Source: Rhizobiales bacterium NRL2 (GTDB lineage: Bacteria > Pseudomonadota > Alphaproteobacteria > Minwuiales > Minwuiaceae). From it: DNA of 64,000 bases. Both the position numbers and the translations under genes were made by a program. The stretch spans positions 2,301,001-2,365,000 of the forward strand of contig CP016093.1 in the NCBI GenBank assembly GCA_001664005.1, written 5' to 3'. Position 1 is the stretch's first letter. Each line of letters opens with the position of its first letter. This document shows, in pieces, positions 1-64,000 of this stretch. A model generated the notes under the pieces. The model searched no databases, was not told the origin of the DNA, and worked only from the letters and a program-made list of their open reading frames with translations.

Positions 1-730
1 CGAGATGCGGCGAATCGATGTCGTCGCCCTGCAGCGCCCAGGTGCCGCCCAGAGAGGTGGGCGCGATCAGGATGGCGCCACGGCTGCGGGCGTCGCTGAG
101 CCAGCTCCACAGGAAGCCGCGTCCCCGTCCTCTGCCGCCGTGCAGCGCCACCACCAAGGGCCACTCGCGGCCGGGATCGTAGTATTCGGGGACGTAGACC
201 CAGAAGGTCTGCCGGCTGTCGAGATCCGGTCCGAAGGCGAGGATGCCGGTTCCTTCGGGCGCTGCGCCCGCAAGCGATTGCACCAGGGTCTCATCGTCCC
301 GGACCGCGGGATCCAGAAAGAAGCGGCTGACGGGTGGCAGGAAGCCCGCGATCGGATAGAGCGCCTCCAGGGCCTTCGGCAGATGCCGCAGCGCCCCGTA
401 GGCGAGACGGATGCCTTCGGGTGCGGCAGCGGCGTCGCGCAGGCCGGAGAGGGCGGCCGCGGCGTGGCCGGCCGCAAGATCGAGTTGCGCGCCGAGCGGT
501 GACAGGCGCTCGGGCCAATCGGGTGTGTCGGTCCGGGCCGCGCGCAGGGCTTCCTCGGCTTCCGCCGCCTCCACGGCCAGCCCGGCGATCGCCGCCGGGT
601 GCAGCCGCCGCGCCACGGACTGCAGCGCGGTCAGAGCATCCAGAAGGGGCGTCAGCAGCCGCTCGATCCGGGCGGTCTCCGCCTGGTCGAGGTCGATGCG
701 GGTCTGTTCGGGCGCGCCATCGTCGGACAT
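1..730 (-). CDS. Predicted alpha/beta hydrolase (phospholipase/carboxylesterase type), 3' end outside window
   Basis: The frame opens at an ATG at 730 and runs off the left edge, so 243 residues are visible and the catalytic C-terminal part is missing. Residues 1 to about 150 are Ala/Leu/Glu-rich and probably helical. An esterase-like core then begins, with TFWVYVPEYYDP followed by WPLVVALHGGRGRGRGF, the strand plus HGG oxyanion-hole segment seen in polyhydroxybutyrate-depolymerase and phospholipase/carboxylesterase families. The nucleophile elbow and catalytic His/Asp would lie beyond the window. It is divergent from the UbiD-family gene with a gap of about 78 bp. The substrate cannot be inferred, and the long N-terminal helical segment is not part of the minimal hydrolase fold. 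Confidence 0.7.
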   Translation of the reverse strand, partial: MSDDGAPEQTRIDLDQAETARIERLLTPLLDALTALQSVARRLHPAAIAGLAVEAAEAEEALRAARTDTPDWPERLSPLGAQLDLAAGHAAAALSGLRDAAAAPEGIRLAYGALRHLPKALEALYPIAGFLPPVSRFFLDPAVRDDETLVQSLAGAAPEGTGILAFGPDLDSRQTFWVYVPEYYDPGREWPLVVALHGGRGRGRGFLWSWLSDARSRGAILIAPTSLGGTWALQGDDIDSPHL

Positions 731-808
731 CAGGTCTCACCCCCACTTGCCGAAACCGCATAGTTTGCGGGATTGTCGCGCTGCGGCGTCCAGATTGACA
801 GGAACAAC

Positions 809-2314
809 ATGGCCGATCAGTCCCTTCGCGAATTCATGACGCGCCTGGAGCAGGCGGGCGAACTGGTCCGCGTGAAGGAGCCGGTTTCGACCGAACTGGA
901 GATGACCGAGATCCAGACCCGGTTGCTGGCCGAAGGCGGGCCGGCGGTGCTGTTCGAGCACCCGGTCAATCCCGACGGCACGCGCGCCGAGATGCCGGTC
1001 CTGGTCAACCTGTTCGGCACGGTCGAACGCGTGGCGAATGGCATGGGCCGCAAGCCGTCGGAACTCCGCGAGGTCGGCGAGATGCTCGCCTTCCTGCGCC
1101 AGCCGGAGCCGCCGGGCGGGTTCCGCGACGCCATCGACAAGCTCCCACTGCTGAAGACCGTGCTCGCCATGCGGCCCAGAACGAAGGGCTACGGCCCGGT
1201 CCATGACGTCATCCTGACCGGGGAGCAGATCGACCTGAACCGTCTGCCGGTGCAGACCTGCTGGCCGGGCGAGCCGGCGCCGCTGATCACCTGGCCGCTG
1301 GTGGTCACGAAAGGCCCGTCGGAGGCGAAGGAGGACGACTTCAACCTCGGCATCTACCGCATGCAGGTGATCGGCCGCGACCGCACCATCATGCGCTGGC
1401 TGAAACACCGGGGCGGGGCCCAGCACCATCGGCGCTGGAAGGGGGCACGGCCGGAGCCGTTACCCGCCGCGGCCGTGATCGGGGCCGATCCGGGCACCAT
1501 CCTGGCGGCGGTGACGCCGGTGCCGGACACGCTCTCCGAATACCAGTTCGCCGGCCTGCTGCGCGGCCGGAAGGTGGAACTGGTCGACTGCCAGACCGTG
1601 CCGCTGAAGGTGCCGGCGGAAGCCGAGATCGTTCTGGAAGGCCATGTCAGCCTGGACGAGACGGCCGAGGAGGGACCCTATGGCGACCACACGGGCTACT
1701 ACAACGCCGTCGAGCGCTTCCCCGTCTTCCACGTTTCCGCGATCACGATGCGGAAGGATCCGATCTACCTCTCCACCTTCACCGGCCGTCCGCCCGACGA
1801 GCCGAGCGTGCTGGGCGAGGCGCTGAACGAGGTCTTCGTGCCGCTGTTCCGCCAGCAGTTTCCGGAGATCGTCGACTTCTGGCTGCCGCCCGAGGGCTGC
1901 TCCTACCGCATCGCGGTGGTGTCGATGAAGAAGGCCTATCCGGGCCACGCCAAGCGGGTGATGCTGGGCGTCTGGTCCTATCTCCGCCAGTTCATGTACA
2001 CGAAGTGGGTCATCGTGGTGGACGACGACATCGACGCGCGCGACTGGAAGGACGTGATGTGGGCGATCTCCACCCGCATGGACCCGGCCCGCGACGTCAC
2101 CATGATCGAGAACACGCCGATCGACTATCTCGACTTCGCCAGCCCCGAGGATGGACTGGGTTCCAAGATCGGTCTGGACGCCACCAACAAGTGGCCGCCC
2201 GAGACGAAGCGCGACTGGGGCACGAAGATCCGCATGTCCGACGACGTCATCGAAACGGTGAGCGAGAAGTGGCCGCGCCTCGGTCTGCCGGGCTCGGGAA
2301 AGCCGATCTGGTAG
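809..2314 (+). CDS. ubiD: UbiD-family prenylated-FMN-dependent decarboxylase
   Basis: A 501-residue member of the UbiD family, which in ubiquinone synthesis decarboxylates 3-polyprenyl-4-hydroxybenzoate using prenylated FMN. E. coli UbiD is about 497 residues. Visible family features are the cofactor-binding segment [17 protein letters not shown] (about residues 181-197), the following [12 protein letters not shown], and the catalytic acidic segment [16 protein letters not shown] (about residues 283-298). The ATG at 809 was chosen because AGGA precedes it and the protein then starts like family members; an upstream in-frame extension to 773 lacks support. No flavin prenyltransferase (UbiX) is adjacent. 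It could be a paralogue acting on another aromatic acid; family certain, substrate likely. Confidence 0.88.
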
Positions 2315-2364
2315 CAGCCGGAGAGCGGCTTGCCGGCCCGTTCGGGGCGCCATTGCGGGTTCGG

Positions 2365-2392
2365 TTGAAATCGGTGCGAGGCCGTATATATT
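2365..2392 (+). promoter_or_regulatory. Candidate sigma-70 promoter for yajC-secDF
   Basis: TTGAAA at 2365-2370 and TATATT at 2387-2392 are separated by 16 bp, in the intergenic region after the ubiD-like gene. The predicted start lies near 2400, giving a leader of about 65 nt. Confidence 0.55.
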
Positions 2393-2406
2393 CCCGGCAC
2401 CTTTGC

Positions 2407-2432
2407 GGAGGCCGCGCTGGGCGGAGGCCTCC
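2407..2432 (+). other. Inverted repeat in the yajC leader
   Basis: GGAGGCC (2407-2413) and GGCCTCC (2426-2432) form a 7-bp stem with a 12-nt loop just after the predicted yajC transcription start. No U-run follows, so it is not an intrinsic terminator. It may stabilise the leader or be an operator. Confidence 0.4.
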
Positions 2433-2464
2433 TGACACCTCTCCTGCTTGATGGAGCCTATCTC

Positions 2465-2857
2465 ATGTGGATTTCCCCGGCATATGCGCAGGCCGCCGGC
2501 GGCGATGGCGGCGGTCTGATGACCTTCCTGCCGCTGATCCTGATCTTCGTGGTGTTCTACTTCCTGCTGATCCGTCCGCAGCAGAAGAAGGCCAAGGAGC
2601 ACCGCCAGATGGTGCAGAACGTGCGCCGCGGCGACACCGTGGTCACCGGCGGCGGCATCGTCGGCAAGGTGACCAAGGTCAAGGACGACCAGACCATTCA
2701 GCTCGAGATTGCCGAGGGCGTCCGCATCGACGTGGTCAAGGGCACCCTGGCCGACGTGCGCTCCAAGACGGCGCCGGCGAACGATCCCGCGCCCGCCAAC
2801 AAGGACGGCGGCGAAGGCGGCGGCGGCCTGATGGGCAAGCTCGGCCTCAAGAAATAA
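2465..2857 (+). CDS. yajC: Preprotein translocase accessory subunit YajC
   Basis: A 130-residue single-span inner-membrane protein that associates with SecD and SecF and assists the SecYEG translocon. The N-terminus carries a hydrophobic span (FLPLILIFVVFYFLLIRPQQ, about residues 20-39), followed by the typical basic QQKKAKEHR stretch and a small soluble domain with the RGDTVVTGGGIVGKV motif. The C-terminus is Gly/Ala/Pro-rich. Length and position directly before secD are standard. The ATG at 2465 follows GGAGCC. A 24-bp gap to secD suggests one transcript. Confidence 0.96.
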   Translation: MWISPAYAQAAGGDGGGLMTFLPLILIFVVFYFLLIRPQQKKAKEHRQMVQNVRRGDTVVTGGGIVGKVTKVKDDQTIQLEIAEGVRIDVVKGTLADVRSKTAPANDPAPANKDGGEGGGGLMGKLGLKK

Positions 2858-2881
2858 CCCGGTCCGGGGACCTCAGCCGGC

Positions 2882-4507
2882 ATGCTGCATTTCGAGAAGT
2901 GGAAGATCGCGGTCATCGCGCTGGTCTGCCTGCTGGGGCTCGTCTTCACGATTCCCAACTTCCTGTCCGAGGACACCCGGTCGGAGATACCCGACTGGCT
3001 GCCCAACCAGTCGATCAACCTCGGGCTGGATCTGCGCGGCGGCTCCCACCTGTTGCTGGAGGTCGACCGCGAGGCGGTGATCGACGACCGGATGACCGAC
3101 ATCGTCGAGACGATTCGCACCGATCTGGGCGACGTCTCTCCGCGCATCCGCCGTTCCGGCTTCCAGCGCGACGGCCGGTCAGTCGCCTTCGAGATCCGAG
3201 ATCCCGCGCGGCTGGATGAGGCCGTCGACGTCGTCCGCGACACGGTGCAGACCAGCACCGGCGTCGGCGGCGGCTTTGCGGCCGGCTTCGGCGGCGGGGG
3301 ACCCGGTACAGAGGTCGAGACGGAAGGCAACCGGATCATCGTCCGGCTGACCGACGACGGCGTGGCCCAGCGCATGGTCCAAGTGGTGCAGCAATCCATC
3401 GAGATCGTGCGCAAGCGCGTCGACGAACTGGGCGTCGCGGAGCCGACGATCCAGCAGGAAGGCCTGGACCGCATCATCGTGCAGGCGCCGGGGCTGGACG
3501 ATCCCGAGCGGCTGAAGGAGATCCTCGGCAAGACCGCGAAGATGACCTTCCACCTGGTGGATCAGTCGGCCGATCCGTTCGGCGATCGCGTGCCGCCGGG
3601 GTCGATGCGGCTCTACGAGCAGCCCGACGTCGAGGGCGGCCAGGCGCGCCCCTGGATCATCCGCAAGAAGGTGGAGGTTTCCGGCGAGCATCTGGTCGAC
3701 GCCCAGCCGACCTTCGATCAGGGACAGCCGGTGGTGTCGTTCCGCTTCGACAGCGTCGGCGCCAAGCGTTTCGGCAAGATAACCAGCGAGAATGTCGGCC
3801 GGCCCTTCGCCATCGTCCTGGACGACGAGATCATCTCCGCGCCGCGCATCAACAGCCCAATCCTGCAGGGCAGCGGCATCATCACCGGCGGCTTCACGGC
3901 CCAGACGGCCAACGACCTGGCGGTCCTGCTGCGCGCCGGCGCGCTGCCTGCGCCGCTGACCATCCTGGAGGAACGGACGGTCGGCCCCGATCTCGGCGCC
4001 GACTCGATCGCGGCGGGCGAGTTGGCCGCCGGACTGGGGTTCCTTTTCGTCGTCATCTTCATGGTGGTGTCCTACGGGCCGGTCTTCGGCATGGCGGCCA
4101 ACGTGGCGCTGGTGACCAACCTGGTGCTGATCATGGGTACGCTTTCCAGCCTGCAGGCCACGCTGACCCTGCCCGGGATCGCCGGCATCGTGCTCACCAT
4201 CGGCATGGCGGTCGACGCCAACGTGCTGATATTCGAGCGCATCCGGGAGGAACTGGCGAACGGCCGCTCTCCGATCAACGCGGTCGAGGCCGGCTACAAG
4301 CGCGCTTTCGTCACCATCGTGGACTCCAACGTGACCACGCTGATTGCCGCGGCCATCCTGTTCGGCATGGGCTCCGGCCCGGTGCGGGGCTTTGCGGTGA
4401 CGCTCGGCATCGGCATCGTCAGCTCCATGTTCACGGCCATCCTGCTCAGCCGCATGATCATCGCGACGTGGCTGCGCCGGCGGCGTCCGGCCTTGCTCAA
4501 CATCTAG
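2882..4507 (+). CDS. secD: Protein translocase subunit SecD
   Basis: A 541-residue component of the SecDF complex, which uses proton motive force to help pull exported proteins through SecYEG. It has an N-terminal transmembrane helix (about residues 7-25), the signature NLGLDLRGGSHLLLEVD around residue 46, a large periplasmic P1 region, and five C-terminal helices from about residue 380. The segment GMAVDANVLIFERIREEL is the conserved helix-4 motif shared with SecF. It is longer than the minimal form but within the usual range. secF follows after 12 bp. Confidence 0.97.
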   Translation: MLHFEKWKIAVIALVCLLGLVFTIPNFLSEDTRSEIPDWLPNQSINLGLDLRGGSHLLLEVDREAVIDDRMTDIVETIRTDLGDVSPRIRRSGFQRDGRSVAFEIRDPARLDEAVDVVRDTVQTSTGVGGGFAAGFGGGGPGTEVETEGNRIIVRLTDDGVAQRMVQVVQQSIEIVRKRVDELGVAEPTIQQEGLDRIIVQAPGLDDPERLKEILGKTAKMTFHLVDQSADPFGDRVPPGSMRLYEQPDVEGGQARPWIIRKKVEVSGEHLVDAQPTFDQGQPVVSFRFDSVGAKRFGKITSENVGRPFAIVLDDEIISAPRINSPILQGSGIITGGFTAQTANDLAVLLRAGALPAPLTILEERTVGPDLGADSIAAGELAAGLGFLFVVIFMVVSYGPVFGMAANVALVTNLVLIMGTLSSLQATLTLPGIAGIVLTIGMAVDANVLIFERIREELANGRSPINAVEAGYKRAFVTIVDSNVTTLIAAAILFGMGSGPVRGFAVTLGIGIVSSMFTAILLSRMIIATWLRRRRPALLNI

Positions 4508-4519
4508 GGGGATTGCCGT

Positions 4520-5464
4520 ATGTTCCGTCTGAGAATGGTCCCCGAGAAGACCGCCATCTCCTTCATGAAGTTCCGCATGGCCGCGTTCGCGCTGTCGGCG
4601 ATTCTGGCGCTGGCCTCCGCCGGCCTGTTCTTCGGCGTCGGGCTCAACCGGGGCATCGATTTCGAGGGCGGCATCCTGATCGAGGTGGCCACCCAGGGCC
4701 CGGCCGACCTGGCCGAGATGCGCGACACGCTGGGCGGGTTGGGTCTCGGCGAAGTGGCGCTGCAGGAGTTCGGCGCCGCCAATGACGTCCTGATCCGCGT
4801 CGAACGTCAGCCCGGGGAGGCCGAGGCGCAGGAGACGGCCATCGACAAGGTGAAGGCAGCGCTGGAGCCGACCAATCCCGGCATCAGCTATCGCCGCGTC
4901 GAGTTCGTCGGACCGAAGGTTTCCGGCGAACTGGTGGAGGCCGCCGTACTTGCCGTGCTGACGGCGGTCGTCGCCATGCTGTTCTACATCTGGCTGCGTT
5001 TCGAGTGGCAGTTCTCCCTCGGCGCCGTGGCGGCGCTGGTCCATGACGTGATCCTGACCATCGGGTTCTTCGCGATCACCCGGACGGAGTTCAATCTGGC
5101 TTCCGTCGCGGCGATCCTCACCATTGTCGGCTACTCCATCAACGACACGGTCGTGGTCTACGACCGTGTCCGGGAGAATCTGCGCAAGTTCAAGCAGATG
5201 CCGCTCGGGGATCTGCTCGACCGTTCGATCAACGACACCCTGTCCCGCACGGTGGTGACCGGCGTGACGACGCTGCTGGCGCTTGGCGCGCTGTTCTTCT
5301 TCGGCGGCGAGGTGATCCGCGGGTTCTCCGCGGCTCTGATCTGGGGCATCGTGATCGGCACCTATTCCTCCATCTTCATCGCCGCGCCGATGCTGCCGGC
5401 GCTGGGCTTGCAGCGCAATCAGCGTGAGGATGAAGCCGAAGAAGAGGCCACGGAGACCACCTGA
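4520..5464 (+). CDS. secF: Protein translocase subunit SecF
   Basis: A 314-residue partner of SecD. The N-terminal helix is followed by NRGIDFEGGILIEV, the SecF counterpart of the SecD LDLRGG motif. Further hydrophobic spans surround IVGYSINDTVVVYDRVREN, the SecF family signature. The start ATG is preceded by GGGGGA. The stop TGA overlaps the ATG of the next gene (TGATG), pointing to translational coupling with the Mth938-like gene. Confidence 0.97.
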   Translation: MFRLRMVPEKTAISFMKFRMAAFALSAILALASAGLFFGVGLNRGIDFEGGILIEVATQGPADLAEMRDTLGGLGLGEVALQEFGAANDVLIRVERQPGEAEAQETAIDKVKAALEPTNPGISYRRVEFVGPKVSGELVEAAVLAVLTAVVAMLFYIWLRFEWQFSLGAVAALVHDVILTIGFFAITRTEFNLASVAAILTIVGYSINDTVVVYDRVRENLRKFKQMPLGDLLDRSINDTLSRTVVTGVTTLLALGALFFFGGEVIRGFSAALIWGIVIGTYSSIFIAAPMLPALGLQRNQREDEAEEEATETT

Positions 5465-5841
5465 TGGACCTGACGCCAAAGGTGCCGGCCGACAGGCAGG
5501 TTCTGGAGGCCTATGGGGACCGGGGGTTCCGCGTGTCGGGGCGGCGCTTCGAGGGATCGCTGCTGGTCTTTCCCAGGGAAGTGCTGCCCTGGCCGGTCAG
5601 CACCATGGACGAGTTGTCGCCGGAAAGTCTCGGTCCGATGATCGAGCGCGCCGGCGAGGTGGAGATCATGCTGCTCGGCGCCGGTGCCGCCATGGCCTTT
5701 GTGCCTGCGGCGCTGCGCCAGCATCTGAAGGACCACGGCATCGCCGTGGACGTCATGGACACAGGCGCGGCGTGCCGCACCTACAACGTGCTGATGGCGG
5801 AAGACCGCCGGGTCGCCGCGGCGCTGATCGCGGTCGACTGA
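5464..5841 (+). CDS. Mth938-like (DUF498) protein, relative of mitochondrial NDUFAF3
   Basis: A 125-residue soluble protein of the Mth938/DUF498 family. Mitochondrial NDUFAF3, a complex I assembly factor, belongs to this family. Motifs include VSGRRFEGSLLVFPREVLPW, the LLGAGAAMAFVPAALRQHLK segment, and the C-terminal TGAACRTYNVLMAEDRRVAAAL characteristic of the family. It is translationally coupled to secF by a 1-nt overlap, a gene order I recall as common in alphaproteobacteria. The bacterial biochemical role is unknown; linkage with secDF suggests membrane protein biogenesis, which is inference. Confidence 0.85.
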   Translation: MDLTPKVPADRQVLEAYGDRGFRVSGRRFEGSLLVFPREVLPWPVSTMDELSPESLGPMIERAGEVEIMLLGAGAAMAFVPAALRQHLKDHGIAVDVMDTGAACRTYNVLMAEDRRVAAALIAVD

Positions 5842-5866
5842 GGCGCCGCCTGGCGCCGCGCGGCGG

Positions 5867-6307
5867 CTATTGCTGGCCGGGAATCAGGTTGCCGAGAAGT
5901 TGTTCGAAAAAGCCGAGCTTGGCGCCCTGGGTCGGCGTCTCGCGCTTCACGTAGGCGACCTGCTGCGCGTCGCCCATGTCGTACTGGCGCAGGTTGGCGA
6001 CTCGGCCGGTCTCGTCGAAATCGATGGCGACGACCTGCTGGGCGACGGTTTCCTCGTCCAGTTCCGTATAGCGCTCGGACTGTTTGGAGATGTAGTACCA
6101 GGTGTCCGAATGCTGCTGGAAGGTCGCCACGCTGGAGGGGCTGCCCAGAATGTCGGTGACCTGCTGCTGCGTCGTGACGCCGACCTGGACCCTGTCGATG
6201 TCCTGTTGGTCGAGGTGGTGGCCCCGGGTGATGCGGTCCGGCGTGCAGGCGGTAATTGCCAGGACCAGGGCCGTGGCGGCGCAGACGGTGAGGATAGCGC
6301 GGTTCAT
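5867..6307 (-). CDS. bamE: Outer membrane protein assembly lipoprotein BamE
   Basis: A 146-residue lipoprotein of the SmpA/OmlA family, part of the BAM complex that inserts beta-barrel proteins. From the chosen ATG at 6307 the protein begins with a classic lipoprotein signal, with lipobox I-T-A-C and the modified cysteine at residue 21. An ATG 12 codons upstream would bury the signal in a charged extension. The domain shows VGVTTQQQVTDILGSPSS and DTWYYISKQ, the usual BamE strand-helix signature. Convergent with the secF operon and divergent from the UQCC-like gene. Confidence 0.93.
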   Translation of the reverse strand: MNRAILTVCAATALVLAITACTPDRITRGHHLDQQDIDRVQVGVTTQQQVTDILGSPSSVATFQQHSDTWYYISKQSERYTELDEETVAQQVVAIDFDETGRVANLRQYDMGDAQQVAYVKRETPTQGAKLGFFEQLLGNLIPGQQ

Positions 6308-6383
6308 CTGTCTCCGTTCCAGAATACGCGGAATGGCGACCATTGACTGGGCGGGCCGCGACGCCTAGCTGTGAGCCTTCGAT

Positions 6384-6397
6384 TGCCCTTCGGGGCA
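6384..6397 (+). other. UUCG-type hairpin in leader of the UQCC-like gene
   Basis: TGCCC (6384-6388), loop TTCG (6389-6392) and GGGCA (6393-6397) form a stable small hairpin about 26 nt before the ATG at 6423. No U-run follows. It may protect the 5' end or tune translation. Confidence 0.4.
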
Positions 6398-6422
6398 GGC
6401 ATTGTCAACAGGTACGGCATCG

Positions 6423-6977
6423 ATGGCGCTCTTCGGCCTGTTCCGGTCCGATCCGCTCAAGGAGTCAGGCTACGCCATGTATGGCGTGGCCGGCGAACAT
6501 GCGCGTCTGCCGGCCTTCTACGAGGCGCTGGAGGTCGATGACAGCTTCGACGGACGCTTCGATCTGCTGGTCCTGCATCTTCACCTGATCATGCGGCGGC
6601 TGCGGACGCTCTCCCGCGACGGCCGGCGCGCGCAGCAGCATCTTTTCGACGTCTTCATCAAGGACATCGACCAGGGCCTGCGCCTTGCCGGCGTCGGCGA
6701 CATCGGGATCGGCCACCGGGTCAAGAAGATGTCCAACGCCTATTATGGTCGCGTCATCGCCTATGACACTGCCATGGATGAAGGCGAGGGGCGTGCGCTG
6801 GAAGATGCCCTGCACCGCAATCTCTACCGTGCGCGGAACGTGCGGCCGGAAACGCTGCCGGCGATGGCGGCCTATGTCCGCGGCGCGGAGGCGCGGCTTG
6901 CGGCCGCCGCCGACGCGGACATCGTTTCCGGGCGCTTCGTCTTCGGCGAACCGGAACGGGAGAAGGAAGATGTCTGA
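6423..6977 (+). CDS. Ubiquinol-cytochrome c chaperone family protein (CBP3/UQCC1-like)
   Basis: A 184-residue protein of the family that includes yeast Cbp3 and human UQCC1, which assist cytochrome b/bc1 complex biogenesis. Visible family features are the FDLLVLHLHLIMRRL segment, then QHLFDVFIKDIDQGLRLAGVGD and HRVKKMSNAYYGRVIAYD. The ATG at 6423 was preferred over an upstream TTG at 6402 because it follows ACAGG and gives the usual N-terminus. It overlaps the DUF177 gene by 8 nt. A role in bacterial bc1 assembly is inferred from the family. Confidence 0.85.
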   Translation: MALFGLFRSDPLKESGYAMYGVAGEHARLPAFYEALEVDDSFDGRFDLLVLHLHLIMRRLRTLSRDGRRAQQHLFDVFIKDIDQGLRLAGVGDIGIGHRVKKMSNAYYGRVIAYDTAMDEGEGRALEDALHRNLYRARNVRPETLPAMAAYVRGAEARLAAAADADIVSGRFVFGEPEREKEDV

Positions 6978-7524
6978 TGCGCCCGGCCCGCCGCCGGTCT
7001 CCCGCCTGCTGAAGGTGGACAGCCTGGGACCGGAGGGCGAGGACTTCCATATCGAGTTCGACGCGGCCGAACGCGAACGTGTCGCCGAGGCGTTCGATGT
7101 CATTTCCGTGGAGGATGTGGTGGCGGACGGACATGTCTGGCCGGCCGACGGCGGCGCCTTCGTCGATTTCCGCCTGCAGGGCCGAGTGACCCAGGCCTGC
7201 GTCGTGACCCTGGAGCCGGTAAGCTGCGTTGTTGACGAGCGTGTCAGCTTGCATTACACGCCCTCTACCGCCGCGTCCGCTGACCCGATTGTCATCGACA
7301 TCACCGATGAGGACGATCCGCCAGAACACATGGTGGATGGCAAGATCGATGTCGGCGCGGCCATGACGGAACATCTCGCGCTGGGTCTGGATCCTTATCC
7401 TCGCCGGCCGGATGCAGAGCTGCCCGAAGGCGTCGGCGACGATGTGCCCGAGGGGCGTCAGCGGCCCTTCGAGGTCCTGGCGAAACTGAAGAATGACAAG
7501 GACGACAACGGCTCCGGCAACTGA
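6970..7524 (+). CDS. DUF177 (YceD-family) protein
   Basis: A 184-residue member of DUF177/YceD, almost always found just upstream of rpmF. Plant and bacterial members are linked to 23S rRNA maturation, so a ribosome-biogenesis role is likely but not proven here. It contains FRLQGRVTQACVVTLEPV (about residues 70-87), the family core around a conserved Cys, followed by an acidic region (DITDEDDPPEHM) and AAMTEHLALGLDPYPRRP. The ATG at 6970 lies inside the preceding gene behind GAAGGA. The 24-bp spacing to rpmF supports co-transcription. Confidence 0.9.
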   Translation: MSDAPGPPPVSRLLKVDSLGPEGEDFHIEFDAAERERVAEAFDVISVEDVVADGHVWPADGGAFVDFRLQGRVTQACVVTLEPVSCVVDERVSLHYTPSTAASADPIVIDITDEDDPPEHMVDGKIDVGAAMTEHLALGLDPYPRRPDAELPEGVGDDVPEGRQRPFEVLAKLKNDKDDNGSGN

Positions 7525-7548
7525 CGGACTGGTTGGGGAACGAGAAAC

Positions 7549-7734
7549 ATGGCTGTACCCAAGAGCAAGATTTCACCCTCCCGCAGGGGGATGCGCCGGT
7601 CGCACGACAAGCTGTCGGCGGCAAAGACGCACGAATGCCCGAACTGCGGCGAGATCAAGCGTCCGCATCACCTGTGCCCCTCTTGCGGCCACTACCGTGA
7701 ACGCGAAGTCACCGAAGGCGGCGACATCGCCTGA
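7549..7734 (+). CDS. rpmF: 50S ribosomal protein L32
   Basis: A 61-residue ribosomal protein with the canonical start [19 protein letters not shown] and a zinc-ribbon made of CPNC and CPSC (C+ form), so it binds zinc rather than being a C-minus paralogue. It lies between the DUF177 gene and plsX, the classic bacterial arrangement joining ribosome and phospholipid synthesis. Confidence 0.98.
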
Positions 7735-7760
7735 TAGCGGCGTTGCCGCGGGGACAGTGG

Positions 7761-8810
7761 ATGGATCGCTCAATCGTCATATCGCTCGATGCGATGGGCG
7801 GCGACCACGCGCCGAGGGTGGTGGTTGAGGCGCTCCGCTCCGCCCGACTGCAGATTCCCGATATCAGGTTCATCCTCTTCGGCGACCGGAACGCCATCGC
7901 CCGCTACATGGACGATGGCATGAAGGACTATGTCGAGGTCCGCCATACCGATCAGGTGATCGCGTCCGACGACAAGCCGAGCCAGGCTCTGCGCCGGGGC
8001 AAGAAATCGTCCATGCGGCTGGCCATCGACGCGGTGCGCGACGGCGAGGCGCAGGGCGTCGTCTCCGGCGGCAACACCGGCGCGCTGATGGCCATGTCGC
8101 TGTTCTCGCTCAGGCCGATCGCCGGCATCGACCGGCCCGCCATCGCCGGCTTCATGCCGACGATGCGGGGCGAAAGCGTGATGCTGGATCTGGGCGCGAA
8201 CGCCGTCTGCGACGAGACGAATCTGGTTCAGTTCGCCCTGCTGGGCGCCGACTTCTGCCGTGCCGTACTGGGCCGGGAGACACCGTCGGTCGGCCTGCTG
8301 AACATGGGCGAGGAGGAACTGAAGGGCGACGAGGTGGTGCGCGGCGCCGCCGAACGCCTCCGGGCGATGGACAATCCCGGCTTCCGCTATCACGGCTTCG
8401 TCGAAGGCACCGACATCACCCGCGGCGTGGTCGATGTGGTTGTCACCGACGGCTTCAGTGGCAATGTAGCCCTGAAGAGCCATGAAGGCGCGGCGCGCAT
8501 GGTGGCCTACACGCTCCGCCAGGCGATGACAGCCTCCTGGGCCGGCCGCCTGGGCGCCTTTGTCGCCCGCGGCGCCTTCAGGCGCCTGCGCGAGCGTCTC
8601 GACCCCAATGGCTACAATGGCGGGGTCTTCCTGGGGCTCAATGGCGTCGTCGTGAAAAGCCATGGCGGCGCCAACGCCACCGGCTTCACCTCGGCGGTCC
8701 GGCTGGCGGCCGACATGGTTCGGGATGGCATGGTCGGCCGAATCACCCGAGACTTCGAGCAGGCGGGGTTCAAGGCTGAAGATCCGCAACCGAACGCGGG
8801 GAATGCATGA
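7761..8810 (+). CDS. plsX: Phosphate acyltransferase PlsX
   Basis: A 349-residue enzyme that converts acyl-ACP to acyl-phosphate for phosphatidic acid synthesis with PlsY. It begins with [20 protein letters not shown] and contains [35 protein letters not shown] and [17 protein letters not shown], all PlsX hallmarks. The ATG at 7761 is favoured over an in-frame TTG six codons upstream and is preceded by a GGGGAC stretch. The stop overlaps the fabH ATG by 4 nt (ATGA). Confidence 0.97.
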
Positions 8811-9778
8811 TTCGAACTGTCGTCACCGGCTGCGCCGGCCATCTGCCGGAGCGCGTCGTGACCAACGCGGAACTGGCCGAACGGGTCGACACCTCCGACG
8901 AGTGGATCGTCGCCCGGACGGGCATCCGGACCCGGCATATCGCCGCCGACGGAGAAACGACCGGCGATCTGGCCGTGGCGGCCGGGGTCAAGGCGATGAC
9001 CGCCGCCGGCGTGGGGCCCGAGGATATCGACCTCATCATCGTCGCCACGGCGACGCCGGATAACACCTTCCCTGCGACAGCGGCACAGGTGCAGGCGCGG
9101 CTCGGCGTCCGCCAGGGTGCGGCCTTCGACATACAGGCCGTGTGCTCGGGATTCATCTACGGCCTCGCCACGGCCGACAATTTCCTCAAGGCGGGCCAGT
9201 TCCGGCGCTGTCTGCTGATCGGTTCCGAGACCTTCTCGCGCATACTCGACTGGGAGGACCGCACGACCTGCGTGCTGTTCGGCGACGGCGCCGGCGCGGT
9301 GGTGCTGGAGGCGCAGGAGAGCGAGGGCGGGAACGACAGCCCCGGCGTTCTGACCACGCACATCCATTCCGACGGCCGTCATCACGACCTGCTCTATGTC
9401 GACGGGGGGCCGTCCTCGACCCAGACCGTGGGCCATCTGCGCATGTCCGGGCGCGAGGTCTTCAAGCATGCCGTCACCAACCTCTCGGCCGTGATCCAGG
9501 AGGCGCTGGACGCCACCGGGCTGCAGGCGGGCGACATCGACTGGATCATCCCGCATCAGGCCAACAAGCGCATTCTCGACGGCACCGCCCGCAAGTTCGG
9601 GCTCGATCCCGCCAAGGTGGTCGTGACCGTCGACCAGCACGGCAATACCTCAGCCGCCTCCGTGCCCCTGGCGCTGGCGGCGGCCATTGCCGACGGGCGG
9701 GTCAAGCCCGGCGACCTGCTATTGCTGGAGGCGATGGGCGGTGGCTTCACCTGGGGCTCGGCGCTGGTACGCTGGTAG
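8807..9778 (+). CDS. fabH: 3-oxoacyl-ACP synthase III FabH
   Basis: A 323-residue initiating condensing enzyme of type II fatty acid synthesis, joining acetyl-CoA with malonyl-ACP. The catalytic Cys is residue 113 in QAVCSGF; the His lies in [12 protein letters not shown] and the Asn in [16 protein letters not shown]. The N-terminal [17 protein letters not shown] is the FabH signature. Overlaps plsX by 4 nt, so the two are translationally coupled. Chain-length specificity cannot be read from sequence. Confidence 0.97.
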
Positions 9779-9815
9779 CTGCTTCGCCCCGCGGCGGCGA
9801 ATTACACGCAACGCT

Positions 9816-9844
9816 TTGACATCCCCGTTGTTTTCCCGCGTAAT
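9816..9844 (+). promoter_or_regulatory. Candidate promoter for ihfA-merR
   Basis: A perfect TTGACA (9816-9821) and CGTAAT (9839-9844) are separated by 17 bp, in the 112-bp gap between fabH and ihfA. Predicted start near 9851. Confidence 0.6.
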
Positions 9845-9890
9845 GCGTCCAAAGGCATCCACGCGGCAAAGCGTGTCAGGGGGGTTTCAG

Positions 9891-10208
9891 ATGAGTGGCT
9901 CGACGGTCACGCGGGCTCAGCTCGCGGAAGCAGTCTACCAGCAGGTCGGCCTGTCGCGGAACGAATCCGCGGAACTGGTCGAGTCCATCCTGCAGGAGGT
10001 CTCCGACTCCCTCTCGGACGGCGATACCGTCAAGATCTCCTCTTTCGGCAGCTTCCAGGTGCGTCAGAAGGGCGGGCGCGTGGGGCGCAATCCGAAGACG
10101 GGCGAGGAGGTGCCGATCGATCCGCGGCGCGTCCTGGTGTTCCGCGCCAGCCACGTGCTCAAGGACGCGATCAACGAAGGGCTGCTCGGCCGGCCCGCCC
10201 GCGGCTGA
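9891..10208 (+). CDS. ihfA: Integration host factor alpha subunit
   Basis: A 105-residue DNA-bending protein that pairs with IHF-beta. It shows [17 protein letters not shown], then [20 protein letters not shown] and [20 protein letters not shown], the HU/IHF arm region. The Pro-containing [10 protein letters not shown] tip and linkage to fabH and a MerR gene mark it as IhfA rather than HU. The ATG at 9891 follows an AGGGGGG stretch. The MerR gene follows after 20 bp. Confidence 0.94.
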
Positions 10209-10228
10209 CGGCCGTCCGCGCAGATCGC

Positions 10229-10603
10229 ATGGCCAAGTCGCCCGAAGCCTTCCGCACCATCAGCGAAGTCGCCGAGGAACTGGGCGTGCAGCAGCACGTG
10301 CTGCGCTTCTGGGAGACGAAATTCCCCCAGATCAGGCCGCTCAAGCGCGGCGGCGGGCGGCGCTATTACCGCCCCGAGGATGTCGAGGTGCTGCAGCATA
10401 TCCGCCAGCTGCTCTACGACGACAAGTACACCATCAAGGGCGTGCAGCAGCTGTTCCGGGAGCAGGGCTCGGGCCGCCCGGCGGGGAACATGGCGTCCGC
10501 AGCGGAAGAACTTTCGGTGATCCGCCGCCGGGCGCTGGACGAACTGCGCGGCGAACTGATGACGCTCAAATCCGATCTCCAGCGCCTTGCAGCAGGCGAT
10601 TGA
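10229..10603 (+). CDS. MerR-family transcriptional regulator
   Basis: A 124-residue regulator with an N-terminal winged [23 protein letters not shown] followed by [20 protein letters not shown] and [20 protein letters not shown]. The C-terminus (about residues 85-124) is a helix consistent with the MerR dimerisation coil and has no metal-binding Cys pair. This regulator follows ihfA in many alphaproteobacteria. Its inducer and targets are unknown. The stop codon lies inside the predicted -35 element of the downstream tRNA promoter. Confidence 0.92.
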
Positions 10604-10628
10604 AAGCCTGGCGAACCTCCTCTATGTT
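10600..10628 (+). promoter_or_regulatory. Promoter of tRNA-Pro
   Basis: TTGAAA (10600-10605) and TATGTT (10623-10628) are spaced by 17 bp. The predicted start near 10635 is only about 3 nt before the mature tRNA. The -35 box overlaps the merR stop codon. Confidence 0.6.
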
Positions 10629-10637
10629 CGCCCGCGT

Positions 10638-10714
10638 CGGAGCGTAGCGCAGCCTGGTAGCGCACCATACTGGGGGTGTGGGGGTCGTGGGTTCAAATCC
10701 CGCCGCTCCGACCA
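10638..10714 (+). tRNA. tRNA-Pro(GGG)
   Basis: A 77-nt cloverleaf with encoded CCA. The acceptor stem CGGAGCG (10638-10644) pairs with CGCTCCG (10704-10710), then discriminator A and CCA. The anticodon arm is CCATA-CTGGGGG-TGTGG, giving anticodon GGG, which reads CCC and CCU. The T arm carries GTTCAAAT. The C1-G72 end fits bacterial tRNA-Pro. Confidence 0.95.
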
Positions 10715-10736
10715 TTTTCTCGATCCTGTTTGCCTT

Positions 10737-11726
10737 TTACCGGTCGGCTGACGCGGTGCCGCTGAGGCTGCGCGCCATCCAACGATGCACGAAGCGGAGC
10801 TTCTCCGCGATCGCCGGCGTGTGGACGAAAGGATAGATGTCGGAGACGCCCATGGCCCGGTTGACGTGGTTCAGCGCCACGCCGAGGCGGGCTCCGTAGG
10901 CCAGCAGCGTCGCCGCATCCTGCTCCGTATAGGCGTCGTAGTCGGGGCCGGGGAGGCGATCGCCGGTCAGCCCGGCGGCGGCGAAACTGTCGACGATGTC
11001 TGTCAGATGCAGAAGATGCGCGAAGCTCTCGGCCCAGTCCTCGTGCGGATGGCTGGCGGCATAGGGGGTGATGTGCCAGCCCTCCCAGCCGGCGTAGGGG
11101 CCCTGCCGGTAATATTCGGCCAGGGCGGCGCCATAGTCGATCCTCTCATCGGCGAACAGCGCCCGGAACGCCTCCAGGAACCCGGGCTCGGCGGCCAGGC
11201 GCTGGAAAAAGAAATGCCCGAGCTCGTGGCGGAAGTGCCCGATCATGGTGCGCAGCGGCTCGTCGAAGTCCGTGCGCCGGCGCACGCGCATTACGTCGTC
11301 GGCCTCGGTGACGTTGATGGTGACGATGCCGTTGTGGTGACCCATCGAGATGTTCAGTCCGCCGCTGCTGGTCGCCTCCGCCAGCATGTGGAAGACGGGC
11401 CGCCGCCCCGGATCGGTGTCGGTCAGCCAGCCCCAGCGCCCCAGGTTGGCCAGCACCCAGCGTTTGGCCAGTTCCGCATCCTGCCAGTGCCCGCGGTTCT
11501 CGCCGTGGAATGTTTCCGGCACCACCTCCGTCATGGCGCAGCTGCGGCAGAGGCCGCCATCGCGGGCGAGCCAGTTGCAGGCGATCTCCGCCCGGTTGGC
11601 GCATTCCGCGCCGTCTGTGGCGAAGGCCCCGGCTTCGGGGTCGAAGACGACAGAGGCGCCGCAGGCGCAGGCCAGGTTGCGGAAGAACAGTCGGCCGCCA
11701 CAGGCCGGGCAGGTGAACAGCTGCAA
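10737..11726 (-). CDS. Zinc-ribbon plus putative zinc metallopeptidase (DUF2248-like)
   Basis: A 329-residue protein with an N-terminal zinc ribbon (FTCPACG, then ACACG, residues about 6-23) and a metallopeptidase-like domain carrying HELGH at residues 167-171, followed by FFFQRL. The family is annotated as putative zinc-binding metallopeptidase; the substrate is unknown. The best start is a TTG at 11726, because AAGGAGAC sits about 4 nt upstream (11731-11738) and the zinc ribbon then lies at the N-terminus as in relatives. An ATG 20 codons upstream has no comparable ribosome binding site. No signal peptide is present, so it is cytoplasmic. Confidence 0.82.
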   Translation of the reverse strand: MQLFTCPACGGRLFFRNLACACGASVVFDPEAGAFATDGAECANRAEIACNWLARDGGLCRSCAMTEVVPETFHGENRGHWQDAELAKRWVLANLGRWGWLTDTDPGRRPVFHMLAEATSSGGLNISMGHHNGIVTINVTEADDVMRVRRRTDFDEPLRTMIGHFRHELGHFFFQRLAAEPGFLEAFRALFADERIDYGAALAEYYRQGPYAGWEGWHITPYAASHPHEDWAESFAHLLHLTDIVDSFAAAGLTGDRLPGPDYDAYTEQDAATLLAYGARLGVALNHVNRAMGVSDIYPFVHTPAIAEKLRFVHRWMARSLSGTASADR

Positions 11727-11798
11727 AGAAGTCTCCTTGGTTCGAAGCCACGGCGGGCATTTGCCATCCGTCGGCGCAGGCGGCAAGCGTCGTCAGGT

Positions 11799-12647
11799 TC
11801 AGGCCAGGAAGCGGGCGCGCCAGAGCGCGGCGATCCGCGCCGCGTTGCCGGGGTCGATGCGCGGCTCGGACAGGTCGAAACGGGCGCGCCGGAGGCGCTT
11901 CAGGTAGAGCCGTGCGAGGGGGAGTACCAGCAGCGGCGCCCGCGACGCTTTCGGGAGACTGCGGAGGGCCCGAGCCGACGCCAGGTCCCGCTCCGCGATC
12001 TCGGCCAGTTCCGTCAGCACCGATTTCAGCTTCCCGGGATCGCGGCGGCCGATGGACTGGCGCGCATCGGCGATGCCATGGCGGGCGAGAAGTTCGACCG
12101 GCAGCATGACGCGGCCCTGCGCGCCGTGGAACGGCACCGCGCGGACAAGGCCGGCCAGGGCATAGGCGCGGCCCGCGGCCAGCGCGGCATCGTGCGCTGC
12201 GGTCTCCGTCACGCCGGCGGCGAGCAGGCCCAGCCGCACCAGGTTCGACGAGGTCGCCTCGGCATAAGCGCTAAGGTCGTTCACCGTGGCGAAAGGCGCG
12301 TCCTCCAGATCGCGTTCGCGCGCGTTGACGAGTTCCATGGCGAGATCGAAAGCCGTGTCGCCGGCCGCCGGCATCCAAGCTGTCAGCGATTGGACCACCG
12401 GGTGGCGGCGCGGCTCGTCGCCCCGGCGGATCTCGCCAAGCGCGTCGCGCCACCATTGCAACCGGATCTGACCCAGCATGGGCTCGGACACGCGCTCCCG
12501 CGTCGCCGCGACTTCCAGGTTGAAGGCATGGAGCCCGATCAGCCGCTCGCGCAGCGCTGGCGGGGCGAACAGGGCGATGTAAAGCCGGTCCGGGTCCTGG
12601 CGGCGCAGGTCGGCGATCAGTTCGTCGAGATTGGCGGCGTCGGTGAT
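11799..12647 (-). CDS. Squalene/phytoene synthase-family protein, NDUFAF6-like, probable ATC start
   Basis: A 282-residue protein of the squalene/phytoene synthase superfamily. The segments VSEPMLGQIRLQWWRDAL, ARERDLEDAPFATVNDLSAY, AEATSSNLVRLGLLAAGV and VPFHGAQGRVMLPVELLARH resemble mitochondrial NDUFAF6, a complex I assembly factor, more than true synthases. No ATG, GTG or TTG lies in frame between the upstream stop (12684) and conserved coding sequence. The only well-placed start is ATC at 12647, preceded by GGAGG (12653-12657) at 5-nt spacing, which restores the family N-terminus. A GTG at 12491 would remove about 52 conserved residues. Follows the alkylsulfatase gene. Confidence 0.75.
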   Translation of the reverse strand: MTDAANLDELIADLRRQDPDRLYIALFAPPALRERLIGLHAFNLEVAATRERVSEPMLGQIRLQWWRDALGEIRRGDEPRRHPVVQSLTAWMPAAGDTAFDLAMELVNARERDLEDAPFATVNDLSAYAEATSSNLVRLGLLAAGVTETAAHDAALAAGRAYALAGLVRAVPFHGAQGRVMLPVELLARHGIADARQSIGRRDPGKLKSVLTELAEIAERDLASARALRSLPKASRAPLLVLPLARLYLKRLRRARFDLSEPRIDPGNAARIAALWRARFLA

Positions 12648-12683
12648 GGCGGCCTCCGGTCCGGGGGTTTCCCGCCCGGCGGT

Positions 12684-14606
12684 TCAGAGATGCTCCGGGC
12701 CGGGAGTCAGGATGTCGAACTGCATGTCGAAGCCGTCAAGCATGTCGAACAGGCCCGTCACGACCGAGCCGTCGCCGCTGACGGTCAGCGCGCCGCCTTC
12801 GAGAGCCTCGGCGACGGTCGCCTTGCCGACGATCAGGGCGACCAGCACATCGCGCCGCGTCGTCACCGTGGCCAGCGCGTCGTCGGCCACCTTGCCCATG
12901 ATCTGGGTCAGGGTCTCGTTGGCCAGCGTCTGGCAGACCCGCTCTTCGCGGTCGGTGAGATGCCAGTTGATGCGCCAGCTCATGCCGGCGCCTTTCGCCG
13001 GGTCCAGCCTCACGGCGATGAAGTCGAACAGCGTCTCCGTCGCCACCGCGCCCAGCAGGTCGGGGCTCAGGATCGGCCGCGGCGGCAGCTTGACCACGCC
13101 GTGGCGCAGTTCCTGTGCGGCGTAGAGATAGGCGTTGCGCCACGTCGCGCTCTCGGCCTGATAGCCGAGTTGCTCGAAGGCGTCGGCGGCCAGGTGCCGC
13201 GCGTCCCCGTTCTCCGGGTCGGCGAACAGCACGTGGTAGAGCACCTGAGCGACCCAGCGGTACTCGCCGGCGTCGAAGTCGGCGCGCGCCTTCGCCAGCA
13301 CGCCGGCCGCCCCGCCCATGTAGTCGACATATTTCCGTGCCGCGGGGACGGGCGGCAGCGGGTTCAGGTTCGCCGGATTGCCGTCGTACCAGCTCAGATA
13401 GCGCTGGAAGACGGCCTTGGAATTGTGGCTGACGGTGCCGTAGTAGCCGCGCATGCGCCAGTCGTCGGCCAGGGATGGCGGCAGGTCCAGCGCTTCGGCG
13501 ATTTCCGCCGGCCGCCAGCCATGGTTCATCAGCCGGACCGTCTGGTCGTGGATGTGCTTGTACAGATCGCGCTGGCGCTGCAGGAAGCCGGTGACGTTCT
13601 CCCGGCCCCAGGTCGGCCAGTGGTGCTGGCAGATCAGAACCTCCGTCTTCGCGCCGAAGCGTTCGACAGCGTCCGCCAGAAAGTGCGACCAGATGCGCGG
13701 GTCGCGCACCTCCGAGCCCCGGAGCGGGCAGAAATTGTGCAGCAGCGGCGTGGCGTTCTCAGCCATGTTCAGCACGCCCAGATCGGGGAAGAACATGTGC
13801 ATCTCTGCCGGCGCCTCCGTGCCGGGGGCGAGGTGGAAGTCGATGGCGAGGCCGTCGACCATGTGCCGCTCCACGGGCTGGACGATGACGTCGGTCGGCG
13901 CGATCAGGCTGATCGTGCCGCGCGCCGTCACCTTGCCCAGGCCGGCGTCGACCTGGCCGCGCGGGCCGGGCTTCAGCAGACCGCCGAACTGGAACTGCGC
14001 GCGCCGGGTCATGGCGTTGCCGGCCAGCACGTTCTCGCCGCCCACGGCCTCCAGGAAGCCGTCGGGGGCGAAGACCTGCGCCGCGCCCGACGCGGCCTCC
14101 TCGGGCGTCAGCACGCCGCGCGCGCAGCCATAATGGTCGACATGGCTGTGAGTGTAGATCAGGGCCTTCACGGGTCGCCGGGGGCGGTGCTCGAAATAAA
14201 GCTCCAGTCCGGCGCGGGCGACCTCGGCGGTGGTCATGCAGTCAATCAGGATCAGGCCCTGATCGCCCTCGATGATCGTCATGTTGGCGAGGTCGAGGCC
14301 GCGGACCTGCCAGACCCGTTCCGTCACCTTGAACAGGCCGTTGTGCATGTTGAGCCGCGCCATGCGCAGCAGGCTGGGGTTGATCGTGTCGATGCCGGCG
14401 TCGCCGTTCAGGAAATCGTAGACGTTGAGATCCCAGACCTTCGTGCCGCGCTCGGTGGCGATGACGCCGCCGTCCAGGCTCGCCACATGGCCGCGGGCGG
14501 CGTTCTCGAAATCGTCGCGGTCGGCGAAATTGAGCTTCCCGGCCAACCGGCGGTTCGCCGCCAGCGTGGCTTCGCTGGCTTGTTTCGGCGTCTTCGGATC
14601 GGTCAT
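12684..14606 (-). CDS. Alkyl sulfatase (SdsA1/YjcS-type metallo-beta-lactamase-fold hydrolase)
   Basis: A 640-residue type III alkylsulfatase, which hydrolyses primary or secondary alkyl sulfates using a binuclear zinc site. The metal motif THSHVDH is at residues 152-158. Further ligand regions are seen in MAENATPLLHNFCPLRGSE and ICQHHWPTWG. The middle third carries the dimerisation domain (YYGTVSHNSKAVFQRYLSWY) and the C-terminus an SCP2-like domain. No clear signal peptide is visible, so it may be cytoplasmic. The ATG at 14606 follows a G-rich stretch and was preferred to a TTG seven codons upstream. Relatives include linear alkyl sulfatases of Pseudomonas; stereochemistry and substrate are not predictable. 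Confidence 0.9.
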   Translation of the reverse strand: MTDPKTPKQASEATLAANRRLAGKLNFADRDDFENAARGHVASLDGGVIATERGTKVWDLNVYDFLNGDAGIDTINPSLLRMARLNMHNGLFKVTERVWQVRGLDLANMTIIEGDQGLILIDCMTTAEVARAGLELYFEHRPRRPVKALIYTHSHVDHYGCARGVLTPEEAASGAAQVFAPDGFLEAVGGENVLAGNAMTRRAQFQFGGLLKPGPRGQVDAGLGKVTARGTISLIAPTDVIVQPVERHMVDGLAIDFHLAPGTEAPAEMHMFFPDLGVLNMAENATPLLHNFCPLRGSEVRDPRIWSHFLADAVERFGAKTEVLICQHHWPTWGRENVTGFLQRQRDLYKHIHDQTVRLMNHGWRPAEIAEALDLPPSLADDWRMRGYYGTVSHNSKAVFQRYLSWYDGNPANLNPLPPVPAARKYVDYMGGAAGVLAKARADFDAGEYRWVAQVLYHVLFADPENGDARHLAADAFEQLGYQAESATWRNAYLYAAQELRHGVVKLPPRPILSPDLLGAVATETLFDFIAVRLDPAKGAGMSWRINWHLTDREERVCQTLANETLTQIMGKVADDALATVTTRRDVLVALIVGKATVAEALEGGALTVSGDGSVVTGLFDMLDGFDMQFDILTPGPEHL

Positions 14607-14656
14607 CTGATCGCCCCCCCGCGTCAATCCCCGGAAGGCAGTCTACGCCCGGCCTT

Positions 14657-15550
14657 TCAGGCCGTCACCTGCGGCTCGGGAATGCCGGCGGCCATGCAGG
14701 CGGCGGTCACCGTGTTGGCCAGCAGGCAGGCGATGGTCATGGGGCCGACGCCGCCGGGCACCGGCGTGATGAGGCCGGCATGGCCGACCGCGGCCTCGAA
14801 GTCGACGTCGCCCACCAGCCGCGTCTTGCCGTCGTCCTTGGGGATCCGGTTGATGCCGACGTCGATCACCGCTGCGCCTTCCCTGATCCAGTCGCCCTGG
14901 ACGAACTTCGGCCGGCCCACGGCGGCGATGACGATGTCCGCCTGGCGGCAGAGGCCGGGCAGGTCCTTCGTGCGGCTGTGGGCGATGGTGACGGTGCAGT
15001 TGGCGTGCAGCAGCAGCATCGCCATGGGCTTGCCGACGATGTTGGAGCGGCCCACGACCACGGCATGCTTGCCGGACAGGTCGCCCAGCCGGTCGTGCAG
15101 CAGCATCATGCAGCCGCGCGGGGTGCAGGGCGTCAGCGCCGGCAGGCCGATCTGCAGCCGTCCGGTGTTGACGACGTGAAAGCCGTCGACGTCCTTGTCC
15201 GGATCGATCCTGTCCAGCACCGCGGCCTCGTCGATCTGATCGGGCAGCGGAAGCTGCACCAGGATGCCGTGGATGCCGGGGTCGGCGTTGAGCCGGTCGA
15301 CCACCGCCAGCACCTCGTCCTGGGTGGCCGTGGCTTCCAGGCGGATCTCGTCGGAGCGCATGCCGCACTCGACGGTCTGCTTCGCCTTGTTGCGCACATA
15401 GACCTGGCTGGCCGGATCCTCGCCCACCAGCACCACCGCCAGACCAGGCTTCAGGTCGTGGTCGGCGACGAGCCGGTCGACCTGCGCCTTGACGCGGGCG
15501 CGGACGTCCGCGGCGAACGCCTTGCCGTCGATGATGTTGTCTCCGCTCAT
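14657..15550 (-). CDS. folD: Bifunctional methylenetetrahydrofolate dehydrogenase/cyclohydrolase
   Basis: A 297-residue cytosolic enzyme that interconverts 5,10-methylene-, 5,10-methenyl- and 10-formyl-tetrahydrofolate with NADP. It carries [17 protein letters not shown] with the catalytic Lys, [12 protein letters not shown], the nucleotide-binding [15 protein letters not shown], and the C-terminal [16 protein letters not shown]. Length matches the family. Its ATG overlaps the stop of the DUF167 gene (ATGA). Confidence 0.97.
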
Positions 15551-15834
15551 GCCGTGCCCCCTCCGATGGTCTCGATACGCCGGCGCAACTCGTCGTCCGG
15601 GCCGGCAATCTGAAGCGTCTTGTCGCGGCCGGTTTCCCCGTGGACGACCTCGATATCGCTCGGCGCGACGCCGAGGCGCTTCGCCAGCAGTTTCACCACC
15701 GCCCGGTTGGCCTTGCCCTTCTCCGGTGCGGCGGTGACCTTGACCTTCAGCCGCCGGCGTCCGTCCGCGTCCGTGAACCAGCCGTCGAAGCCCTCGTGCC
15801 GCGCACCGGGCGTGACCTTCAGGTCGAGGCGCAT
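15547..15834 (-). CDS. DUF167 (YggU-family) protein
   Basis: A 95-residue protein of the DUF167/YggU fold, function unknown. It shows [17 protein letters not shown], then [20 protein letters not shown] and [20 protein letters not shown], all diagnostic. The ATG at 15834 was chosen because it follows the YggT stop by 8 nt; a GTG at 15861 would overlap yggT by 19 nt and add nine residues. Pairing with yggT is conserved across bacteria. Coupled to folD by a 4-nt overlap. Confidence 0.9.
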
Positions 15835-15842
15835 GGGGCCGG

Positions 15843-16142
15843 TCAGGTGTAGCCGGAGCACAGACCCATGATGTCGCAGATGATCAGGGTGCGGAGCACG
15901 CTGAGCAGCACGATCAGGACGATCGGCGAGATGTCGATGCCGCCCAGGTCGGGCAGCAGCCGCCGGATCGGCGCCAGCGCGGGCTCCGTGATGCGGAACA
16001 GGAAATAGCCGATCTGCCGCGCGATCGGGTTCTGCGGATTCAGCACGTTGAAGGCCACCAGCCAGCTCATGATCGCGTTCGCGATCAGGCAGATGATGTA
16101 GAACGTGATCGCGTAGTCGATCAGGGTCGCAATCGCCAGCAT
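15843..16142 (-). CDS. YggT-family membrane protein
   Basis: A 99-residue integral membrane protein with two hydrophobic segments: [20 protein letters not shown] near the N-terminus and [20 protein letters not shown] near the C-terminus. Between them lies [20 protein letters not shown], the YggT signature. Family members are linked to osmotic tolerance and cell-envelope or division functions, without a defined mechanism. First gene of the yggT-DUF167-folD run. Confidence 0.9.
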
Positions 16143-16209
16143 GGGCTATCCTCGGGTCCGGGGCGTGGTTACCGCGCGAGAGATAGCCGCGCCTGCTCCG
16201 CGTGGCAAG

Positions 16210-16623
16210 TCAGGCAGGCGTCGCCTGGGGCAGCTTCATCTCGCCACGGTCCTCGAAGACGATCCGGACCTTCATGCCGATCGAGACGTCCGCCGGCGCA
16301 CAGCCGATCACGTTCATCATCATGCGCGGCCCCTCGTCCAGATCGACGAGCGCGATGACATAGGGCGCTTCCGCAGCAAATGCCTCGGTCGGGGCGCGGT
16401 GATTGACGGTGAAGGTGAACACCGTGCCGGTCCCGGCCGCGTCGATGAGGCTCAGGTCGGCGGAGCCGCAGGCCGTGCAGCGGTTGCGGGGATAGAACTG
16501 CGCCGCGCCGCAGGCGCCGCAGCGCTGGACTGTCAGCCGTTCCTCGTTGCAGGCGGCCCAGAAGCCTTCCGAATCGACGGTGGGAACCGGGGCGGGCTTG
16601 GTCGTGGCCTTTGAGTCGCTCAT
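16210..16623 (-). CDS. DUF35-type Zn-ribbon/OB-fold protein (thiolase partner)
   Basis: A 137-residue protein with an N-terminal rubredoxin-like zinc ribbon, CGACGAAQFYPRNRCTACG (about residues 35-53), and an OB-fold (VFTFTVNHRAPTEAFAAEAP). Members commonly form complexes with thiolase-like proteins, acting as a CoA-binding subunit in acyl-CoA and steroid side-chain metabolism. Its ATG overlaps the stop of the upstream thiolase gene by 4 nt, so the pair is probably a complex. It ends the P450-thiolase-DUF35 transcript. Confidence 0.92.
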   Translation of the reverse strand: MSDSKATTKPAPVPTVDSEGFWAACNEERLTVQRCGACGAAQFYPRNRCTACGSADLSLIDAAGTGTVFTFTVNHRAPTEAFAAEAPYVIALVDLDEGPRMMMNVIGCAPADVSIGMKVRIVFEDRGEMKLPQATPA

Positions 16624-17768
16624 GCCGCGCGCTCCAGGATCAGGGAGACATGGGCCGACAGCGTGCCGCCGTCGCCGTGGACGTAGCAGGTGGCGGCGTC
16701 CTTCACCTGCCGCTCGTCCGCCTCGCCGCGTAGCTGGCGAACGCCCTCGACGACATGGAAGGCGCCGCCGGCCGCGCCGGAATGGCCGAAGCTGAGCAGT
16801 CCGCCATGGGTGTTGCAGGGCAGGACGCCACCCAGATCCAGCGCGCCCTCGGCCGCCGCAGGGCCCACCGTGCCCTTCTCGAAGAAGCCGATGGATTCCA
16901 GTTCGATCGCCAGCGTGATGGTGAAGCTGTCGTAGATCTCGGCCACGTCGATGTTCTTCACCGTCATGCCGGCCTCCCGGAAGGCGTCGGCCGCCGAGTG
17001 CTTGCAGCCGAAACTCTGCAGGTCGCGGGGCGCGGCCATCAGGTGCTCGTGGGTGCCCTTCTGGCCGGCGCCCAGGATGCGGATGGCCGGCTTGCCGCCT
17101 GCGGGCTCGGCGGAAACCAGGATGCCGGCCGCGCCGTCGGAAATCAGCGCGCAGTCGAACAGACGGAGCGGCTCGGCGATGGGGCGGCTGGCCATGACGT
17201 CCTCGACCGAGAGAGGCTTCCGCATCTGGGCATCCGGATGGCGGCGGGCGTGATTGCGTGTGGTGACCGCGATATGGGCCATGTGCTCCAGCGTCAGGCC
17301 GGTGTCGTGCATGTAGCGCTGCGCCACCAGGCCGTAGGCGGCCGGAATGGTGATGCCGTAGGGCACCTCGAACTCGCTGTGGCCGAAGTCGGCGAGCGCC
17401 GCGACCGCCGCGCCGGGCGCCATGCCGGTCAGCCGGTTGTCGCCGGTGAGACACAGCACGTTGCGGCACATGCCGGATTCGATCAGCGCCTTGGCGGTCA
17501 TGACGTGCAGTGCGCCCGTGGCGCCGCCGGCCGATACGCAGGCGGCAAAGGCCGGCTGAATGCCCAGATACTCGGCGACCACGTGGGCCAGCATCGGATG
17601 CGGCTCGGTGAAGGAATAGGCGCAGAGCAGACCGTCCACGTCCTTCAGGTCGATCCCGGCGTCGGCTGCAGCATCGCGCGCGACGGTGGCGTGCAGCGAC
17701 AGGGCGCTTTCCTCGGGCAGCTTGCCGCAGCGGGTGTTGGCGATGCCTGTGATGAACGCCTTCGTCAT
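16620..17768 (-). CDS. Thiolase-fold protein (SCP2-thiolase/lipid-transfer-like)
   Basis: A 382-residue thiolase superfamily protein. The nucleophile position is Cys77 in FAACVSAGGATGALHV, the ISDGAAGILV segment is present, and the C-terminal active-site loop reads NTHGGLLSFGHSGAAGG. It looks like SCP2-thiolase or Ltp-type enzymes rather than a classical acetyl-CoA acetyltransferase, and these often work with a DUF35 partner. Overlaps by 4 nt with both the P450 gene upstream and the DUF35 gene downstream. Retro-aldol versus thiolytic activity cannot be decided. Confidence 0.88.
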   Translation of the reverse strand: MTKAFITGIANTRCGKLPEESALSLHATVARDAAADAGIDLKDVDGLLCAYSFTEPHPMLAHVVAEYLGIQPAFAACVSAGGATGALHVMTAKALIESGMCRNVLCLTGDNRLTGMAPGAAVAALADFGHSEFEVPYGITIPAAYGLVAQRYMHDTGLTLEHMAHIAVTTRNHARRHPDAQMRKPLSVEDVMASRPIAEPLRLFDCALISDGAAGILVSAEPAGGKPAIRILGAGQKGTHEHLMAAPRDLQSFGCKHSAADAFREAGMTVKNIDVAEIYDSFTITLAIELESIGFFEKGTVGPAAAEGALDLGGVLPCNTHGGLLSFGHSGAAGGAFHVVEGVRQLRGEADERQVKDAATCYVHGDGGTLSAHVSLILERAA

Positions 17769-18991
17769 GTGCGGGGGGTCCAGCCGATGTGCACCGCTTC
17801 GGCGGTGCGGGTGATCAGTTCGTCGCGCCAGACCGGTTCCTCGGCAATTCGGAAATCGCCGAAGCGCCGCAGCAGGCCCTCGAACGCCGCGCGGCCCTCC
17901 AGCCGGGCGAGCGGGGCGCCGAGGCAGAGGTGGATGCCGTGGCCGAAGCTGAGATGGCGGTTGCGCTGCCGCGCCGGGTCGAATTCGCCCGGGTGTCCGA
18001 AGCGGGCGGGGTCATGGTTCGCGGCGAACAGCGAGACGAAGACGCGGTCGCCGGCCTTGATGGCCGCTCCGCCCACCGTCTCGTCCTGCTTGGCCATGCG
18101 CACCAGCGCCTGGACCGGACCTTCATAGCGCAGGAATTCCTCGATCGCGTCGGGGATCAGCGACGGGTCGGCGGCGAGCCGCTCGGCCTGCGCCGGATTG
18201 CGGGCCAGGGCCATGGTGCCGTTGGCGATCAGATTCGCAGTCGTCTCGTAGCCCGCCCAGACGCAGAGCAGGATGGAATGCACGATCTCCTCGTTGGTGA
18301 GGCGGTCGCCGTCCTCCTCGTAGCGGATCAGGTGGGTCGTCAGGTCGGGGCGGGGGTCGGCGCGGCGCTCTGCCACCAGATTGTCGAGATAGGTGACGAA
18401 GTCGAGCACCGCCTGCTGGGCGAGGCGGTGGCGGTCCGGCGTCTGCCGGCCGCCGAGCACGAACTTGCCCAGCGCATCGGCCCAGCGGCGCAGTTCCGGG
18501 ATGTCCGCTTCCGGCACGCCGAACAGGTCGCCGATCACCATGGCCGGCAGCGGATTGGCGAAGGCCGCCTTCAATTCCGCGCCCCTGGACCCTTCCAGCG
18601 GTGTCAGCAACTGGTCGACCCGCTCGTGCACCTTCGGCTCCAGGGCGTCCATGTCACGGGGCATGAAGCCGGTGCGCATCGCCCGGCGCAGCCGGGTGTG
18701 GCCCGGTGGGTCCATGAAGACGATCCAGTCGCTCAGCACCTTGGCCAGCGTCTCCAGCCGCGCCCGGGCCTCGCCGTCGGCACGCTCGATGACGGGCCCG
18801 AACTTCTCGACCGAGAAGTGCGGGCTCGACAGGATCTGCCGGACGTCCTCGAAGCGGGTGGCGAACCAGCCCTTGAGCGAGGGATTCCAGTGCAGGGGCT
18901 GTTCCTCGCGCAGGCGGTCGAGCACCGGCTGCGGCGCGGCAATGATTTCCGGATCGGCGAAGTCCACCGGCTCTGGCGCTGTGATTGTCAT
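17765..18991 (-). CDS. Cytochrome P450
   Basis: A 408-residue soluble bacterial class I P450. The heme loop is FGHGIHLCLGAPLARLEG with the proximal Cys at residue 356. The I-helix oxygen-activation motif is WAGYETTAN, and the K-helix ExxR is EEFLR. No ferredoxin or reductase gene lies nearby, so redox partners are elsewhere. The ATG at 18991 is preceded by GAGGAAG. It is the first gene of a tight three-gene transcript with a thiolase and a DUF35 protein, consistent with hydroxylation followed by CoA-thioester breakdown of a lipid, terpenoid or steroid. CYP family and substrate undetermined. Confidence 0.93.
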   Translation of the reverse strand: MTITAPEPVDFADPEIIAAPQPVLDRLREEQPLHWNPSLKGWFATRFEDVRQILSSPHFSVEKFGPVIERADGEARARLETLAKVLSDWIVFMDPPGHTRLRRAMRTGFMPRDMDALEPKVHERVDQLLTPLEGSRGAELKAAFANPLPAMVIGDLFGVPEADIPELRRWADALGKFVLGGRQTPDRHRLAQQAVLDFVTYLDNLVAERRADPRPDLTTHLIRYEEDGDRLTNEEIVHSILLCVWAGYETTANLIANGTMALARNPAQAERLAADPSLIPDAIEEFLRYEGPVQALVRMAKQDETVGGAAIKAGDRVFVSLFAANHDPARFGHPGEFDPARQRNRHLSFGHGIHLCLGAPLARLEGRAAFEGLLRRFGDFRIAEEPVWRDELITRTAEAVHIGWTPRT

Positions 18992-19027
18992 GGTCGCGCT
19001 TCCTCCCCGCATCCATCATGCGATATG

Positions 19028-19041
19028 GTACGCAGGCGTAC
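19028..19041. promoter_or_regulatory. Palindromic operator candidate between P450 and thiolase genes
   Basis: GTACGC-AG-GCGTAC is a perfect 14-bp inverted repeat in the 68-bp gap between divergent starts at 18991 and 19060. Its size and position suit a TetR-family repressor controlling both arms. No regulator gene is adjacent. Confidence 0.55.
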
Positions 19042-19059
19042 AAGTTTGGGGAGGCCGCA

Positions 19060-20304
19060 ATGACCGAGGTCTATGTCGTCGGGATCGGAATGACGCCGTT
19101 CGGGCGTTTTCTCGAGATATCTGTGAAACAGCTCACGCGGGAGGCGGTGGACGAGGCGCTCGCCGACGGCGGTCTGGGTGTGGACGACGTGGAGGCGGCC
19201 TGGTTCTCCAACACCACCCAGGGCGTGCTCGAGGGCCAGTATCTCGTCCCCGGCGAGATCGCGCTGCGTGAGATGGGCTTCCAGGGCATTCCGATGGCGA
19301 ATGTCGAGAACGCCTGCGCCAGCGCGTCGACGGCCTTCAACGCCGCCTATACCGCGATCAGGGCCGGCACGTGCGGCATCGCCCTCGCGGTCGGCGCGGA
19401 CAAGATGTACCACGAGGACAAGGCGCGCAGCTTCGAGATCTTCGACGGTGCCATCGACGTGCACGACCGCGCCGCGACCTTCGAACGGCTGAATGCGCTG
19501 GGAGCGGGCGTCGAGACGCCGCCCGACGCGGTGCTGCCGAACTCGCAGCGCAGTCCGTTCATGGACGTCTACGCCAGCTGGGCGAAGTTCCACATGAAGA
19601 CCTTCGGGACGACGCAGTCGCAGCTCGCTCATGTCGCGGCGAAGAACCATTTCCATTCGACGCTGAACCCGAAATCGCAGTACCGCAACGACATCTCGGT
19701 CGAGGAGGTGATGGCCGCGCGAATCGTCTCCTGGCCGCTGACCCTGCCCATGTGTTCGCCGATCTCCGACGGCGCGGCGGCGGCGATCCTGGTTTCCGGC
19801 GACCTGCTCGACCGTTTCGAGAAGTCCCGTGCGGTGCGGGTCGCTGCCTCGGTGATGGGTACCGGCGTCGACCGGGAGCCCGACGACTACCGCCGCCATA
19901 TCACCCATCTCGCCGCGAAGAGGGCCTATGACATGGCGGGCTTCGGCCCGGATGCCATCGACGTCGCGGAAGTACACGACGCCACGGCAATGGGCGAACT
20001 GCAGCAGGTTGAAAACCTCGGGCTCTGCGAGTTCGGCGACGGCGGCCGCGCGGCGGAAGCCGGGGAGACCCGCCTGGGCGGGCGGGTGCCGGTCAACCCC
20101 TCGGGCGGCCTCGAATCCAAGGGCCATCCCATCGGCGCCACGGGCCTGGGTCAGATCTATGAACTCGTCGGTCAGCTCCGCGGCGAGGCCGAGGGCCGCC
20201 AGGTCGAGGGCGCACGCCATGCCATTGCCGAGAACGGCGGGGGCGTCTACCGCTTCGAGGAAGCGACCTGTGCCATCACCGTGCTGGCAGGGCCGGGCGC
20301 GTAG
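19060..20304 (+). CDS. Thiolase-family protein (acetyl-CoA acetyltransferase/Ltp-like)
   Basis: A 414-residue thiolase superfamily member. The nucleophile Cys86 lies in NVENACASASTAFNAAY. Later motifs are ISDGAAAAILVS, EVHDATAMGELQ and NPSGGLESKGHPIGATGLGQ with the catalytic His. The ATG at 19060 follows GGGGAGG and excludes a non-homologous upstream extension. It is transcribed away from the P450 operon and probably shares its control through the palindrome. Likely acts on CoA thioesters of a branched or cyclic lipid; the direction of reaction is uncertain. Confidence 0.88.
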   Translation: MTEVYVVGIGMTPFGRFLEISVKQLTREAVDEALADGGLGVDDVEAAWFSNTTQGVLEGQYLVPGEIALREMGFQGIPMANVENACASASTAFNAAYTAIRAGTCGIALAVGADKMYHEDKARSFEIFDGAIDVHDRAATFERLNALGAGVETPPDAVLPNSQRSPFMDVYASWAKFHMKTFGTTQSQLAHVAAKNHFHSTLNPKSQYRNDISVEEVMAARIVSWPLTLPMCSPISDGAAAAILVSGDLLDRFEKSRAVRVAASVMGTGVDREPDDYRRHITHLAAKRAYDMAGFGPDAIDVAEVHDATAMGELQQVENLGLCEFGDGGRAAEAGETRLGGRVPVNPSGGLESKGHPIGATGLGQIYELVGQLRGEAEGRQVEGARHAIAENGGGVYRFEEATCAITVLAGPGA

Positions 20305-20336
20305 CGCGTTCAGCCGTTCACTTCAACGCCTTGGCG

Positions 20337-20401
20337 TCCTGGGGCTTGACCCCAGGACCCAGTCCTTCTGTCTGACTGGGCCCCTGGATCAAGTCCAGGG
20401 G
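20337..20401. repeat. Cluster of three palindromes (REP-like element)
   Basis: Three successive inverted repeats fill the gap between convergent genes: TCCTGGGG/CCCCAGGA (20337-20357), CCCAGTC/GACTGGG (20358-20380) and CCCCTGGA/TCCAGGGG (20381-20401). This resembles the intergenic REP-like repeats common in alphaproteobacterial chromosomes and could act as a bidirectional terminator. Confidence 0.65.
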
Positions 20402-20435
20402 CGGCAAATGACAGCGAATGATATCACCGGCGAAA

Positions 20436-21929
<1,494 letters not shown>

Positions 21930-21940
21930 CGCAGGCGGCC

Positions 21941-23113
21941 TCAGGCGCTCTTCTCGAACAGCTCGCGGCCGATGAGCATGCGCCGGATCTCCGACGTGCC
22001 GGCGCCGATCTCGTAGAGCTTGGCGTCGCGAAGGTAGCGGCCGGTCGGATAGTCGTTGATATAGCCATTGCCGCCCAGCGCCTGGATCGCCTCCAGCGCC
22101 ATCCAGGTCGCCTTTTCGGCGGCGTAGAGGATGCAGCCGGCGGCGTCGTAGCGGGTCACCTCGCCGCGGTCGCAGGCTTGGGCCACCGCATAGACGTAGG
22201 CGCGGGAGGCGTTCATCGTCGTGTACATGTCGGCGATCTTGCCCTGCATGAGCTGGAATTCGCCGATCGCCTGGCCGAACTGCTTGCGTTCGTGAACATA
22301 GGGGATCACGGCGTCCATGCAGGCCTGCATGATGCCCAGCGGCCCGGCGGCGAGCACCGCGCGCTCGTAGTCCAGGCCCGACATCAGGACGCGCGCGCCC
22401 TGGTTCAGCCCGCCCAGGATGTTGTCCTCCGGCACCTCGCAGTCCTCGAAGACCAGTTCGCCCGTGTCGGAGCCGCGCATGCCGAGCTTGTCCAGCTTCT
22501 GCGCCGTGGAGAAACCCTTGAAGCCCTTCTCGATGATGAAGGCGGTGATGCCGCGCGGGCCCTTGTCCGGTTCGGTCTTGCCGTAGACCACCAGCGTGTC
22601 GGCGTCGGGGCCGTTGGTGATCCAGAACTTGTTGCCATTGAGGACGAAGCGGTCGCCCTTCTTCTCGGCGCGGAGCTTCATGCCGACGACGTCGGACCCG
22701 GCGCCGGGCTCCGACATGGCCAGCGCCCCCAGATGCTCGCCGGAGACGAGTTTCGGCAGGTATTTCCGGCGCTGTTCTTCGGTGCCGTTCAGGCGGATCT
22801 GGTTGACGCAGAGATTGGAGTGCGCGCCATAACTGAGGCCGACGGAGCCGGAGGCGCGGCTGATTTCCTCCATCGCGACGACGTGCTCCAGATAGCCGAG
22901 GCCGGAGCCGCCATATTCCTCCTCGACCGTCATGCCGAGCAGGCCGAGTTCGCCCATCTCCGGCCAGAGGTCCCGCGGGAACTGGTTGGTGCGGTCGATC
23001 TCCTCGGCGCGCGGGGCCACGCGGTCGCCGGCGAAGCTGGCGACGGTGTCGCGGATCATGTCCGCGGTCTCGCCGAGATAGAAATTGAGAGTCGGGTACT
23101 GGTTCGGGATCAT
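21941..23113 (-). CDS. ivd: Isovaleryl-CoA dehydrogenase
   Basis: A 390-residue acyl-CoA dehydrogenase of leucine catabolism, oxidising isovaleryl-CoA to 3-methylcrotonyl-CoA and passing electrons to ETF. The putative catalytic Glu250 lies in [20 protein letters not shown], the position characteristic of isovaleryl-CoA dehydrogenases rather than the C-terminal Glu of short- and medium-chain enzymes. FAD and substrate motifs include [13 protein letters not shown] and [20 protein letters not shown]. No methylcrotonyl-CoA carboxylase genes are in the window. AGGAAG precedes the start. Confidence 0.92.
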
Positions 23114-23142
23114 GGTTCTGCTTCCTGCCCGTACAATTGGAT

Positions 23143-23161
23143 TTCGCTCACCAATAGCGAA
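23143..23161. other. Short inverted repeat upstream of ivd
   Basis: TTCGCT (23143-23148) and AGCGAA (23156-23161) form a 6-bp stem with a 7-nt loop in the 70-bp gap between the ABC membrane-domain gene and ivd. It has no U-run, so an operator or weak attenuating hairpin is more likely than a terminator. Confidence 0.3.
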
Positions 23162-23183
23162 GCGGGCCGGGCCGCGCCAGCGG

Positions 23184-24122
23184 CTACATCCAGCGCGCGA
23201 TCATGCGGTGCTGGACCGTGGCCTGCGCGGCGACGCGGTAGTAGTTCAGAAGCTCCCTGAGCGGATTGCCCATGCGCTCGAAGCCGGTGATGAAGGCGAC
23301 GATGACGCCGACGCTGGTCTCGTCGCGGATCACCATGATGCCGCCGAAGATCAGCACGCCGAGCGGGGCGAGGCCGTTCATCAGGTTGATCAGGCCTTTC
23401 ATGGCGAACTTCACCAGGAAGGTCTTCATGCGGTTGTCGTAGAGCCGGTCGATCTTCGCCTCGGCGCCGGCGTCGCGCGCGTCCTCGCCGATGACGTCGC
23501 TGAGGTCGCGCATGGTCTCGAGACGGCGCTCGATCAGGCGGTTGATGCGGCGCTGGGCGACAGGCACCAGCAGCGCCTGCGGCACCAGCAGGACCGCGCC
23601 GAGCAGGGCGACCAGCGGCTCGACCACTAGCATGTAGCCGAGGATCGCGACCAGCATGCCCAGATTGGCGACCGGCTGCGACAGGCCCTCGCCGACGAAG
23701 CTGCCGAGCTTGTCCATCTCGGCGCTGATGATGGAGACGGCGCGGCCGGACTCGTGATTGTCCTCGTCGGGTTTCTCACGATAGAGCCGCAGCAGATGGC
23801 CGCGGCCATAGCGGATGGCGCTCTCGCTGATCCAGCCCTGGTACATGCGGAGCGCGAACTTCAGCAATCCCGACAGCACGACCACGGCGAGGAAGAGACC
23901 GCCAAGAAACAGCAGGTGCTCCAGGTCCGCCTTGTCCAGCGCCTGGTTGACGATGCGCCGCTGCAGTTCCAGCGGCGCCATGCTCAGGGCCGCGACGGTC
24001 AGAGCCAGAAGGCAGAGCCAGATCTGGTGGTGACCGCTCATCCGCCAGACGAACTGCAGCAGGTTGTCGACGGGGCGGTCGTCGCCGGTCTGGGGAATGT
24101 CCCTGGGGCGCGGCTTCACCAT
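23184..24122 (-). CDS. Stand-alone ABC-exporter transmembrane domain protein
   Basis: A 312-residue membrane protein matching the type I ABC exporter membrane domain: several hydrophobic spans ([57 protein letters not shown]) and the typical intracellular-loop helix [20 protein letters not shown]. It stops after the last membrane helix; no Walker A, signature or Walker B motif follows, and no ATPase relic is present in the 70 bp before ivd. Its start overlaps the end of cofD by 7 nt, so it is translated with the F420 genes. Either an ATPase is supplied in trans or it has a non-transport role. Confidence 0.8.
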
Positions 24123-25054
24123 GGCTGCTGGCCAAGGACATGGCGCGCCAGCGCGACCCGGTCCTCCAGCGTGCGCATGACCGTGTTGGTGACCGAGACG
24201 TGGGGAACGAGTTCCGCCAGTCCGGCAGCCTGATCCGCGTCGGCCGCGTCGATCACGAGAACGGACGCCAGAGCGCTGTAATGCGCCGCGACGCCGGCCA
24301 CCGAGGATTCCCGACCGAGTTCGGCCATCATCTTCGCCGTCGGCCCCTTGATCGCCTTGCCGCCGACGATGGGGGAGATCACCGCGACCGGGACCGAAGC
24401 TTCGCGCAACGCCGCGTCCATGCCGGCGAGCTTCAGGATCGGGTCGATCGAGATATAGGGGTTGGATGGCCCGATCACGATCTGGTCGGCGTCCCGGATG
24501 GCATCGAGAACAGCCTGCGAAGGCGCAACCATATGCCCGCCGTGCAGCGTGAAGCCTGTGACGGCGGGTTCCGCGCGCAACCGAACGAAATAGTCCTGGA
24601 AGGCGAGGGGGCCGTCGGCGGTCTCGACGATTGTCGGCGCCGGCTCGTCGGTCATGGGCAGGATCGGATGTTCGACACCCAGAGCCTGCGCCAGAGCTGC
24701 GGTGATTTCGGTCAGACTATGCCCCTCGGCCGCACGCCGGCGGCGTTCGGCATGCATGGCAAGGTCTCGGTCGCCCAGAAAGAACCAGTCGGGCCCGCCA
24801 AGCTGGCGCAGGGTTTCCATGAAGGCGGAGGTCTCGTCGCGCCGTCCCCAGCCGAGAGCGGGATTGGCGAGACCGGAAAGCGTGTAGACCAGCGTGTCGA
24901 TGTCCGGACAGACGGGGAAGCCCAGATGCTCGAAATCGTCGCCGGTGTTGGCGACGATGGTCAGCCGTTCGGGCGGCAGCAGGTGCGAGAGGCCCAGGGC
25001 GAGCTTGGCCCCGCCGACGCCACCCGACAGATAGACCATTCTCGGCCCGCTCAT
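24116..25054 (-). CDS. cofD: 2-phospho-L-lactate transferase-type CofD (F420 biosynthesis)
   Basis: A 312-residue transferase that moves a phospholactyl-type group (phosphoenolpyruvate-derived in bacteria) onto deazaflavin Fo to make F420-0 or dehydro-F420-0. The N-terminus has YLSGGVGGAKLALGL, then IVANTGDDFEHLGFPVCPDI and DTLVYTLSGLANPALGWGR, the CofD signature. VIGPSNPYISIDPIL and ISPIVGGKAIKGPTAKMMAE are the other conserved blocks. Overlaps cofE by 4 nt and the ABC membrane-domain gene by 7 nt. CofC and the Fo synthase are not in this window. Confidence 0.95.
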   Translation of the reverse strand: MSGPRMVYLSGGVGGAKLALGLSHLLPPERLTIVANTGDDFEHLGFPVCPDIDTLVYTLSGLANPALGWGRRDETSAFMETLRQLGGPDWFFLGDRDLAMHAERRRRAAEGHSLTEITAALAQALGVEHPILPMTDEPAPTIVETADGPLAFQDYFVRLRAEPAVTGFTLHGGHMVAPSQAVLDAIRDADQIVIGPSNPYISIDPILKLAGMDAALREASVPVAVISPIVGGKAIKGPTAKMMAELGRESSVAGVAAHYSALASVLVIDAADADQAAGLAELVPHVSVTNTVMRTLEDRVALARHVLGQQPW

Positions 25055-25803
25055 CGGAACAGGTCCATATCCCGGTCGCGGACCAGGTCGGCGGCGCGGC
25101 CCTCGCCCAGCATGTCGCCCGCGCCACGGACGATCGCGGCCGGCACACCCTCGGCGGCCTGGCCCATGACGATGGAGGCCGCGGCGGCGAGTTCGTCGGC
25201 GATGGCGAGTTCGCTCGCCTGCATCGTCCGGCCGTCGCGGTCGGTCTGTCCGCGCAGGTCGGCGACCGTCTTCACGCCGGCGCAGCCGATGGCGATGCCG
25301 ACCGAGCCGGCGCGCCAGGCGCGGCCCGGACTGTCGTTGATGACGACGCCGATCCGGGCGCCGGCGCGTCGGCGGATTGCCTCGGCGCTCGCGTCCGGGT
25401 CGCGGGGCAGCAGCAGGACGAACTCGGAACCGTCCCGCTGGGGGACGTTGGATGCGTCGATACCGGCATTGGCGAGCACATGGCCCAGCCTGTGGCGCAC
25501 GATCAGGACGCCGGGCCGGTGGCGCAGGATCTCCGTGCTTTCGGACAGGATGACCTCGACCTGCCTCGGATCCTTGTCGCAGTGGCGTGCGATGCGGATC
25601 GCCCGTTCGCCCGGCGAGACAGCGCGCAGGTCGACGAAGCGGTTCTCGGCCTTCGAGACGATCTTCTGCGCGATGACGAGGACATCGCCGTCGGCGAACC
25701 CGCCAGCCGCGCCGGCGGCCTCACGCAGCAGTGCAGGCAGGTCGTCGCCCGCCCGGACCTCCGGCAGCCCGGACAGACCGATGACCTCGAGGCGCTGCGG
25801 CAT
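25051..25803 (-). CDS. cofE: Coenzyme F420-0:L-glutamate ligase
   Basis: A 250-residue GTP-dependent ligase adding glutamates to F420-0. It matches the single-domain archaeal-style CofE, without the C-terminal nitroreductase-like domain found in mycobacterial FbiB. Key segments are DVLVIAQKIVSKAENRFVDL, the metal/GTP site region VVINDSPGRAWRAGSVGIAI and GCAGVKTVADLRGQTDRDGR. Lies 6 bp after npdG and overlaps cofD by 4 nt. Confidence 0.94.
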   Translation of the reverse strand: MPQRLEVIGLSGLPEVRAGDDLPALLREAAGAAGGFADGDVLVIAQKIVSKAENRFVDLRAVSPGERAIRIARHCDKDPRQVEVILSESTEILRHRPGVLIVRHRLGHVLANAGIDASNVPQRDGSEFVLLLPRDPDASAEAIRRRAGARIGVVINDSPGRAWRAGSVGIAIGCAGVKTVADLRGQTDRDGRTMQASELAIADELAAAASIVMGQAAEGVPAAIVRGAGDMLGEGRAADLVRDRDMDLFR

Positions 25804-25809
25804 GGCCGG

Positions 25810-26484
25810 TCAGTCGGCCTCGGGAATATTGGTGATGCGGATGCCGGCGCCCGTGCTCTTGTAGCGCTTGTTCATGAAGATGAGCACCGACGTCAGGGCT
25901 TCGGCGACCGCGGCGTTGTCGATGGGGCCGACGTGCCAGCCCTTCATCCCGCAGGCCTCGACCAGTTCGACCACCTGCTCGCGCGCCGCAACCGCGTTGC
26001 CGGCCACCAGGACGTCGCAATCGGGGTCGTGTTCGAAATCGGCGAGGTGGTCGGCGGCCACGTTCTGGAAGGCGGAAACCACCTGCACTTCGGGGCCAAG
26101 GATTTCCTGCGCCAGCTTGCCGGCGGAACCCTCGGGCGGCATCTGCACGCGGCTCACCTTCGGCGGCACCAGCGGTACGGTCACGTCGACGAAGATCTTG
26201 CCCTGCACGGCGTCGCGCACGGCTTCGAGCGTCGGGCGATGATTGCTGAAGGGGACCGTCATCACGACGATCTCGCCGGCGGCGGCCGCCGCGCTGTTCT
26301 CCATCCCGGAAGCCTCCGCGCCGGGAATGCGCTCGCGGATCCCGTCGGCCGCGGCCACGGCCTTTTCCGCCGTGCGCGAGCCGATGATCACCGGATAGCC
26401 CGCGCGCGCCCAGCGCAGCGCCAGTCCCGATCCCAGGTCGCCGGAGCCGCCGATGACCGCAATGCCTGGTTTCCTGTCCGCCAT
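25810..26484 (-). CDS. npdG: NADPH-dependent F420 reductase
   Basis: A 224-residue Rossmann-fold enzyme transferring hydride between NADPH and F420. The dinucleotide motif is IAVIGGSGDLGSGLALRW, followed by VIIGSRTAEKA. VVSAFQNVAADHLADFEHDP and MNKRYKSTGAGIRITNIPEA are typical of the Fno/NpdG family. It joins cofactor synthesis with cofactor reduction in one operon, so reduced F420 would be available to F420-dependent oxidoreductases encoded elsewhere. Starts 2 nt after the upstream stop. Confidence 0.92.
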   Translation of the reverse strand: MADRKPGIAVIGGSGDLGSGLALRWARAGYPVIIGSRTAEKAVAAADGIRERIPGAEASGMENSAAAAAGEIVVMTVPFSNHRPTLEAVRDAVQGKIFVDVTVPLVPPKVSRVQMPPEGSAGKLAQEILGPEVQVVSAFQNVAADHLADFEHDPDCDVLVAGNAVAAREQVVELVEACGMKGWHVGPIDNAAVAEALTSVLIFMNKRYKSTGAGIRITNIPEAD

Positions 26485-26486
26485 GT

Positions 26487-27611
26487 TCAGTCCTTCTCCC
26501 CCTTGTTCTCGATCCGGTCCGGCCAGTCACTGTCGTCGACCGTGAGTACCCGCCGGATCTCGTCGGTCATGAATCCGATCGCCATGGGCCGCCGCACGCC
26601 GGGCAGTGCCGCCACGTCGTAGAGTTCCTGGACCACGCCCTCGATGCGCAGCCAGTGCACCACGTCGCCACTCTTCAGGTCGATGACATAGAGCGCGCAG
26701 CGGGCTTCGGCATCCGCGCCCTTCAGTTTCTCGTCCAGGGCGAGGCCGGTGAAGGCCTGGTTCTCGCGCGGAAGGCTCAGGCCGACCACGGCGAAGTCGC
26801 CGACGATCGTCGCGCCGCGCAGGAAGCCGGGACAGAACGTCACCGGTTCGAAGCGGCCGGACTTCGGGTCGATATACCCGAACTCGCCGGTTCCCGCATT
26901 GGACAGCCAGAGCCGGTCATCATGCCAGCGCGGGCTGTGCGGCATCGACAGGCCGTCCGCGACGATCTCGCCGCTGTCGACGTCGACGACCACGCCGCCA
27001 TCCGTGCGGCGGTCGCGCCAGCCGTCGGCGACATCGGAGCGGCTGACCGCCGTGACATAGCGGGGCCGGCCATCGCGCATCGCCAGGCCGTTGAGATGGC
27101 AACGGTCCTCCGCCGCCAGCTTGCTGAGAAAGGGGGGCTTCCAGAGGGGCTTGAAGGAATGGCTTTCGCTGAGTGTCGCCAGACAGCCGAAAAGCGTTGC
27201 GGCGAAGACCAGGCGCCCGTCGCGGTCGACCGCCATGTCATGGACGTCGATATCGCCGGTAGTGTAGCCGACCTGGGGCACGAACAGCCGGTCATGGCCG
27301 CGATAGGTCTCGCCGGCGGGGAGCACGTTCTCCATCCGCCAGATCTGGTAGAGCGAACTCATCCAGATCGTCTGGCTGTCCGTCCAGAGCCCCATACAGC
27401 GGTTGAAGGTGCGTTCGAAGATCGACAGCCGCCCGTCCGCGTTGAGGCCGATCAGAAACAGCTTTCCCGCCTGATAGGTCGTGAACGCCAGACTGACGCC
27501 CTGTTCGGCGAGCCAGTTGGGGAACTGTCTGGACGGCGTCAGGCGGAGCTTCTCCGCCTCGCTTCCGGCCGGGGCGTCGGCCGCCGGCTCCGTCTCCTGC
27601 TTTTCCGTCAT
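26487..27611 (-). CDS. TIGR03032-like conserved protein (probable beta-propeller)
   Basis: A 374-residue protein that I match to the TIGR03032 (DUF4915-containing) family. Recognised segments are SRQFPNWLAEQGVSLAFTTY, QAGKLFLIGLNADGRLSIFE, HLNGLAMRDGRPRYVTAVS and GVVVDVDSGEIVADGLSMPH. The repeated strand-rich pattern suggests a beta-propeller. No signal peptide is seen. The ATG at 27611 removes an upstream non-conserved stretch. It is the first gene of the F420 operon, 2 nt before npdG. No biochemical function is known to me; a link with F420 is inferred only from context. Confidence 0.75.
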   Translation of the reverse strand: MTEKQETEPAADAPAGSEAEKLRLTPSRQFPNWLAEQGVSLAFTTYQAGKLFLIGLNADGRLSIFERTFNRCMGLWTDSQTIWMSSLYQIWRMENVLPAGETYRGHDRLFVPQVGYTTGDIDVHDMAVDRDGRLVFAATLFGCLATLSESHSFKPLWKPPFLSKLAAEDRCHLNGLAMRDGRPRYVTAVSRSDVADGWRDRRTDGGVVVDVDSGEIVADGLSMPHSPRWHDDRLWLSNAGTGEFGYIDPKSGRFEPVTFCPGFLRGATIVGDFAVVGLSLPRENQAFTGLALDEKLKGADAEARCALYVIDLKSGDVVHWLRIEGVVQELYDVAALPGVRRPMAIGFMTDEIRRVLTVDDSDWPDRIENKGEKD

Positions 27612-27641
27612 GGGGGTTCCGCATCCGCCGAAGGACGCGAC

Positions 27642-27671
27642 GCTGTAGCATGGGCCGGGCAGGCTCGACAA
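27642..27671 (-). promoter_or_regulatory. Possible promoter of the F420 operon
   Basis: On the minus strand TTGTCG (27671-27666) and TACAGC (27647-27642) are 18 bp apart, downstream of the small-RNA terminator and about 30 bp before the ATG at 27611. Both hexamers are weak matches. Confidence 0.35.
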
Positions 27672-27707
27672 TCGGGACCGCCGAGCGGGCTTCCGGGCGG
27701 GCCCGCG

Positions 27708-27744
27708 AAAAAAGCCCCGGGCCGGAGAACCGGACCGGGGCTTT
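27708..27744 (-). terminator. Intrinsic terminator on the minus strand
   Basis: AAAGCCCCGG (27744-27735) pairs with CCGGGGCTTT (27720-27711), with an inner CCGG/CCGG extension, and six T residues follow on the minus strand (27713-27708). It faces leftward, but no protein gene lies immediately upstream on that strand. Confidence 0.85.
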
Positions 27745-27784
27745 CGAGTTGGCGTTTTGGGTTTCCCGGATTGCTCCGGGAAGG
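27708..27784 (-). ncRNA. Predicted small RNA, about 77 nt
   Basis: On the minus strand, a promoter-like CTGACA-N17-TATTGT is followed by a start near 27784. Next come a perfect 8-bp hairpin (arms UUCCCGGA/UCCGGGAA, GNRA-type loop GCAA), an unstructured A/C-rich linker of about 25 nt, and the intrinsic terminator at 27744-27708. No open frame of note is contained. A separate weak promoter for the F420 operon lies beyond the terminator, so this is more likely an independent sRNA than only a leader, though an attenuated leader of that operon is the main alternative. I do not recognise the family. Confidence 0.65.
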
Positions 27785-27790
27785 CGCAAG

Positions 27791-27819
27791 ACAATAGTCG
27801 GACAACGCGGCCATGTCAG
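27791..27819 (-). promoter_or_regulatory. Promoter of the predicted small RNA
   Basis: CTGACA at 27819-27814 (5 of 6 to TTGACA) and TATTGT at 27796-27791 are spaced by exactly 17 bp on the minus strand. A CRP-like site ends 2 bp upstream of the -35 element. Confidence 0.6.
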
Positions 27820-27820
27820 A

Positions 27821-27838
27821 CTGTGACCCAAGTCACAG
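27821..27838. promoter_or_regulatory. CRP/FNR-type binding site
   Basis: CTGTGAC-CCAA-GTCACAG contains a full TGTGA-N6-TCACA CRP consensus. It is centred about 45 bp upstream of the predicted small-RNA start and about 285 bp upstream of the Crp/Fnr-family gene on the other strand. Confidence 0.7.
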
Positions 27839-28017
27839 CGGAGAACGGCGCGCGCCCGAATTCTCGTTCATCACGCTCATGTGACAGACACGCCGGACGA
27901 AAACGGCGCGGTTCCGGCAACAATTGTCGGCAAGATGTTTCGTCTGGCCCGGACTGATACGGTCTGGTACGGAATCGACGCAGCCGCGTACCGCATCCAC
28001 CATCACCGACAAGGGAG

Positions 28018-28045
28018 CGGACACGGACGCGCAACCGGCTATAAT
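28018..28045 (+). promoter_or_regulatory. Promoter of the Crp/Fnr gene
   Basis: A perfect TATAAT at 28040-28045 is preceded, at 16 bp, by CGGACA (28018-28023, last four bases matching TTGACA). The leader would be about 60 nt. The rest of 27845-28017 holds no gene I can support. Confidence 0.5.
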
Positions 28046-28113
28046 GATCACGGCTGTTGGGGCCGCGAATCGTCCGGGCGTGACAGACGGCAATGCGGGG
28101 TGGATCAGTCGGC

Positions 28114-28830
28114 ATGTCTCAGCAACAGACCATAGGCTCCCTGGCCGGGTGCGAGCTCCTGAAGGGACTGCCCGAGGCGGAAGTGGCCACGCTGGAACGA
28201 CGCTGTACCTGGCGGCGCTTCAAGAACGGCGAACAGGTCCTCGACCGCAACAGCGATTCCCGGGACGTGATGTTCGTCGTCGAAGGCCAGGTTCAGATCG
28301 TCAACTATTCGACGTCGGGCCGTGAAATCGCCTACGCGACGGTCCGTCAGGGCGGCTATTTCGGCGAGCTGGCGGCCATCGACGGCCTGCCGCGGTCGGC
28401 CTCGGCGGTCGCCCAGGGCACGTGCGTGCTGGCGCAGATCGCCCCGCAGGTGTTCATGGATTTCGTGATATCCCGTCCCGAGGCGTCGATGGCGCTGCTG
28501 CACCGGCTGGCGAAGATCATCCGCACCTGCGACGAGCGCATCATGGACCTCTCCACTCTCGGCGCGGTGCAGCGCGTCTATCTGGAGCTGTTGCGCCTGG
28601 CCGAGGCGGATCCGGTGACCCCCGAGACCTGGGTGATCTATCCCCTGCCGACCCAGAGCAATATCGCGGCGCGCGCCAGCACCACGCGCGAGACGGTGGC
28701 CCGCGTGATCAGCCAGCTTTCCCAGGAAGGTCTGGTGAAGAAGAAGGGCAAGAGTCTCTATATCTGGGACCGCGACGCCCTCGCGATCCGCGCCGACAAG
28801 CTGACCACCCCGGAACTGACGCCGCGCTGA
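28114..28830 (+). CDS. Crp/Fnr-family transcriptional regulator
   Basis: A 238-residue regulator. The N-terminal cyclic-nucleotide-binding fold carries YFGELAAIDGLPRSASAVA (about residues 76-94), which keeps the GE...RSA pattern of cNMP-binding pockets, so cAMP or cGMP binding is plausible. The C-terminal HTH is TQSNIAARASTTRETVARVI, then SQLSQEGLVKKKGKSLYIWD. There is no N-terminal Cys cluster, so it is not an oxygen-sensing FNR. The ATG at 28114 has GGGGTGG upstream; an in-frame ATG at 28093 is possible. A consensus CRP site lies in its upstream region, next to the predicted small RNA. Confidence 0.9.
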   Translation: MSQQQTIGSLAGCELLKGLPEAEVATLERRCTWRRFKNGEQVLDRNSDSRDVMFVVEGQVQIVNYSTSGREIAYATVRQGGYFGELAAIDGLPRSASAVAQGTCVLAQIAPQVFMDFVISRPEASMALLHRLAKIIRTCDERIMDLSTLGAVQRVYLELLRLAEADPVTPETWVIYPLPTQSNIAARASTTRETVARVISQLSQEGLVKKKGKSLYIWDRDALAIRADKLTTPELTPR

Positions 28831-28845
28831 ACGCCGCCGGCCGCC

Positions 28846-29610
28846 TCAGCAGCCATCCGGGCAGGGAATGAAGCCCGCCGCGGCGAGGATTTCGAAGCCG
28901 GCCGGACTCAGCACATGTTCCACGAAGCGCGATGACAGCTCACGGTTCAGCGCCTGACCCTGGAAGGTCAGCGCGAGTTCATAGCGGATCGGGTCGTGCA
29001 GATCCTCTGCGAAGACCGCGACTTCCTTGATGTCCTCGAAGGCCAGCGCATCGGTGTGATAGGCAATGCCGTAACGGGCCACACGGCGCTGCACGAAGCG
29101 GATGACCTCGCGGGTGTCGCCGGCCTGAGCCGTGCGCGCTTTCAGCGTGTCCCAGAGCCCGAGTTCCCGCAGCGCCTCGCGGGCGCGTTGTCCGCCCGGC
29201 GCGTTGGACGGGTCGGCAATGGCAATCATGCCGCGGCCTCCCTCGCTCAACGCGGCCTCGATGGTTGCCGCCGCGTCGGCGTCGTCGGAGCGCGCCACCA
29301 GCACCAGGCGGTTTCCCGCGATCACCCGGCGGCTCGGGGCCATGATGGCCTTGCCGTCCTCCAGTCGGTCCAGCCACTGGATGTCGGCGGAGATGATGAT
29401 GTCGGTGGACGGTCCGCGCCGGGACTGGCGGGTCAGCGCCGAACGCCCGGCCAGGGTGATGCCCACCTTCTCGCCGGTGCGGTCTTCGAAGGATTCGGCC
29501 AGCATCTCGACGACTTCCTCCAGACTGGCCGAAGCGAAGACGGTGACGTCCGCCGCCGCCGCCGGGGCGGCGTGGCAGATCATCAGAAGCGCCAGTGCCA
29601 ATTTACGCAT
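28846..29610 (-). CDS. modA: Molybdate ABC transporter substrate-binding protein ModA-like
   Basis: A 254-residue periplasmic binding protein with a signal peptide (MRKLALALLMICHAAPAAAA, cleavage near residue 20). The mature domain begins DVTVFASASLEEVVEMLAES and shows RSALTRQSRRGPSTDIIISA, VIAGNRLVLVARSD and ADPSNAPGGQRAREALRELG, all ModA features that bind molybdate or tungstate. No modB or modC is present nearby, so it is an orphan or serves a distant permease. It is convergent with the Crp/Fnr gene and lies 3 bp downstream of the metC-like gene. Confidence 0.88.
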   Translation of the reverse strand: MRKLALALLMICHAAPAAAADVTVFASASLEEVVEMLAESFEDRTGEKVGITLAGRSALTRQSRRGPSTDIIISADIQWLDRLEDGKAIMAPSRRVIAGNRLVLVARSDDADAAATIEAALSEGGRGMIAIADPSNAPGGQRAREALRELGLWDTLKARTAQAGDTREVIRFVQRRVARYGIAYHTDALAFEDIKEVAVFAEDLHDPIRYELALTFQGQALNRELSSRFVEHVLSPAGFEILAAAGFIPCPDGC

Positions 29611-29613
29611 GTT

Positions 29614-30786
29614 CTAGCTCCCGAGCCGCGCAAACCCTTTCGACAGGTCTTCCCTGAGGTCGTCCGGATCCTCAAGACCTATATGGTAGCGCACCAGCGG
29701 GCCGGGGCCACGCCAGGGGGTGGCGGTGCGGTATTGCTCCGGTTTCTGGCTGATCACCAGGCTCTCGTAGCCGCCCCAGCTCGCGCCCAGTCCGAACAGC
29801 TCGTAGCCGTCGATCATCCGGGCCAGGGCGTCATCGTCATGGCCTTCCTTCAGCACGATGGAGAACAGCCCCGAGGCGCCGAGGAAATCGCGCTTCCAGA
29901 TGTCATGGCCGGGATGGCCGGGCAGGCCGGGGTGCAGCACCCGGTCCACTTCAGGTCGTTCCTCCAGCCAGCGGGCGATCTCGAGGCCGTTCTTCATGTG
30001 GCGCTCCAGCCGGACCGACAGCGTGCGCAGCCCCCGCAGGCCCAGATAGACGTCGTCGGGGCCGACGCACTGACCCAGCATCTGCGCCGTCGCACGCAGC
30101 GGATCCCAGGCCGCCTCTGTCGTGGTGACCAGTCCCAGCATCGCGTCCGAATGGCCGACGATGTACTTGGTGCCGGCATGGATCGAGACGTCGACGCCCT
30201 TCTCGAAGGGCCGGAAATAGAGCGGTGTCGCCCAGGTGTTGTCCATCATCACGATGGCGCCGGCGGCGTGGGCGGCCTTCGCGATGGAGGGAATGTCCTG
30301 CATCTCGAAGGTCTGGGAGCCCGGCGCCTCGACATAGACGATCTTCGTGTTTTCCTGGATCAGGTCCGCGATGCCGCCGCCGATCAGCGGATCGTAGTAG
30401 GTCGTCTCCACGCCCATCCGCTTCAGCAGCCCGTCGCAATAGCTGCGTGTCGGACGGTAGACGCTGTCGGTCACCAGCACGTGATCGCCGGACCCGACAT
30501 AGGCCGTCAGCGCCGTCGCGATCGCGGCGAGGCCGGAGGGAAAGGCGAAGCAGCGGTGACCGCCTTCGATCTCGGCCATCGCATCCTCGAGGGCCAGGGA
30601 GGTGGGGTGACCGATGCGTCCGTACATCGTGACTGACTCGCCGCGGGCCCGTGCTTCCCCCTTCCGGCGCATCTCTCCAAGACTTGGCTGCAGGATCGTG
30701 GAGGTGTGATAGACGGGCGGATTAACGATGCCCAGATTTGCCTCCGGATCGCGTCCGGCGCTGACGATCTTCGTGTCCTGCTTCAT
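29614..30786 (-). CDS. metC: Cystathionine beta-lyase-like PLP enzyme
   Basis: A 390-residue gamma-family PLP enzyme. The cofactor lysine is Lys207 in HAGTKYIVGHSD. Other motifs are YGRIGHPTSLALEDAMAEIE, the RCFAFPSGLAAIATALTAY cofactor-phosphate region and PGSQTFEMQDIPSIAKAAH. It is closest to cystathionine beta-lyase, which forms homocysteine in methionine synthesis; family members with methionine gamma-lyase or other activities cannot be excluded by eye. The modA-like gene lies 3 bp downstream, so they may share a transcript. Confidence 0.88.
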   Translation of the reverse strand: MKQDTKIVSAGRDPEANLGIVNPPVYHTSTILQPSLGEMRRKGEARARGESVTMYGRIGHPTSLALEDAMAEIEGGHRCFAFPSGLAAIATALTAYVGSGDHVLVTDSVYRPTRSYCDGLLKRMGVETTYYDPLIGGGIADLIQENTKIVYVEAPGSQTFEMQDIPSIAKAAHAAGAIVMMDNTWATPLYFRPFEKGVDVSIHAGTKYIVGHSDAMLGLVTTTEAAWDPLRATAQMLGQCVGPDDVYLGLRGLRTLSVRLERHMKNGLEIARWLEERPEVDRVLHPGLPGHPGHDIWKRDFLGASGLFSIVLKEGHDDDALARMIDGYELFGLGASWGGYESLVISQKPEQYRTATPWRGPGPLVRYHIGLEDPDDLREDLSKGFARLGS

Positions 30787-31008
30787 TTCTACGCTTGTCT
30801 GCCTCCCGGATTGAACTTCGCGCGGATATTGGCAGAGCGCGTCTGCCGTTGAAATGACTGTTGTGTTGCGGGGGGAGCGGACATAGGCTTTTGGTCGGTT
30901 GCCGCACCCGCGAAACGATGTGGTTCGGTCAAACTCCCGGAAGGGTAGGGGTCCGAGCGCATTTGATCTGGGCGGGAGTCAAACTTTCACAGGGAGCAAT
31001 CAGGTAAC

Positions 31009-32025
31009 ATGAAACTCAAAGGCGCTATCCTGGCCGCGACCGCCGCACTGGCGGTGTCCGCGGCCGCACAGGCGGCGACGCTGGACGACGTGAAGAACAA
31101 GGGCTTCGTTCAGTGCGGCGTTTCCACCGGCCTCGCCGGCTTCGCATTCACCGACGCCAATGGCAACTGGGACGGCTTCGACGTGGCGTTCTGCCGCGCG
31201 ACCGCCGCAGCGATCTTCGGCGACAGCGAAGCGATCAAGTTCACGCCGACGACCGGCAAGACGCGCTTCACGGCGCTGGCCTCGGGCGAGGTGGATATCC
31301 TCTACCGCAACACGACCTGGACGCTGAGCCGCGACGTCGACCTGAAGTTCACCTTCCTGGGCGTGAACTATTATGACGGTCAGGGCTTCATGACCCGCAA
31401 GGGTCTGGGCGTGAAGTCGGCGAAGGAACTGGACGGCGCGACCGTCTGCATCCAGACCGGCACCACCACCGAGCTCAACCTGGCCGACTTCTTCCGCGCC
31501 AACAACATGAGCTACGAGCCGGTCCCGATCGAGACCAACGCCGAGGCGCAACAGAAGTATCTGGCCAACGCCTGCGACGTCTATACCACCGACGCCTCCG
31601 GCCTTGCCGCGACCCGCGCCACCTTCGAGAATCCGGGCGAGCACATCATCCTGCCCGAGATCATCTCCAAGGAGCCGCTGGGCCCGCTGGTCCGTCACGG
31701 CGACTCGGCATGGGCCGACGTCGGCCGCTGGGTGCTGAACGCGCTGATCATCGCCGAGGAGAAGGGCATCACCAAGGCGAACGTCATGGAGAAGGCCGGG
31801 GGCACCGAAGACCCCGAGGTCAATCGCCTGCTCGGTACCGAAGGCAGCTATGGCGCAATGCTCGGCCTGCCGAATGACTGGGCCGTGAAGGCCATCGCCG
31901 CCAATGGCAACTATGGCGAGATCTTCGAGAAGTATGTCGGCGAAAGCACGCCGATCGGGCTGTCCCGCGGCCTGAACCAGTTGTGGACGAAGGGCGGTAT
32001 TCTCTACGCTCCGCCGTTCCGCTAA
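31009..32025 (+). CDS. aapJ: General L-amino acid ABC transporter substrate-binding protein
   Basis: A 338-residue periplasmic binding protein of the AapJ/YhdW family. The signal peptide (MKLKGAILAATAALAVSAAA) is cleaved near residue 23 before ATLDDVKNKGFVQCGVSTGL. The ligand-binding domain shows GKTRFTALASGEVDILYRNT and TVCIQTGTTTELNLADFF. Together with aapQMP it imports a broad range of L-amino acids. A strong terminator directly after it should give more of this subunit than of the membrane parts. AGGGAG precedes the start. Confidence 0.95.
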   Translation: MKLKGAILAATAALAVSAAAQAATLDDVKNKGFVQCGVSTGLAGFAFTDANGNWDGFDVAFCRATAAAIFGDSEAIKFTPTTGKTRFTALASGEVDILYRNTTWTLSRDVDLKFTFLGVNYYDGQGFMTRKGLGVKSAKELDGATVCIQTGTTTELNLADFFRANNMSYEPVPIETNAEAQQKYLANACDVYTTDASGLAATRATFENPGEHIILPEIISKEPLGPLVRHGDSAWADVGRWVLNALIIAEEKGITKANVMEKAGGTEDPEVNRLLGTEGSYGAMLGLPNDWAVKAIAANGNYGEIFEKYVGESTPIGLSRGLNQLWTKGGILYAPPFR

Positions 32026-32034
32026 GCGGTCCGG

Positions 32035-32070
32035 AAAAAGGCGCGCTCCTGAAAAGGGCGCGCCTTTTTT
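32035..32070 (+). terminator. Terminator/attenuator between aapJ and aapQ
   Basis: AAAAAGGCGCGC (32035-32046) pairs with GCGCGCC and the T-run (32058-32070), ending in six T residues. It probably limits read-through so aapJ is expressed above aapQMP. Confidence 0.9.
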
Positions 32071-32126
32071 CTTATCCTATTGTTTAGTTTTTTTCAGGCT
32101 TGCCAAAGTTTTCGAGAGGGTGAGGC

Positions 32127-33341
32127 ATGTCCGTGAGCGCCGATCGGCCGGAAGAGGGGTTCCGGTTCAGCCAGCTCATCTACGACACGCGCTACAGATC
32201 CTACACGATCCAGATCTTTGCGCTCATCGTGATCATGCTGGCGTTCGCCTGGCTGTTGAACAACGCAGTGGTCAATCTCGAACGGCTGGGAAAGACGTTC
32301 GAGTTCGGCTTTCTGTGGGAGACAGCGTCCTATGACATCAACCAGCGCCTGATCGACTACGACTCGACCTCGACCCACGGCCGCGCTGCGCTGGTCGGCA
32401 TTCTCAACACCCTGCTGGTCGCCGTCCTCGGCTGCATCACCGCGACCGTCGTCGGCGTGATCGCGGGCGTGCTCAGACTGTCGAAGAACTGGCTCATCGC
32501 GCGTCTGATGACCGTCTACATCGAGAGCTTCCGCAATGTGCCGGTGCTGATCTGGATCCTGATCGTCGTCGCCGCGATCAACGAGACCCTGCCGCCGCCC
32601 GCCGCCTATCGGGGCGAGGACGGGATGTCGGGTTATCTGTGGGAATCCGTGTTCCTGACCAACCGGGGCTTCTACATTCCCATCCCGGTCTTCGGGGAGG
32701 GGTCCACGGTCGTCGTCGTCGGTTTCCTGATTTCATGCGCCGCGATCTGGTTCTTCACCCGCTGGGCGCGCAAGAGACAGGACGCCACCGGCCAGATCCC
32801 GCCGGTGTTCCGCATCAACCTGGCGCTGTTCTTCCTGCCCGCGCTGCTGCTCTATTTCATCGCCGGCATGCCGATCACGCTGGAAGACCCGGTGCTGCGG
32901 GGCTTCAATTTCCAGGGCGGCATCTTCATGCGCGACAGCCTGATCGGGCTGTGGCTGGCGCTGTCGATCTATACCGGCGCCTTCGTCGCCGAGATCGTCA
33001 GGGCCGGCATCCTCTCCGTCAGCAAGGGCCAGACGGAGGCGGCGTTCGCCCTCGGCCTCAGGCCCAACCGGACCATGAACCTGGTCATCCTGCCCCAGGC
33101 GCTGAGGGTCATCGTCCCGCCGCTGATCAGCCAGTATCTGAACCTGACCAAGAACTCGTCGCTGGCCATCGCCGTGGGCTACATGGACGCGACCGGCACG
33201 CTGGGCGGCATCACGCTGAACCAGACCGGCCGCGAAATGGAGACCATGCTGTTGCTGATGTCCTTCTACCTGGTCGTTTCGCTCAGCATCTCTGCGGTGA
33301 TGAACGCCTACAACGAGCGCGTGAAGCTGAGGGAGCGGTAG
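32127..33341 (+). CDS. aapQ: General L-amino acid ABC transporter permease AapQ
   Basis: A 404-residue inner-membrane permease of the polar amino acid (HAAT) family. Multiple hydrophobic spans are present, with the permease signature region GALVGILNTLLVAVLGCITA absent in part but its coupling-loop equivalent visible as SVSKGQTEAAFALGLRPNRT, then LVILPQALRVIVPPLISQYL. It has the long periplasmic insertion typical of AapQ. Separated from aapJ by the terminator and 1 bp from aapM. Confidence 0.94.
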   Translation: MSVSADRPEEGFRFSQLIYDTRYRSYTIQIFALIVIMLAFAWLLNNAVVNLERLGKTFEFGFLWETASYDINQRLIDYDSTSTHGRAALVGILNTLLVAVLGCITATVVGVIAGVLRLSKNWLIARLMTVYIESFRNVPVLIWILIVVAAINETLPPPAAYRGEDGMSGYLWESVFLTNRGFYIPIPVFGEGSTVVVVGFLISCAAIWFFTRWARKRQDATGQIPPVFRINLALFFLPALLLYFIAGMPITLEDPVLRGFNFQGGIFMRDSLIGLWLALSIYTGAFVAEIVRAGILSVSKGQTEAAFALGLRPNRTMNLVILPQALRVIVPPLISQYLNLTKNSSLAIAVGYMDATGTLGGITLNQTGREMETMLLLMSFYLVVSLSISAVMNAYNERVKLRER

Positions 33342-33342
33342 G

Positions 33343-34656
33343 ATGGTCCAGGAACACACCGCCCGCTTCGTCGCCGACAAGCAGATTCCGGCCGCCCCGC
33401 CGCCCAGGAACGAGTCGGGCGCCATCGCCTGGCTGCGGACCAACCTGTTCTCCGGCGTCTTCAACACCATCCTCACCCTGCTCGGGCTCTACATCATCTA
33501 CCTTGTGGTGGTCGGGATAACCCCATGGCTGTTCCTCGATTCCGTATGGGATGCGAGTTCGCTCTCGAACTGCCGGGAGATCGACGACGGCGCCTGTCTC
33601 GCGGTCATCAACGAACGCTGGCTGCAGTTCTTCTTCGGCTTCTATCCCGACCATCTGCGCTGGCGGCCCTCGCTCACCTTCGCGCTGCTGTTCGCATCGC
33701 TCTATCCGGTGCTGTTCAGCTCGGCCCCGCGGAAGCTGCTTGTCCTCTCGGCGGCCTATCCGCTGATCGCCTACTGGCTGATCTGGGGCGGCAGCATCTG
33801 GGGCCCCGTCCTGGTCGCCGCGGCTCTCGGAATCGGGTTCCTGATCGTCCAGTACGGCTCGCGCGCCCTGGCGAACGTGATGGACGAAGGCGTGGCCTTC
33901 CTGACCTCCGTCGGGCTGGCCATCCTCGCCGCGGTGCTTTGGTGGTTGTTCCTTGTCGTGCCGCTCGACGACCTCCTGACCTCCATCGTGAACATCGGTC
34001 TGGAGCCGGTGGAATCGGCCCGGATCGGCGGTTTCCTGCTGTCGCTCATCCTCGGCTTCACCGGCATCGCGGGCTCCCTGCCCATCGGCATCTGCCTGGC
34101 GCTGGGACGGCAGTCCAACCTGCTGATCATCAAGGCGTTCTGCACCGGGTTCATCGAGTTCATCCGCGGCGTCCCGCTGATCACCCTGCTGTTCGTCGCC
34201 TCGGTCCTGTTGTCGTACTTCCTGCCGCCGGATACCGAGTTCGACCTGATCCTGCGCGTCATCATCATGGTCACGGCCTTCGCCTCGGCCTACATGGCCG
34301 AAGTCATCCGCGGCGGCCTCGCGGCGCTGCCGCGCGGTCAGTACGAGGCGGCGGATGCGCTGGGCCTGGACTACTGGAAGTCCATGCGCCTGATCATTCT
34401 GCCCCAGGCGCTGAAGATCTCGATTCCGGGCATCGTCAACACCTTCATCGGCCTGTTCAAGGACACCACGCTGGTGTCGATCATCGGCCTGCTGGACCCG
34501 GTCGGCATTCTCAATCCGATCCGCGCCGACCAGAACTGGAACGGCATCGTCTGGGAGCTCTACGGCTTCGTGGCGCTGTTCTACTTCATCTTCTGCTTCT
34601 CCATGTCCCGCTACTCCATGTATCTCGAGCGCAAGCTCGAGACGGGTCACCGCTAG
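33343..34656 (+). CDS. aapM: General L-amino acid ABC transporter permease AapM
   Basis: A 437-residue second permease subunit, somewhat longer than usual. Several N-terminal membrane spans precede the HAAT permease core, with GIAGSLPIGICLALGRQSNL, EFIRGVPLITLLFVASVLL, the coupling loop ALPRGQYEAADALGLDYWKS and LIILPQALKISIPGIVNTFI. It follows aapQ after 1 bp and precedes aapP by 12 bp. It forms the heteromeric channel with AapQ. Confidence 0.94.
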   Translation: MVQEHTARFVADKQIPAAPPPRNESGAIAWLRTNLFSGVFNTILTLLGLYIIYLVVVGITPWLFLDSVWDASSLSNCREIDDGACLAVINERWLQFFFGFYPDHLRWRPSLTFALLFASLYPVLFSSAPRKLLVLSAAYPLIAYWLIWGGSIWGPVLVAAALGIGFLIVQYGSRALANVMDEGVAFLTSVGLAILAAVLWWLFLVVPLDDLLTSIVNIGLEPVESARIGGFLLSLILGFTGIAGSLPIGICLALGRQSNLLIIKAFCTGFIEFIRGVPLITLLFVASVLLSYFLPPDTEFDLILRVIIMVTAFASAYMAEVIRGGLAALPRGQYEAADALGLDYWKSMRLIILPQALKISIPGIVNTFIGLFKDTTLVSIIGLLDPVGILNPIRADQNWNGIVWELYGFVALFYFIFCFSMSRYSMYLERKLETGHR

Positions 34657-34668
34657 GGAGTCCGAACC

Positions 34669-35460
34669 ATGTCCGACCTGTCCATCGATCGCGAAGTCGA
34701 CCGTTCGCAGATGAAGATCTCCGACGAGGTGGCCATCCAGATCGTCGACATGAACAAGTGGTTCGGCGACTTCCATGTGCTGCGCGACATCAACCTGACG
34801 GTCTACCGCGGCGAGCGCATCGTCATCTGCGGGCCGTCGGGATCGGGCAAGTCGACACTCATCCGCTGCATCAACGCCCTGGAGGAGCACCAGAAGGGCT
34901 CCATCGAGGTGGACGGCACGACGCTGTCCTCGGACATCAAGAACATCGACAAGATCCGCTCCGAAGTCGGCATGTGCTTCCAGCACTTCAATCTGTTCCC
35001 GCATCTGTCGGTGGTCGAGAACTGCACCCTGGCGCCGATCTGGGTCCGCAAGACGCCGAAGAAGGAGGCCGAGGAGGAGGCGCTGAAATACCTCGAGCGC
35101 GTCAAGATCGCCGACCAGGCCTACAAGTATCCCGGCCAGCTCTCCGGCGGCCAGCAGCAGCGCGTCGCCATCGCGCGGTCGCTGTGCATGAATCCGCGCA
35201 TCATGCTGTTCGACGAGCCGACCTCGGCGCTCGACCCGGAGATGATCAAGGAAGTGCTCGACGTCATGGTCGATCTCGCCGAAAGCGGCATGACCATGAT
35301 CTGCGTCACCCACGAGATGGGCTTCGCGCGCAAGGTCGCGAACAGGGTGATCTTCATGGACCAGGGCCAGATCGTCGAGCAGAACGAACCCGAGGAGTTC
35401 TTCACCAATCCGCAGAGCGACCGCACCAAGCTGTTCCTCAGCCAGATCCTGAGCCACTGA
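34669..35460 (+). CDS. aapP: General L-amino acid ABC transporter ATPase AapP
   Basis: A 263-residue ATP-binding subunit. It has Walker [11 protein letters not shown]-loop [17 protein letters not shown], signature [14 protein letters not shown], Walker [16 protein letters not shown] and the switch His in [11 protein letters not shown]. It belongs to the GlnQ/HisP-type importer ATPases. Its TGA overlaps the ATG of the downstream flavin reductase by 1 nt. Confidence 0.97.
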
Positions 35461-36032
35461 TGGCCGCCCGGGTCCTGGCCTTCGCCGGCAGCATCCGCGC
35501 CGGCTCGATCAACCGCGTGCTGGCGCAGGCTGCGGCGCAGGGCGCCGGGGCGGCCGGCGCGGCGGTGACCTGGCTGGAGCTCGCCGACTATCCGTTGCCG
35601 CTCTACAATGGCGACATCGAAGCCGGCGAAGGCCTGCCCGAGACCGCAATGCGGCTCAAGGACATCTTCGACGACCACGACGCCCTGCTGATCGGCTGCC
35701 CCGAATACAACAGTTCCGTCACGCCGCTGTTGAAGAACACCATCGACTGGGTTTCGCGCCCCGTGGACGGGCGCGACCGCCTGCATGCCTTCACCGGCAA
35801 GGTGGCCGGGCTGGTCGCCGGATCGGGCGGTGCGCTGGGCGGCCTGCGCGGGCTGGTCCACGTGCGGGCCATCCTCGGCAATATCGGGGTGATCGTGCTG
35901 CCGGAACAACGCGCAGTCCCCGGCGCGCCGAAGCTGATCGAGGACGGGCGGGTGACCGACGAAGCGACCCGCGAGTCGCTTGAGGCGATCGGCCGCCGGG
36001 TCGCCGAGGTGGCCGGCGCGCTGAGGGCCTGA
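35460..36032 (+). CDS. NAD(P)H-dependent FMN reductase family protein
   Basis: A 190-residue flavodoxin-like protein of the NADPH-dependent FMN reductase (chromate/azoreductase) family. The FMN phosphate loop is FAGSIRAGSINRVLAQAA, and LLIGCPEYNSSVTPLLKNTI with DWVSRP is the family signature. GSGGALGGLRGLVHVRAIL is the third conserved block. It may produce reduced flavin or act on quinones. Coupled by a 1-nt overlap to aapP, although no functional link with amino acid uptake is evident. Confidence 0.9.
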   Translation: MAARVLAFAGSIRAGSINRVLAQAAAQGAGAAGAAVTWLELADYPLPLYNGDIEAGEGLPETAMRLKDIFDDHDALLIGCPEYNSSVTPLLKNTIDWVSRPVDGRDRLHAFTGKVAGLVAGSGGALGGLRGLVHVRAILGNIGVIVLPEQRAVPGAPKLIEDGRVTDEATRESLEAIGRRVAEVAGALRA

Positions 36033-36036
36033 CACC

Positions 36037-36462
36037 TCACTCAGGCATCGGAAAGGCGCCCCCGTCGCCTGCCGGCCAGGACGGCAGGTCCGGCTCCAGT
36101 TCGTAGTACGCGCCCTTGGTTGCGGTGAAGATATGACCCTGCAGCTTCAGGCCCGTCGCATCGTCCAGCGTGCCGGCGGCGATGGAGATGTGGGCGGCGT
36201 CGTCGCCCAGCCAGTAAAGCGTGGAGCCGCATTCGCCGCAGAACCCGCGTCCCGCGAAATCGCTGGCGCGGTACCATTTCAGCCCGCGGTCCTCGGTCAT
36301 GGAGAAATGACGCCGGTTGACCGAGGCGGCGGGCAGATAATGTCCCGTGGTCTTGCGGCATTGCCCGCAGTGACAGGCAACGATGTCGCGGACCGGGCCG
36401 TCGATCCGGTAGCTGACGGCGCCGCAGAGGCATCCGCCGGTTCGTGTCGGGTGTTCGGACAT
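36037..36462 (-). CDS. GFA-family zinc protein (glutathione-dependent formaldehyde-activating-like)
   Basis: A 141-residue GFA/CENP-V fold protein. The zinc ligands are visible as GGCLCGAVSY, ACHCGQCRKTTG and GFCGECGSTLYW. Many such proteins are annotated as formaldehyde-activating enzymes, but the family is broad and most members have no proven activity. Convergent with the FMN reductase gene with only 4 bp between stops. Confidence 0.9.
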   Translation of the reverse strand: MSEHPTRTGGCLCGAVSYRIDGPVRDIVACHCGQCRKTTGHYLPAASVNRRHFSMTEDRGLKWYRASDFAGRGFCGECGSTLYWLGDDAAHISIAAGTLDDATGLKLQGHIFTATKGAYYELEPDLPSWPAGDGGAFPMPE

Positions 36463-36576
36463 CTCGCCCTCCTGCTGAACATGTTCGCGACATGTTCCGG
36501 CGTTCTGGCGAGACTGTCGAACGAAATGATCTCAGGCGTCACGCTAGTTCCGCTCACGAGAGACGGCGCCGGCGGG

Positions 36577-36885
36577 CTAGCTGAACATCCGCCTTGAACG
36601 CCGCCGGCGGGCGAGCAGGACCAGGATGAGGCCGGGCAGGCCGAGCACCAGCCAGGCCGGGGCCAGCAGGATATTGAGCATGATGGGGTCCCACAGGAAC
36701 GGATGGACGTAGCGCTCCAGCCCCACCTGGGTCGCCCGCAGGCTGTCCCGGTCGATCCGCGCCCAGATCTCGCCGGTGGTCAGGATGGCCCATTCGCCGG
36801 CTTCCAGCGAATTGAGGATCTCCACTCCCAGCGCGGTGATTCCCGCCAGAAGCAGCAGATATCCAAGAATGCGCAGCACGATCAT
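36577..36885 (-). CDS. Small two-span membrane protein of unknown function
   Basis: A 102-residue protein with two hydrophobic segments: LRILGYLLLLAGITALGVEI near the N-terminus and PIMLNILLAPAWLVLGLPGL near the C-terminus, then a basic tail LLARRRRSRRMFS. The middle contains EWAILTTGEIWARIDRDSLR. The ATG at 36885 follows GGGAGC and excludes an upstream non-membrane extension. I do not recognise a family. Divergent from purD. Coding is supported by membrane-span organisation and codon use. Confidence 0.7.
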   Translation of the reverse strand: MIVLRILGYLLLLAGITALGVEILNSLEAGEWAILTTGEIWARIDRDSLRATQVGLERYVHPFLWDPIMLNILLAPAWLVLGLPGLILVLLARRRRSRRMFS

Positions 36886-37045
36886 GCGTTCGGGGCTCCC
36901 GGAGGGGACGGGCGAACCCGCCTTTGACAAAGCCTCGCAAGCGGGGTGCGCCGCTGTCAACGCGTCTCCGCCGGCGGGCTATCGCGCTTCGGGGAATCTG
37001 GGCTAAGACTGCCCCCGGTCGATTTCGAGGAAACGGGAGTCCGCA

Positions 37046-38371
37046 ATGAACGTGCTGGTCATCGGCTCGGGCGGTCGCGAGCACGCGCTTTGCTGGAAGC
37101 TGGCGGCTTCGCCGGTGCTGACGCGTCTGATCTGCGCGCCGGGCAATGGCGGCATCGCCGATGACGCCGAGTGCGTGGCCCTGGACGTCGCCGACCACGC
37201 GGCGGTGGTCGCTTTCTGCCGGGGTGAGGGGGTCGACCTCGTGGTGGTTGGACCCGAGGCGCCGCTGGTGGCCGGACTGGTCGACGATCTGGAAGCCGCC
37301 GGCATCAGGGCGTTCGGACCGTCGCGCGCCGCCTCCGAACTGGAGGCGTCCAAGGGTTTCACCAAGGACCTCTGCCGCCGTCATGGCATTCCCACCGGCG
37401 ACTACGAACGCTTCACCGACGCTGCCGCGGCGAAGGCCTATGTTGCGGCGAAGGGCGCGCCGATCGTGGTCAAGGCCGATGGCCTCGCCGCGGGCAAGGG
37501 CGTGACCGTGGCGCAGAGCGTCGAGGAGGCGAACGCGGCTATCGACGAGGCCTTTGGCGGCCGCTTCGGCGCGGCCGGCGCCGAGATCGTCGTTGAGGAA
37601 TATCTCGTGGGCGAGGAAGCCAGCTTCTTCGTGCTCACCGACGGCCGCAACGTGCTGCCGCTGGCGACGGCGCAGGACCACAAGCCCGTCGGGGACGGCG
37701 ACACGGGCCCCAACACTGGCGGCATGGGCGCTTACTCGCCGGCGCCGGTGATGACGCAAGCCATGTGCGAGCGGGCCATGCGGGAGATCATCGAGCCCAC
37801 GGTGCGCGGCATGGCCGAGGAGGGCCGGCCGTTCCGGGGGGTGCTCTACGCCGGGCTGATGATCACCGCCCAGGGTCCGAAGCTGATCGAGTACAACATC
37901 CGCTTCGGCGATCCCGAGTGCCAGGTGCTGATGGCGCGGATGAAGTCGGACCTGCTGCTGGCGATCCTGGCCACCGTCGACGGCGTGCTCGACAAGTTCG
38001 ACCTGCGCTGGATCGACGACCCGGCGCTGGTTGTGGTGATGGCCGCGAACGGCTATCCCGGCGACGTGAAGAAGGGCGGCGAGATCCGCGGCCTGGCCGA
38101 CGCCTGGGCGGTCGACGGCGTCACCGTCTTTCACGCCGGCACGAAGCGCGACGGCGACCGCTTCCTGGCCAGTGGCGGCCGGGTGCTGGGGATCACCGCC
38201 ACCGGCCCGACGGTGACCGAGGCGCAGGCCCGCGCCTACCGGGCGGTCGACCTGATCGACTGGCCGGACGGCTTCTGCCGGCGCGACATCGGCTGGCGCG
38301 CGGTGGAGCGGGAAGCTAGAACGGGCCGAGTATCCGAGCAGACGACGCGCGGGGGAGGCGCGGCGACATGA
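37046..38371 (+). CDS. purD: Phosphoribosylamine-glycine ligase
   Basis: A 441-residue ATP-grasp enzyme of purine synthesis making glycinamide ribonucleotide. It begins [20 protein letters not shown] and contains the ATP-binding [40 protein letters not shown] and [20 protein letters not shown]. The C-terminus extends about ten residues past the usual end. Its stop overlaps the ATG of the phosphotransferase gene by 4 nt, an unusual partner for purD. Confidence 0.96.
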
Positions 38372-39444
38372 ATCAGATGAGCGAACTTTTTTCCGGCACC
38401 AAGGAAGTCGACGAGCGTTTCAGCTTCGACGAGGGCGCGCTGGAAAGCTATCTGCGCGAGCACGTCGAGAGCTTCGGCGGCGGACTTCAGGTGCGGCAGT
38501 TCAAGGGCGGGCAGTCCAACCCGACCTATGCGCTGCGCGACGACAGCGGCAAGGAATACGTGCTGCGCCGCAAGCCGCCCGGAAAGCTGCTGCCATCGGC
38601 GCACGCGGTCGACCGCGAGTACAAGGTGATCACCGCGCTGCACGAACACACCGACGTGCCGGCGCCGAAGACCTACTGCCTCTGCGAGGACGAAAACGTC
38701 ATCGGCACGATGTTCTACGTCATGGACCTGGTCGACGGCCGCATCATCTGGGATCAGACCCTGCCCGACATTCCGAAGTCGGAGCGGGCGAAGTATTTCG
38801 ACGCCATGAACGACGTCATCGCCCGGCTGCACAACGCCGACTACAAGGCCATCGGCCTGGAGGATTTCGGCAAGCCCGGCAACTACGTCGCCCGCCAGGT
38901 CGGCCGCTGGTCCAAGCAGTACAAGCTCTCCGAGATCGAGAAGATCGAGGAGATGGACCGGCTGATGGAATGGCTGCCGGAGAACATCCCCGCGACCGAC
39001 GAGACGACCGTGATCCACGGCGACTACCGCATGGACAACATGGTCTTTCACCCGACCGAGCCGCGCGTCGTCGCCGTGCTCGACTGGGAACTCTCGACGC
39101 TGGGCGACCCGCTGGCCGACTTCGCCTACCACGTCATGAGCTGGCGCCTGCCCAACAGCCTGTTCCGCGGCATCGGCGGCGAGGACCTGGACGCCCTCGG
39201 CATCCCGCACGAGGACGAATATGTCGCCGCCTATTGCCGCCGCACGGGCCGCGAGCGGATCGACAACTGGGACTACTATCTCGCCTACAACATGTTCCGC
39301 ATCGCCGCGATCCTGCAGGGCATCGCGGGCCGCGTGCGCGACGGCACCGCCGCCTCTTCGCACGCCGACGAGCAGGTGGCGCGTATCCGGCCCATCGCCG
39401 AGTTCGCCTGGGCGCAGGCGGAGAAGGTGATCAAGGCGGGGTGA
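38368..39444 (+). CDS. Aminoglycoside-phosphotransferase-like kinase (ACAD10/11 type)
   Basis: A 358-residue APH-family protein close to the kinase domain of mammalian ACAD10/ACAD11, which phosphorylate 4-hydroxy fatty acyl-CoAs for catabolism. The catalytic loop is [17 protein letters not shown] and the metal site [19 protein letters not shown]. The N-lobe has [20 protein letters not shown] and [20 protein letters not shown]. Overlaps purD by 4 nt. A role in hydroxy fatty-acid breakdown fits the acyl-CoA genes elsewhere in the window, but is inferred. Confidence 0.88.
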
Positions 39445-39454
39445 GAGACGGCCT

Positions 39455-39925
39455 CTAACGCGCCGCTCTGGACGCCTCTCGCATGATGTAGCGGTTGCCG
39501 CGCTCCCAGGTGACGGTCAGGCCGTAGCGCGTGATGCGCCAGCCCTCCGGCCGCCGGACGAGATCGATGTCGTAATAGCCGCCGATGATGTAGTCCGGAT
39601 CGGCCTTGGCGGCGCGGTAGCGGTGCAGCGCCTGCAGATAGGCGGTCAGGTGTGCCCTGTCGCCGTCGATCCGGTGGACGTGATTGCCGGTCAGGTGCTG
39701 GGTGACGTCGAGCCCGCCGACGGTCTTGCGCACGGCGTCGATCCACTCGGCCCGGCTGTAGCGGCCCTCGGCGCCGCCGAAGCCGGAGAAGTCGGTCTCG
39801 ACCGGATCGTCGAAGACCTGCTCCAGCAGCTTGAAATCCCTGGTGTCGATGGCGGTGGCGTAGCGGTGCATCACGTCGCTCACCGCCATTCGTTCGGCCG
39901 CCTCGCGCAGCATGTCGTCGGTCAT
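39455..39925 (-). CDS. NTF2/SnoaL-like protein
   Basis: A 156-residue protein of the SnoaL-like NTF2 fold. The opening MSDVMHRYATAIDTRDFKLL region, followed by FDDPVETDFSGFGG and THLTGNHVHRIDGDRAHLTA-type strands (read here as TQHLTGNHVHRIDGDRAHL), is characteristic. Members include hydroxysteroid-type isomerases, dehydratases and ligand-binding proteins, so function is not predictable. Convergent with the phosphotransferase gene and divergent from proS. Confidence 0.85.
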   Translation of the reverse strand: MTDDMLREAAERMAVSDVMHRYATAIDTRDFKLLEQVFDDPVETDFSGFGGAEGRYSRAEWIDAVRKTVGGLDVTQHLTGNHVHRIDGDRAHLTAYLQALHRYRAAKADPDYIIGGYYDIDLVRRPEGWRITRYGLTVTWERGNRYIMREASRAAR

Positions 39926-39969
39926 GTCGGTCCTCCCCTGTTTCGACCGGGACAGTATGGAAGCGCCGA

Positions 39970-39998
39970 TTGCGTCGGGCCAAGGCTTTCCCTACAAC
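39970..39998 (+). promoter_or_regulatory. Candidate promoter for proS
   Basis: TTGCGT (39970-39975) and TACAAC (39993-39998) are separated by 17 bp in the 116-bp divergent gap before proS. Predicted start near 40005. Confidence 0.45.
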
Positions 39999-40041
39999 CT
40001 AGCGACCCTCGAGAGCGCCCAACCGACGGAGCGACGTCCCC

Positions 40042-41358
40042 ATGCGGCTTTCCCAGTTCTTCCTGCCCGTCCTCAAGGAGAATCCGGCGGAGGCGCAGAT
40101 CGCCTCCCACCGCTACATGCTCCGCGCCGGCATGATCCGCCAGTCCAGCGCCGGCATCTATTCCTGGCTGCCGCTGGGCTTCCGGGTGCTGAAGAAGATC
40201 GAGCAGATCGTGCGCGAGGAACAGGACGCCGCGGGCGCCCTGGAAGTGTTGATGCCGACGATCCAGCCGGCCGATCTGTGGCGTGAGTCCGGGCGCTATG
40301 ACGACTATGGAAAGGAGATGCTGCGCATCACCGACCGCCATGGCCGCGACATGCTCTACGGCCCCACGAACGAGGAGCAGATCACGGAGATCTTCCGCGC
40401 CGCCGCACGCTCCTACCGCGACGTGCCGAAGCTGCTCTATCACATCCAGTGGAAGTTCCGCGACGAGGTGCGGCCCCGCTTCGGCATCATGCGCGGGCGC
40501 GAGTTCCTGATGAAGGACGCCTATTCCTTCGATCTGGATTACGAAAGCTCCAGAAGAGCTTACAACAAGATGTTCGTGTCCTATCTCAGGACCTTCGAGC
40601 GCATGGGGCTGCACGCCATCCCGCTGCGCGCCGCGACCGGACCGATCGGCGGCGACCTGAGCCACGAGTTCGTCGTTCTGGCGGACACCGGCGAGTCGGA
40701 GGTGTTCTGTCACCGCGACCTGCTGGAATTCCGCGCGCCGACGGAGATCGACTATGACGGCGACCTGCAACCCATCGTCGACCGCTGGACGTCCATCTAC
40801 GCCGCCGCCGACGAGATGCACGATCCGGCTGCGTGCCCGGTGCCCGACGCGGATCTGGTCAAGCGCCGCGGCATCGAGGTGGGCCACATCTTCCATTTCG
40901 GTTCCAAGTATTCGAAGCCCATGGGCGCGACGGTAACCGGCCCGGACGGGCAGGAGACCGAGCTGCAGATGGGCTCCTACGGCATCGGCGTCTCCCGTCT
41001 GGTCGGTGGCATCATCGAGGCCAGCCATGACGGCGACGGCATCATCTGGCCCGATCCGGTGGCGCCGTTCCATGTCGGTATCGTCAACCTGAAGGCCGGC
41101 GACGCCGATTGCGACGCGGCCTGCGAGGGGCTGGAGACGCAGTTCGCCAATGCCGGGCTGGAAGTGCTGGTCGACGACACGGACGAGCGCGCCGGGGCGA
41201 AGTTCGCCACCATGGACCTGATCGGGCTGCCCTGGCAGATCGTCGTGGGTCCCCGCGGCCTGAAGAACGGCGTTGTCGAGGTCAAGCGCCGCCGTTCCGG
41301 CGAGAAGGAGGAGATGAGCCTGGAGGCCGCGGTCAACAAGGTCGTGGGTTTCGAATGA
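40042..41358 (+). CDS. proS: Prolyl-tRNA synthetase (short form)
   Basis: A 438-residue class II synthetase. At this length it lacks the large INS editing domain of the E. coli enzyme, as is typical of alphaproteobacteria. Motif 2 region is [20 protein letters not shown] and motif 3 is [20 protein letters not shown]; the N-terminus begins [20 protein letters not shown]. The anticodon-binding domain occupies the C-terminus. Trans-editing by a free-standing YbaK/ProXp protein would be expected elsewhere. Confidence 0.97.
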
Positions 41359-41393
41359 TGGCGTGTTCGTACTCTGACGAAGTTACCGTGCAG

Positions 41394-41496
41394 CCCGATC
41401 CCCGGGTCTCGCCTTGCTCGACCGGGGATGACAGTTCCGGTGCTCGCCCCCTCGACGTCATCCCCGCCGCCGCGGTCGCGGCGCGCGGGGATCGGG
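41394..41496. repeat. Nested palindromic intergenic repeat
   Basis: Outer arms CCCGATCCCC (41394-41403) and GGGGATCGGG (41487-41496) enclose inner arms CGGGGATGAC (41423-41432) and GTCATCCCCG (41457-41466). Each half can also fold locally. It lies between proS and lolC and resembles alphaproteobacterial REP-like elements. Confidence 0.7.
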
Positions 41497-41507
41497 AGGC
41501 CTCCTAG

Positions 41508-42758
41508 ATGTTTTCCGCCTTCGAATGGATGATCGCCGTCCGCTACCTTCGCGCCCGCCGCGCCGAGGGTTTCATCTCCGTCATCGCCTGGTTCTCGCTG
41601 GTCGGCATCGCGCTCGGCGTCGCCACGCTGATCATCGTCATGGCGGTGATGAACGGATTCCGCACCGAACTGCTGGACCGCATCCTCGGGCTGAACGGCC
41701 ATGTCTCCGTGCTCTCCTACGAGCAGCCCATCGAGGACTACGAGAGCCTGGCGGACCGCATCCGCGGGATCGAGGGGGTGGTCAGCGCCGCGCCGCTGGT
41801 GGAGGGCCAGGTCATGGCGACTGCCGGCGGTGAGGCGCGCGGCGCGGTGGTGCGCGGGCTGAAGCTCGACGACATCACGGCCCACCAGGCGTTGTCGGGC
41901 AAGCTGGTGGCGGGCGAACTCGCCAATCTGTCCGAACCGGGCACCGTGATGGTCGGCTTCCGCCTGGCCGAGCGCTTCGGCCTGCAACTCGGCGACCGCA
42001 TCACGCTGATCTCGCCCAAGGGCTCGTCGACCGCCATGGGCTTCGTGCCGCGGCTGGCGACCTACCGCATCGGCGCGATGTTCGAGGTCGGCATGTACGA
42101 ATACGACTCGAGTTACGTCTACATGCCGCTGGACCTGGCGCAGAAGTATTTCCGCACCGGAGAGGGGGTGACGGGACTGGAGGTCGTGGTGGCCGACGCC
42201 GACCGCGCCACGATGCTGGCCCAGGAGATCCACCGCGAGATCAGCAGCGACCGCAATCTGCGCGTCTTCGACTGGCAGCAGGCCAATGCCAGCTTCTTCA
42301 CCGCGCTGCAGGTGGAGCGCAACGTGATGTTCCTGATCCTGACGCTGATCATCCTGGTGGCGGCGTTCAACATCATCTCCAGCCTGATCATGCTGGTGAA
42401 GGACAAGGGCCGCGACATCGCCATCCTGCGCACCATGGGCGCGACCCGGGGCGCGATCCAGCGCATCTTCTTCATCGCCGGCGCCTCGATCGGCGTGGTC
42501 GGTACGCTGGCCGGCTTCACGCTGGGCGTCGTCTTCTGCCTGAACATCGACAGCATCCGGCGCGGCCTTGAGAGCCTGACCGGCACCGAGCTGTGGTCGC
42601 CGGAAATCCGCTTCCTTTCCCAGATACCGGCCCGGATGGAGACCGGCGAGGTGGTCATGGTGCTGATCATGGCGCTGGTGCTCTCCTTCCTCGCCACGAT
42701 CTACCCGGCCTGGCGGGCGGCGCGCCTCGATCCGGTGGAGGCGCTCCGCTATGAGTGA
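41508..42758 (+). CDS. lolC: Lipoprotein-releasing ABC transporter permease LolC/LolE
   Basis: A 416-residue inner-membrane permease that, as a homodimer or with a second copy, extracts outer-membrane lipoproteins for LolA. It starts [20 protein letters not shown] and has the FtsX-like fold: one N-terminal span, a periplasmic domain with [20 protein letters not shown], and three C-terminal spans. [20 protein letters not shown] is the coupling motif contacting LolD. Only one permease gene is present, as in many alphaproteobacteria. Overlaps lolD by 8 nt. Confidence 0.95.
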
Positions 42759-43437
42759 TCCGGCGCTGCGACTGGACGGCGTCACCCGCACCTTCCGCCA
42801 GGGCGGGAAGGCGCTGGAGGTACTGCGTGGCGCCTCGCTGGAAGTCCGGACCGGCGAGATCGTCGCCCTGGTCGGCCCGTCCGGCGCGGGCAAGTCGACG
42901 CTGCTGCAGATCGCGGGTCTGCTGGAAAAGCCCGACGGCGGCGACGTCGTCATTGCCGGCCAGTCGGCGGCGGGGCTGAACGACGACCGCCGGACGGCGA
43001 TGCGCCGGACCCTGTTGGGCTTCGTCTACCAGTACCACCACCTGCTGCCGGAGTTCACCGCAGCGGAGAACGTGATCCTGCCCCAGATGATCGCGGGCAA
43101 GAGCCGCAAGGAGGCGGCGGTGCGGGCCGCGGAACTGCTGGGCCAGATGGGCCTCGCCGAACGCGGCGACCACCGCCCGGCGCGGCTGTCGGGCGGCGAG
43201 CAGCAGCGCGTCGCCATCGCCCGCGCGCTGGCCAATCTCCCGGCCGTCCTGCTGGCCGACGAGCCGACGGGCAATCTCGACCCAGGCACCGCCGGCCGGG
43301 TCTTCGATCACCTGGTCGAAGTCGCCCGCGCCGCCGGCACCGGCGTCCTCGTCGCCACCCACAACCTCCAGCTCGCCCGCCAGATGGACCGCGCGGTGCT
43401 GATGGAGGACGGCGTCCTTCGGGAGGCGGCATTGTGA
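42751..43437 (+). CDS. lolD: Lipoprotein-releasing system ATPase LolD
   Basis: A 228-residue ABC ATPase. Walker A is GPSGAGKST, followed by [20 protein letters not shown]; signature [15 protein letters not shown]; Walker [17 protein letters not shown]. The Q-loop segment [20 protein letters not shown] is LolD-like. It is coupled to the permease gene by an 8-nt overlap. The stop at 43437 lies 2 bp before the direct-repeat array upstream of the microprotein gene. Confidence 0.96.
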
Positions 43438-43439
43438 GA

Positions 43440-43478
43440 GAACATGGGTTGACATAAAGAGAACATAAAAGAAACATA
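43440..43478 (+). promoter_or_regulatory. LexA-like direct-repeat array with TTGACA
   Basis: Four tandem half-sites GAAC, TGAC, GAAC and AAAC start at 43440, 43450, 43461 and 43472, each followed by AT, so the period is 10-11 bp. The alphaproteobacterial LexA site is the direct repeat GAAC-N7-GAAC (GTTC-N7-GTTC). The 43461/43472 pair matches 7 of 8 core bases and the 43450/43461 pair 7 of 8. A perfect TTGACA (43449-43454) lies inside. The -10 is weak (AACATA at 43473). Confidence 0.55.
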
Positions 43479-43504
43479 TGCCTCCAACGCAGCAGGAGGA
43501 GGCG

Positions 43505-43612
43505 ATGATGGAATGGATGAGGGATCTCGGCGCGCTGGCCGCGCTGGTCGGAATCTGGGGCGTGCTGGCGGCCTGGACGCAGATGTTCGGCGCACTGTCC
43601 GGCATCGGCTGA
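43505..43612 (+). CDS. 35-residue single-span membrane microprotein, SOS-like control
   Basis: A short frame encoding 35 residues: a short N-terminal charged segment (MMEWMRD), a hydrophobic stretch LGALAALVGIWGVLAAW that should span the inner membrane, then TQMFGALSGIG. Coding is supported by a very strong Shine-Dalgarno run, AGGAGGAGG (43493-43501 region), 4 nt before tandem ATG codons, and by a dedicated promoter region with LexA-like repeats. The design (tiny inner-membrane protein, LexA-type control) recalls SidA of Caulobacter, an SOS-induced division inhibitor. Homology to SidA is not claimed. It lies between lolD and dnaE. Confidence 0.6.
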   Translation: MMEWMRDLGALAALVGIWGVLAAWTQMFGALSGIG

Positions 43613-43655
43613 GCGGAAGCGGGACGGACCCGGGCGGCGAGGCGCCGACGGTCCT

Positions 43656-43676
43656 GTCCACAGCTTCGTCCACAGC
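43656..43676 (+). repeat. Direct repeat with DnaA-box-like cores upstream of dnaE
   Basis: GTCCACAGC occurs at 43656-43664 and 43668-43676, one helical turn apart. Each contains TCCACA, the core of DnaA boxes (7 of 9 to TTATCCACA). The rest of the 215-bp gap before dnaE shows no gene I can support. Confidence 0.4.
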
Positions 43677-43827
43677 AATCTTGCAAACGGGGGACGAATG
43701 ACGCCCGCCGCATGGGGACTTGGACGCCGCGGTCTGGGACAATGGACGCGCGGCGGCCGATTCTCCGGCAGGGCACGGGGGGCGGCCGCGCGGGTTCTGA
43801 TCGGGCGGCAGCGGAGAGAGTTCGGCC

Positions 43828-46800
43828 ATGGCGCATGCGGAGTTCGTGCATCTGAGGACGCACAGCGCCTATTCCCTCGCCGAGGGCGCGATCCGGCTCG
43901 GCGACCTTGCCGGGGCGGCGGCGAAGGCCGGCATGCCCGCGGTGGCGGTCACCGACACCAACAACCTGTTCGGCGTCATGGAGTTCTGCCCGGCGGTGGC
44001 CGGGGCGGGGGTGCAGCCGATCATCGGCTGCCAGCTTTCGGTCCAGTACGGCTGGGACAGCCGCGCGCCGGCGGGCCAGCAGCGGCCGCTCTTCGCGCCC
44101 TTCGTCCTGCTGGTCCAGAACGAGACCGGCTACATGAACCTGATGGCCCTGGTTTCCGCGGCCTTCCTCGAATCCGATCCGATGTTCTCGACGCATCTGC
44201 CGCTCGGGGCCATGGAGGGCCGAGCGGACGGGCTCATCGCGCTCACCGGCGGGGCGGGGGGACCGCTGGGACGGATGCTGGCCGACGGCGACGCCGCCGG
44301 CGGACGCGCCTGGCTTGCGGAGATGAAGGCCCGTTTCGGCGACCGGCTCTATGTCGAAATCCAGCGTCATGGCGAGACCGAGGAGGACCGGGTCGAGGAA
44401 CCCATGATCGACCTCGCCTACGATCTCGACCTGCCGCTGGCGGCGACCAATGACTGCTATTTCCTCGACAAGGACATGTACGAGGCGCACGACGCGCTGA
44501 TCTGCGTCGCAGAAAGCGCCTATGTCGGCCAGGAAGAGCGGCGGCGGCTGACGCCGGAGCACCGCTTCAAGTCGGCCGAGGAGATGAAGGCGCTGTTCGC
44601 CGACCTGCCCGAGGCGACGGCCAATACCCTGGTGATCGCGAAGCGCTGCGGCTATGCGGCGCCGAAGCGTGACCCGATCCTGCCGGGTTTCGCCACCGAG
44701 GGCGGCCGGGCCGAGGCCGACGAACTTCGCGCCATGGCCGAGGCGGGGCTCACCGAACGGCTCGCCTTCATGCGCGAGCAGGGTCATGAGCCCGACGAGA
44801 CCGTCTACCGGGAGCGGCTGGACCGGGAACTGGGGATCATCATCTCCATGGGCTTCCCGGGCTACTTCCTGATCGTCGCCGACTTCATCCAGTGGGCCAA
44901 GGCGCAGGAGATTCCCGTCGGCCCGGGCCGTGGTTCGGGCGCGGGCTCCCTTGTCGCCTATGCGTTGACCATTACCGACCTGGATCCATTGCGTTACGGG
45001 CTGCTGTTCGAGCGGTTTCTCAACCCTGAACGCGTGTCCATGCCGGACTTCGACATCGACTTTTGCCAGGACCGGCGCGACGAGGTGATCGAGTACGTTC
45101 AGGCCAAGTACGGCCACGACAAGGTCGCCCAGATCATCACCTTCGGAAAGCTGCAGGCCCGGGCGGTGATCCGCGATGTCGGTCGGGTGCTGCAGATGCC
45201 CTATGGCCAGGTCGACCGCATCTCCAAGCTGGTGCCGGCCAATCCGGCCAATCCGGTGACGCTCGGCCAGGCGCTGGAGAGCGAGCCCAGGCTGCGCCAC
45301 GAATACGACTCCGACGGCTCGGTGCAGTACCTGGTCGACATGGCGCTGAAGCTGGAGGGGCTGTACCGCCACGCCTCGACCCATGCCGCGGGCGTCGTCA
45401 TCGGCGACCGGCCGCTGGAACAACTCGTGCCGCTCTACCGAGACCCGAAGTCCGACATGCCCGTCACCCAGTTCTCGATGAAGTACGTGGAATCCGCGGG
45501 GCTGGTGAAGTTCGACTTCCTGGGGCTGAAGACGCTGACCGTCCTCGACCGCGCCATCGCCCATGTCCGCGAGGGCGGCCGGCCGGACTTCTGCCTGGCC
45601 GACATCCCCGAAACCGACGAGCGGACCTTCGAGATGCTGGGGCGCGGAGAGACGGTGGGCGTGTTCCAGCTCGAAAGTTCGGGCATGCGGGATGTGCTGC
45701 GGCAGATGAAGCCCGACAAGTTCGAGGACATCATCGCCATCGTCGCCCTCTACCGGCCGGGCCCGATGGACAATATCCCGACCTACATCTCCACCAAGCA
45801 CGGCCGGGAGGCGGCCAGCTATCCGCACCCGATGCTGGAGCCGATCCTGGCCGAGACCTACGGCATCCCGGTCTATCAGGAGCAGGTGATGCAGATGGCG
45901 CAGGTGCTCTCGGGCTACAGCCTGGGCGAAGCGGACCTGCTACGCCGGGCCATGGGCAAGAAGATCAAGGCCGAGATGGACGCCCAGCGCGAGCGCTTCG
46001 TCGAGGGCGCGGCGGAGAACGGCGTCACGGCCGAGAAGGCGGGCCAGATCTTCGAGCTGATCGAGAAGTTCGCCGGCTATGGCTTCAACAAGTCCCACGC
46101 CGCGGCCTACGCCCTGATCGCCTGGCAGACGGCCTGGCTGAAGGCGAACTATCCGGCCGAATTCCTGGCCGCGTCGATGACCCTGGATATGGGCAACACC
46201 GACAAGCTGGATGTCTTCAAGCGCGAGATGAAGCGCCTGAAGATCCCGCTGCTGCCGCCTGCGGCAAACCACTCGGAGGTCGCGTTCTCGGTCGAGCGCA
46301 ACCGCGACCTGACCGTCGCCGGCATCCGCTACGCCCTGGCCGCGATCAAGAATGTCGGCCGCGACGCCATGGGCGCCATCGTCGCCGCACGGCGCAAGGA
46401 CGGGCCGTTCGCGGACCTGTTCGACTTCGCCGTGCGTACCGCCGGCTCGGCGCTGAACAAGCGCCAGACCGAGAATCTCGCCCGCGCCGGCGCGCTCGAC
46501 GAGCTGGACCCGAACCGCCGCCGGGTGCTGGCGTCCGTGGATATCCTCGCGCGCTACGCCCAGCAGCAGGCCGAAGACCGCGCCAGTGGCCAGATGGGCC
46601 TGTTCGGCGGCGGGGGCGGTGGCGGCGGCAATGCGGACCGGCCGCCCCTGCCGGCGGTCGAACCCTTCGACGACCTGGAGCGGCTGGCCGAGGAGCGCGG
46701 CGCGATCGGCTTCTACCTATCCGGCCATCCGCTGGACGACTACCAGCAGAAGCTGGCGCAGAAGGGAGTCTCCCGCATTGACGAACTGCCGGCGATACTG

Positions 46801-47301
46801 GGCGAGACGCAGAAGACCAACATCGCCCTGGCCGGCACGATCTCGGCGGTGCAGATCCGCCGCAACGCCAAGGGCAAGGCCTTCGCCTTCATCGGCTTCT
46901 CCGATCCCAGCGGCGAATGCGAGATTCTCTGCTTTTCGGAGGCGCTGAACCGCCATCGCGACGAGATGGAGGCGGGGCGCAACGCCGTCTTCTATGTCGA
47001 CATCCTGCGCGACCGCGACGAACCCACCCTGGCGCTGAACAAGATGGCGGACCTGGACGGCTATGTCGCGGATGCGGAGGCGGGCGCACGCATCGTCATC
47101 GCCGACAGCTCGGCGCTGCCGCCGATCCGCGCCACGCTGGACCGGGCCGGGCCGGGCAAGGGCCTGATCCGGCTGGTGATGCGGCCCCAGGACCGGACGC
47201 GGGAACTGGAGCTGGAAGTCCCCGACGGCTTCCGTATCGACCGCGCCGTCCGCCAGTCCCTGAAATCCATGCCGGGCGTGGTCGACGTCCGCGAAATCTG
47301 A
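43828..47301 (+). CDS. dnaE: DNA polymerase III alpha subunit
   Basis: A 1157-residue replicative polymerase. The N-terminal PHP domain starts [20 protein letters not shown]. The catalytic region includes [20 protein letters not shown] and the metal-binding acidic motif [13 protein letters not shown] (about residues 405-417). Further blocks are [40 protein letters not shown] and the HhH region, then an OB-fold near [20 protein letters not shown]. Length and motifs fit DnaE1, not the shorter mutagenic DnaE2/ImuC. GGAGAG precedes the ATG. A Gly-rich linker lies near residue 930. Confidence 0.97.
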
Positions 47302-47325
47302 GACGCAGTTTCTCGCCCGCGCAGC

Positions 47326-47354
47326 TTGCATTTGCCGGCCCGGCGGCGTATGAC
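47326..47354 (+). promoter_or_regulatory. Candidate promoter for rpsB-tsf
   Basis: TTGCAT (47326-47331) and TATGAC (47349-47354) are separated by 17 bp. The predicted leader of about 120 nt contains GTCCGG (47418-47423) paired with CCGGAC (47431-47436), a possible autoregulatory structure of the kind known for S2 leaders. Confidence 0.5.
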
Positions 47355-47480
47355 CCGCCGCGATCACACACGCGGGTTCAGGGCGCGCGGACAGAAAGCC
47401 CCGCCGTCCCTTCCGGTGTCCGGGAACGATCCGGACCACACCCGCGGAGGCGAAACCGGATCAAAAGGAGCATACAGGCC

Positions 47481-48410
47481 ATGGCATTGCCTGATTTCTC
47501 GCTGCGCCAGCTTCTCGAAGCGGGCGTTCACTTCGGCCATCAGACCCACCGCTGGAACCCGAGGATGGATCCCTTCATCTTCGGTTCGCGCAATGGCGTC
47601 CACATCATCGACCTGTCGCAGACCCATCCGATGCTGCACCAGGCGCTGAAGACCATGCGCGACATCGTCGCCGGCGGCGGCCGTGTCCTGTTCGTCGGCA
47701 CCAAGCGGCAGGCCTCCCAGGCGGTGGCCGATGCCGCCGGGCGTTGCGCGCAGTTCTACGTCAACCATCGCTGGCTGGGCGGCACGCTGACCAACTGGAA
47801 GACCATCTCCCATTCCATCCGCCGCCTGCGCGAACTGGAAGAGCTGCTGGTGCAGAGCGAGACCGGCCTGACCAAGAAGGAGCTGCTGCAGCTCACCCGC
47901 GAACGCGACAAGCTCGACCGGGCGCTGGGCGGCATCAAGGAGATGGGCGGCCTGCCCGACGTCATGGTCGTCATCGACACGGGCAAGGAGAAGATCGCCG
48001 TGGCCGAGGCCCGCAAGCTGGGCATCCCGGTGATCGGCATCTGCGACACCAACGCCGATCCCACCTTCATCGATTATCCCGTGCCGGCGAATGACGACGC
48101 CCTGCGCGCCATCAACCTCTACTGCGAACTGTTCAGCCAGGCCGTGCTCGACGGCATCCAGGCGGAGATGAGCGCGGGCGACGAGGATGTCGGCGAGCTC
48201 GAAAATCCGATTGTCGACATCCCCGTCGAGGAGACCGGCGCGAGCGAGGCAGGCGAGGGCACGGGCCACGAGATCGAGGGCGGCGCCGACGAGACCACCG
48301 GCGACAAGCCTGCGGGCGAGGTCCCGGCCGCCGACGAACCCGAGACGCCGGCGCCCAAGGAGGGCGAGGAAGGCGCGGAGAACCTTGTCGAGAAATCGAA
48401 GGAAGCCTGA
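47481..48410 (+). CDS. rpsB: 30S ribosomal protein S2 with acidic C-terminal tail
   Basis: A 309-residue S2; the conserved body ends near residue 235, typical of the 240-residue E. coli protein. Signature segments are [33 protein letters not shown]-like (here [19 protein letters not shown]) and [20 protein letters not shown]. The last roughly 70 residues are Glu/Asp/Ala/Pro/Gly-rich and low complexity. The ATG at 47481 follows AAAAGGAG. It leads the rpsB-tsf-pyrH-frr run. Confidence 0.97.
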
Positions 48411-48483
48411 GCCGCAGTCTTCTGCGGGAGCGGCGTTGGCGCCGCGGTTCAAGCGGACAGGAAATCAAGGAAAGGGCTGAACA

Positions 48484-49410
48484 ATGGCTCAGATCACGGC
48501 ATCGCTGGTCAAGGAACTGCGTGAGAAGACCGGCGGCGGAATGATGGACTGCAAGAAGGCGTTGCAGGAGACCGACGGCGATCTGGAGGCGGCGGTCGAC
48601 TGGCTGCGCAAGAAGGGGCTTGCCGCCGCCGCCAAGAAGGCCGGCCGTACCGCGGCCGAGGGCCTGGTCGGCGTGGCCACCGAAGGCAGTGAAGGCGCGA
48701 TCGTCGAACTGAATTCGGAAACCGACTTCGTCGCCCGCAATGACAGGTTCCAGGCGCTGGTCAATGAGATCACCGCCATCGCGCGGGCGAAGGACGGCGA
48801 TCTGCAGACCGTGCTCGGCGCGGACTTTCCGGGCACCGGCCGCACTGTCGAGGAAGAACTGACCAACGCCATCGCCACCATCGGCGAGAACATGAGCCTG
48901 CGCCGCACGGCCGCACTGAAGGTCGAGAACGGCGTCGTCTCCAGCTACGTCCACAACGCCGTGGCGCCGGGCCTCGGCAAGATCGGCGTTCTGGTGGCGC
49001 TGGAATCGACCGGCGACGCCGCGAAGCTGGACCAACTCGGCCGCCAGGTGGCGATGCACGTCGCCGCCGCGAACCCGCAGTCGGTCTCGCCGGCGGACAT
49101 GGACCAGGACATCGTCGAGCGGGAGCGCTCGGTGCTTCGCGAGCAGGCCCTGGCCTCCGGCAAGCCCGCGGAGATCGTCGAGAAGATGATCGAGGGCCGG
49201 ATCCGCAAGTTCTACCAGGAAGTCGTGCTGCTGGAGCAGACCTACGTGATCGACCCCGACAACACCGTCGGCAAGGCCCTGAAGGCGGCGGAGGCCGATG
49301 TCGGCGCGCCGATCGCCGTCACGGCCTTCATCCGCTTCGCCCTGGGCGAGGGGATCGAGCGCGAGGAAAGCGACTTCGCCGCCGAGGTGGCCGCGGCCAC
49401 CGCGAGCTGA
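48484..49410 (+). CDS. tsf: Elongation factor Ts
   Basis: A 308-residue guanine-nucleotide exchange factor for EF-Tu. The N-terminal domain is [20 protein letters not shown], then [20 protein letters not shown], the EF-Ts signatures, followed by [20 protein letters not shown] and the core domains with [18 protein letters not shown]. Follows rpsB after 73 bp. Confidence 0.97.
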
Positions 49411-49432
49411 TTCCGGCGGGGGCGGTGCTGCG

Positions 49433-50155
49433 ATGACGGACGCGTCTCCATGGCGGCGGGTTCTCCTGAAATGCTCGGGAGAGGCCCTGATGGGCGAGGG
49501 CGCGTTCGGCATCGACTTCGCTGCGCTTGACCGGATCGCCGGCGACATCGCCGAGGTCCGCGATCTTGGTGTGGACGTCGCGGTCGTCGTCGGCGGCGGT
49601 AACCTGTTCCGCGGCGTGCGCACTGCCGCGCAGGGCATGGACCGCGCCAGCGCCGACCAGATGGGCATGCTGGCCACCGTGATGAACGGTCTGGCCCTGG
49701 CCGACGCGCTGGAGCGCCGGGGCGCTCCGGCGGTGGCGATGTCGGCCATTCCGATGCCCACCGTGTGCGCCGCCTACACCAGACGCGATGCGGTCGCCGC
49801 GCTCGCGGCCGGCAGCGTCGTTGTCTCGACGGCGGGCACCGGCAATCCCTTCTTCACCACCGATACGGCCGCCGCGCTGCGCGCCGCGGAACTGGGCTGC
49901 GACCTGCTGGCCAAGGGCACGCAGGTCGACGGCGTCTACAGCGCCGATCCGAAGACCGATCCGTCGGCGACCCGCTTCGATCGGCTGAGCCATGACGAGG
50001 TGATCGCGCGGGATCTGAAGGTGATGGACATGGCCGCCATCGCGCTGACCCGCGAGAACCGCATTCCGGTCATGGTTTTCGATCTCCATGAGGCGGGCGG
50101 CTTCGCGGCGGCATTGACGGGCCGGGGACGGTCGACAACGATCACCGATCAGTGA
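49433..50155 (+). CDS. pyrH: Uridylate kinase
   Basis: A 240-residue hexameric UMP kinase of the amino-acid-kinase fold. It shows [60 protein letters not shown] and [20 protein letters not shown]. The ATG at 49433 removes a spurious upstream extension that overlaps tsf. Lies 22 bp after tsf and 37 bp before frr. Confidence 0.97.
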
Positions 50156-50192
50156 GCCGCCCGGCAAGGGCGACGGGCAGCGGGAGGGCCAG

Positions 50193-50750
50193 ATGGCAGA
50201 ACTCGACATTGACGACATGAAGCGCCGCATGGCCGGCGCGGTCGATGCGCTGAAGAAGGATCTGAGCGGACTGAGGACCGGCCGCGCCTCGGCGGGGCTG
50301 CTCGATTCCGTGACGGTGAAGGTCTACGGCAGCGAAATGCCGCTCAACCAGGTGGCGACGGTCAACGTGCCCGAGGCGCGCATGCTTTCGGTCCAGGTCT
50401 GGGACCGCAACAACGCCGGCGCCGTCGAGAAGGCGATCCGCGAATCGAATCTCGGCCTCAATCCGGCCGGCGAGGGCCAGATCATCCGCGTGCCGATCCC
50501 GGAGCTGACCGAGGAACGCCGGCGCGAATACACCAAGGTCGCCGGCCAGTATGCCGAACAGGCGCGTGTCGCGGTGCGCAATATCCGCCGCCATGCCATG
50601 GACGAGCTGAAGAAGCAGGAGAAGGACGGCGATATCAGCCAGGACGACCATCGTCTCTACGCCGACGAGGTCCAGACCGATACCGACCAGACCATCAAGG
50701 AGATCGACCAGCTTCTGGAGCAGAAGCAGCAGGAAATCATGCAGGTCTGA
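50193..50750 (+). CDS. frr: Ribosome recycling factor
   Basis: A 185-residue factor that, with EF-G, splits post-termination ribosomes. Family blocks are [40 protein letters not shown] and [20 protein letters not shown]. The length is exactly the usual 185 residues. uppS follows after 6 bp. Confidence 0.98.
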
Positions 50751-51450
50751 TCCCGGATGGCCAACCCCGAACCCCGCATGGAAGCCGCGCTGCCGCCGCG
50801 TCACGTGGCCATCATCATGGATGGCAACAGGCGCTGGGCGAAGGCGCGGGGCCTGCCGCGGCTGGAGGGGCATCGCCGGGGCGCCGAGGCCGTGCGCGCG
50901 ACCGTGCGCGCCGCCGCAGAAATCGGCATCGAGTACCTGACCCTGTTCGCCTTTTCCTCGGAGAACTGGCGGCGTCCGGCCGAAGAGGTCGACGATCTGA
51001 TGGGTCTGCTGCGCCATTACCTGCGGCGGGAACTGGCCGAACTGCACCGCAACGACGTGCGGGTTCGCGTGGTGGGCGATCGTGAGGGCCTTGCCCGCGA
51101 CATCCAGGCCCTGATCCAGCAGGCCGAGGAGACGACGCGCGGCAACACCCGGCTGGACCTGATCATCGCCGTCAACTACGGCGGCCAGGCGGAGATCGTC
51201 CATGCCGCGCGCCGGCTGGCCGGGCAGGCGGCCCGCGGCGAGATCTCGGCCGAGGATATCGACGAGGACATGATCCGCGCCGGTCTCTACGCCCCCGACG
51301 TGCCCGATCCCGAACTGCTGATTCGCACCAGCGGCGAACAGCGGCTCAGCAATTTCCTGCTCTGGCAGGCGGCCTATGCGGAGCTCGTCTTCGACGACGT
51401 GCTGTGGCCGGACTTCGACCGCGAGGCGCTGGAGCGCGCCCTCGCCACCT

Positions 51451-52271
<821 letters not shown>

Positions 52272-52275
<4 letters not shown>

Positions 52276-53483
52276 CGGTTGCCGAGCCCATCCCCAAGGC
52301 CGCCCGCCTGCGCGGCGAGATCAAGACCGTGACGGTTCTGGGGGCCACCGGCTCGATCGGACTGAACACGCTCGATCTGGTCGAACGTCATCGGGACCGC
52401 TACGCGGTCGACGCGCTGACAGCACACAGCAATGTCGACGAACTGGCGGCGCTGGCGCGCCGGCACGGCGCGCGCCGCGCGGTGATCGGCGATCCGGCGC
52501 TGCATGGCCGCTTGAAGGCGGCGCTGTCGGGCAGCGGCATTGAGGCCGCTGCGGGCCCGGAAGCGCTGGTCGAGGCCGCCGACGGCGACGCCGAGTTCGT
52601 CATGGCCGGCATCGTCGGCTCGGCGGGGCTGGCGCCCACGCTGGCGGCGATCCGGCGGGGCGCCCAGATCGGCCTGGCCAACAAGGAATGCCTGGTCTGT
52701 GCGGGCGAGATCGTGATGCGGGAGGTCCGCCGCTCCGGGGCCGAACTGTTGCCGGTGGATTCGGAACACAACGCCATCTTCCAGGTCTTCGACGTCGAAC
52801 GCAGCGAATCGGTGAAGCGCATTCTGCTCACCGCGTCCGGGGGACCCTTCCGCGAATGGAGCCGCGAGCGGATGGCCCAGGCGACGCCGGAGCAGGCCGT
52901 GGCCCACCCCAACTGGTCGATGGGCGCGAAGATCTCGGTCGATTCGGCGACGATGATGAACAAGGGCCTGGAGATGATCGAGGCCTTCCACCTGTTCCCG
53001 CTGCAGCCGGACCAGATCGTCATTCTGGTGCATCCCCAGTCGGTGATCCATTCGATGGTGGAATATGTCGACGGCTCGACCCTGGCGCAGCTGGGCAGCC
53101 CGGACATGCGCACGCCGATCGCCTACTGCCTGGCCTGGCCGGAGCGGATCGCCGCGCCGTCGCCGCCGCTCGACCTGGCCGCGATGGGCCAGCTTACCTT
53201 CGAGGCGCCGGACGAGACGCGTTTTCCGGCGCTGCGGCTGGCCGGCCACTGCCTGCGGGCCGGCAGCGAGGCAGCGACCGTCCTCAACGCCGCCAACGAG
53301 ATCGCTGTTGCGGCCTTCCTCAAACGCCGAATCGGCTTCCTCGATATCGCGGACTGCGTTGAAAAGACCCTCGACCGCATCAATATCGAGGATGCGACGT
53401 CGCTCGAAGACGTTTTCGCGCTCGATGCCGCCGCCCGTCGCCTGGCCGACAGCCTGATTCCCGGGAGCTCATCTCAGAAATGA
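52272..53483 (+). CDS. dxr: 1-deoxy-D-xylulose 5-phosphate reductoisomerase
   Basis: A 403-residue enzyme of the MEP isoprenoid pathway. The NADPH motif is [20 protein letters not shown]. Metal- and substrate-binding segments are [51 protein letters not shown] and [14 protein letters not shown]. The start is TTG at 52272, supported by GGAG at 52261 with 7-nt spacing and overlap with the cdsA stop (TTGA); no ATG precedes the conserved region. Confidence 0.96.
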
Positions 53484-54598
53484 TCGATCTCATCATCGGC
53501 TACGCGCTGCCGTTCGTCGCGGTGCTGACCGTACTGGTGTTCGTGCACGAACTCGGACACTACCTCGTGGCGCGCTGGTGCGGCGTCGCGGTCGAGACCT
53601 TCTCCATCGGCTTCGGACGGGAAATCTACGGCTGGAATGACAGCCGCGGCACGCGATGGCGGTTCTCGATACTGCCGTTCGGCGGCTACGTGAAATTCGC
53701 CGGCGACCAGGGGCCGGCCAGCACGCCGGACCGGGCCGCGCCGGCGGACGACCCCGACAATTTCCACAACAAGCGGCTCTGGCAGCGTGCGGCGGTGGTC
53801 CTCGCCGGGCCGGCGGCGAACTTCCTGTTCGCCATCTTCATCTTCGCGGCGCTGTTCATCAGCCTGGGCCAGCCTCAGACGCCGGCACGCGTCGACACGG
53901 TGCTGCCCGACAGCGCCGCCGCGCAGGCCGGACTGCAGCCGGGCGACCTGATCGTCTCGGCCGACGGCGAGACGGTCGACGACTTCGGCGATATCCGGCG
54001 GATCGTGGCCGTGAACCTCGACCGCGAACTCGATCTGGCGGTCGAACGCGACGGCGAGATCGTGCGCTTCGTTCTCAGGCCGGAGGTCGTGGAGATCGAT
54101 GACGGTTTCGGGCGCACCAGCCGTGTCGGCCGCATCGGCATCACTGCCGTCGCCCAGTCCGAATACCGCTCGCTTGGCCCGCTGGAGGCCGTGGGGGAGG
54201 CCGTCGAGCGCACCTGGGAGACGACGACTGCGACGTTGTCGGCGGTCGGCGACATGTTCCTCGGCGAACGCTCCGTGCAGGAACTGCGCGGCCCGCTGGG
54301 TATCGCCCATCTGTCGGGCGAGGTGGCCCAGTTCGGAATTGTGTCGCTCGTCAACTTCGCCGCGTTCATCTCCATCAGCCTCGGGCTTATCAACCTGTTT
54401 CCCATCCCCATGCTGGACGGCGGACATCTATTGTTTTATGCCGTCGAGGCGGTTCGCGGGCGGCCGCTCGGCGAGGCGACGCAGGAGATCGGTTACCGGA
54501 TCGGCCTCGGCCTCGTCGTGGGGCTCATGTTGCTCGCGACAATGAACGATGTCGTCCAGTTCGGCCTGGCGGATTTCGTCACCGGGCTGTTCTCCTGA
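53480..54598 (+). CDS. rseP: Site-2 protease RseP family
   Basis: A 372-residue intramembrane zinc metalloprotease. The active-site helix contains [17 protein letters not shown] (about residues 13-29), and the second conserved motif [20 protein letters not shown] lies near the C-terminus. A PDZ domain covers roughly residues 130-200 ([20 protein letters not shown]). It cleaves membrane-bound anti-sigma factors and signal-peptide remnants in relatives. Overlaps dxr by 4 nt. Confidence 0.96.
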
Positions 54599-54642
54599 CC
54601 GCTGAGGGGGAGGGCACTGGAACAGAGAGTGGGGCGCAGGGC

Positions 54643-56895
54643 TTGTTGCGACGTATCGCCGGAATACTGACGCTGCTGGTGCTGCTCGGCTCGCCGGCGG
54701 CCGCGCAGCAGGTCATGATCGAGGACATCGCCGTCGAGGGCAATCAGCGCATCGAGGCCGAGACCGTGCGCTCGTACATGCGCCTCCAGACCGGCAGCGC
54801 CTACGAGCGCAAGGAACTCGACGCTGCGCTGAAGCGTCTCTACGCCACCGGGCTGTTCGCCGATGTCACCTTCCGCCGGCAGGGCGATGTGCTGGTCGTC
54901 AGCGTGGTGGAGAACCCGGTGATCAACCAGATCGCCTTCGAGGGCAACAAGGCGCTGGACGACGATTCGCTCTCGGCCGAGGTCCAGCTCCGTCCCCGCA
55001 TCGTCTACACCCGTGCGCGCGTCCAGAGCGACGTACAGCGCCTGCTCCAGCTCTACCGCGTCAGCGGCCGCTTCGCGGCTGTGATCGAGCCGAAGATCAT
55101 CCAGCTGCCTCAGAACCGCATCAACCTAGTCTTCGAAATCCAGGAGGGGACGCCCACGGAAGTCCGCTCGATCCGCTTCCTGGGCAACGAGGAATTCAGC
55201 GACAGCGAGCTGCGTTCGGAGATCGCGACGCAGGAGAGCGCCTGGTACAGCTTCTTCTCGACGTCCGACATCTACGATCCGGATCTGATCGCCCTGGACC
55301 GGGAGCGGCTTCGGCAGTTTTACCTCAACAACGGCTATGTCGATTTCCGCGTGCTGTCGGCGGTGGCCGAACTGACCCCGGACCGGAAGGACTTCTTCAT
55401 CACCTTCACGGTCGAGGAGGGTGAGCAGTACACGATCTCCAGCGTCGAGATCGACGCGTCGGTCAAGGATGTCGAGCCCGAGACACTGCGCGCCAGCGTC
55501 GCCGACGAGCCCGGCGACGTCTACAGCGCCGAGCGGATCGAGCAGGCCATCCAGGATATCAAGTTCGAGCTCGGCCGCCGGGGCTTCGCCTTCGTCGAGG
55601 TGCGCCCGCGCACCCAGCGCAACCGCGAGGAGCGCACGATCGACCTGACCTACCAGGTCCGCGAAGGTCCTAGGGTCTATGTCGAACGCATCGACATCGA
55701 GGGCAACACGCGCACCCTGGATTCGGTCATCCGGCGCGAACTCCAGCTCATCGAGGGCGACGCCTTCGACACCGCCAAGCTGGAGCGCTCGCGCCGCCGG
55801 CTGCGCGGCATCGACTATTTCTCGAACATCGAGATTCAGCCCGAGCAGGGTACGCGGCCGGACCGGGCGGTCATCAAGGTCAATGTCGAGGAACAGCCGA
55901 CCGGCGAGCTTTCGTTGGGCGCCGGCTTCTCCACCAACGAGGCAGTGATCGGCGACATCTCGATCCGAGAGCGGAATCTGCTTGGACGTGGCCAGGACCT
56001 GCGGCTGGGGCTGTCGCTCTCGCTGCGCCGGCGTGAGGTCGACCTCTCGTTCACGGAGCCCTATTTCCTCGACAAGCCCATCGCGGCGGGTTTCGACATC
56101 TTCAACACCAACCTGGACTTCCAGGACGAAAGCTCCTTCGACCAGAGCACGACCGGCTTCCGCCTGCGCTCGGGGGTATCGCTCAGCCAGCGTCTGAGGC
56201 TGAATCTCAACTATCAGTTCCGCCGCGACAACATCAAGAACGTGGGTGCGACGGCCTCGCTGTTCATCCAGCAGCAGCAGGGCGTGGCCTTTACCTCCTC
56301 GGTCGGCTACACGCTGCGCTATGACCAGACAGACGATCCGATCACGCCCACCAGCGGCTTCGTCTCGACGCTGGAGCAGGAGTTCGCAGGTCTTGGCGGC
56401 GACGTCCGCGACATCCGCACCCAGGTTCGTCACGCCCACTTCTTCCCGCTATGGGGAAACTTCGTGCTGCAGCAGTCGGTGCGCGGCGGCGCGGTCGTGG
56501 GCCTGTTCGAGGACATCCGCATCAACCGGCGTTTCTTCGTCGGCGGCGACACCTTCCGCGGCTTCGCGCCCAGCGGCGTCGGTCCCCGCGACGTGGCCAC
56601 GCGCGACGCCCTGGGCGGCGAATTCTTCGCCGTCGGCACGACCGAACTGCAGTTCCCCCTGGGGCTGCCAGAGGAACTCGGCATGTCAGGCCGGGTCTTC
56701 AGCGACTACGGCACCGCCTTCGGCGTGGTCGCCAACGGTGTGGAGGACGATCCGTCGCCGCGGCTTTCGTTCGGTGTCGGCGTTACTTGGAAATCGCCCT
56801 TCGGCCCGATGCTGTTCGATGTCTCGCGCGCGGTCCTCAAGAACGATTTCGACGAGACGGAGGCTTTCCGTTTCAGCTTCGGTACCCGGTTCTAG
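54643..56895 (+). CDS. bamA: Outer membrane protein assembly factor BamA
   Basis: A 750-residue Omp85 protein. A signal peptide (LRRIAGILTLLVLLGSPAAA) is followed by five POTRA domains, for example VMIEDIAVEGNQRIEAETVR and VYVERIDIEGNTRTLDSVIR. A C-terminal beta-barrel includes RFFVGGDTFRGFAPSGVGPR, the VRGF/Y lid-loop motif, and ends in FSFGTRF with terminal Phe. The start is TTG (54643, or the adjacent TTG at 54646) because no ATG lies before the signal peptide. Together with BamE here it forms part of the BAM machine. Confidence 0.96.
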   Translation: MLRRIAGILTLLVLLGSPAAAQQVMIEDIAVEGNQRIEAETVRSYMRLQTGSAYERKELDAALKRLYATGLFADVTFRRQGDVLVVSVVENPVINQIAFEGNKALDDDSLSAEVQLRPRIVYTRARVQSDVQRLLQLYRVSGRFAAVIEPKIIQLPQNRINLVFEIQEGTPTEVRSIRFLGNEEFSDSELRSEIATQESAWYSFFSTSDIYDPDLIALDRERLRQFYLNNGYVDFRVLSAVAELTPDRKDFFITFTVEEGEQYTISSVEIDASVKDVEPETLRASVADEPGDVYSAERIEQAIQDIKFELGRRGFAFVEVRPRTQRNREERTIDLTYQVREGPRVYVERIDIEGNTRTLDSVIRRELQLIEGDAFDTAKLERSRRRLRGIDYFSNIEIQPEQGTRPDRAVIKVNVEEQPTGELSLGAGFSTNEAVIGDISIRERNLLGRGQDLRLGLSLSLRRREVDLSFTEPYFLDKPIAAGFDIFNTNLDFQDESSFDQSTTGFRLRSGVSLSQRLRLNLNYQFRRDNIKNVGATASLFIQQQQGVAFTSSVGYTLRYDQTDDPITPTSGFVSTLEQEFAGLGGDVRDIRTQVRHAHFFPLWGNFVLQQSVRGGAVVGLFEDIRINRRFFVGGDTFRGFAPSGVGPRDVATRDALGGEFFAVGTTELQFPLGLPEELGMSGRVFSDYGTAFGVVANGVEDDPSPRLSFGVGVTWKSPFGPMLFDVSRAVLKNDFDETEAFRFSFGTRF

Positions 56896-56905
56896 AGGTG
56901 TTGGC

Positions 56906-57466
56906 ATGACGCGTTTTCTGTCATTTATCTTTCTGTTCGCCATGCTCGGCGTCGCCGCTGCACAGCACCAGGCGGCGGCGCAGTCCAATCCCCCGGCGGT
57001 GATCGCCACCATGGACAGCCAGCGGATCCTGCGGGAGGCCAAGGCGGGCAAGAGCGTCGCCAATCAGATCAAGAGCTTCATCGACGAGTTGCAGGCGGTG
57101 ATCAAACGCGAGGACGAGGCGCTGAAGGCCCGTCAGGACGAACTGCGCCAGCAGGCCGCGATCCTGTCCCCGGATGCGCTGGAACAGCGCCGGGCGGAGT
57201 TGCAGCAGTCCTTCAACGACGCACAGCGCATGGTCCAGGACCGCCGCGTCGCCATCGACCAGACCCGCCAGCAGGCGCTGGAAGTGATCAAGGGCCAGAT
57301 GCTCGACATCATCGAGGAACTGCAGCAGGAACGTGACTTCAACGTGGTGCTCGACCGAAGCAGCTACTCCTGGGCGCTGCCGTCGCTGGACATCACCGAC
57401 GAGATCGTCAAGCGCCTGGATCAGCGTCTGCCATCGGTCAGCGTGGCGCGCCCGAAGGGTTTCTGA
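56906..57466 (+). CDS. skp: OmpH/Skp-family periplasmic chaperone
   Basis: A 186-residue periplasmic chaperone for unfolded outer-membrane proteins. A signal peptide [20 protein letters not shown] is followed by the OmpH domain [20 protein letters not shown] and long charged coiled-coil helices ([39 protein letters not shown]) that form the tentacles. Sited between bamA and lpxD as in many proteobacteria; 10 bp after bamA. Confidence 0.92.
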
Positions 57467-58494
57467 TGGCTGACAGCCGTTTCCACAGACGGGCGGGACC
57501 TTTCACGCTCGGCGACCTTGCCGCCCGCACCGGCCTTTTCCAGGTGCCGGAAGGCGCCGATCCGTCTCGCGAGGTCGCCGATGTGGCGCCACTGGAGACT
57601 GCGGGCCCCGACGACCTCAGCTTTCTGGACAACCGCAAGTATCTGCCGCAGTTCGCCGAGACGCGCGCGGGCTTTGTCGTTGTCGATCCCGGTCTTGCCG
57701 CGCGCGCGCCGGCGGGGACGGTGGCGCTCGCGACGCCGCATCCCTACTTGGCCTATGCGCTGGTGGCCCAGGCGCTCTATCCGGAGCCGGCGGTGGACAG
57801 CGGCCGCCATCCGAGCGCCGTGGTCGACGCCTCCGCGCGTGTGGCCGAGAGCGTGGAGATCGGCGCCAATGCCGTTGTCGGACCCGGGGCCGAAGTCGGC
57901 GAAGGCACGGTGATCGGACCGGCGGCCACGCTCGGGGCCAACGTCGTGGTTGGCCGGGATTGCCGCATCGGCGCCAACTGTTCGCTGGAAACCTGCGTGC
58001 TGGGCGACAGGGTAGTGCTGCAGCCGGGCGCGCGGGTCGGTATGCCGGGCTTCGGCTTCGCCCCCCATCCGGAGCGGCATCAGAGGGTGCCGCAGCTTGG
58101 CCGCGTGCTGATCGGCGACGACTGCCAGATCGGCGCCAACACCTGCATCGCCTGCGGCTCGGGGCATGATACGGTGCTTGGCCGGAACGTGTGGATCGAC
58201 AATCTTGTGCAGATCGCCCACAACGTCGAGATTGGCGACGGATCGATTCTGGTGGGCCAGGTCGGCATTGCCGGTTCGGCCAGGATCGGCCGGTTCGTGC
58301 AGATGGGCGGCCAGTCGGGACTGGCGGGCCATGTGCGCATTGGCGACCAGGTGCAGATCGGCGCGAAATCGGGCGTGATGAACGATGTGCCGGACGGCGC
58401 TGCGGTGATCGGTCAGCCGGCGATACCGGTGAAGGACTTCTGGCGGCAGCTCGCCGCGCTGCGCCGCCTGGTTTCGAAGAAGGGGTCGGACTGA
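57466..58494 (+). CDS. lpxD: UDP-3-O-(3-hydroxyacyl)glucosamine N-acyltransferase
   Basis: A 342-residue left-handed beta-helix acyltransferase, the third step of lipid A synthesis. The N-terminal uridine-binding domain contains [20 protein letters not shown]. The hexapeptide repeats follow ([40 protein letters not shown]). The catalytic His region is [20 protein letters not shown]. Overlaps skp by 1 nt and fabZ by 1 nt. Confidence 0.97.
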
Positions 58495-58964
58495 TGACTG
58501 AAGCGGAGAAGACCGCCGTCGGACCCGTCGAGGTGACGCGGATCATGGAGATGATTCCGCACCGCTATCCGATGCTCATGGTCGACCGTGTAATCGACAT
58601 CGTGCCGGACGTGAGCGCCGTCGGCATCAAGAACGTTACCGTCAACGAACCCCATTTCACCGGCCATTTTCCGGTCCAGCCGGTCATGCCGGGCGTGCTG
58701 ATCATCGAAGCCATGGCCCAGACCTCGGCGGTGCTGTTCGCGCAGACCCTGGGCGCCAGGATGGAGGGCAAGGTGGTGTATTTCATGACCATCGACGAAT
58801 GCCGCTTCCGCCGTCCCGTGATCCCAGGCGACCAGTTGATGATCCATGTCCGGAAGCTGCGCGGGCGGGGCGCCCTTATCTGGAAGATGAAGGGCGAGGC
58901 CTATGTCGGCGAACATCTCGCCGCCGAAGCCGAATTCGCCGCCATGATCCAGGATGACGGCTGA
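58494..58964 (+). CDS. fabZ: 3-hydroxyacyl-ACP dehydratase FabZ
   Basis: A 156-residue hot-dog-fold dehydratase of fatty acid synthesis, which competes with LpxA/LpxD for hydroxyacyl-ACP. It shows IMEMIPHRYPMLMVDRVIDI and the active-site segment HFTGHFPVQPVMPGVLIIEA with catalytic His and Glu, then FMTIDECRFRRPVIPGDQL. Translationally coupled to lpxD. Confidence 0.97.
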   Translation: MTEAEKTAVGPVEVTRIMEMIPHRYPMLMVDRVIDIVPDVSAVGIKNVTVNEPHFTGHFPVQPVMPGVLIIEAMAQTSAVLFAQTLGARMEGKVVYFMTIDECRFRRPVIPGDQLMIHVRKLRGRGALIWKMKGEAYVGEHLAAEAEFAAMIQDDG

Positions 58965-58965
58965 G

Positions 58966-59766
58966 ATGGCTGCCGAGGTTCACCCCAGCGCTTTCGTCGC
59001 CGACAATGTGCGGCTGGGCGAGGGCGTCCGCATCGGGCCGTTCTGCGTCGTCGATGGCGATATCGAACTGGGGGACGGCGTCCGGCTGGCCTCCCATGTC
59101 GCCGTGGCGGGGCGTACCCGTATCGGGCCGGGCAGCCGCGTCTTCCCCTTCGCCTCCATCGGCCACGAGCCCCAGGATCAGAAGTATCACGGCGAGGAAT
59201 CCTCGCTGGAGATCGGCGCGAACTGCACCATCCGCGAGCATGTCACCATGAATCCCGGCACCGAGGCGGGCGGTCTGGTGACGCGGGTCGGGGACAACTG
59301 CCTGGTGATGATCGGCGCCCATATCGCGCATGACTGCCTGATCGGCGACAACTGCATCCTGGTCAACAACGTGACCCTCGGCGGCCATGTGGAAGTCGAC
59401 GACTGGGCCATCATCGGCGGCATGACCGCGGTGCATCAGTTCGTGAAGATCGGACGTCACGCCATGATCGGCGGCGCTTCGGCACTGGGCACGGACGTCA
59501 TCCCCTATGGCCTGGCGCGCGGCAATCTGGCGACCCTGGACGGCCTCAATCTCGTTGGATTGAAACGGCGGAATTTTAGCCGCGAGGAGATCCACACGCT
59601 CCGTCGCGCCTACCGCTTCCTGTTTGCGCCGGAAGGCACGATGGAGGAGAAGGTGGCCGACGCCGAGAAGCTGTTCGCCAACGAGGCGGGCGTCGGCGAG
59701 ATCCTCGAATTCATCCGCGGCAGTTCCTCGCGCGGCCTCTGCACCCCGGCGCGGGATGTCGCCTAG
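58966..59766 (+). CDS. lpxA: UDP-N-acetylglucosamine acyltransferase
   Basis: A 266-residue beta-helix acyltransferase, first step of lipid A synthesis. It starts EVHPSAFVADNVRLGEGVRI and has IGHEPQDQKYHGEESSLEIG, GAHIAHDCLIGDNCILVNNV (catalytic His in this loop) and GMTAVHQFVKIGRHAMIGGA, followed by a helical C-terminal domain. The ATG at 58966 was chosen; an ATG four codons upstream (58954) overlapping fabZ is an alternative. Overlaps lpxI by 11 nt. Confidence 0.96.
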   Translation: MAAEVHPSAFVADNVRLGEGVRIGPFCVVDGDIELGDGVRLASHVAVAGRTRIGPGSRVFPFASIGHEPQDQKYHGEESSLEIGANCTIREHVTMNPGTEAGGLVTRVGDNCLVMIGAHIAHDCLIGDNCILVNNVTLGGHVEVDDWAIIGGMTAVHQFVKIGRHAMIGGASALGTDVIPYGLARGNLATLDGLNLVGLKRRNFSREEIHTLRRAYRFLFAPEGTMEEKVADAEKLFANEAGVGEILEFIRGSSSRGLCTPARDVA

Positions 59767-60586
59767 GCGCCTCGGACTGATCGCCGGCGGCGGAGAGGTG
59801 CCCGGCAATGTGGCCGACGCAGCCGTCGCTGCAGGGATGGAGGTTTTCGTCCTGGCCTTCGAGGAAGCCACGGATCCCGCCCTGCTGGCGCGCTTTCCCC
59901 ATCGTTTCATCCGTTTCGACAAGGTCGGCGGCACCCTCGAAGCGCTGAGGGCGAACCATTGCGACAGCGTCTGCATGGTTGGCAAGGTCGCACGGCCGGA
60001 CTTCAGCAAGCTGCGGCCGGACATGGCCGGCATCGGCCTTTTGCCGAAGGTGCTGGCTGCGGCCCGGAAGGGCGACGACGCCCTGCTTCAGGTGCTGGTG
60101 GATTTCTTCGACAGGAAGGGCTTCCGGGTCATGGGCGCGCACGAGATTGCGGGCGACGTGCTGGCCGCCATGGGGCCCATGGGCCGCGTCGCGCCGGGCG
60201 AGCGGGACCTTGCCGATATCGAGAAGGGCATGGCGGTTGTCGACGCGCTGGGCGCGCTCGACATCGGCCAGGGCGCCGTGGTGCGCGACGGGCTGGTGCT
60301 TGCCGTGGAGGCCGCGGAGGGCACCGACCGCATGCTGGAGCGCTGCGCCGGCCTGGGCACGGGCGCCGGGGGCGTACTGGTCAAGCTCACCAAGCCGGGA
60401 CAGGATCACCGGGTCGATCTGCCGACCATCGGCGTGGAGACGGTGGCGCGGGCCGTCGCCGCAGGTCTGAACGGCATCGCCGTTGAGGCGGGCGCCGCCA
60501 TGGTGATCGACCGCGTCGCGACGCTGGCGCGGGCCGACGCCGAGGGCCTGTTCATCACCGGGGTCGCCCGCGCCGGAAGGACCTGA
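59756..60586 (+). CDS. lpxI: UDP-2,3-diacylglucosamine pyrophosphatase LpxI
   Basis: A 276-residue enzyme that hydrolyses UDP-2,3-diacylglucosamine to lipid X; alphaproteobacteria use LpxI where E. coli uses LpxH. Conserved segments are RLGLIAGGGEVPGNVADAAV, RANHCDSVCMVGKVARPDFS, EGTDRMLERCAGLGTGAGGV and KLTKPGQDHRVDLPTIGVET. The ATG at 59756 lies inside lpxA. lpxB begins 1 bp after its stop. Confidence 0.95.
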   Translation: MSPRRLGLIAGGGEVPGNVADAAVAAGMEVFVLAFEEATDPALLARFPHRFIRFDKVGGTLEALRANHCDSVCMVGKVARPDFSKLRPDMAGIGLLPKVLAAARKGDDALLQVLVDFFDRKGFRVMGAHEIAGDVLAAMGPMGRVAPGERDLADIEKGMAVVDALGALDIGQGAVVRDGLVLAVEAAEGTDRMLERCAGLGTGAGGVLVKLTKPGQDHRVDLPTIGVETVARAVAAGLNGIAVEAGAAMVIDRVATLARADAEGLFITGVARAGRT

Positions 60587-60587
60587 G

Positions 60588-61757
60588 ATGCTCCCCATCC
60601 GCATCATGCTGGTGGCCGGCGAGCCGTCGGGCGACGTTCTGGGCGCCCACCTGATGCGATCGCTGAAGAAACTGGCCGGGGAGCGCGTCGAGATCGTCGG
60701 CGTCGGCGGCGACGCCATGGCGGCGGCCGGGCTGGAGTCGCTCTTTCCGATGGATGAGCTCTCGGTGATGGGGTTGTTCGAAATCCTGCCGCGGGCGCCG
60801 GCGATCCTGCGCCGGCTGCGGGAAACCGAAGCCTTCGCGCGCGCGAAGCGGCCACATGTGCTGCTGACCATCGATTCGCCGGGGTTCAACAAGCGTCTGG
60901 CGCGGCGGCTGCAGGATCTCGACACGATCCGGGTTCATTATGTCGCGCCGTCGGTCTGGGCCTACAGGCCGAAGCGGGCCGTGACCATGGCGGCGCTCTA
61001 CGATCATCTGCTGACGCTGCTGCCCTTCGAGCCGCCGCTGTTCGAGAAGGAGGGCCTGGCGGCGACCTTCGTCGGCCATCCGGCGGTGGAGGCGGAGAAC
61101 GCCTATCGGGGGGACATGCCGGCTTTCCGGGCGGCGCAGGGACTGTCCCCTCATGTGCCTGCGCTGGCGGTACTGTTCGGCAGCCGGAGGGGCGAGGTCC
61201 GGCGGCTGGGGCCGATATTCGTGGATGCGCTGCGCCGGTTGGCGGCCCGGGTGCCGGGCGTCCACGTGCTGGCGCCGACACTGCCGCATCTGCAGGCGGA
61301 GGTCGACCGTCTGCTCGCCCGCCAGCCATTGCCGTACACCGTGCTCGGGCAGACCGGGAAGATGGACTGCTTCCACGCCGCCGACAGCGCCCTGGCCGCC
61401 TCGGGCACGGTCGCGCTGGAGCTCGCGCTGGCCGGGACGCCGGCGGTCGTCGCCTACCGCATGAACGCGCTGACCGCGGCGCTGGCGCGGCGGCTGATCC
61501 GCATACCTCATGCCAGCCTGGTCAACATCCTGATGGACAAGCCCGTCGTGCCCGAGCTGATTCAGGAGAACTGCACCGCCGGGGCCATCGCCGGCGCGCT
61601 GCAGCGGATCATGACCGATCCGGTCGCCCGCGACGCCCAGATCGAGGCCGGGCGGACGGTCGCCATGATGCTGAAGCCCGGCGCCCTCTGGCCTTCGGAC
61701 AAGGCGGCGCGCGTGGTATTGAACCTGGCCGAAGCGAACAGGGAGAAGGACGCATGA
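60588..61757 (+). CDS. lpxB: Lipid-A-disaccharide synthase
   Basis: A 389-residue GT19 glycosyltransferase joining lipid X to UDP-diacylglucosamine. It begins IMLVAGEPSGDVLGAHLMRS and shows ELSVMGLFEILPRAPAILRR, VHYVAPSVWAYRPKRA, LLPFEPPLFEKEGLAATFVG and LAVLFGSRRGEVRRLGPIF. Overlaps gloA by 4 nt, an atypical partner for lipid A genes. Confidence 0.97.
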   Translation: MLPIRIMLVAGEPSGDVLGAHLMRSLKKLAGERVEIVGVGGDAMAAAGLESLFPMDELSVMGLFEILPRAPAILRRLRETEAFARAKRPHVLLTIDSPGFNKRLARRLQDLDTIRVHYVAPSVWAYRPKRAVTMAALYDHLLTLLPFEPPLFEKEGLAATFVGHPAVEAENAYRGDMPAFRAAQGLSPHVPALAVLFGSRRGEVRRLGPIFVDALRRLAARVPGVHVLAPTLPHLQAEVDRLLARQPLPYTVLGQTGKMDCFHAADSALAASGTVALELALAGTPAVVAYRMNALTAALARRLIRIPHASLVNILMDKPVVPELIQENCTAGAIAGALQRIMTDPVARDAQIEAGRTVAMMLKPGALWPSDKAARVVLNLAEANREKDA

Positions 61758-62155
61758 AGGACGCTCGTCTGCTGCACACCATGATCCGGGTGAAGGATCT
61801 CGACCGATCGCTGGACTTCTACACCCGCCTGCTGGGAATGAACTTGCTGCGAAAGAAGGATTTCCCGACCGGCGAGTTCACGCTGGCGTTCGTCGGCTAT
61901 GGCGACGAGGCCGACAGCACGGTCATCGAGCTGACCCACAACTGGGGCCAGGCGGAGAACTACGATCTGGGGGACGGTTTCGGCCACCTGGCAATCGGCG
62001 TGCCGGACATCTACGGCACCTGCGACGAGCTGGAAAAGGAAGGCGTTCCCATTCCGCGCCCGCCGGGCCCCATGAAGCACGGGGGATCGGTCATCGCCTT
62101 CATCGAGGATCCGGACGGCTACAAGATCGAGCTGATAGAGCGCAAGGCAGCCTAG
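61754..62155 (+). CDS. gloA: Lactoylglutathione lyase (glyoxalase I)
   Basis: A 133-residue VOC-fold metalloenzyme that isomerises the methylglyoxal-glutathione hemithioacetal. Metal ligands appear in LLHTMIRVKDLDRSLDFYTR (His), STVIELTHNWG (Glu), GFGHLAIGVPDIYGTCDEL (His) and GYKIELIERK (Glu), the glyoxalase I pattern; short length favours a nickel-type enzyme. It is coupled by 4 nt to lpxB. Its stop overlaps the stop of the convergent small gene by 4 nt. Confidence 0.95.
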   Translation: MKDARLLHTMIRVKDLDRSLDFYTRLLGMNLLRKKDFPTGEFTLAFVGYGDEADSTVIELTHNWGQAENYDLGDGFGHLAIGVPDIYGTCDELEKEGVPIPRPPGPMKHGGSVIAFIEDPDGYKIELIERKAA

Positions 62156-62370
62156 GTCAGGGCCGCGGCGCAGGCCGCGGCGGCCGCGACCGCCGCAGCC
62201 AGCAGAATCAGCCGGAATCCGGTGCCGGCCCGCCAGGGCGGCACGTTGTCGTTGGCGGGCCGTTTCGGCAGCACGGCGAGCCGGCCGATGGCCGGCCCCG
62301 GCCGCGGGAACCCGTTCCCGCGAAACCGCGGGACGGTGGCATTACGCGACTGATTCTGTTCCCGCCGCAT
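62152..62370 (-). CDS. Small PANDN-motif membrane-anchored protein
   Basis: A 72-residue frame 10 nt downstream of gltA on the same strand. The N-terminal half is Arg/Pro/Asn-rich, the middle contains PKRPANDNVPP, and the C-terminus is a hydrophobic helix (FRLILLAAAVAAAAACAAAL) that could be a tail anchor. The PANDN string recurs, as I recall, in short uncharacterised alphaproteobacterial proteins, which supports coding. Upstream TGAGGC is a weak ribosome binding site. No function is known. Confidence 0.55.
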   Translation of the reverse strand: MRREQNQSRNATVPRFRGNGFPRPGPAIGRLAVLPKRPANDNVPPWRAGTGFRLILLAAAVAAAAACAAALT

Positions 62371-62380
62371 GGTTCATGCC

Positions 62381-63688
<1,308 letters not shown>

Positions 63689-63753
63689 CGTGGACCCCCA
63701 TCCTGTTGTTCGTTGGGCGGCTCGGTCGCCGCGGAATTCCCTTGACCCTTATA

Positions 63754-63769
63754 TGGGCATTATAGCCCA
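63754..63769 (-). promoter_or_regulatory. gltA -10 element inside a palindrome
   Basis: A perfect TATAAT on the minus strand (63764-63759) sits between arms TGGGC (63754-63758) and GCCCA (63765-63769). The start would be near 63752, giving a leader of about 64 nt. The -35 is weak. A repressor bound here would block the -10. Confidence 0.5.
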
Positions 63770-63776
63770 AGCGCCG

Positions 63777-63793
63777 CGCGAGAAAATCTCGCG
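63777..63793. other. Perfect hairpin between gltX and gltA
   Basis: CGCGAGA (63777-63783) and TCTCGCG (63787-63793) form a 7-bp stem with a 3-nt loop, 10 bp after the gltX stop and over the gltA -35 region. No U-run follows, so it may be a Rho-linked end for gltX or an operator. Confidence 0.4.
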
Positions 63794-63802
63794 GACCCTG
63801 CG

Positions 63803-64000
63803 TCAGATGCGATCACCTATGCGCGCGAGCGACTCCTCCCGGCCCAGTGCGACGAGCACATCGAAAATGCCCGGCGAGACATTGGATCCGGTCAGCGCCG
63901 CGCGCAGCGGCTGCGCCACCTTGCCGAGTTTCAGTTCGTTGGTCTCGGCATAATCGCGCACCGCGGCCTCGGCGGCTTCGGCGTTCCAGTCCTCCAGCGC
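63803..64000 (-). CDS. gltX: Glutamyl-tRNA synthetase, C-terminal fragment at window edge
   Basis: Sixty-five residues and the stop of a gene whose 5' part lies outside the window. The visible end of the anticodon-binding domain reads [20 protein letters not shown] followed by [19 protein letters not shown], the conserved GltX C-terminus. In alphaproteobacteria gltX commonly lies next to gltA, supporting the call over GlnS. Confidence 0.9.

Follow-up and report, generated by a model that had tools for sequence, protein, structure and literature searches.

A probable SidA homologue encoded upstream of dnaE, behind a predicted LexA box, in an alphaproteobacterial genome

Introduction

According to PMC4211646, SidA of Caulobacter has 29 aa, resides in the inner membrane, and interacts with both FtsW and FtsN; mutations in FtsW or FtsI give relief from it. 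An excerpt of PMC12700426 attributes the filamentation of Caulobacter lacking lexA to constitutive sidA expression. DidA of the same bacterium (71 aa) is likewise a damage-induced single-span division inhibitor, but is SOS-independent and DriD-driven and in two-hybrid assays binds FtsN rather than FtsW (same excerpt of PMC4211646). YneA of Bacillus and SosA of Staphylococcus, which belong to another phylum and are likened here by description and not by sequence, appear in excerpts of PMC13396833 and PMC6851548 as SOS-induced division inhibitors, YneA being reported there to interact with FtsW.

Here we analyze a small open reading frame (ORF) in a 64-kb stretch of genome G000, hereafter the window, that lies between lolD and dnaE and encodes a predicted membrane microprotein about half the length of DidA. 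SidA itself is already known, and it is the breadth of a conserved address upstream of dnaE that is new: among the open-access titles and abstract openings searched, a set without the original 2011 SidA paper, neither SidA beyond Caulobacter nor the lolD-dnaE address is described.

Results

Between the stop codon of the upstream neighbor (43437), an ORF that we take to be lolD, and the start of dnaE (43828) lie four NRACAT half-sites, a TTGACA, a Shine-Dalgarno run, and a 35-codon frame (Table 1), all of them recovered at the coordinates given in a first-pass annotation of this DNA. The frame opens with tandem ATG codons at 43505 and 43508, and its stop codon ends at 43612. Because ATA replaces the first ATG in congener G004 in the genus alignment, the start is probably the second, so that 43508 may be the true start of a 34-aa protein, with the Shine-Dalgarno run ending 5 nt ahead of the start codon. 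A 44-codon version starting at 43478 is disfavored because it has no Shine-Dalgarno and is missing in five of the seven genus genomes. The product, of 34-35 residues, agrees with the single-span microprotein proposed earlier: its best 19-residue hydropathy is 1.64, AlphaFold2 models a single helix over residues 2-32 (pLDDT 91), and it has no family match in NCBIfam or Pfam.

Table 1. Features at and around the microprotein gene (positions in the window)
Feature	Position	Strand	Remarks
Presumed lolD, upstream neighbor	42751..43437	+	ORF with ABC-ATPase motifs
Half-site array, presumed LexA operator	43440..43477	+	Four NRACAT: 43440, 43450, 43461, 43472; aligned in 7/7 genus genomes
TTGACA, presumed -35	43449..43454	+	TTGAC invariant in 7/7 genus genomes; no consensus -10
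Predicted LexA box GAACATAAAAGAAAC	43461..43475	+	One mismatch to GAAC-N7-GAAC; top matrix match in 64 kb
Shine-Dalgarno run AGGAGGAGG	43494-43502	+	Nine bases; GGAGG-type run aligned across the genus
SidA-like microprotein ORF MMEWMRDLGALAALVGIWGVLAAWTQMFGALSGIG	43505..43612	+	35 codons + stop (34 if start = 43508)
Gap to dnaE	43613..43827	.	215 nt; two TCCACAG motifs at 43655-43675
dnaE, downstream neighbor	43828..47301	+	ORF; N-terminus matched in 68/76 class genomes

Nine genomes of the order were searched, seven of the genus (the window's own included) and two of other genera. The microprotein was found in all seven genus genomes, and the start region, Shine-Dalgarno, and promoter array can be aligned across them; the frame, the ribosome-binding site, and the direct repeats, whose presence in relatives had been suggested as a check, are thus all conserved. 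Synonymous changes outnumber nonsynonymous ones 10 to 0 between G006 and G004, 4 to 0 between the window genome and G007, whose proteins are identical, and 4 to 0 between G005 and G008. Comparing the G006/G004 group with the G005/G008/G003 group gives a nonsynonymous-to-synonymous ratio (of proportions) of 0.11-0.16; for the window pair against the other genus genomes it is 0.38-0.74, which is weaker evidence. By these substitution patterns the ORF evolves as a protein, with purifying selection on its amino acids, and on sequence grounds it is a real gene, so far unannotated. Among the rejected candidates, a match in G001 (L009) was dropped, lying inside a 197-residue frame, the better homologue of that genome being L044, which like L045 was found by profile and not by genomic position; four weak matches (L050, L051, L058, and L059) have no box and look like chance.

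Such selection weighs against a reading in which the frame is a leader or upstream ORF that controls dnaE, through attenuation or a LexA-driven second promoter, with the peptide incidental. The shared strand, the 215-nt gap, and a simple scan of 43613..43827 that found no terminator-like site would all suit such a leader, but its amino acids are under selection and G002 keeps both ORF and box though dnaE lies about 0.9 kb downstream, so that we regard this reading as very unlikely. The two TCCACAG motifs in the same gap resemble DnaA-box cores, and in three relatives TTCCACAG occurs between microprotein gene and dnaE.

The first-pass annotation had further proposed that pairs of half-sites approximate the GAAC-N7-GAAC repeat, and of these pairs only that at 43461 (GAAC/AAAC) has a single mismatch, that at 43450 (TGAC/GAAC) having two. 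RACAT three times at an 11-bp period occurs once in the window and in none of 100 shuffles. The bare GAAC-N7-GAAC consensus with up to one mismatch is at chance level (43 matches in the window vs. 40.1 expected) and is therefore not taken as evidence; the significance of the predicted box comes instead from a weight matrix and from relatives. With a matrix built from 45 perfect boxes at loci outside the window's family, 43461 ranks first and 43450 second in the 64-kb window, the former scoring 25.9 bits against 22.7 for the box of the genome's own lexA and 30.5 for that of an imuA-like gene. Another matrix, built on loci from the order of Caulobacter and with four degenerate boxes included, again ranks 43461 first, and under a uniform background 43450 drops to fourth place. 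In both versions, the observed score is reached by none of 2000 column-permuted matrices and none of 2000 letter shuffles of the region. The matrix scan called for at the outset singles out 43461 as the best site in 64 kb.

Relatives point the same way. In all six other genus genomes the final pair of half-sites upstream of the gene is a perfect GAAC-N7-GAAC, perfect boxes also precede the homologues in both genomes of other genera (G002 and G001), and the AAAC of the window's last half-site is a mismatch seen in no searched congener. In the window's own genome the perfect box occurs 96 times vs. 32 for the reversed pattern; one copy, GAACTTACGTAGAAC, lies 42 nt before lexA (PF01726, PF00717) and another, GAACAAAAATAGAAC, 30 nt before an ImuA-like ORF, whose ImuA match of 78.8 bits is below the NCBI cut-off of 150, a pairing that marks a LexA regulon using the alphaproteobacterial box. 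Together, these comparisons support the earlier proposal of LexA control and argue that the microprotein gene sits behind a putative LexA switch. TTGAC, which stands just ahead of the box in several other families as well, is invariant directly before it in the genus, and LexA would therefore sit on the promoter; a simple sigma-70 scan of the microprotein's upstream region returned no complete promoter.

The window copy is the only one of the seven genus genomes without a perfect box here, which would fit a gene that has escaped LexA in this species through a degenerate box and is now idle or constitutive. Yet it encodes the same protein as the G007 copy, the two genes differing by synonymous changes alone, its box still outscores that of the genome's own lexA, and several Caulobacter sidA promoters likewise have one-mismatch boxes only, e.g., GAAC..GAAT with GAAC..AAAC, as in the window; we consider such loss of control the least credible of the readings weighed here, and retain that of a LexA-switched gene.

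Several other box-like sites came to light. In five of the seven genus genomes (L003-L007), though neither in the window nor in G007, GTTCTCATTTTGT stands some 30 nt ahead of the array and scores 13.9-22.4 bits as a second LexA-like site in the opposite orientation. The sole perfect GAAC-N7-GAAC of the window (36483-36497, minus strand), among its top three matrix matches, stands 21 nt before a GFA-family ORF (36462-36037, minus strand, PF04828) and could be either a LexA target or chance. Elsewhere in the genome, at L065:1027-2001 (G000 about 2726326), a perfect LexA box lies 33 nt ahead of an ORF at least 309 codons long, for which neither Pfam nor NCBIfam gave a match and which is thus a candidate for an unknown SOS gene. 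An identical box, GAACATTGCCGGAAC, occurs four times in G000 (L015:1501, L074:973, L075:1038 and 2074), and the three copies examined lie inside long ORFs, which points to a repeated element and not to LexA sites.

For comparison, named genomes were scanned with the Caulobacter-type DnaE N-terminus, which provided at least 44 loci. In C. vibrioides DSM 9893 (L183) the gene order runs lolC-like ORF, lolD, inosine-uridine nucleoside hydrolase (PF01156, opposite strand), LexA-boxed 29-codon ORF, and dnaE, where the 29-codon ORF matches NF033228, the model for the cell division inhibitor SidA, at 72.4 bits (cut-off 35). Published gene numbers, as given in excerpts of the respective papers, agree with this location of sidA before dnaE: sidA is CCNA_02004 (PMC10769358), CCNA_02005 is a nucleoside hydrolase (PMC3667746), and dnaE is CC1926 in another numbering (PMC1839093). 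Across 34 loci mostly titled Caulobacter, Caulobacteraceae, or Phenylobacterium (L181-L214; L180 is too short to read), a SidA-type 29-codon ORF starts from ATG in 33 and from GTG in L187, and a box of at least 16 bits, by a matrix that some of these loci trained, is present in 33, the exception (L209) being a sequence cut 137 nt before dnaE. The nine loci L215-L223, from Cypionkella, Pseudorhodobacter, Dongia, a Rhodospirillaceae, and an untitled proteobacterium, show neither SidA-type ORF nor box (best 7.5 bits).

The window locus shares with SidA the predicted LexA box, the place upstream of dnaE, a length of about 30 residues, a single span with G and W, and an acidic residue that follows a basic one near the start. 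It differs in that its protein falls below NF033228 detection and is a few residues longer at the C-terminus, and in that it lacks the nucleoside-hydrolase gene found between lolD and sidA in C. vibrioides. No NF033228 match was obtained for the window protein at the 35-bit cut-off, nor any in G000 at E 0.01; a SidA HMM tells the window protein apart from its shuffles (0/300) but does not do so for the congeners' proteins (95-175 of 300), and permutation tests were therefore run.

The main test took every one of the 16 position-found ORFs from outside the window's own family and that of Caulobacter (f1 and f64), and its shuffles keep charged start and membrane part apart. With each sequence shuffled alone and relatedness ignored, none of 1000 shuffle sets matched the 16 ORFs as well as the window protein does, which also exceeded 1000 of 1000 sets against only seven ORFs, one per family, and SidA exceeded 1000 of 1000 and 998 of 1000 sets, respectively. 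Individually, 10 of the 16 resemble the window protein (0-38 of 500 shuffles) and six do not (L087, L112, L124, L134, L135, and L179; 58-164 of 500). Three intermediates resemble both the window protein and SidA, namely L117 (0 and 2 of 500 shuffles), L171 (11 and 0), and L172 (6 and 1), whereas the direct window-SidA pair is not significant (277/2000 shuffles). A group test against SidA with columns permuted jointly was modest (16/1000 for the clade, 31/1000 for the window protein alone), its sets omitting L112, L124, L135, L179, L106, and L134, a choice for which the sequences had been in view. The same holds for A3, a profile built from 22 such proteins, in which L112, L124, L135, and L179 were left out as not visibly aligning and L106 and L134 trimmed. 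A3 aligns without gaps along the membrane span, where D/E follows a basic or polar residue and, after three residues, there is often L, with G and W further on. FtsW-family proteins are encoded in the window genome, and a comparison of FtsW gave a general match only and was set aside.

The place was then surveyed across the class. Of 76 class genomes, one per family, 68 yielded the DnaE N-terminus; the region upstream was read in all 68, with at least 150 nt in 67, and many of the 68 have a lolD match before dnaE. Eight of the 67 families have a perfect box followed by a hydrophobic ORF of 24-60 aa before dnaE. The antisense strand gave no such case in 67, and of ten control half-sites eight gave 0 and two gave 1. 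Allowing one mismatch gives 11 families vs. 2 (antisense) and 0-5 (control half-sites); the matrix gives 9 of 67, window included, vs. controls of 0 and 0 at 16 bits, and 11 of 67 vs. 3 and 1 at 12 bits. At 16 bits, 58 of the 67 sampled families have no recognizable copy upstream of dnaE. Among the best-scoring 30 of 60 genomes of Caulobacter's order, a selection biased to near relatives, 21 have perfect box and ORF, as do 12 of the 13 from Caulobacter's family in that selection.

Blind to both box and position, A3 produced matches in 68 of the 385 class genomes searched (E 0.1). Of the best 30 loci, 24 were examined, the other six being four of the window's genus, G284, and G026. A box of at least 16 bits was present in 20 of the 24, L238 included; six are profile members, and the other 18 divide into 14 with a box and four without. 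Several of the 14 share genus or family with an A3 member; those that do not are L243 and L247 (family f91), L246 (f71), and L252 (f137). dnaE comes next in 18 of the 20 boxed loci, L242 having a run of N before it and L247 ending too soon. The four unboxed matches (L249, L250, L251, and L255) are parts of longer proteins, presumably diacylglycerol kinase, without a 16-bit box (L250 15.0), and were counted as misses; a SidA-like profile that catches the end of diacylglycerol-kinase-like proteins is a ready false positive for such searches. NF033228, by comparison, recognizes none of 289 sampled class genomes at its 35-bit cut-off, the Caulobacter vibrioides control being positive, so that most alphaproteobacteria have no annotated SOS division inhibitor of this kind.

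These matches also bear on a reading in which the microprotein, though membrane-bound and under LexA control, has no common origin with SidA and is instead a convergent SOS peptide at a favored place upstream of dnaE, acting on another target or depolarizing the membrane. Short hydrophobic helices converge easily, as the four profile matches to pieces of longer proteins illustrate, and the direct similarity to SidA is weak and without an NF033228 match; against this stand the shared place, LexA box, and length, the gap-free common pattern in A3, and the intermediates that resemble both proteins, and on balance we think convergence unlikely. The window protein is most likely a SidA-like homologue, argued via intermediates, place, and regulation and not filed in NF033228. 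The first-pass annotation had stopped short of asserting homology; the resemblance now looks like homology at the same locus, with weak direct pairwise similarity.

Discussion

In light of these results, we propose as the probable explanation that the window encodes a diverged, unannotated SidA homologue at SidA's place upstream of dnaE, repressed by LexA and stalling division after damage. Comparison of genomes supports the gene, the selection on it, its box, its position, and its family resemblance. By analogy with SidA, we infer LexA action here, a block of division, and FtsW/FtsN as the target. LexA on the half-site array beside the -35 element would keep the microprotein gene off until DNA damage, through RecA-stimulated LexA cleavage, releases it; the strong Shine-Dalgarno would then allow prompt translation, and the single-span peptide would insert in the inner membrane and hold the late divisome (FtsW with FtsN/FtsI) inactive, such that septation waits for repair.

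On a broader scale, we see an even chance that the SidA checkpoint is an old alphaproteobacterial SOS module, with a LexA-switched single-helix peptide at a fixed lolD-dnaE address that many lineages would have kept and others lost, the helix changing along with the FtsW of each lineage so that annotation sees only the Caulobacter form. On this reading, read-through into dnaE might in addition couple the division stop to polymerase supply. With a fixed address before dnaE and a LexA box to look for, candidate SOS division inhibitors can be sought directly, and the natural series of proteins of roughly 28-47 residues provides material on how one membrane span can stall FtsW.
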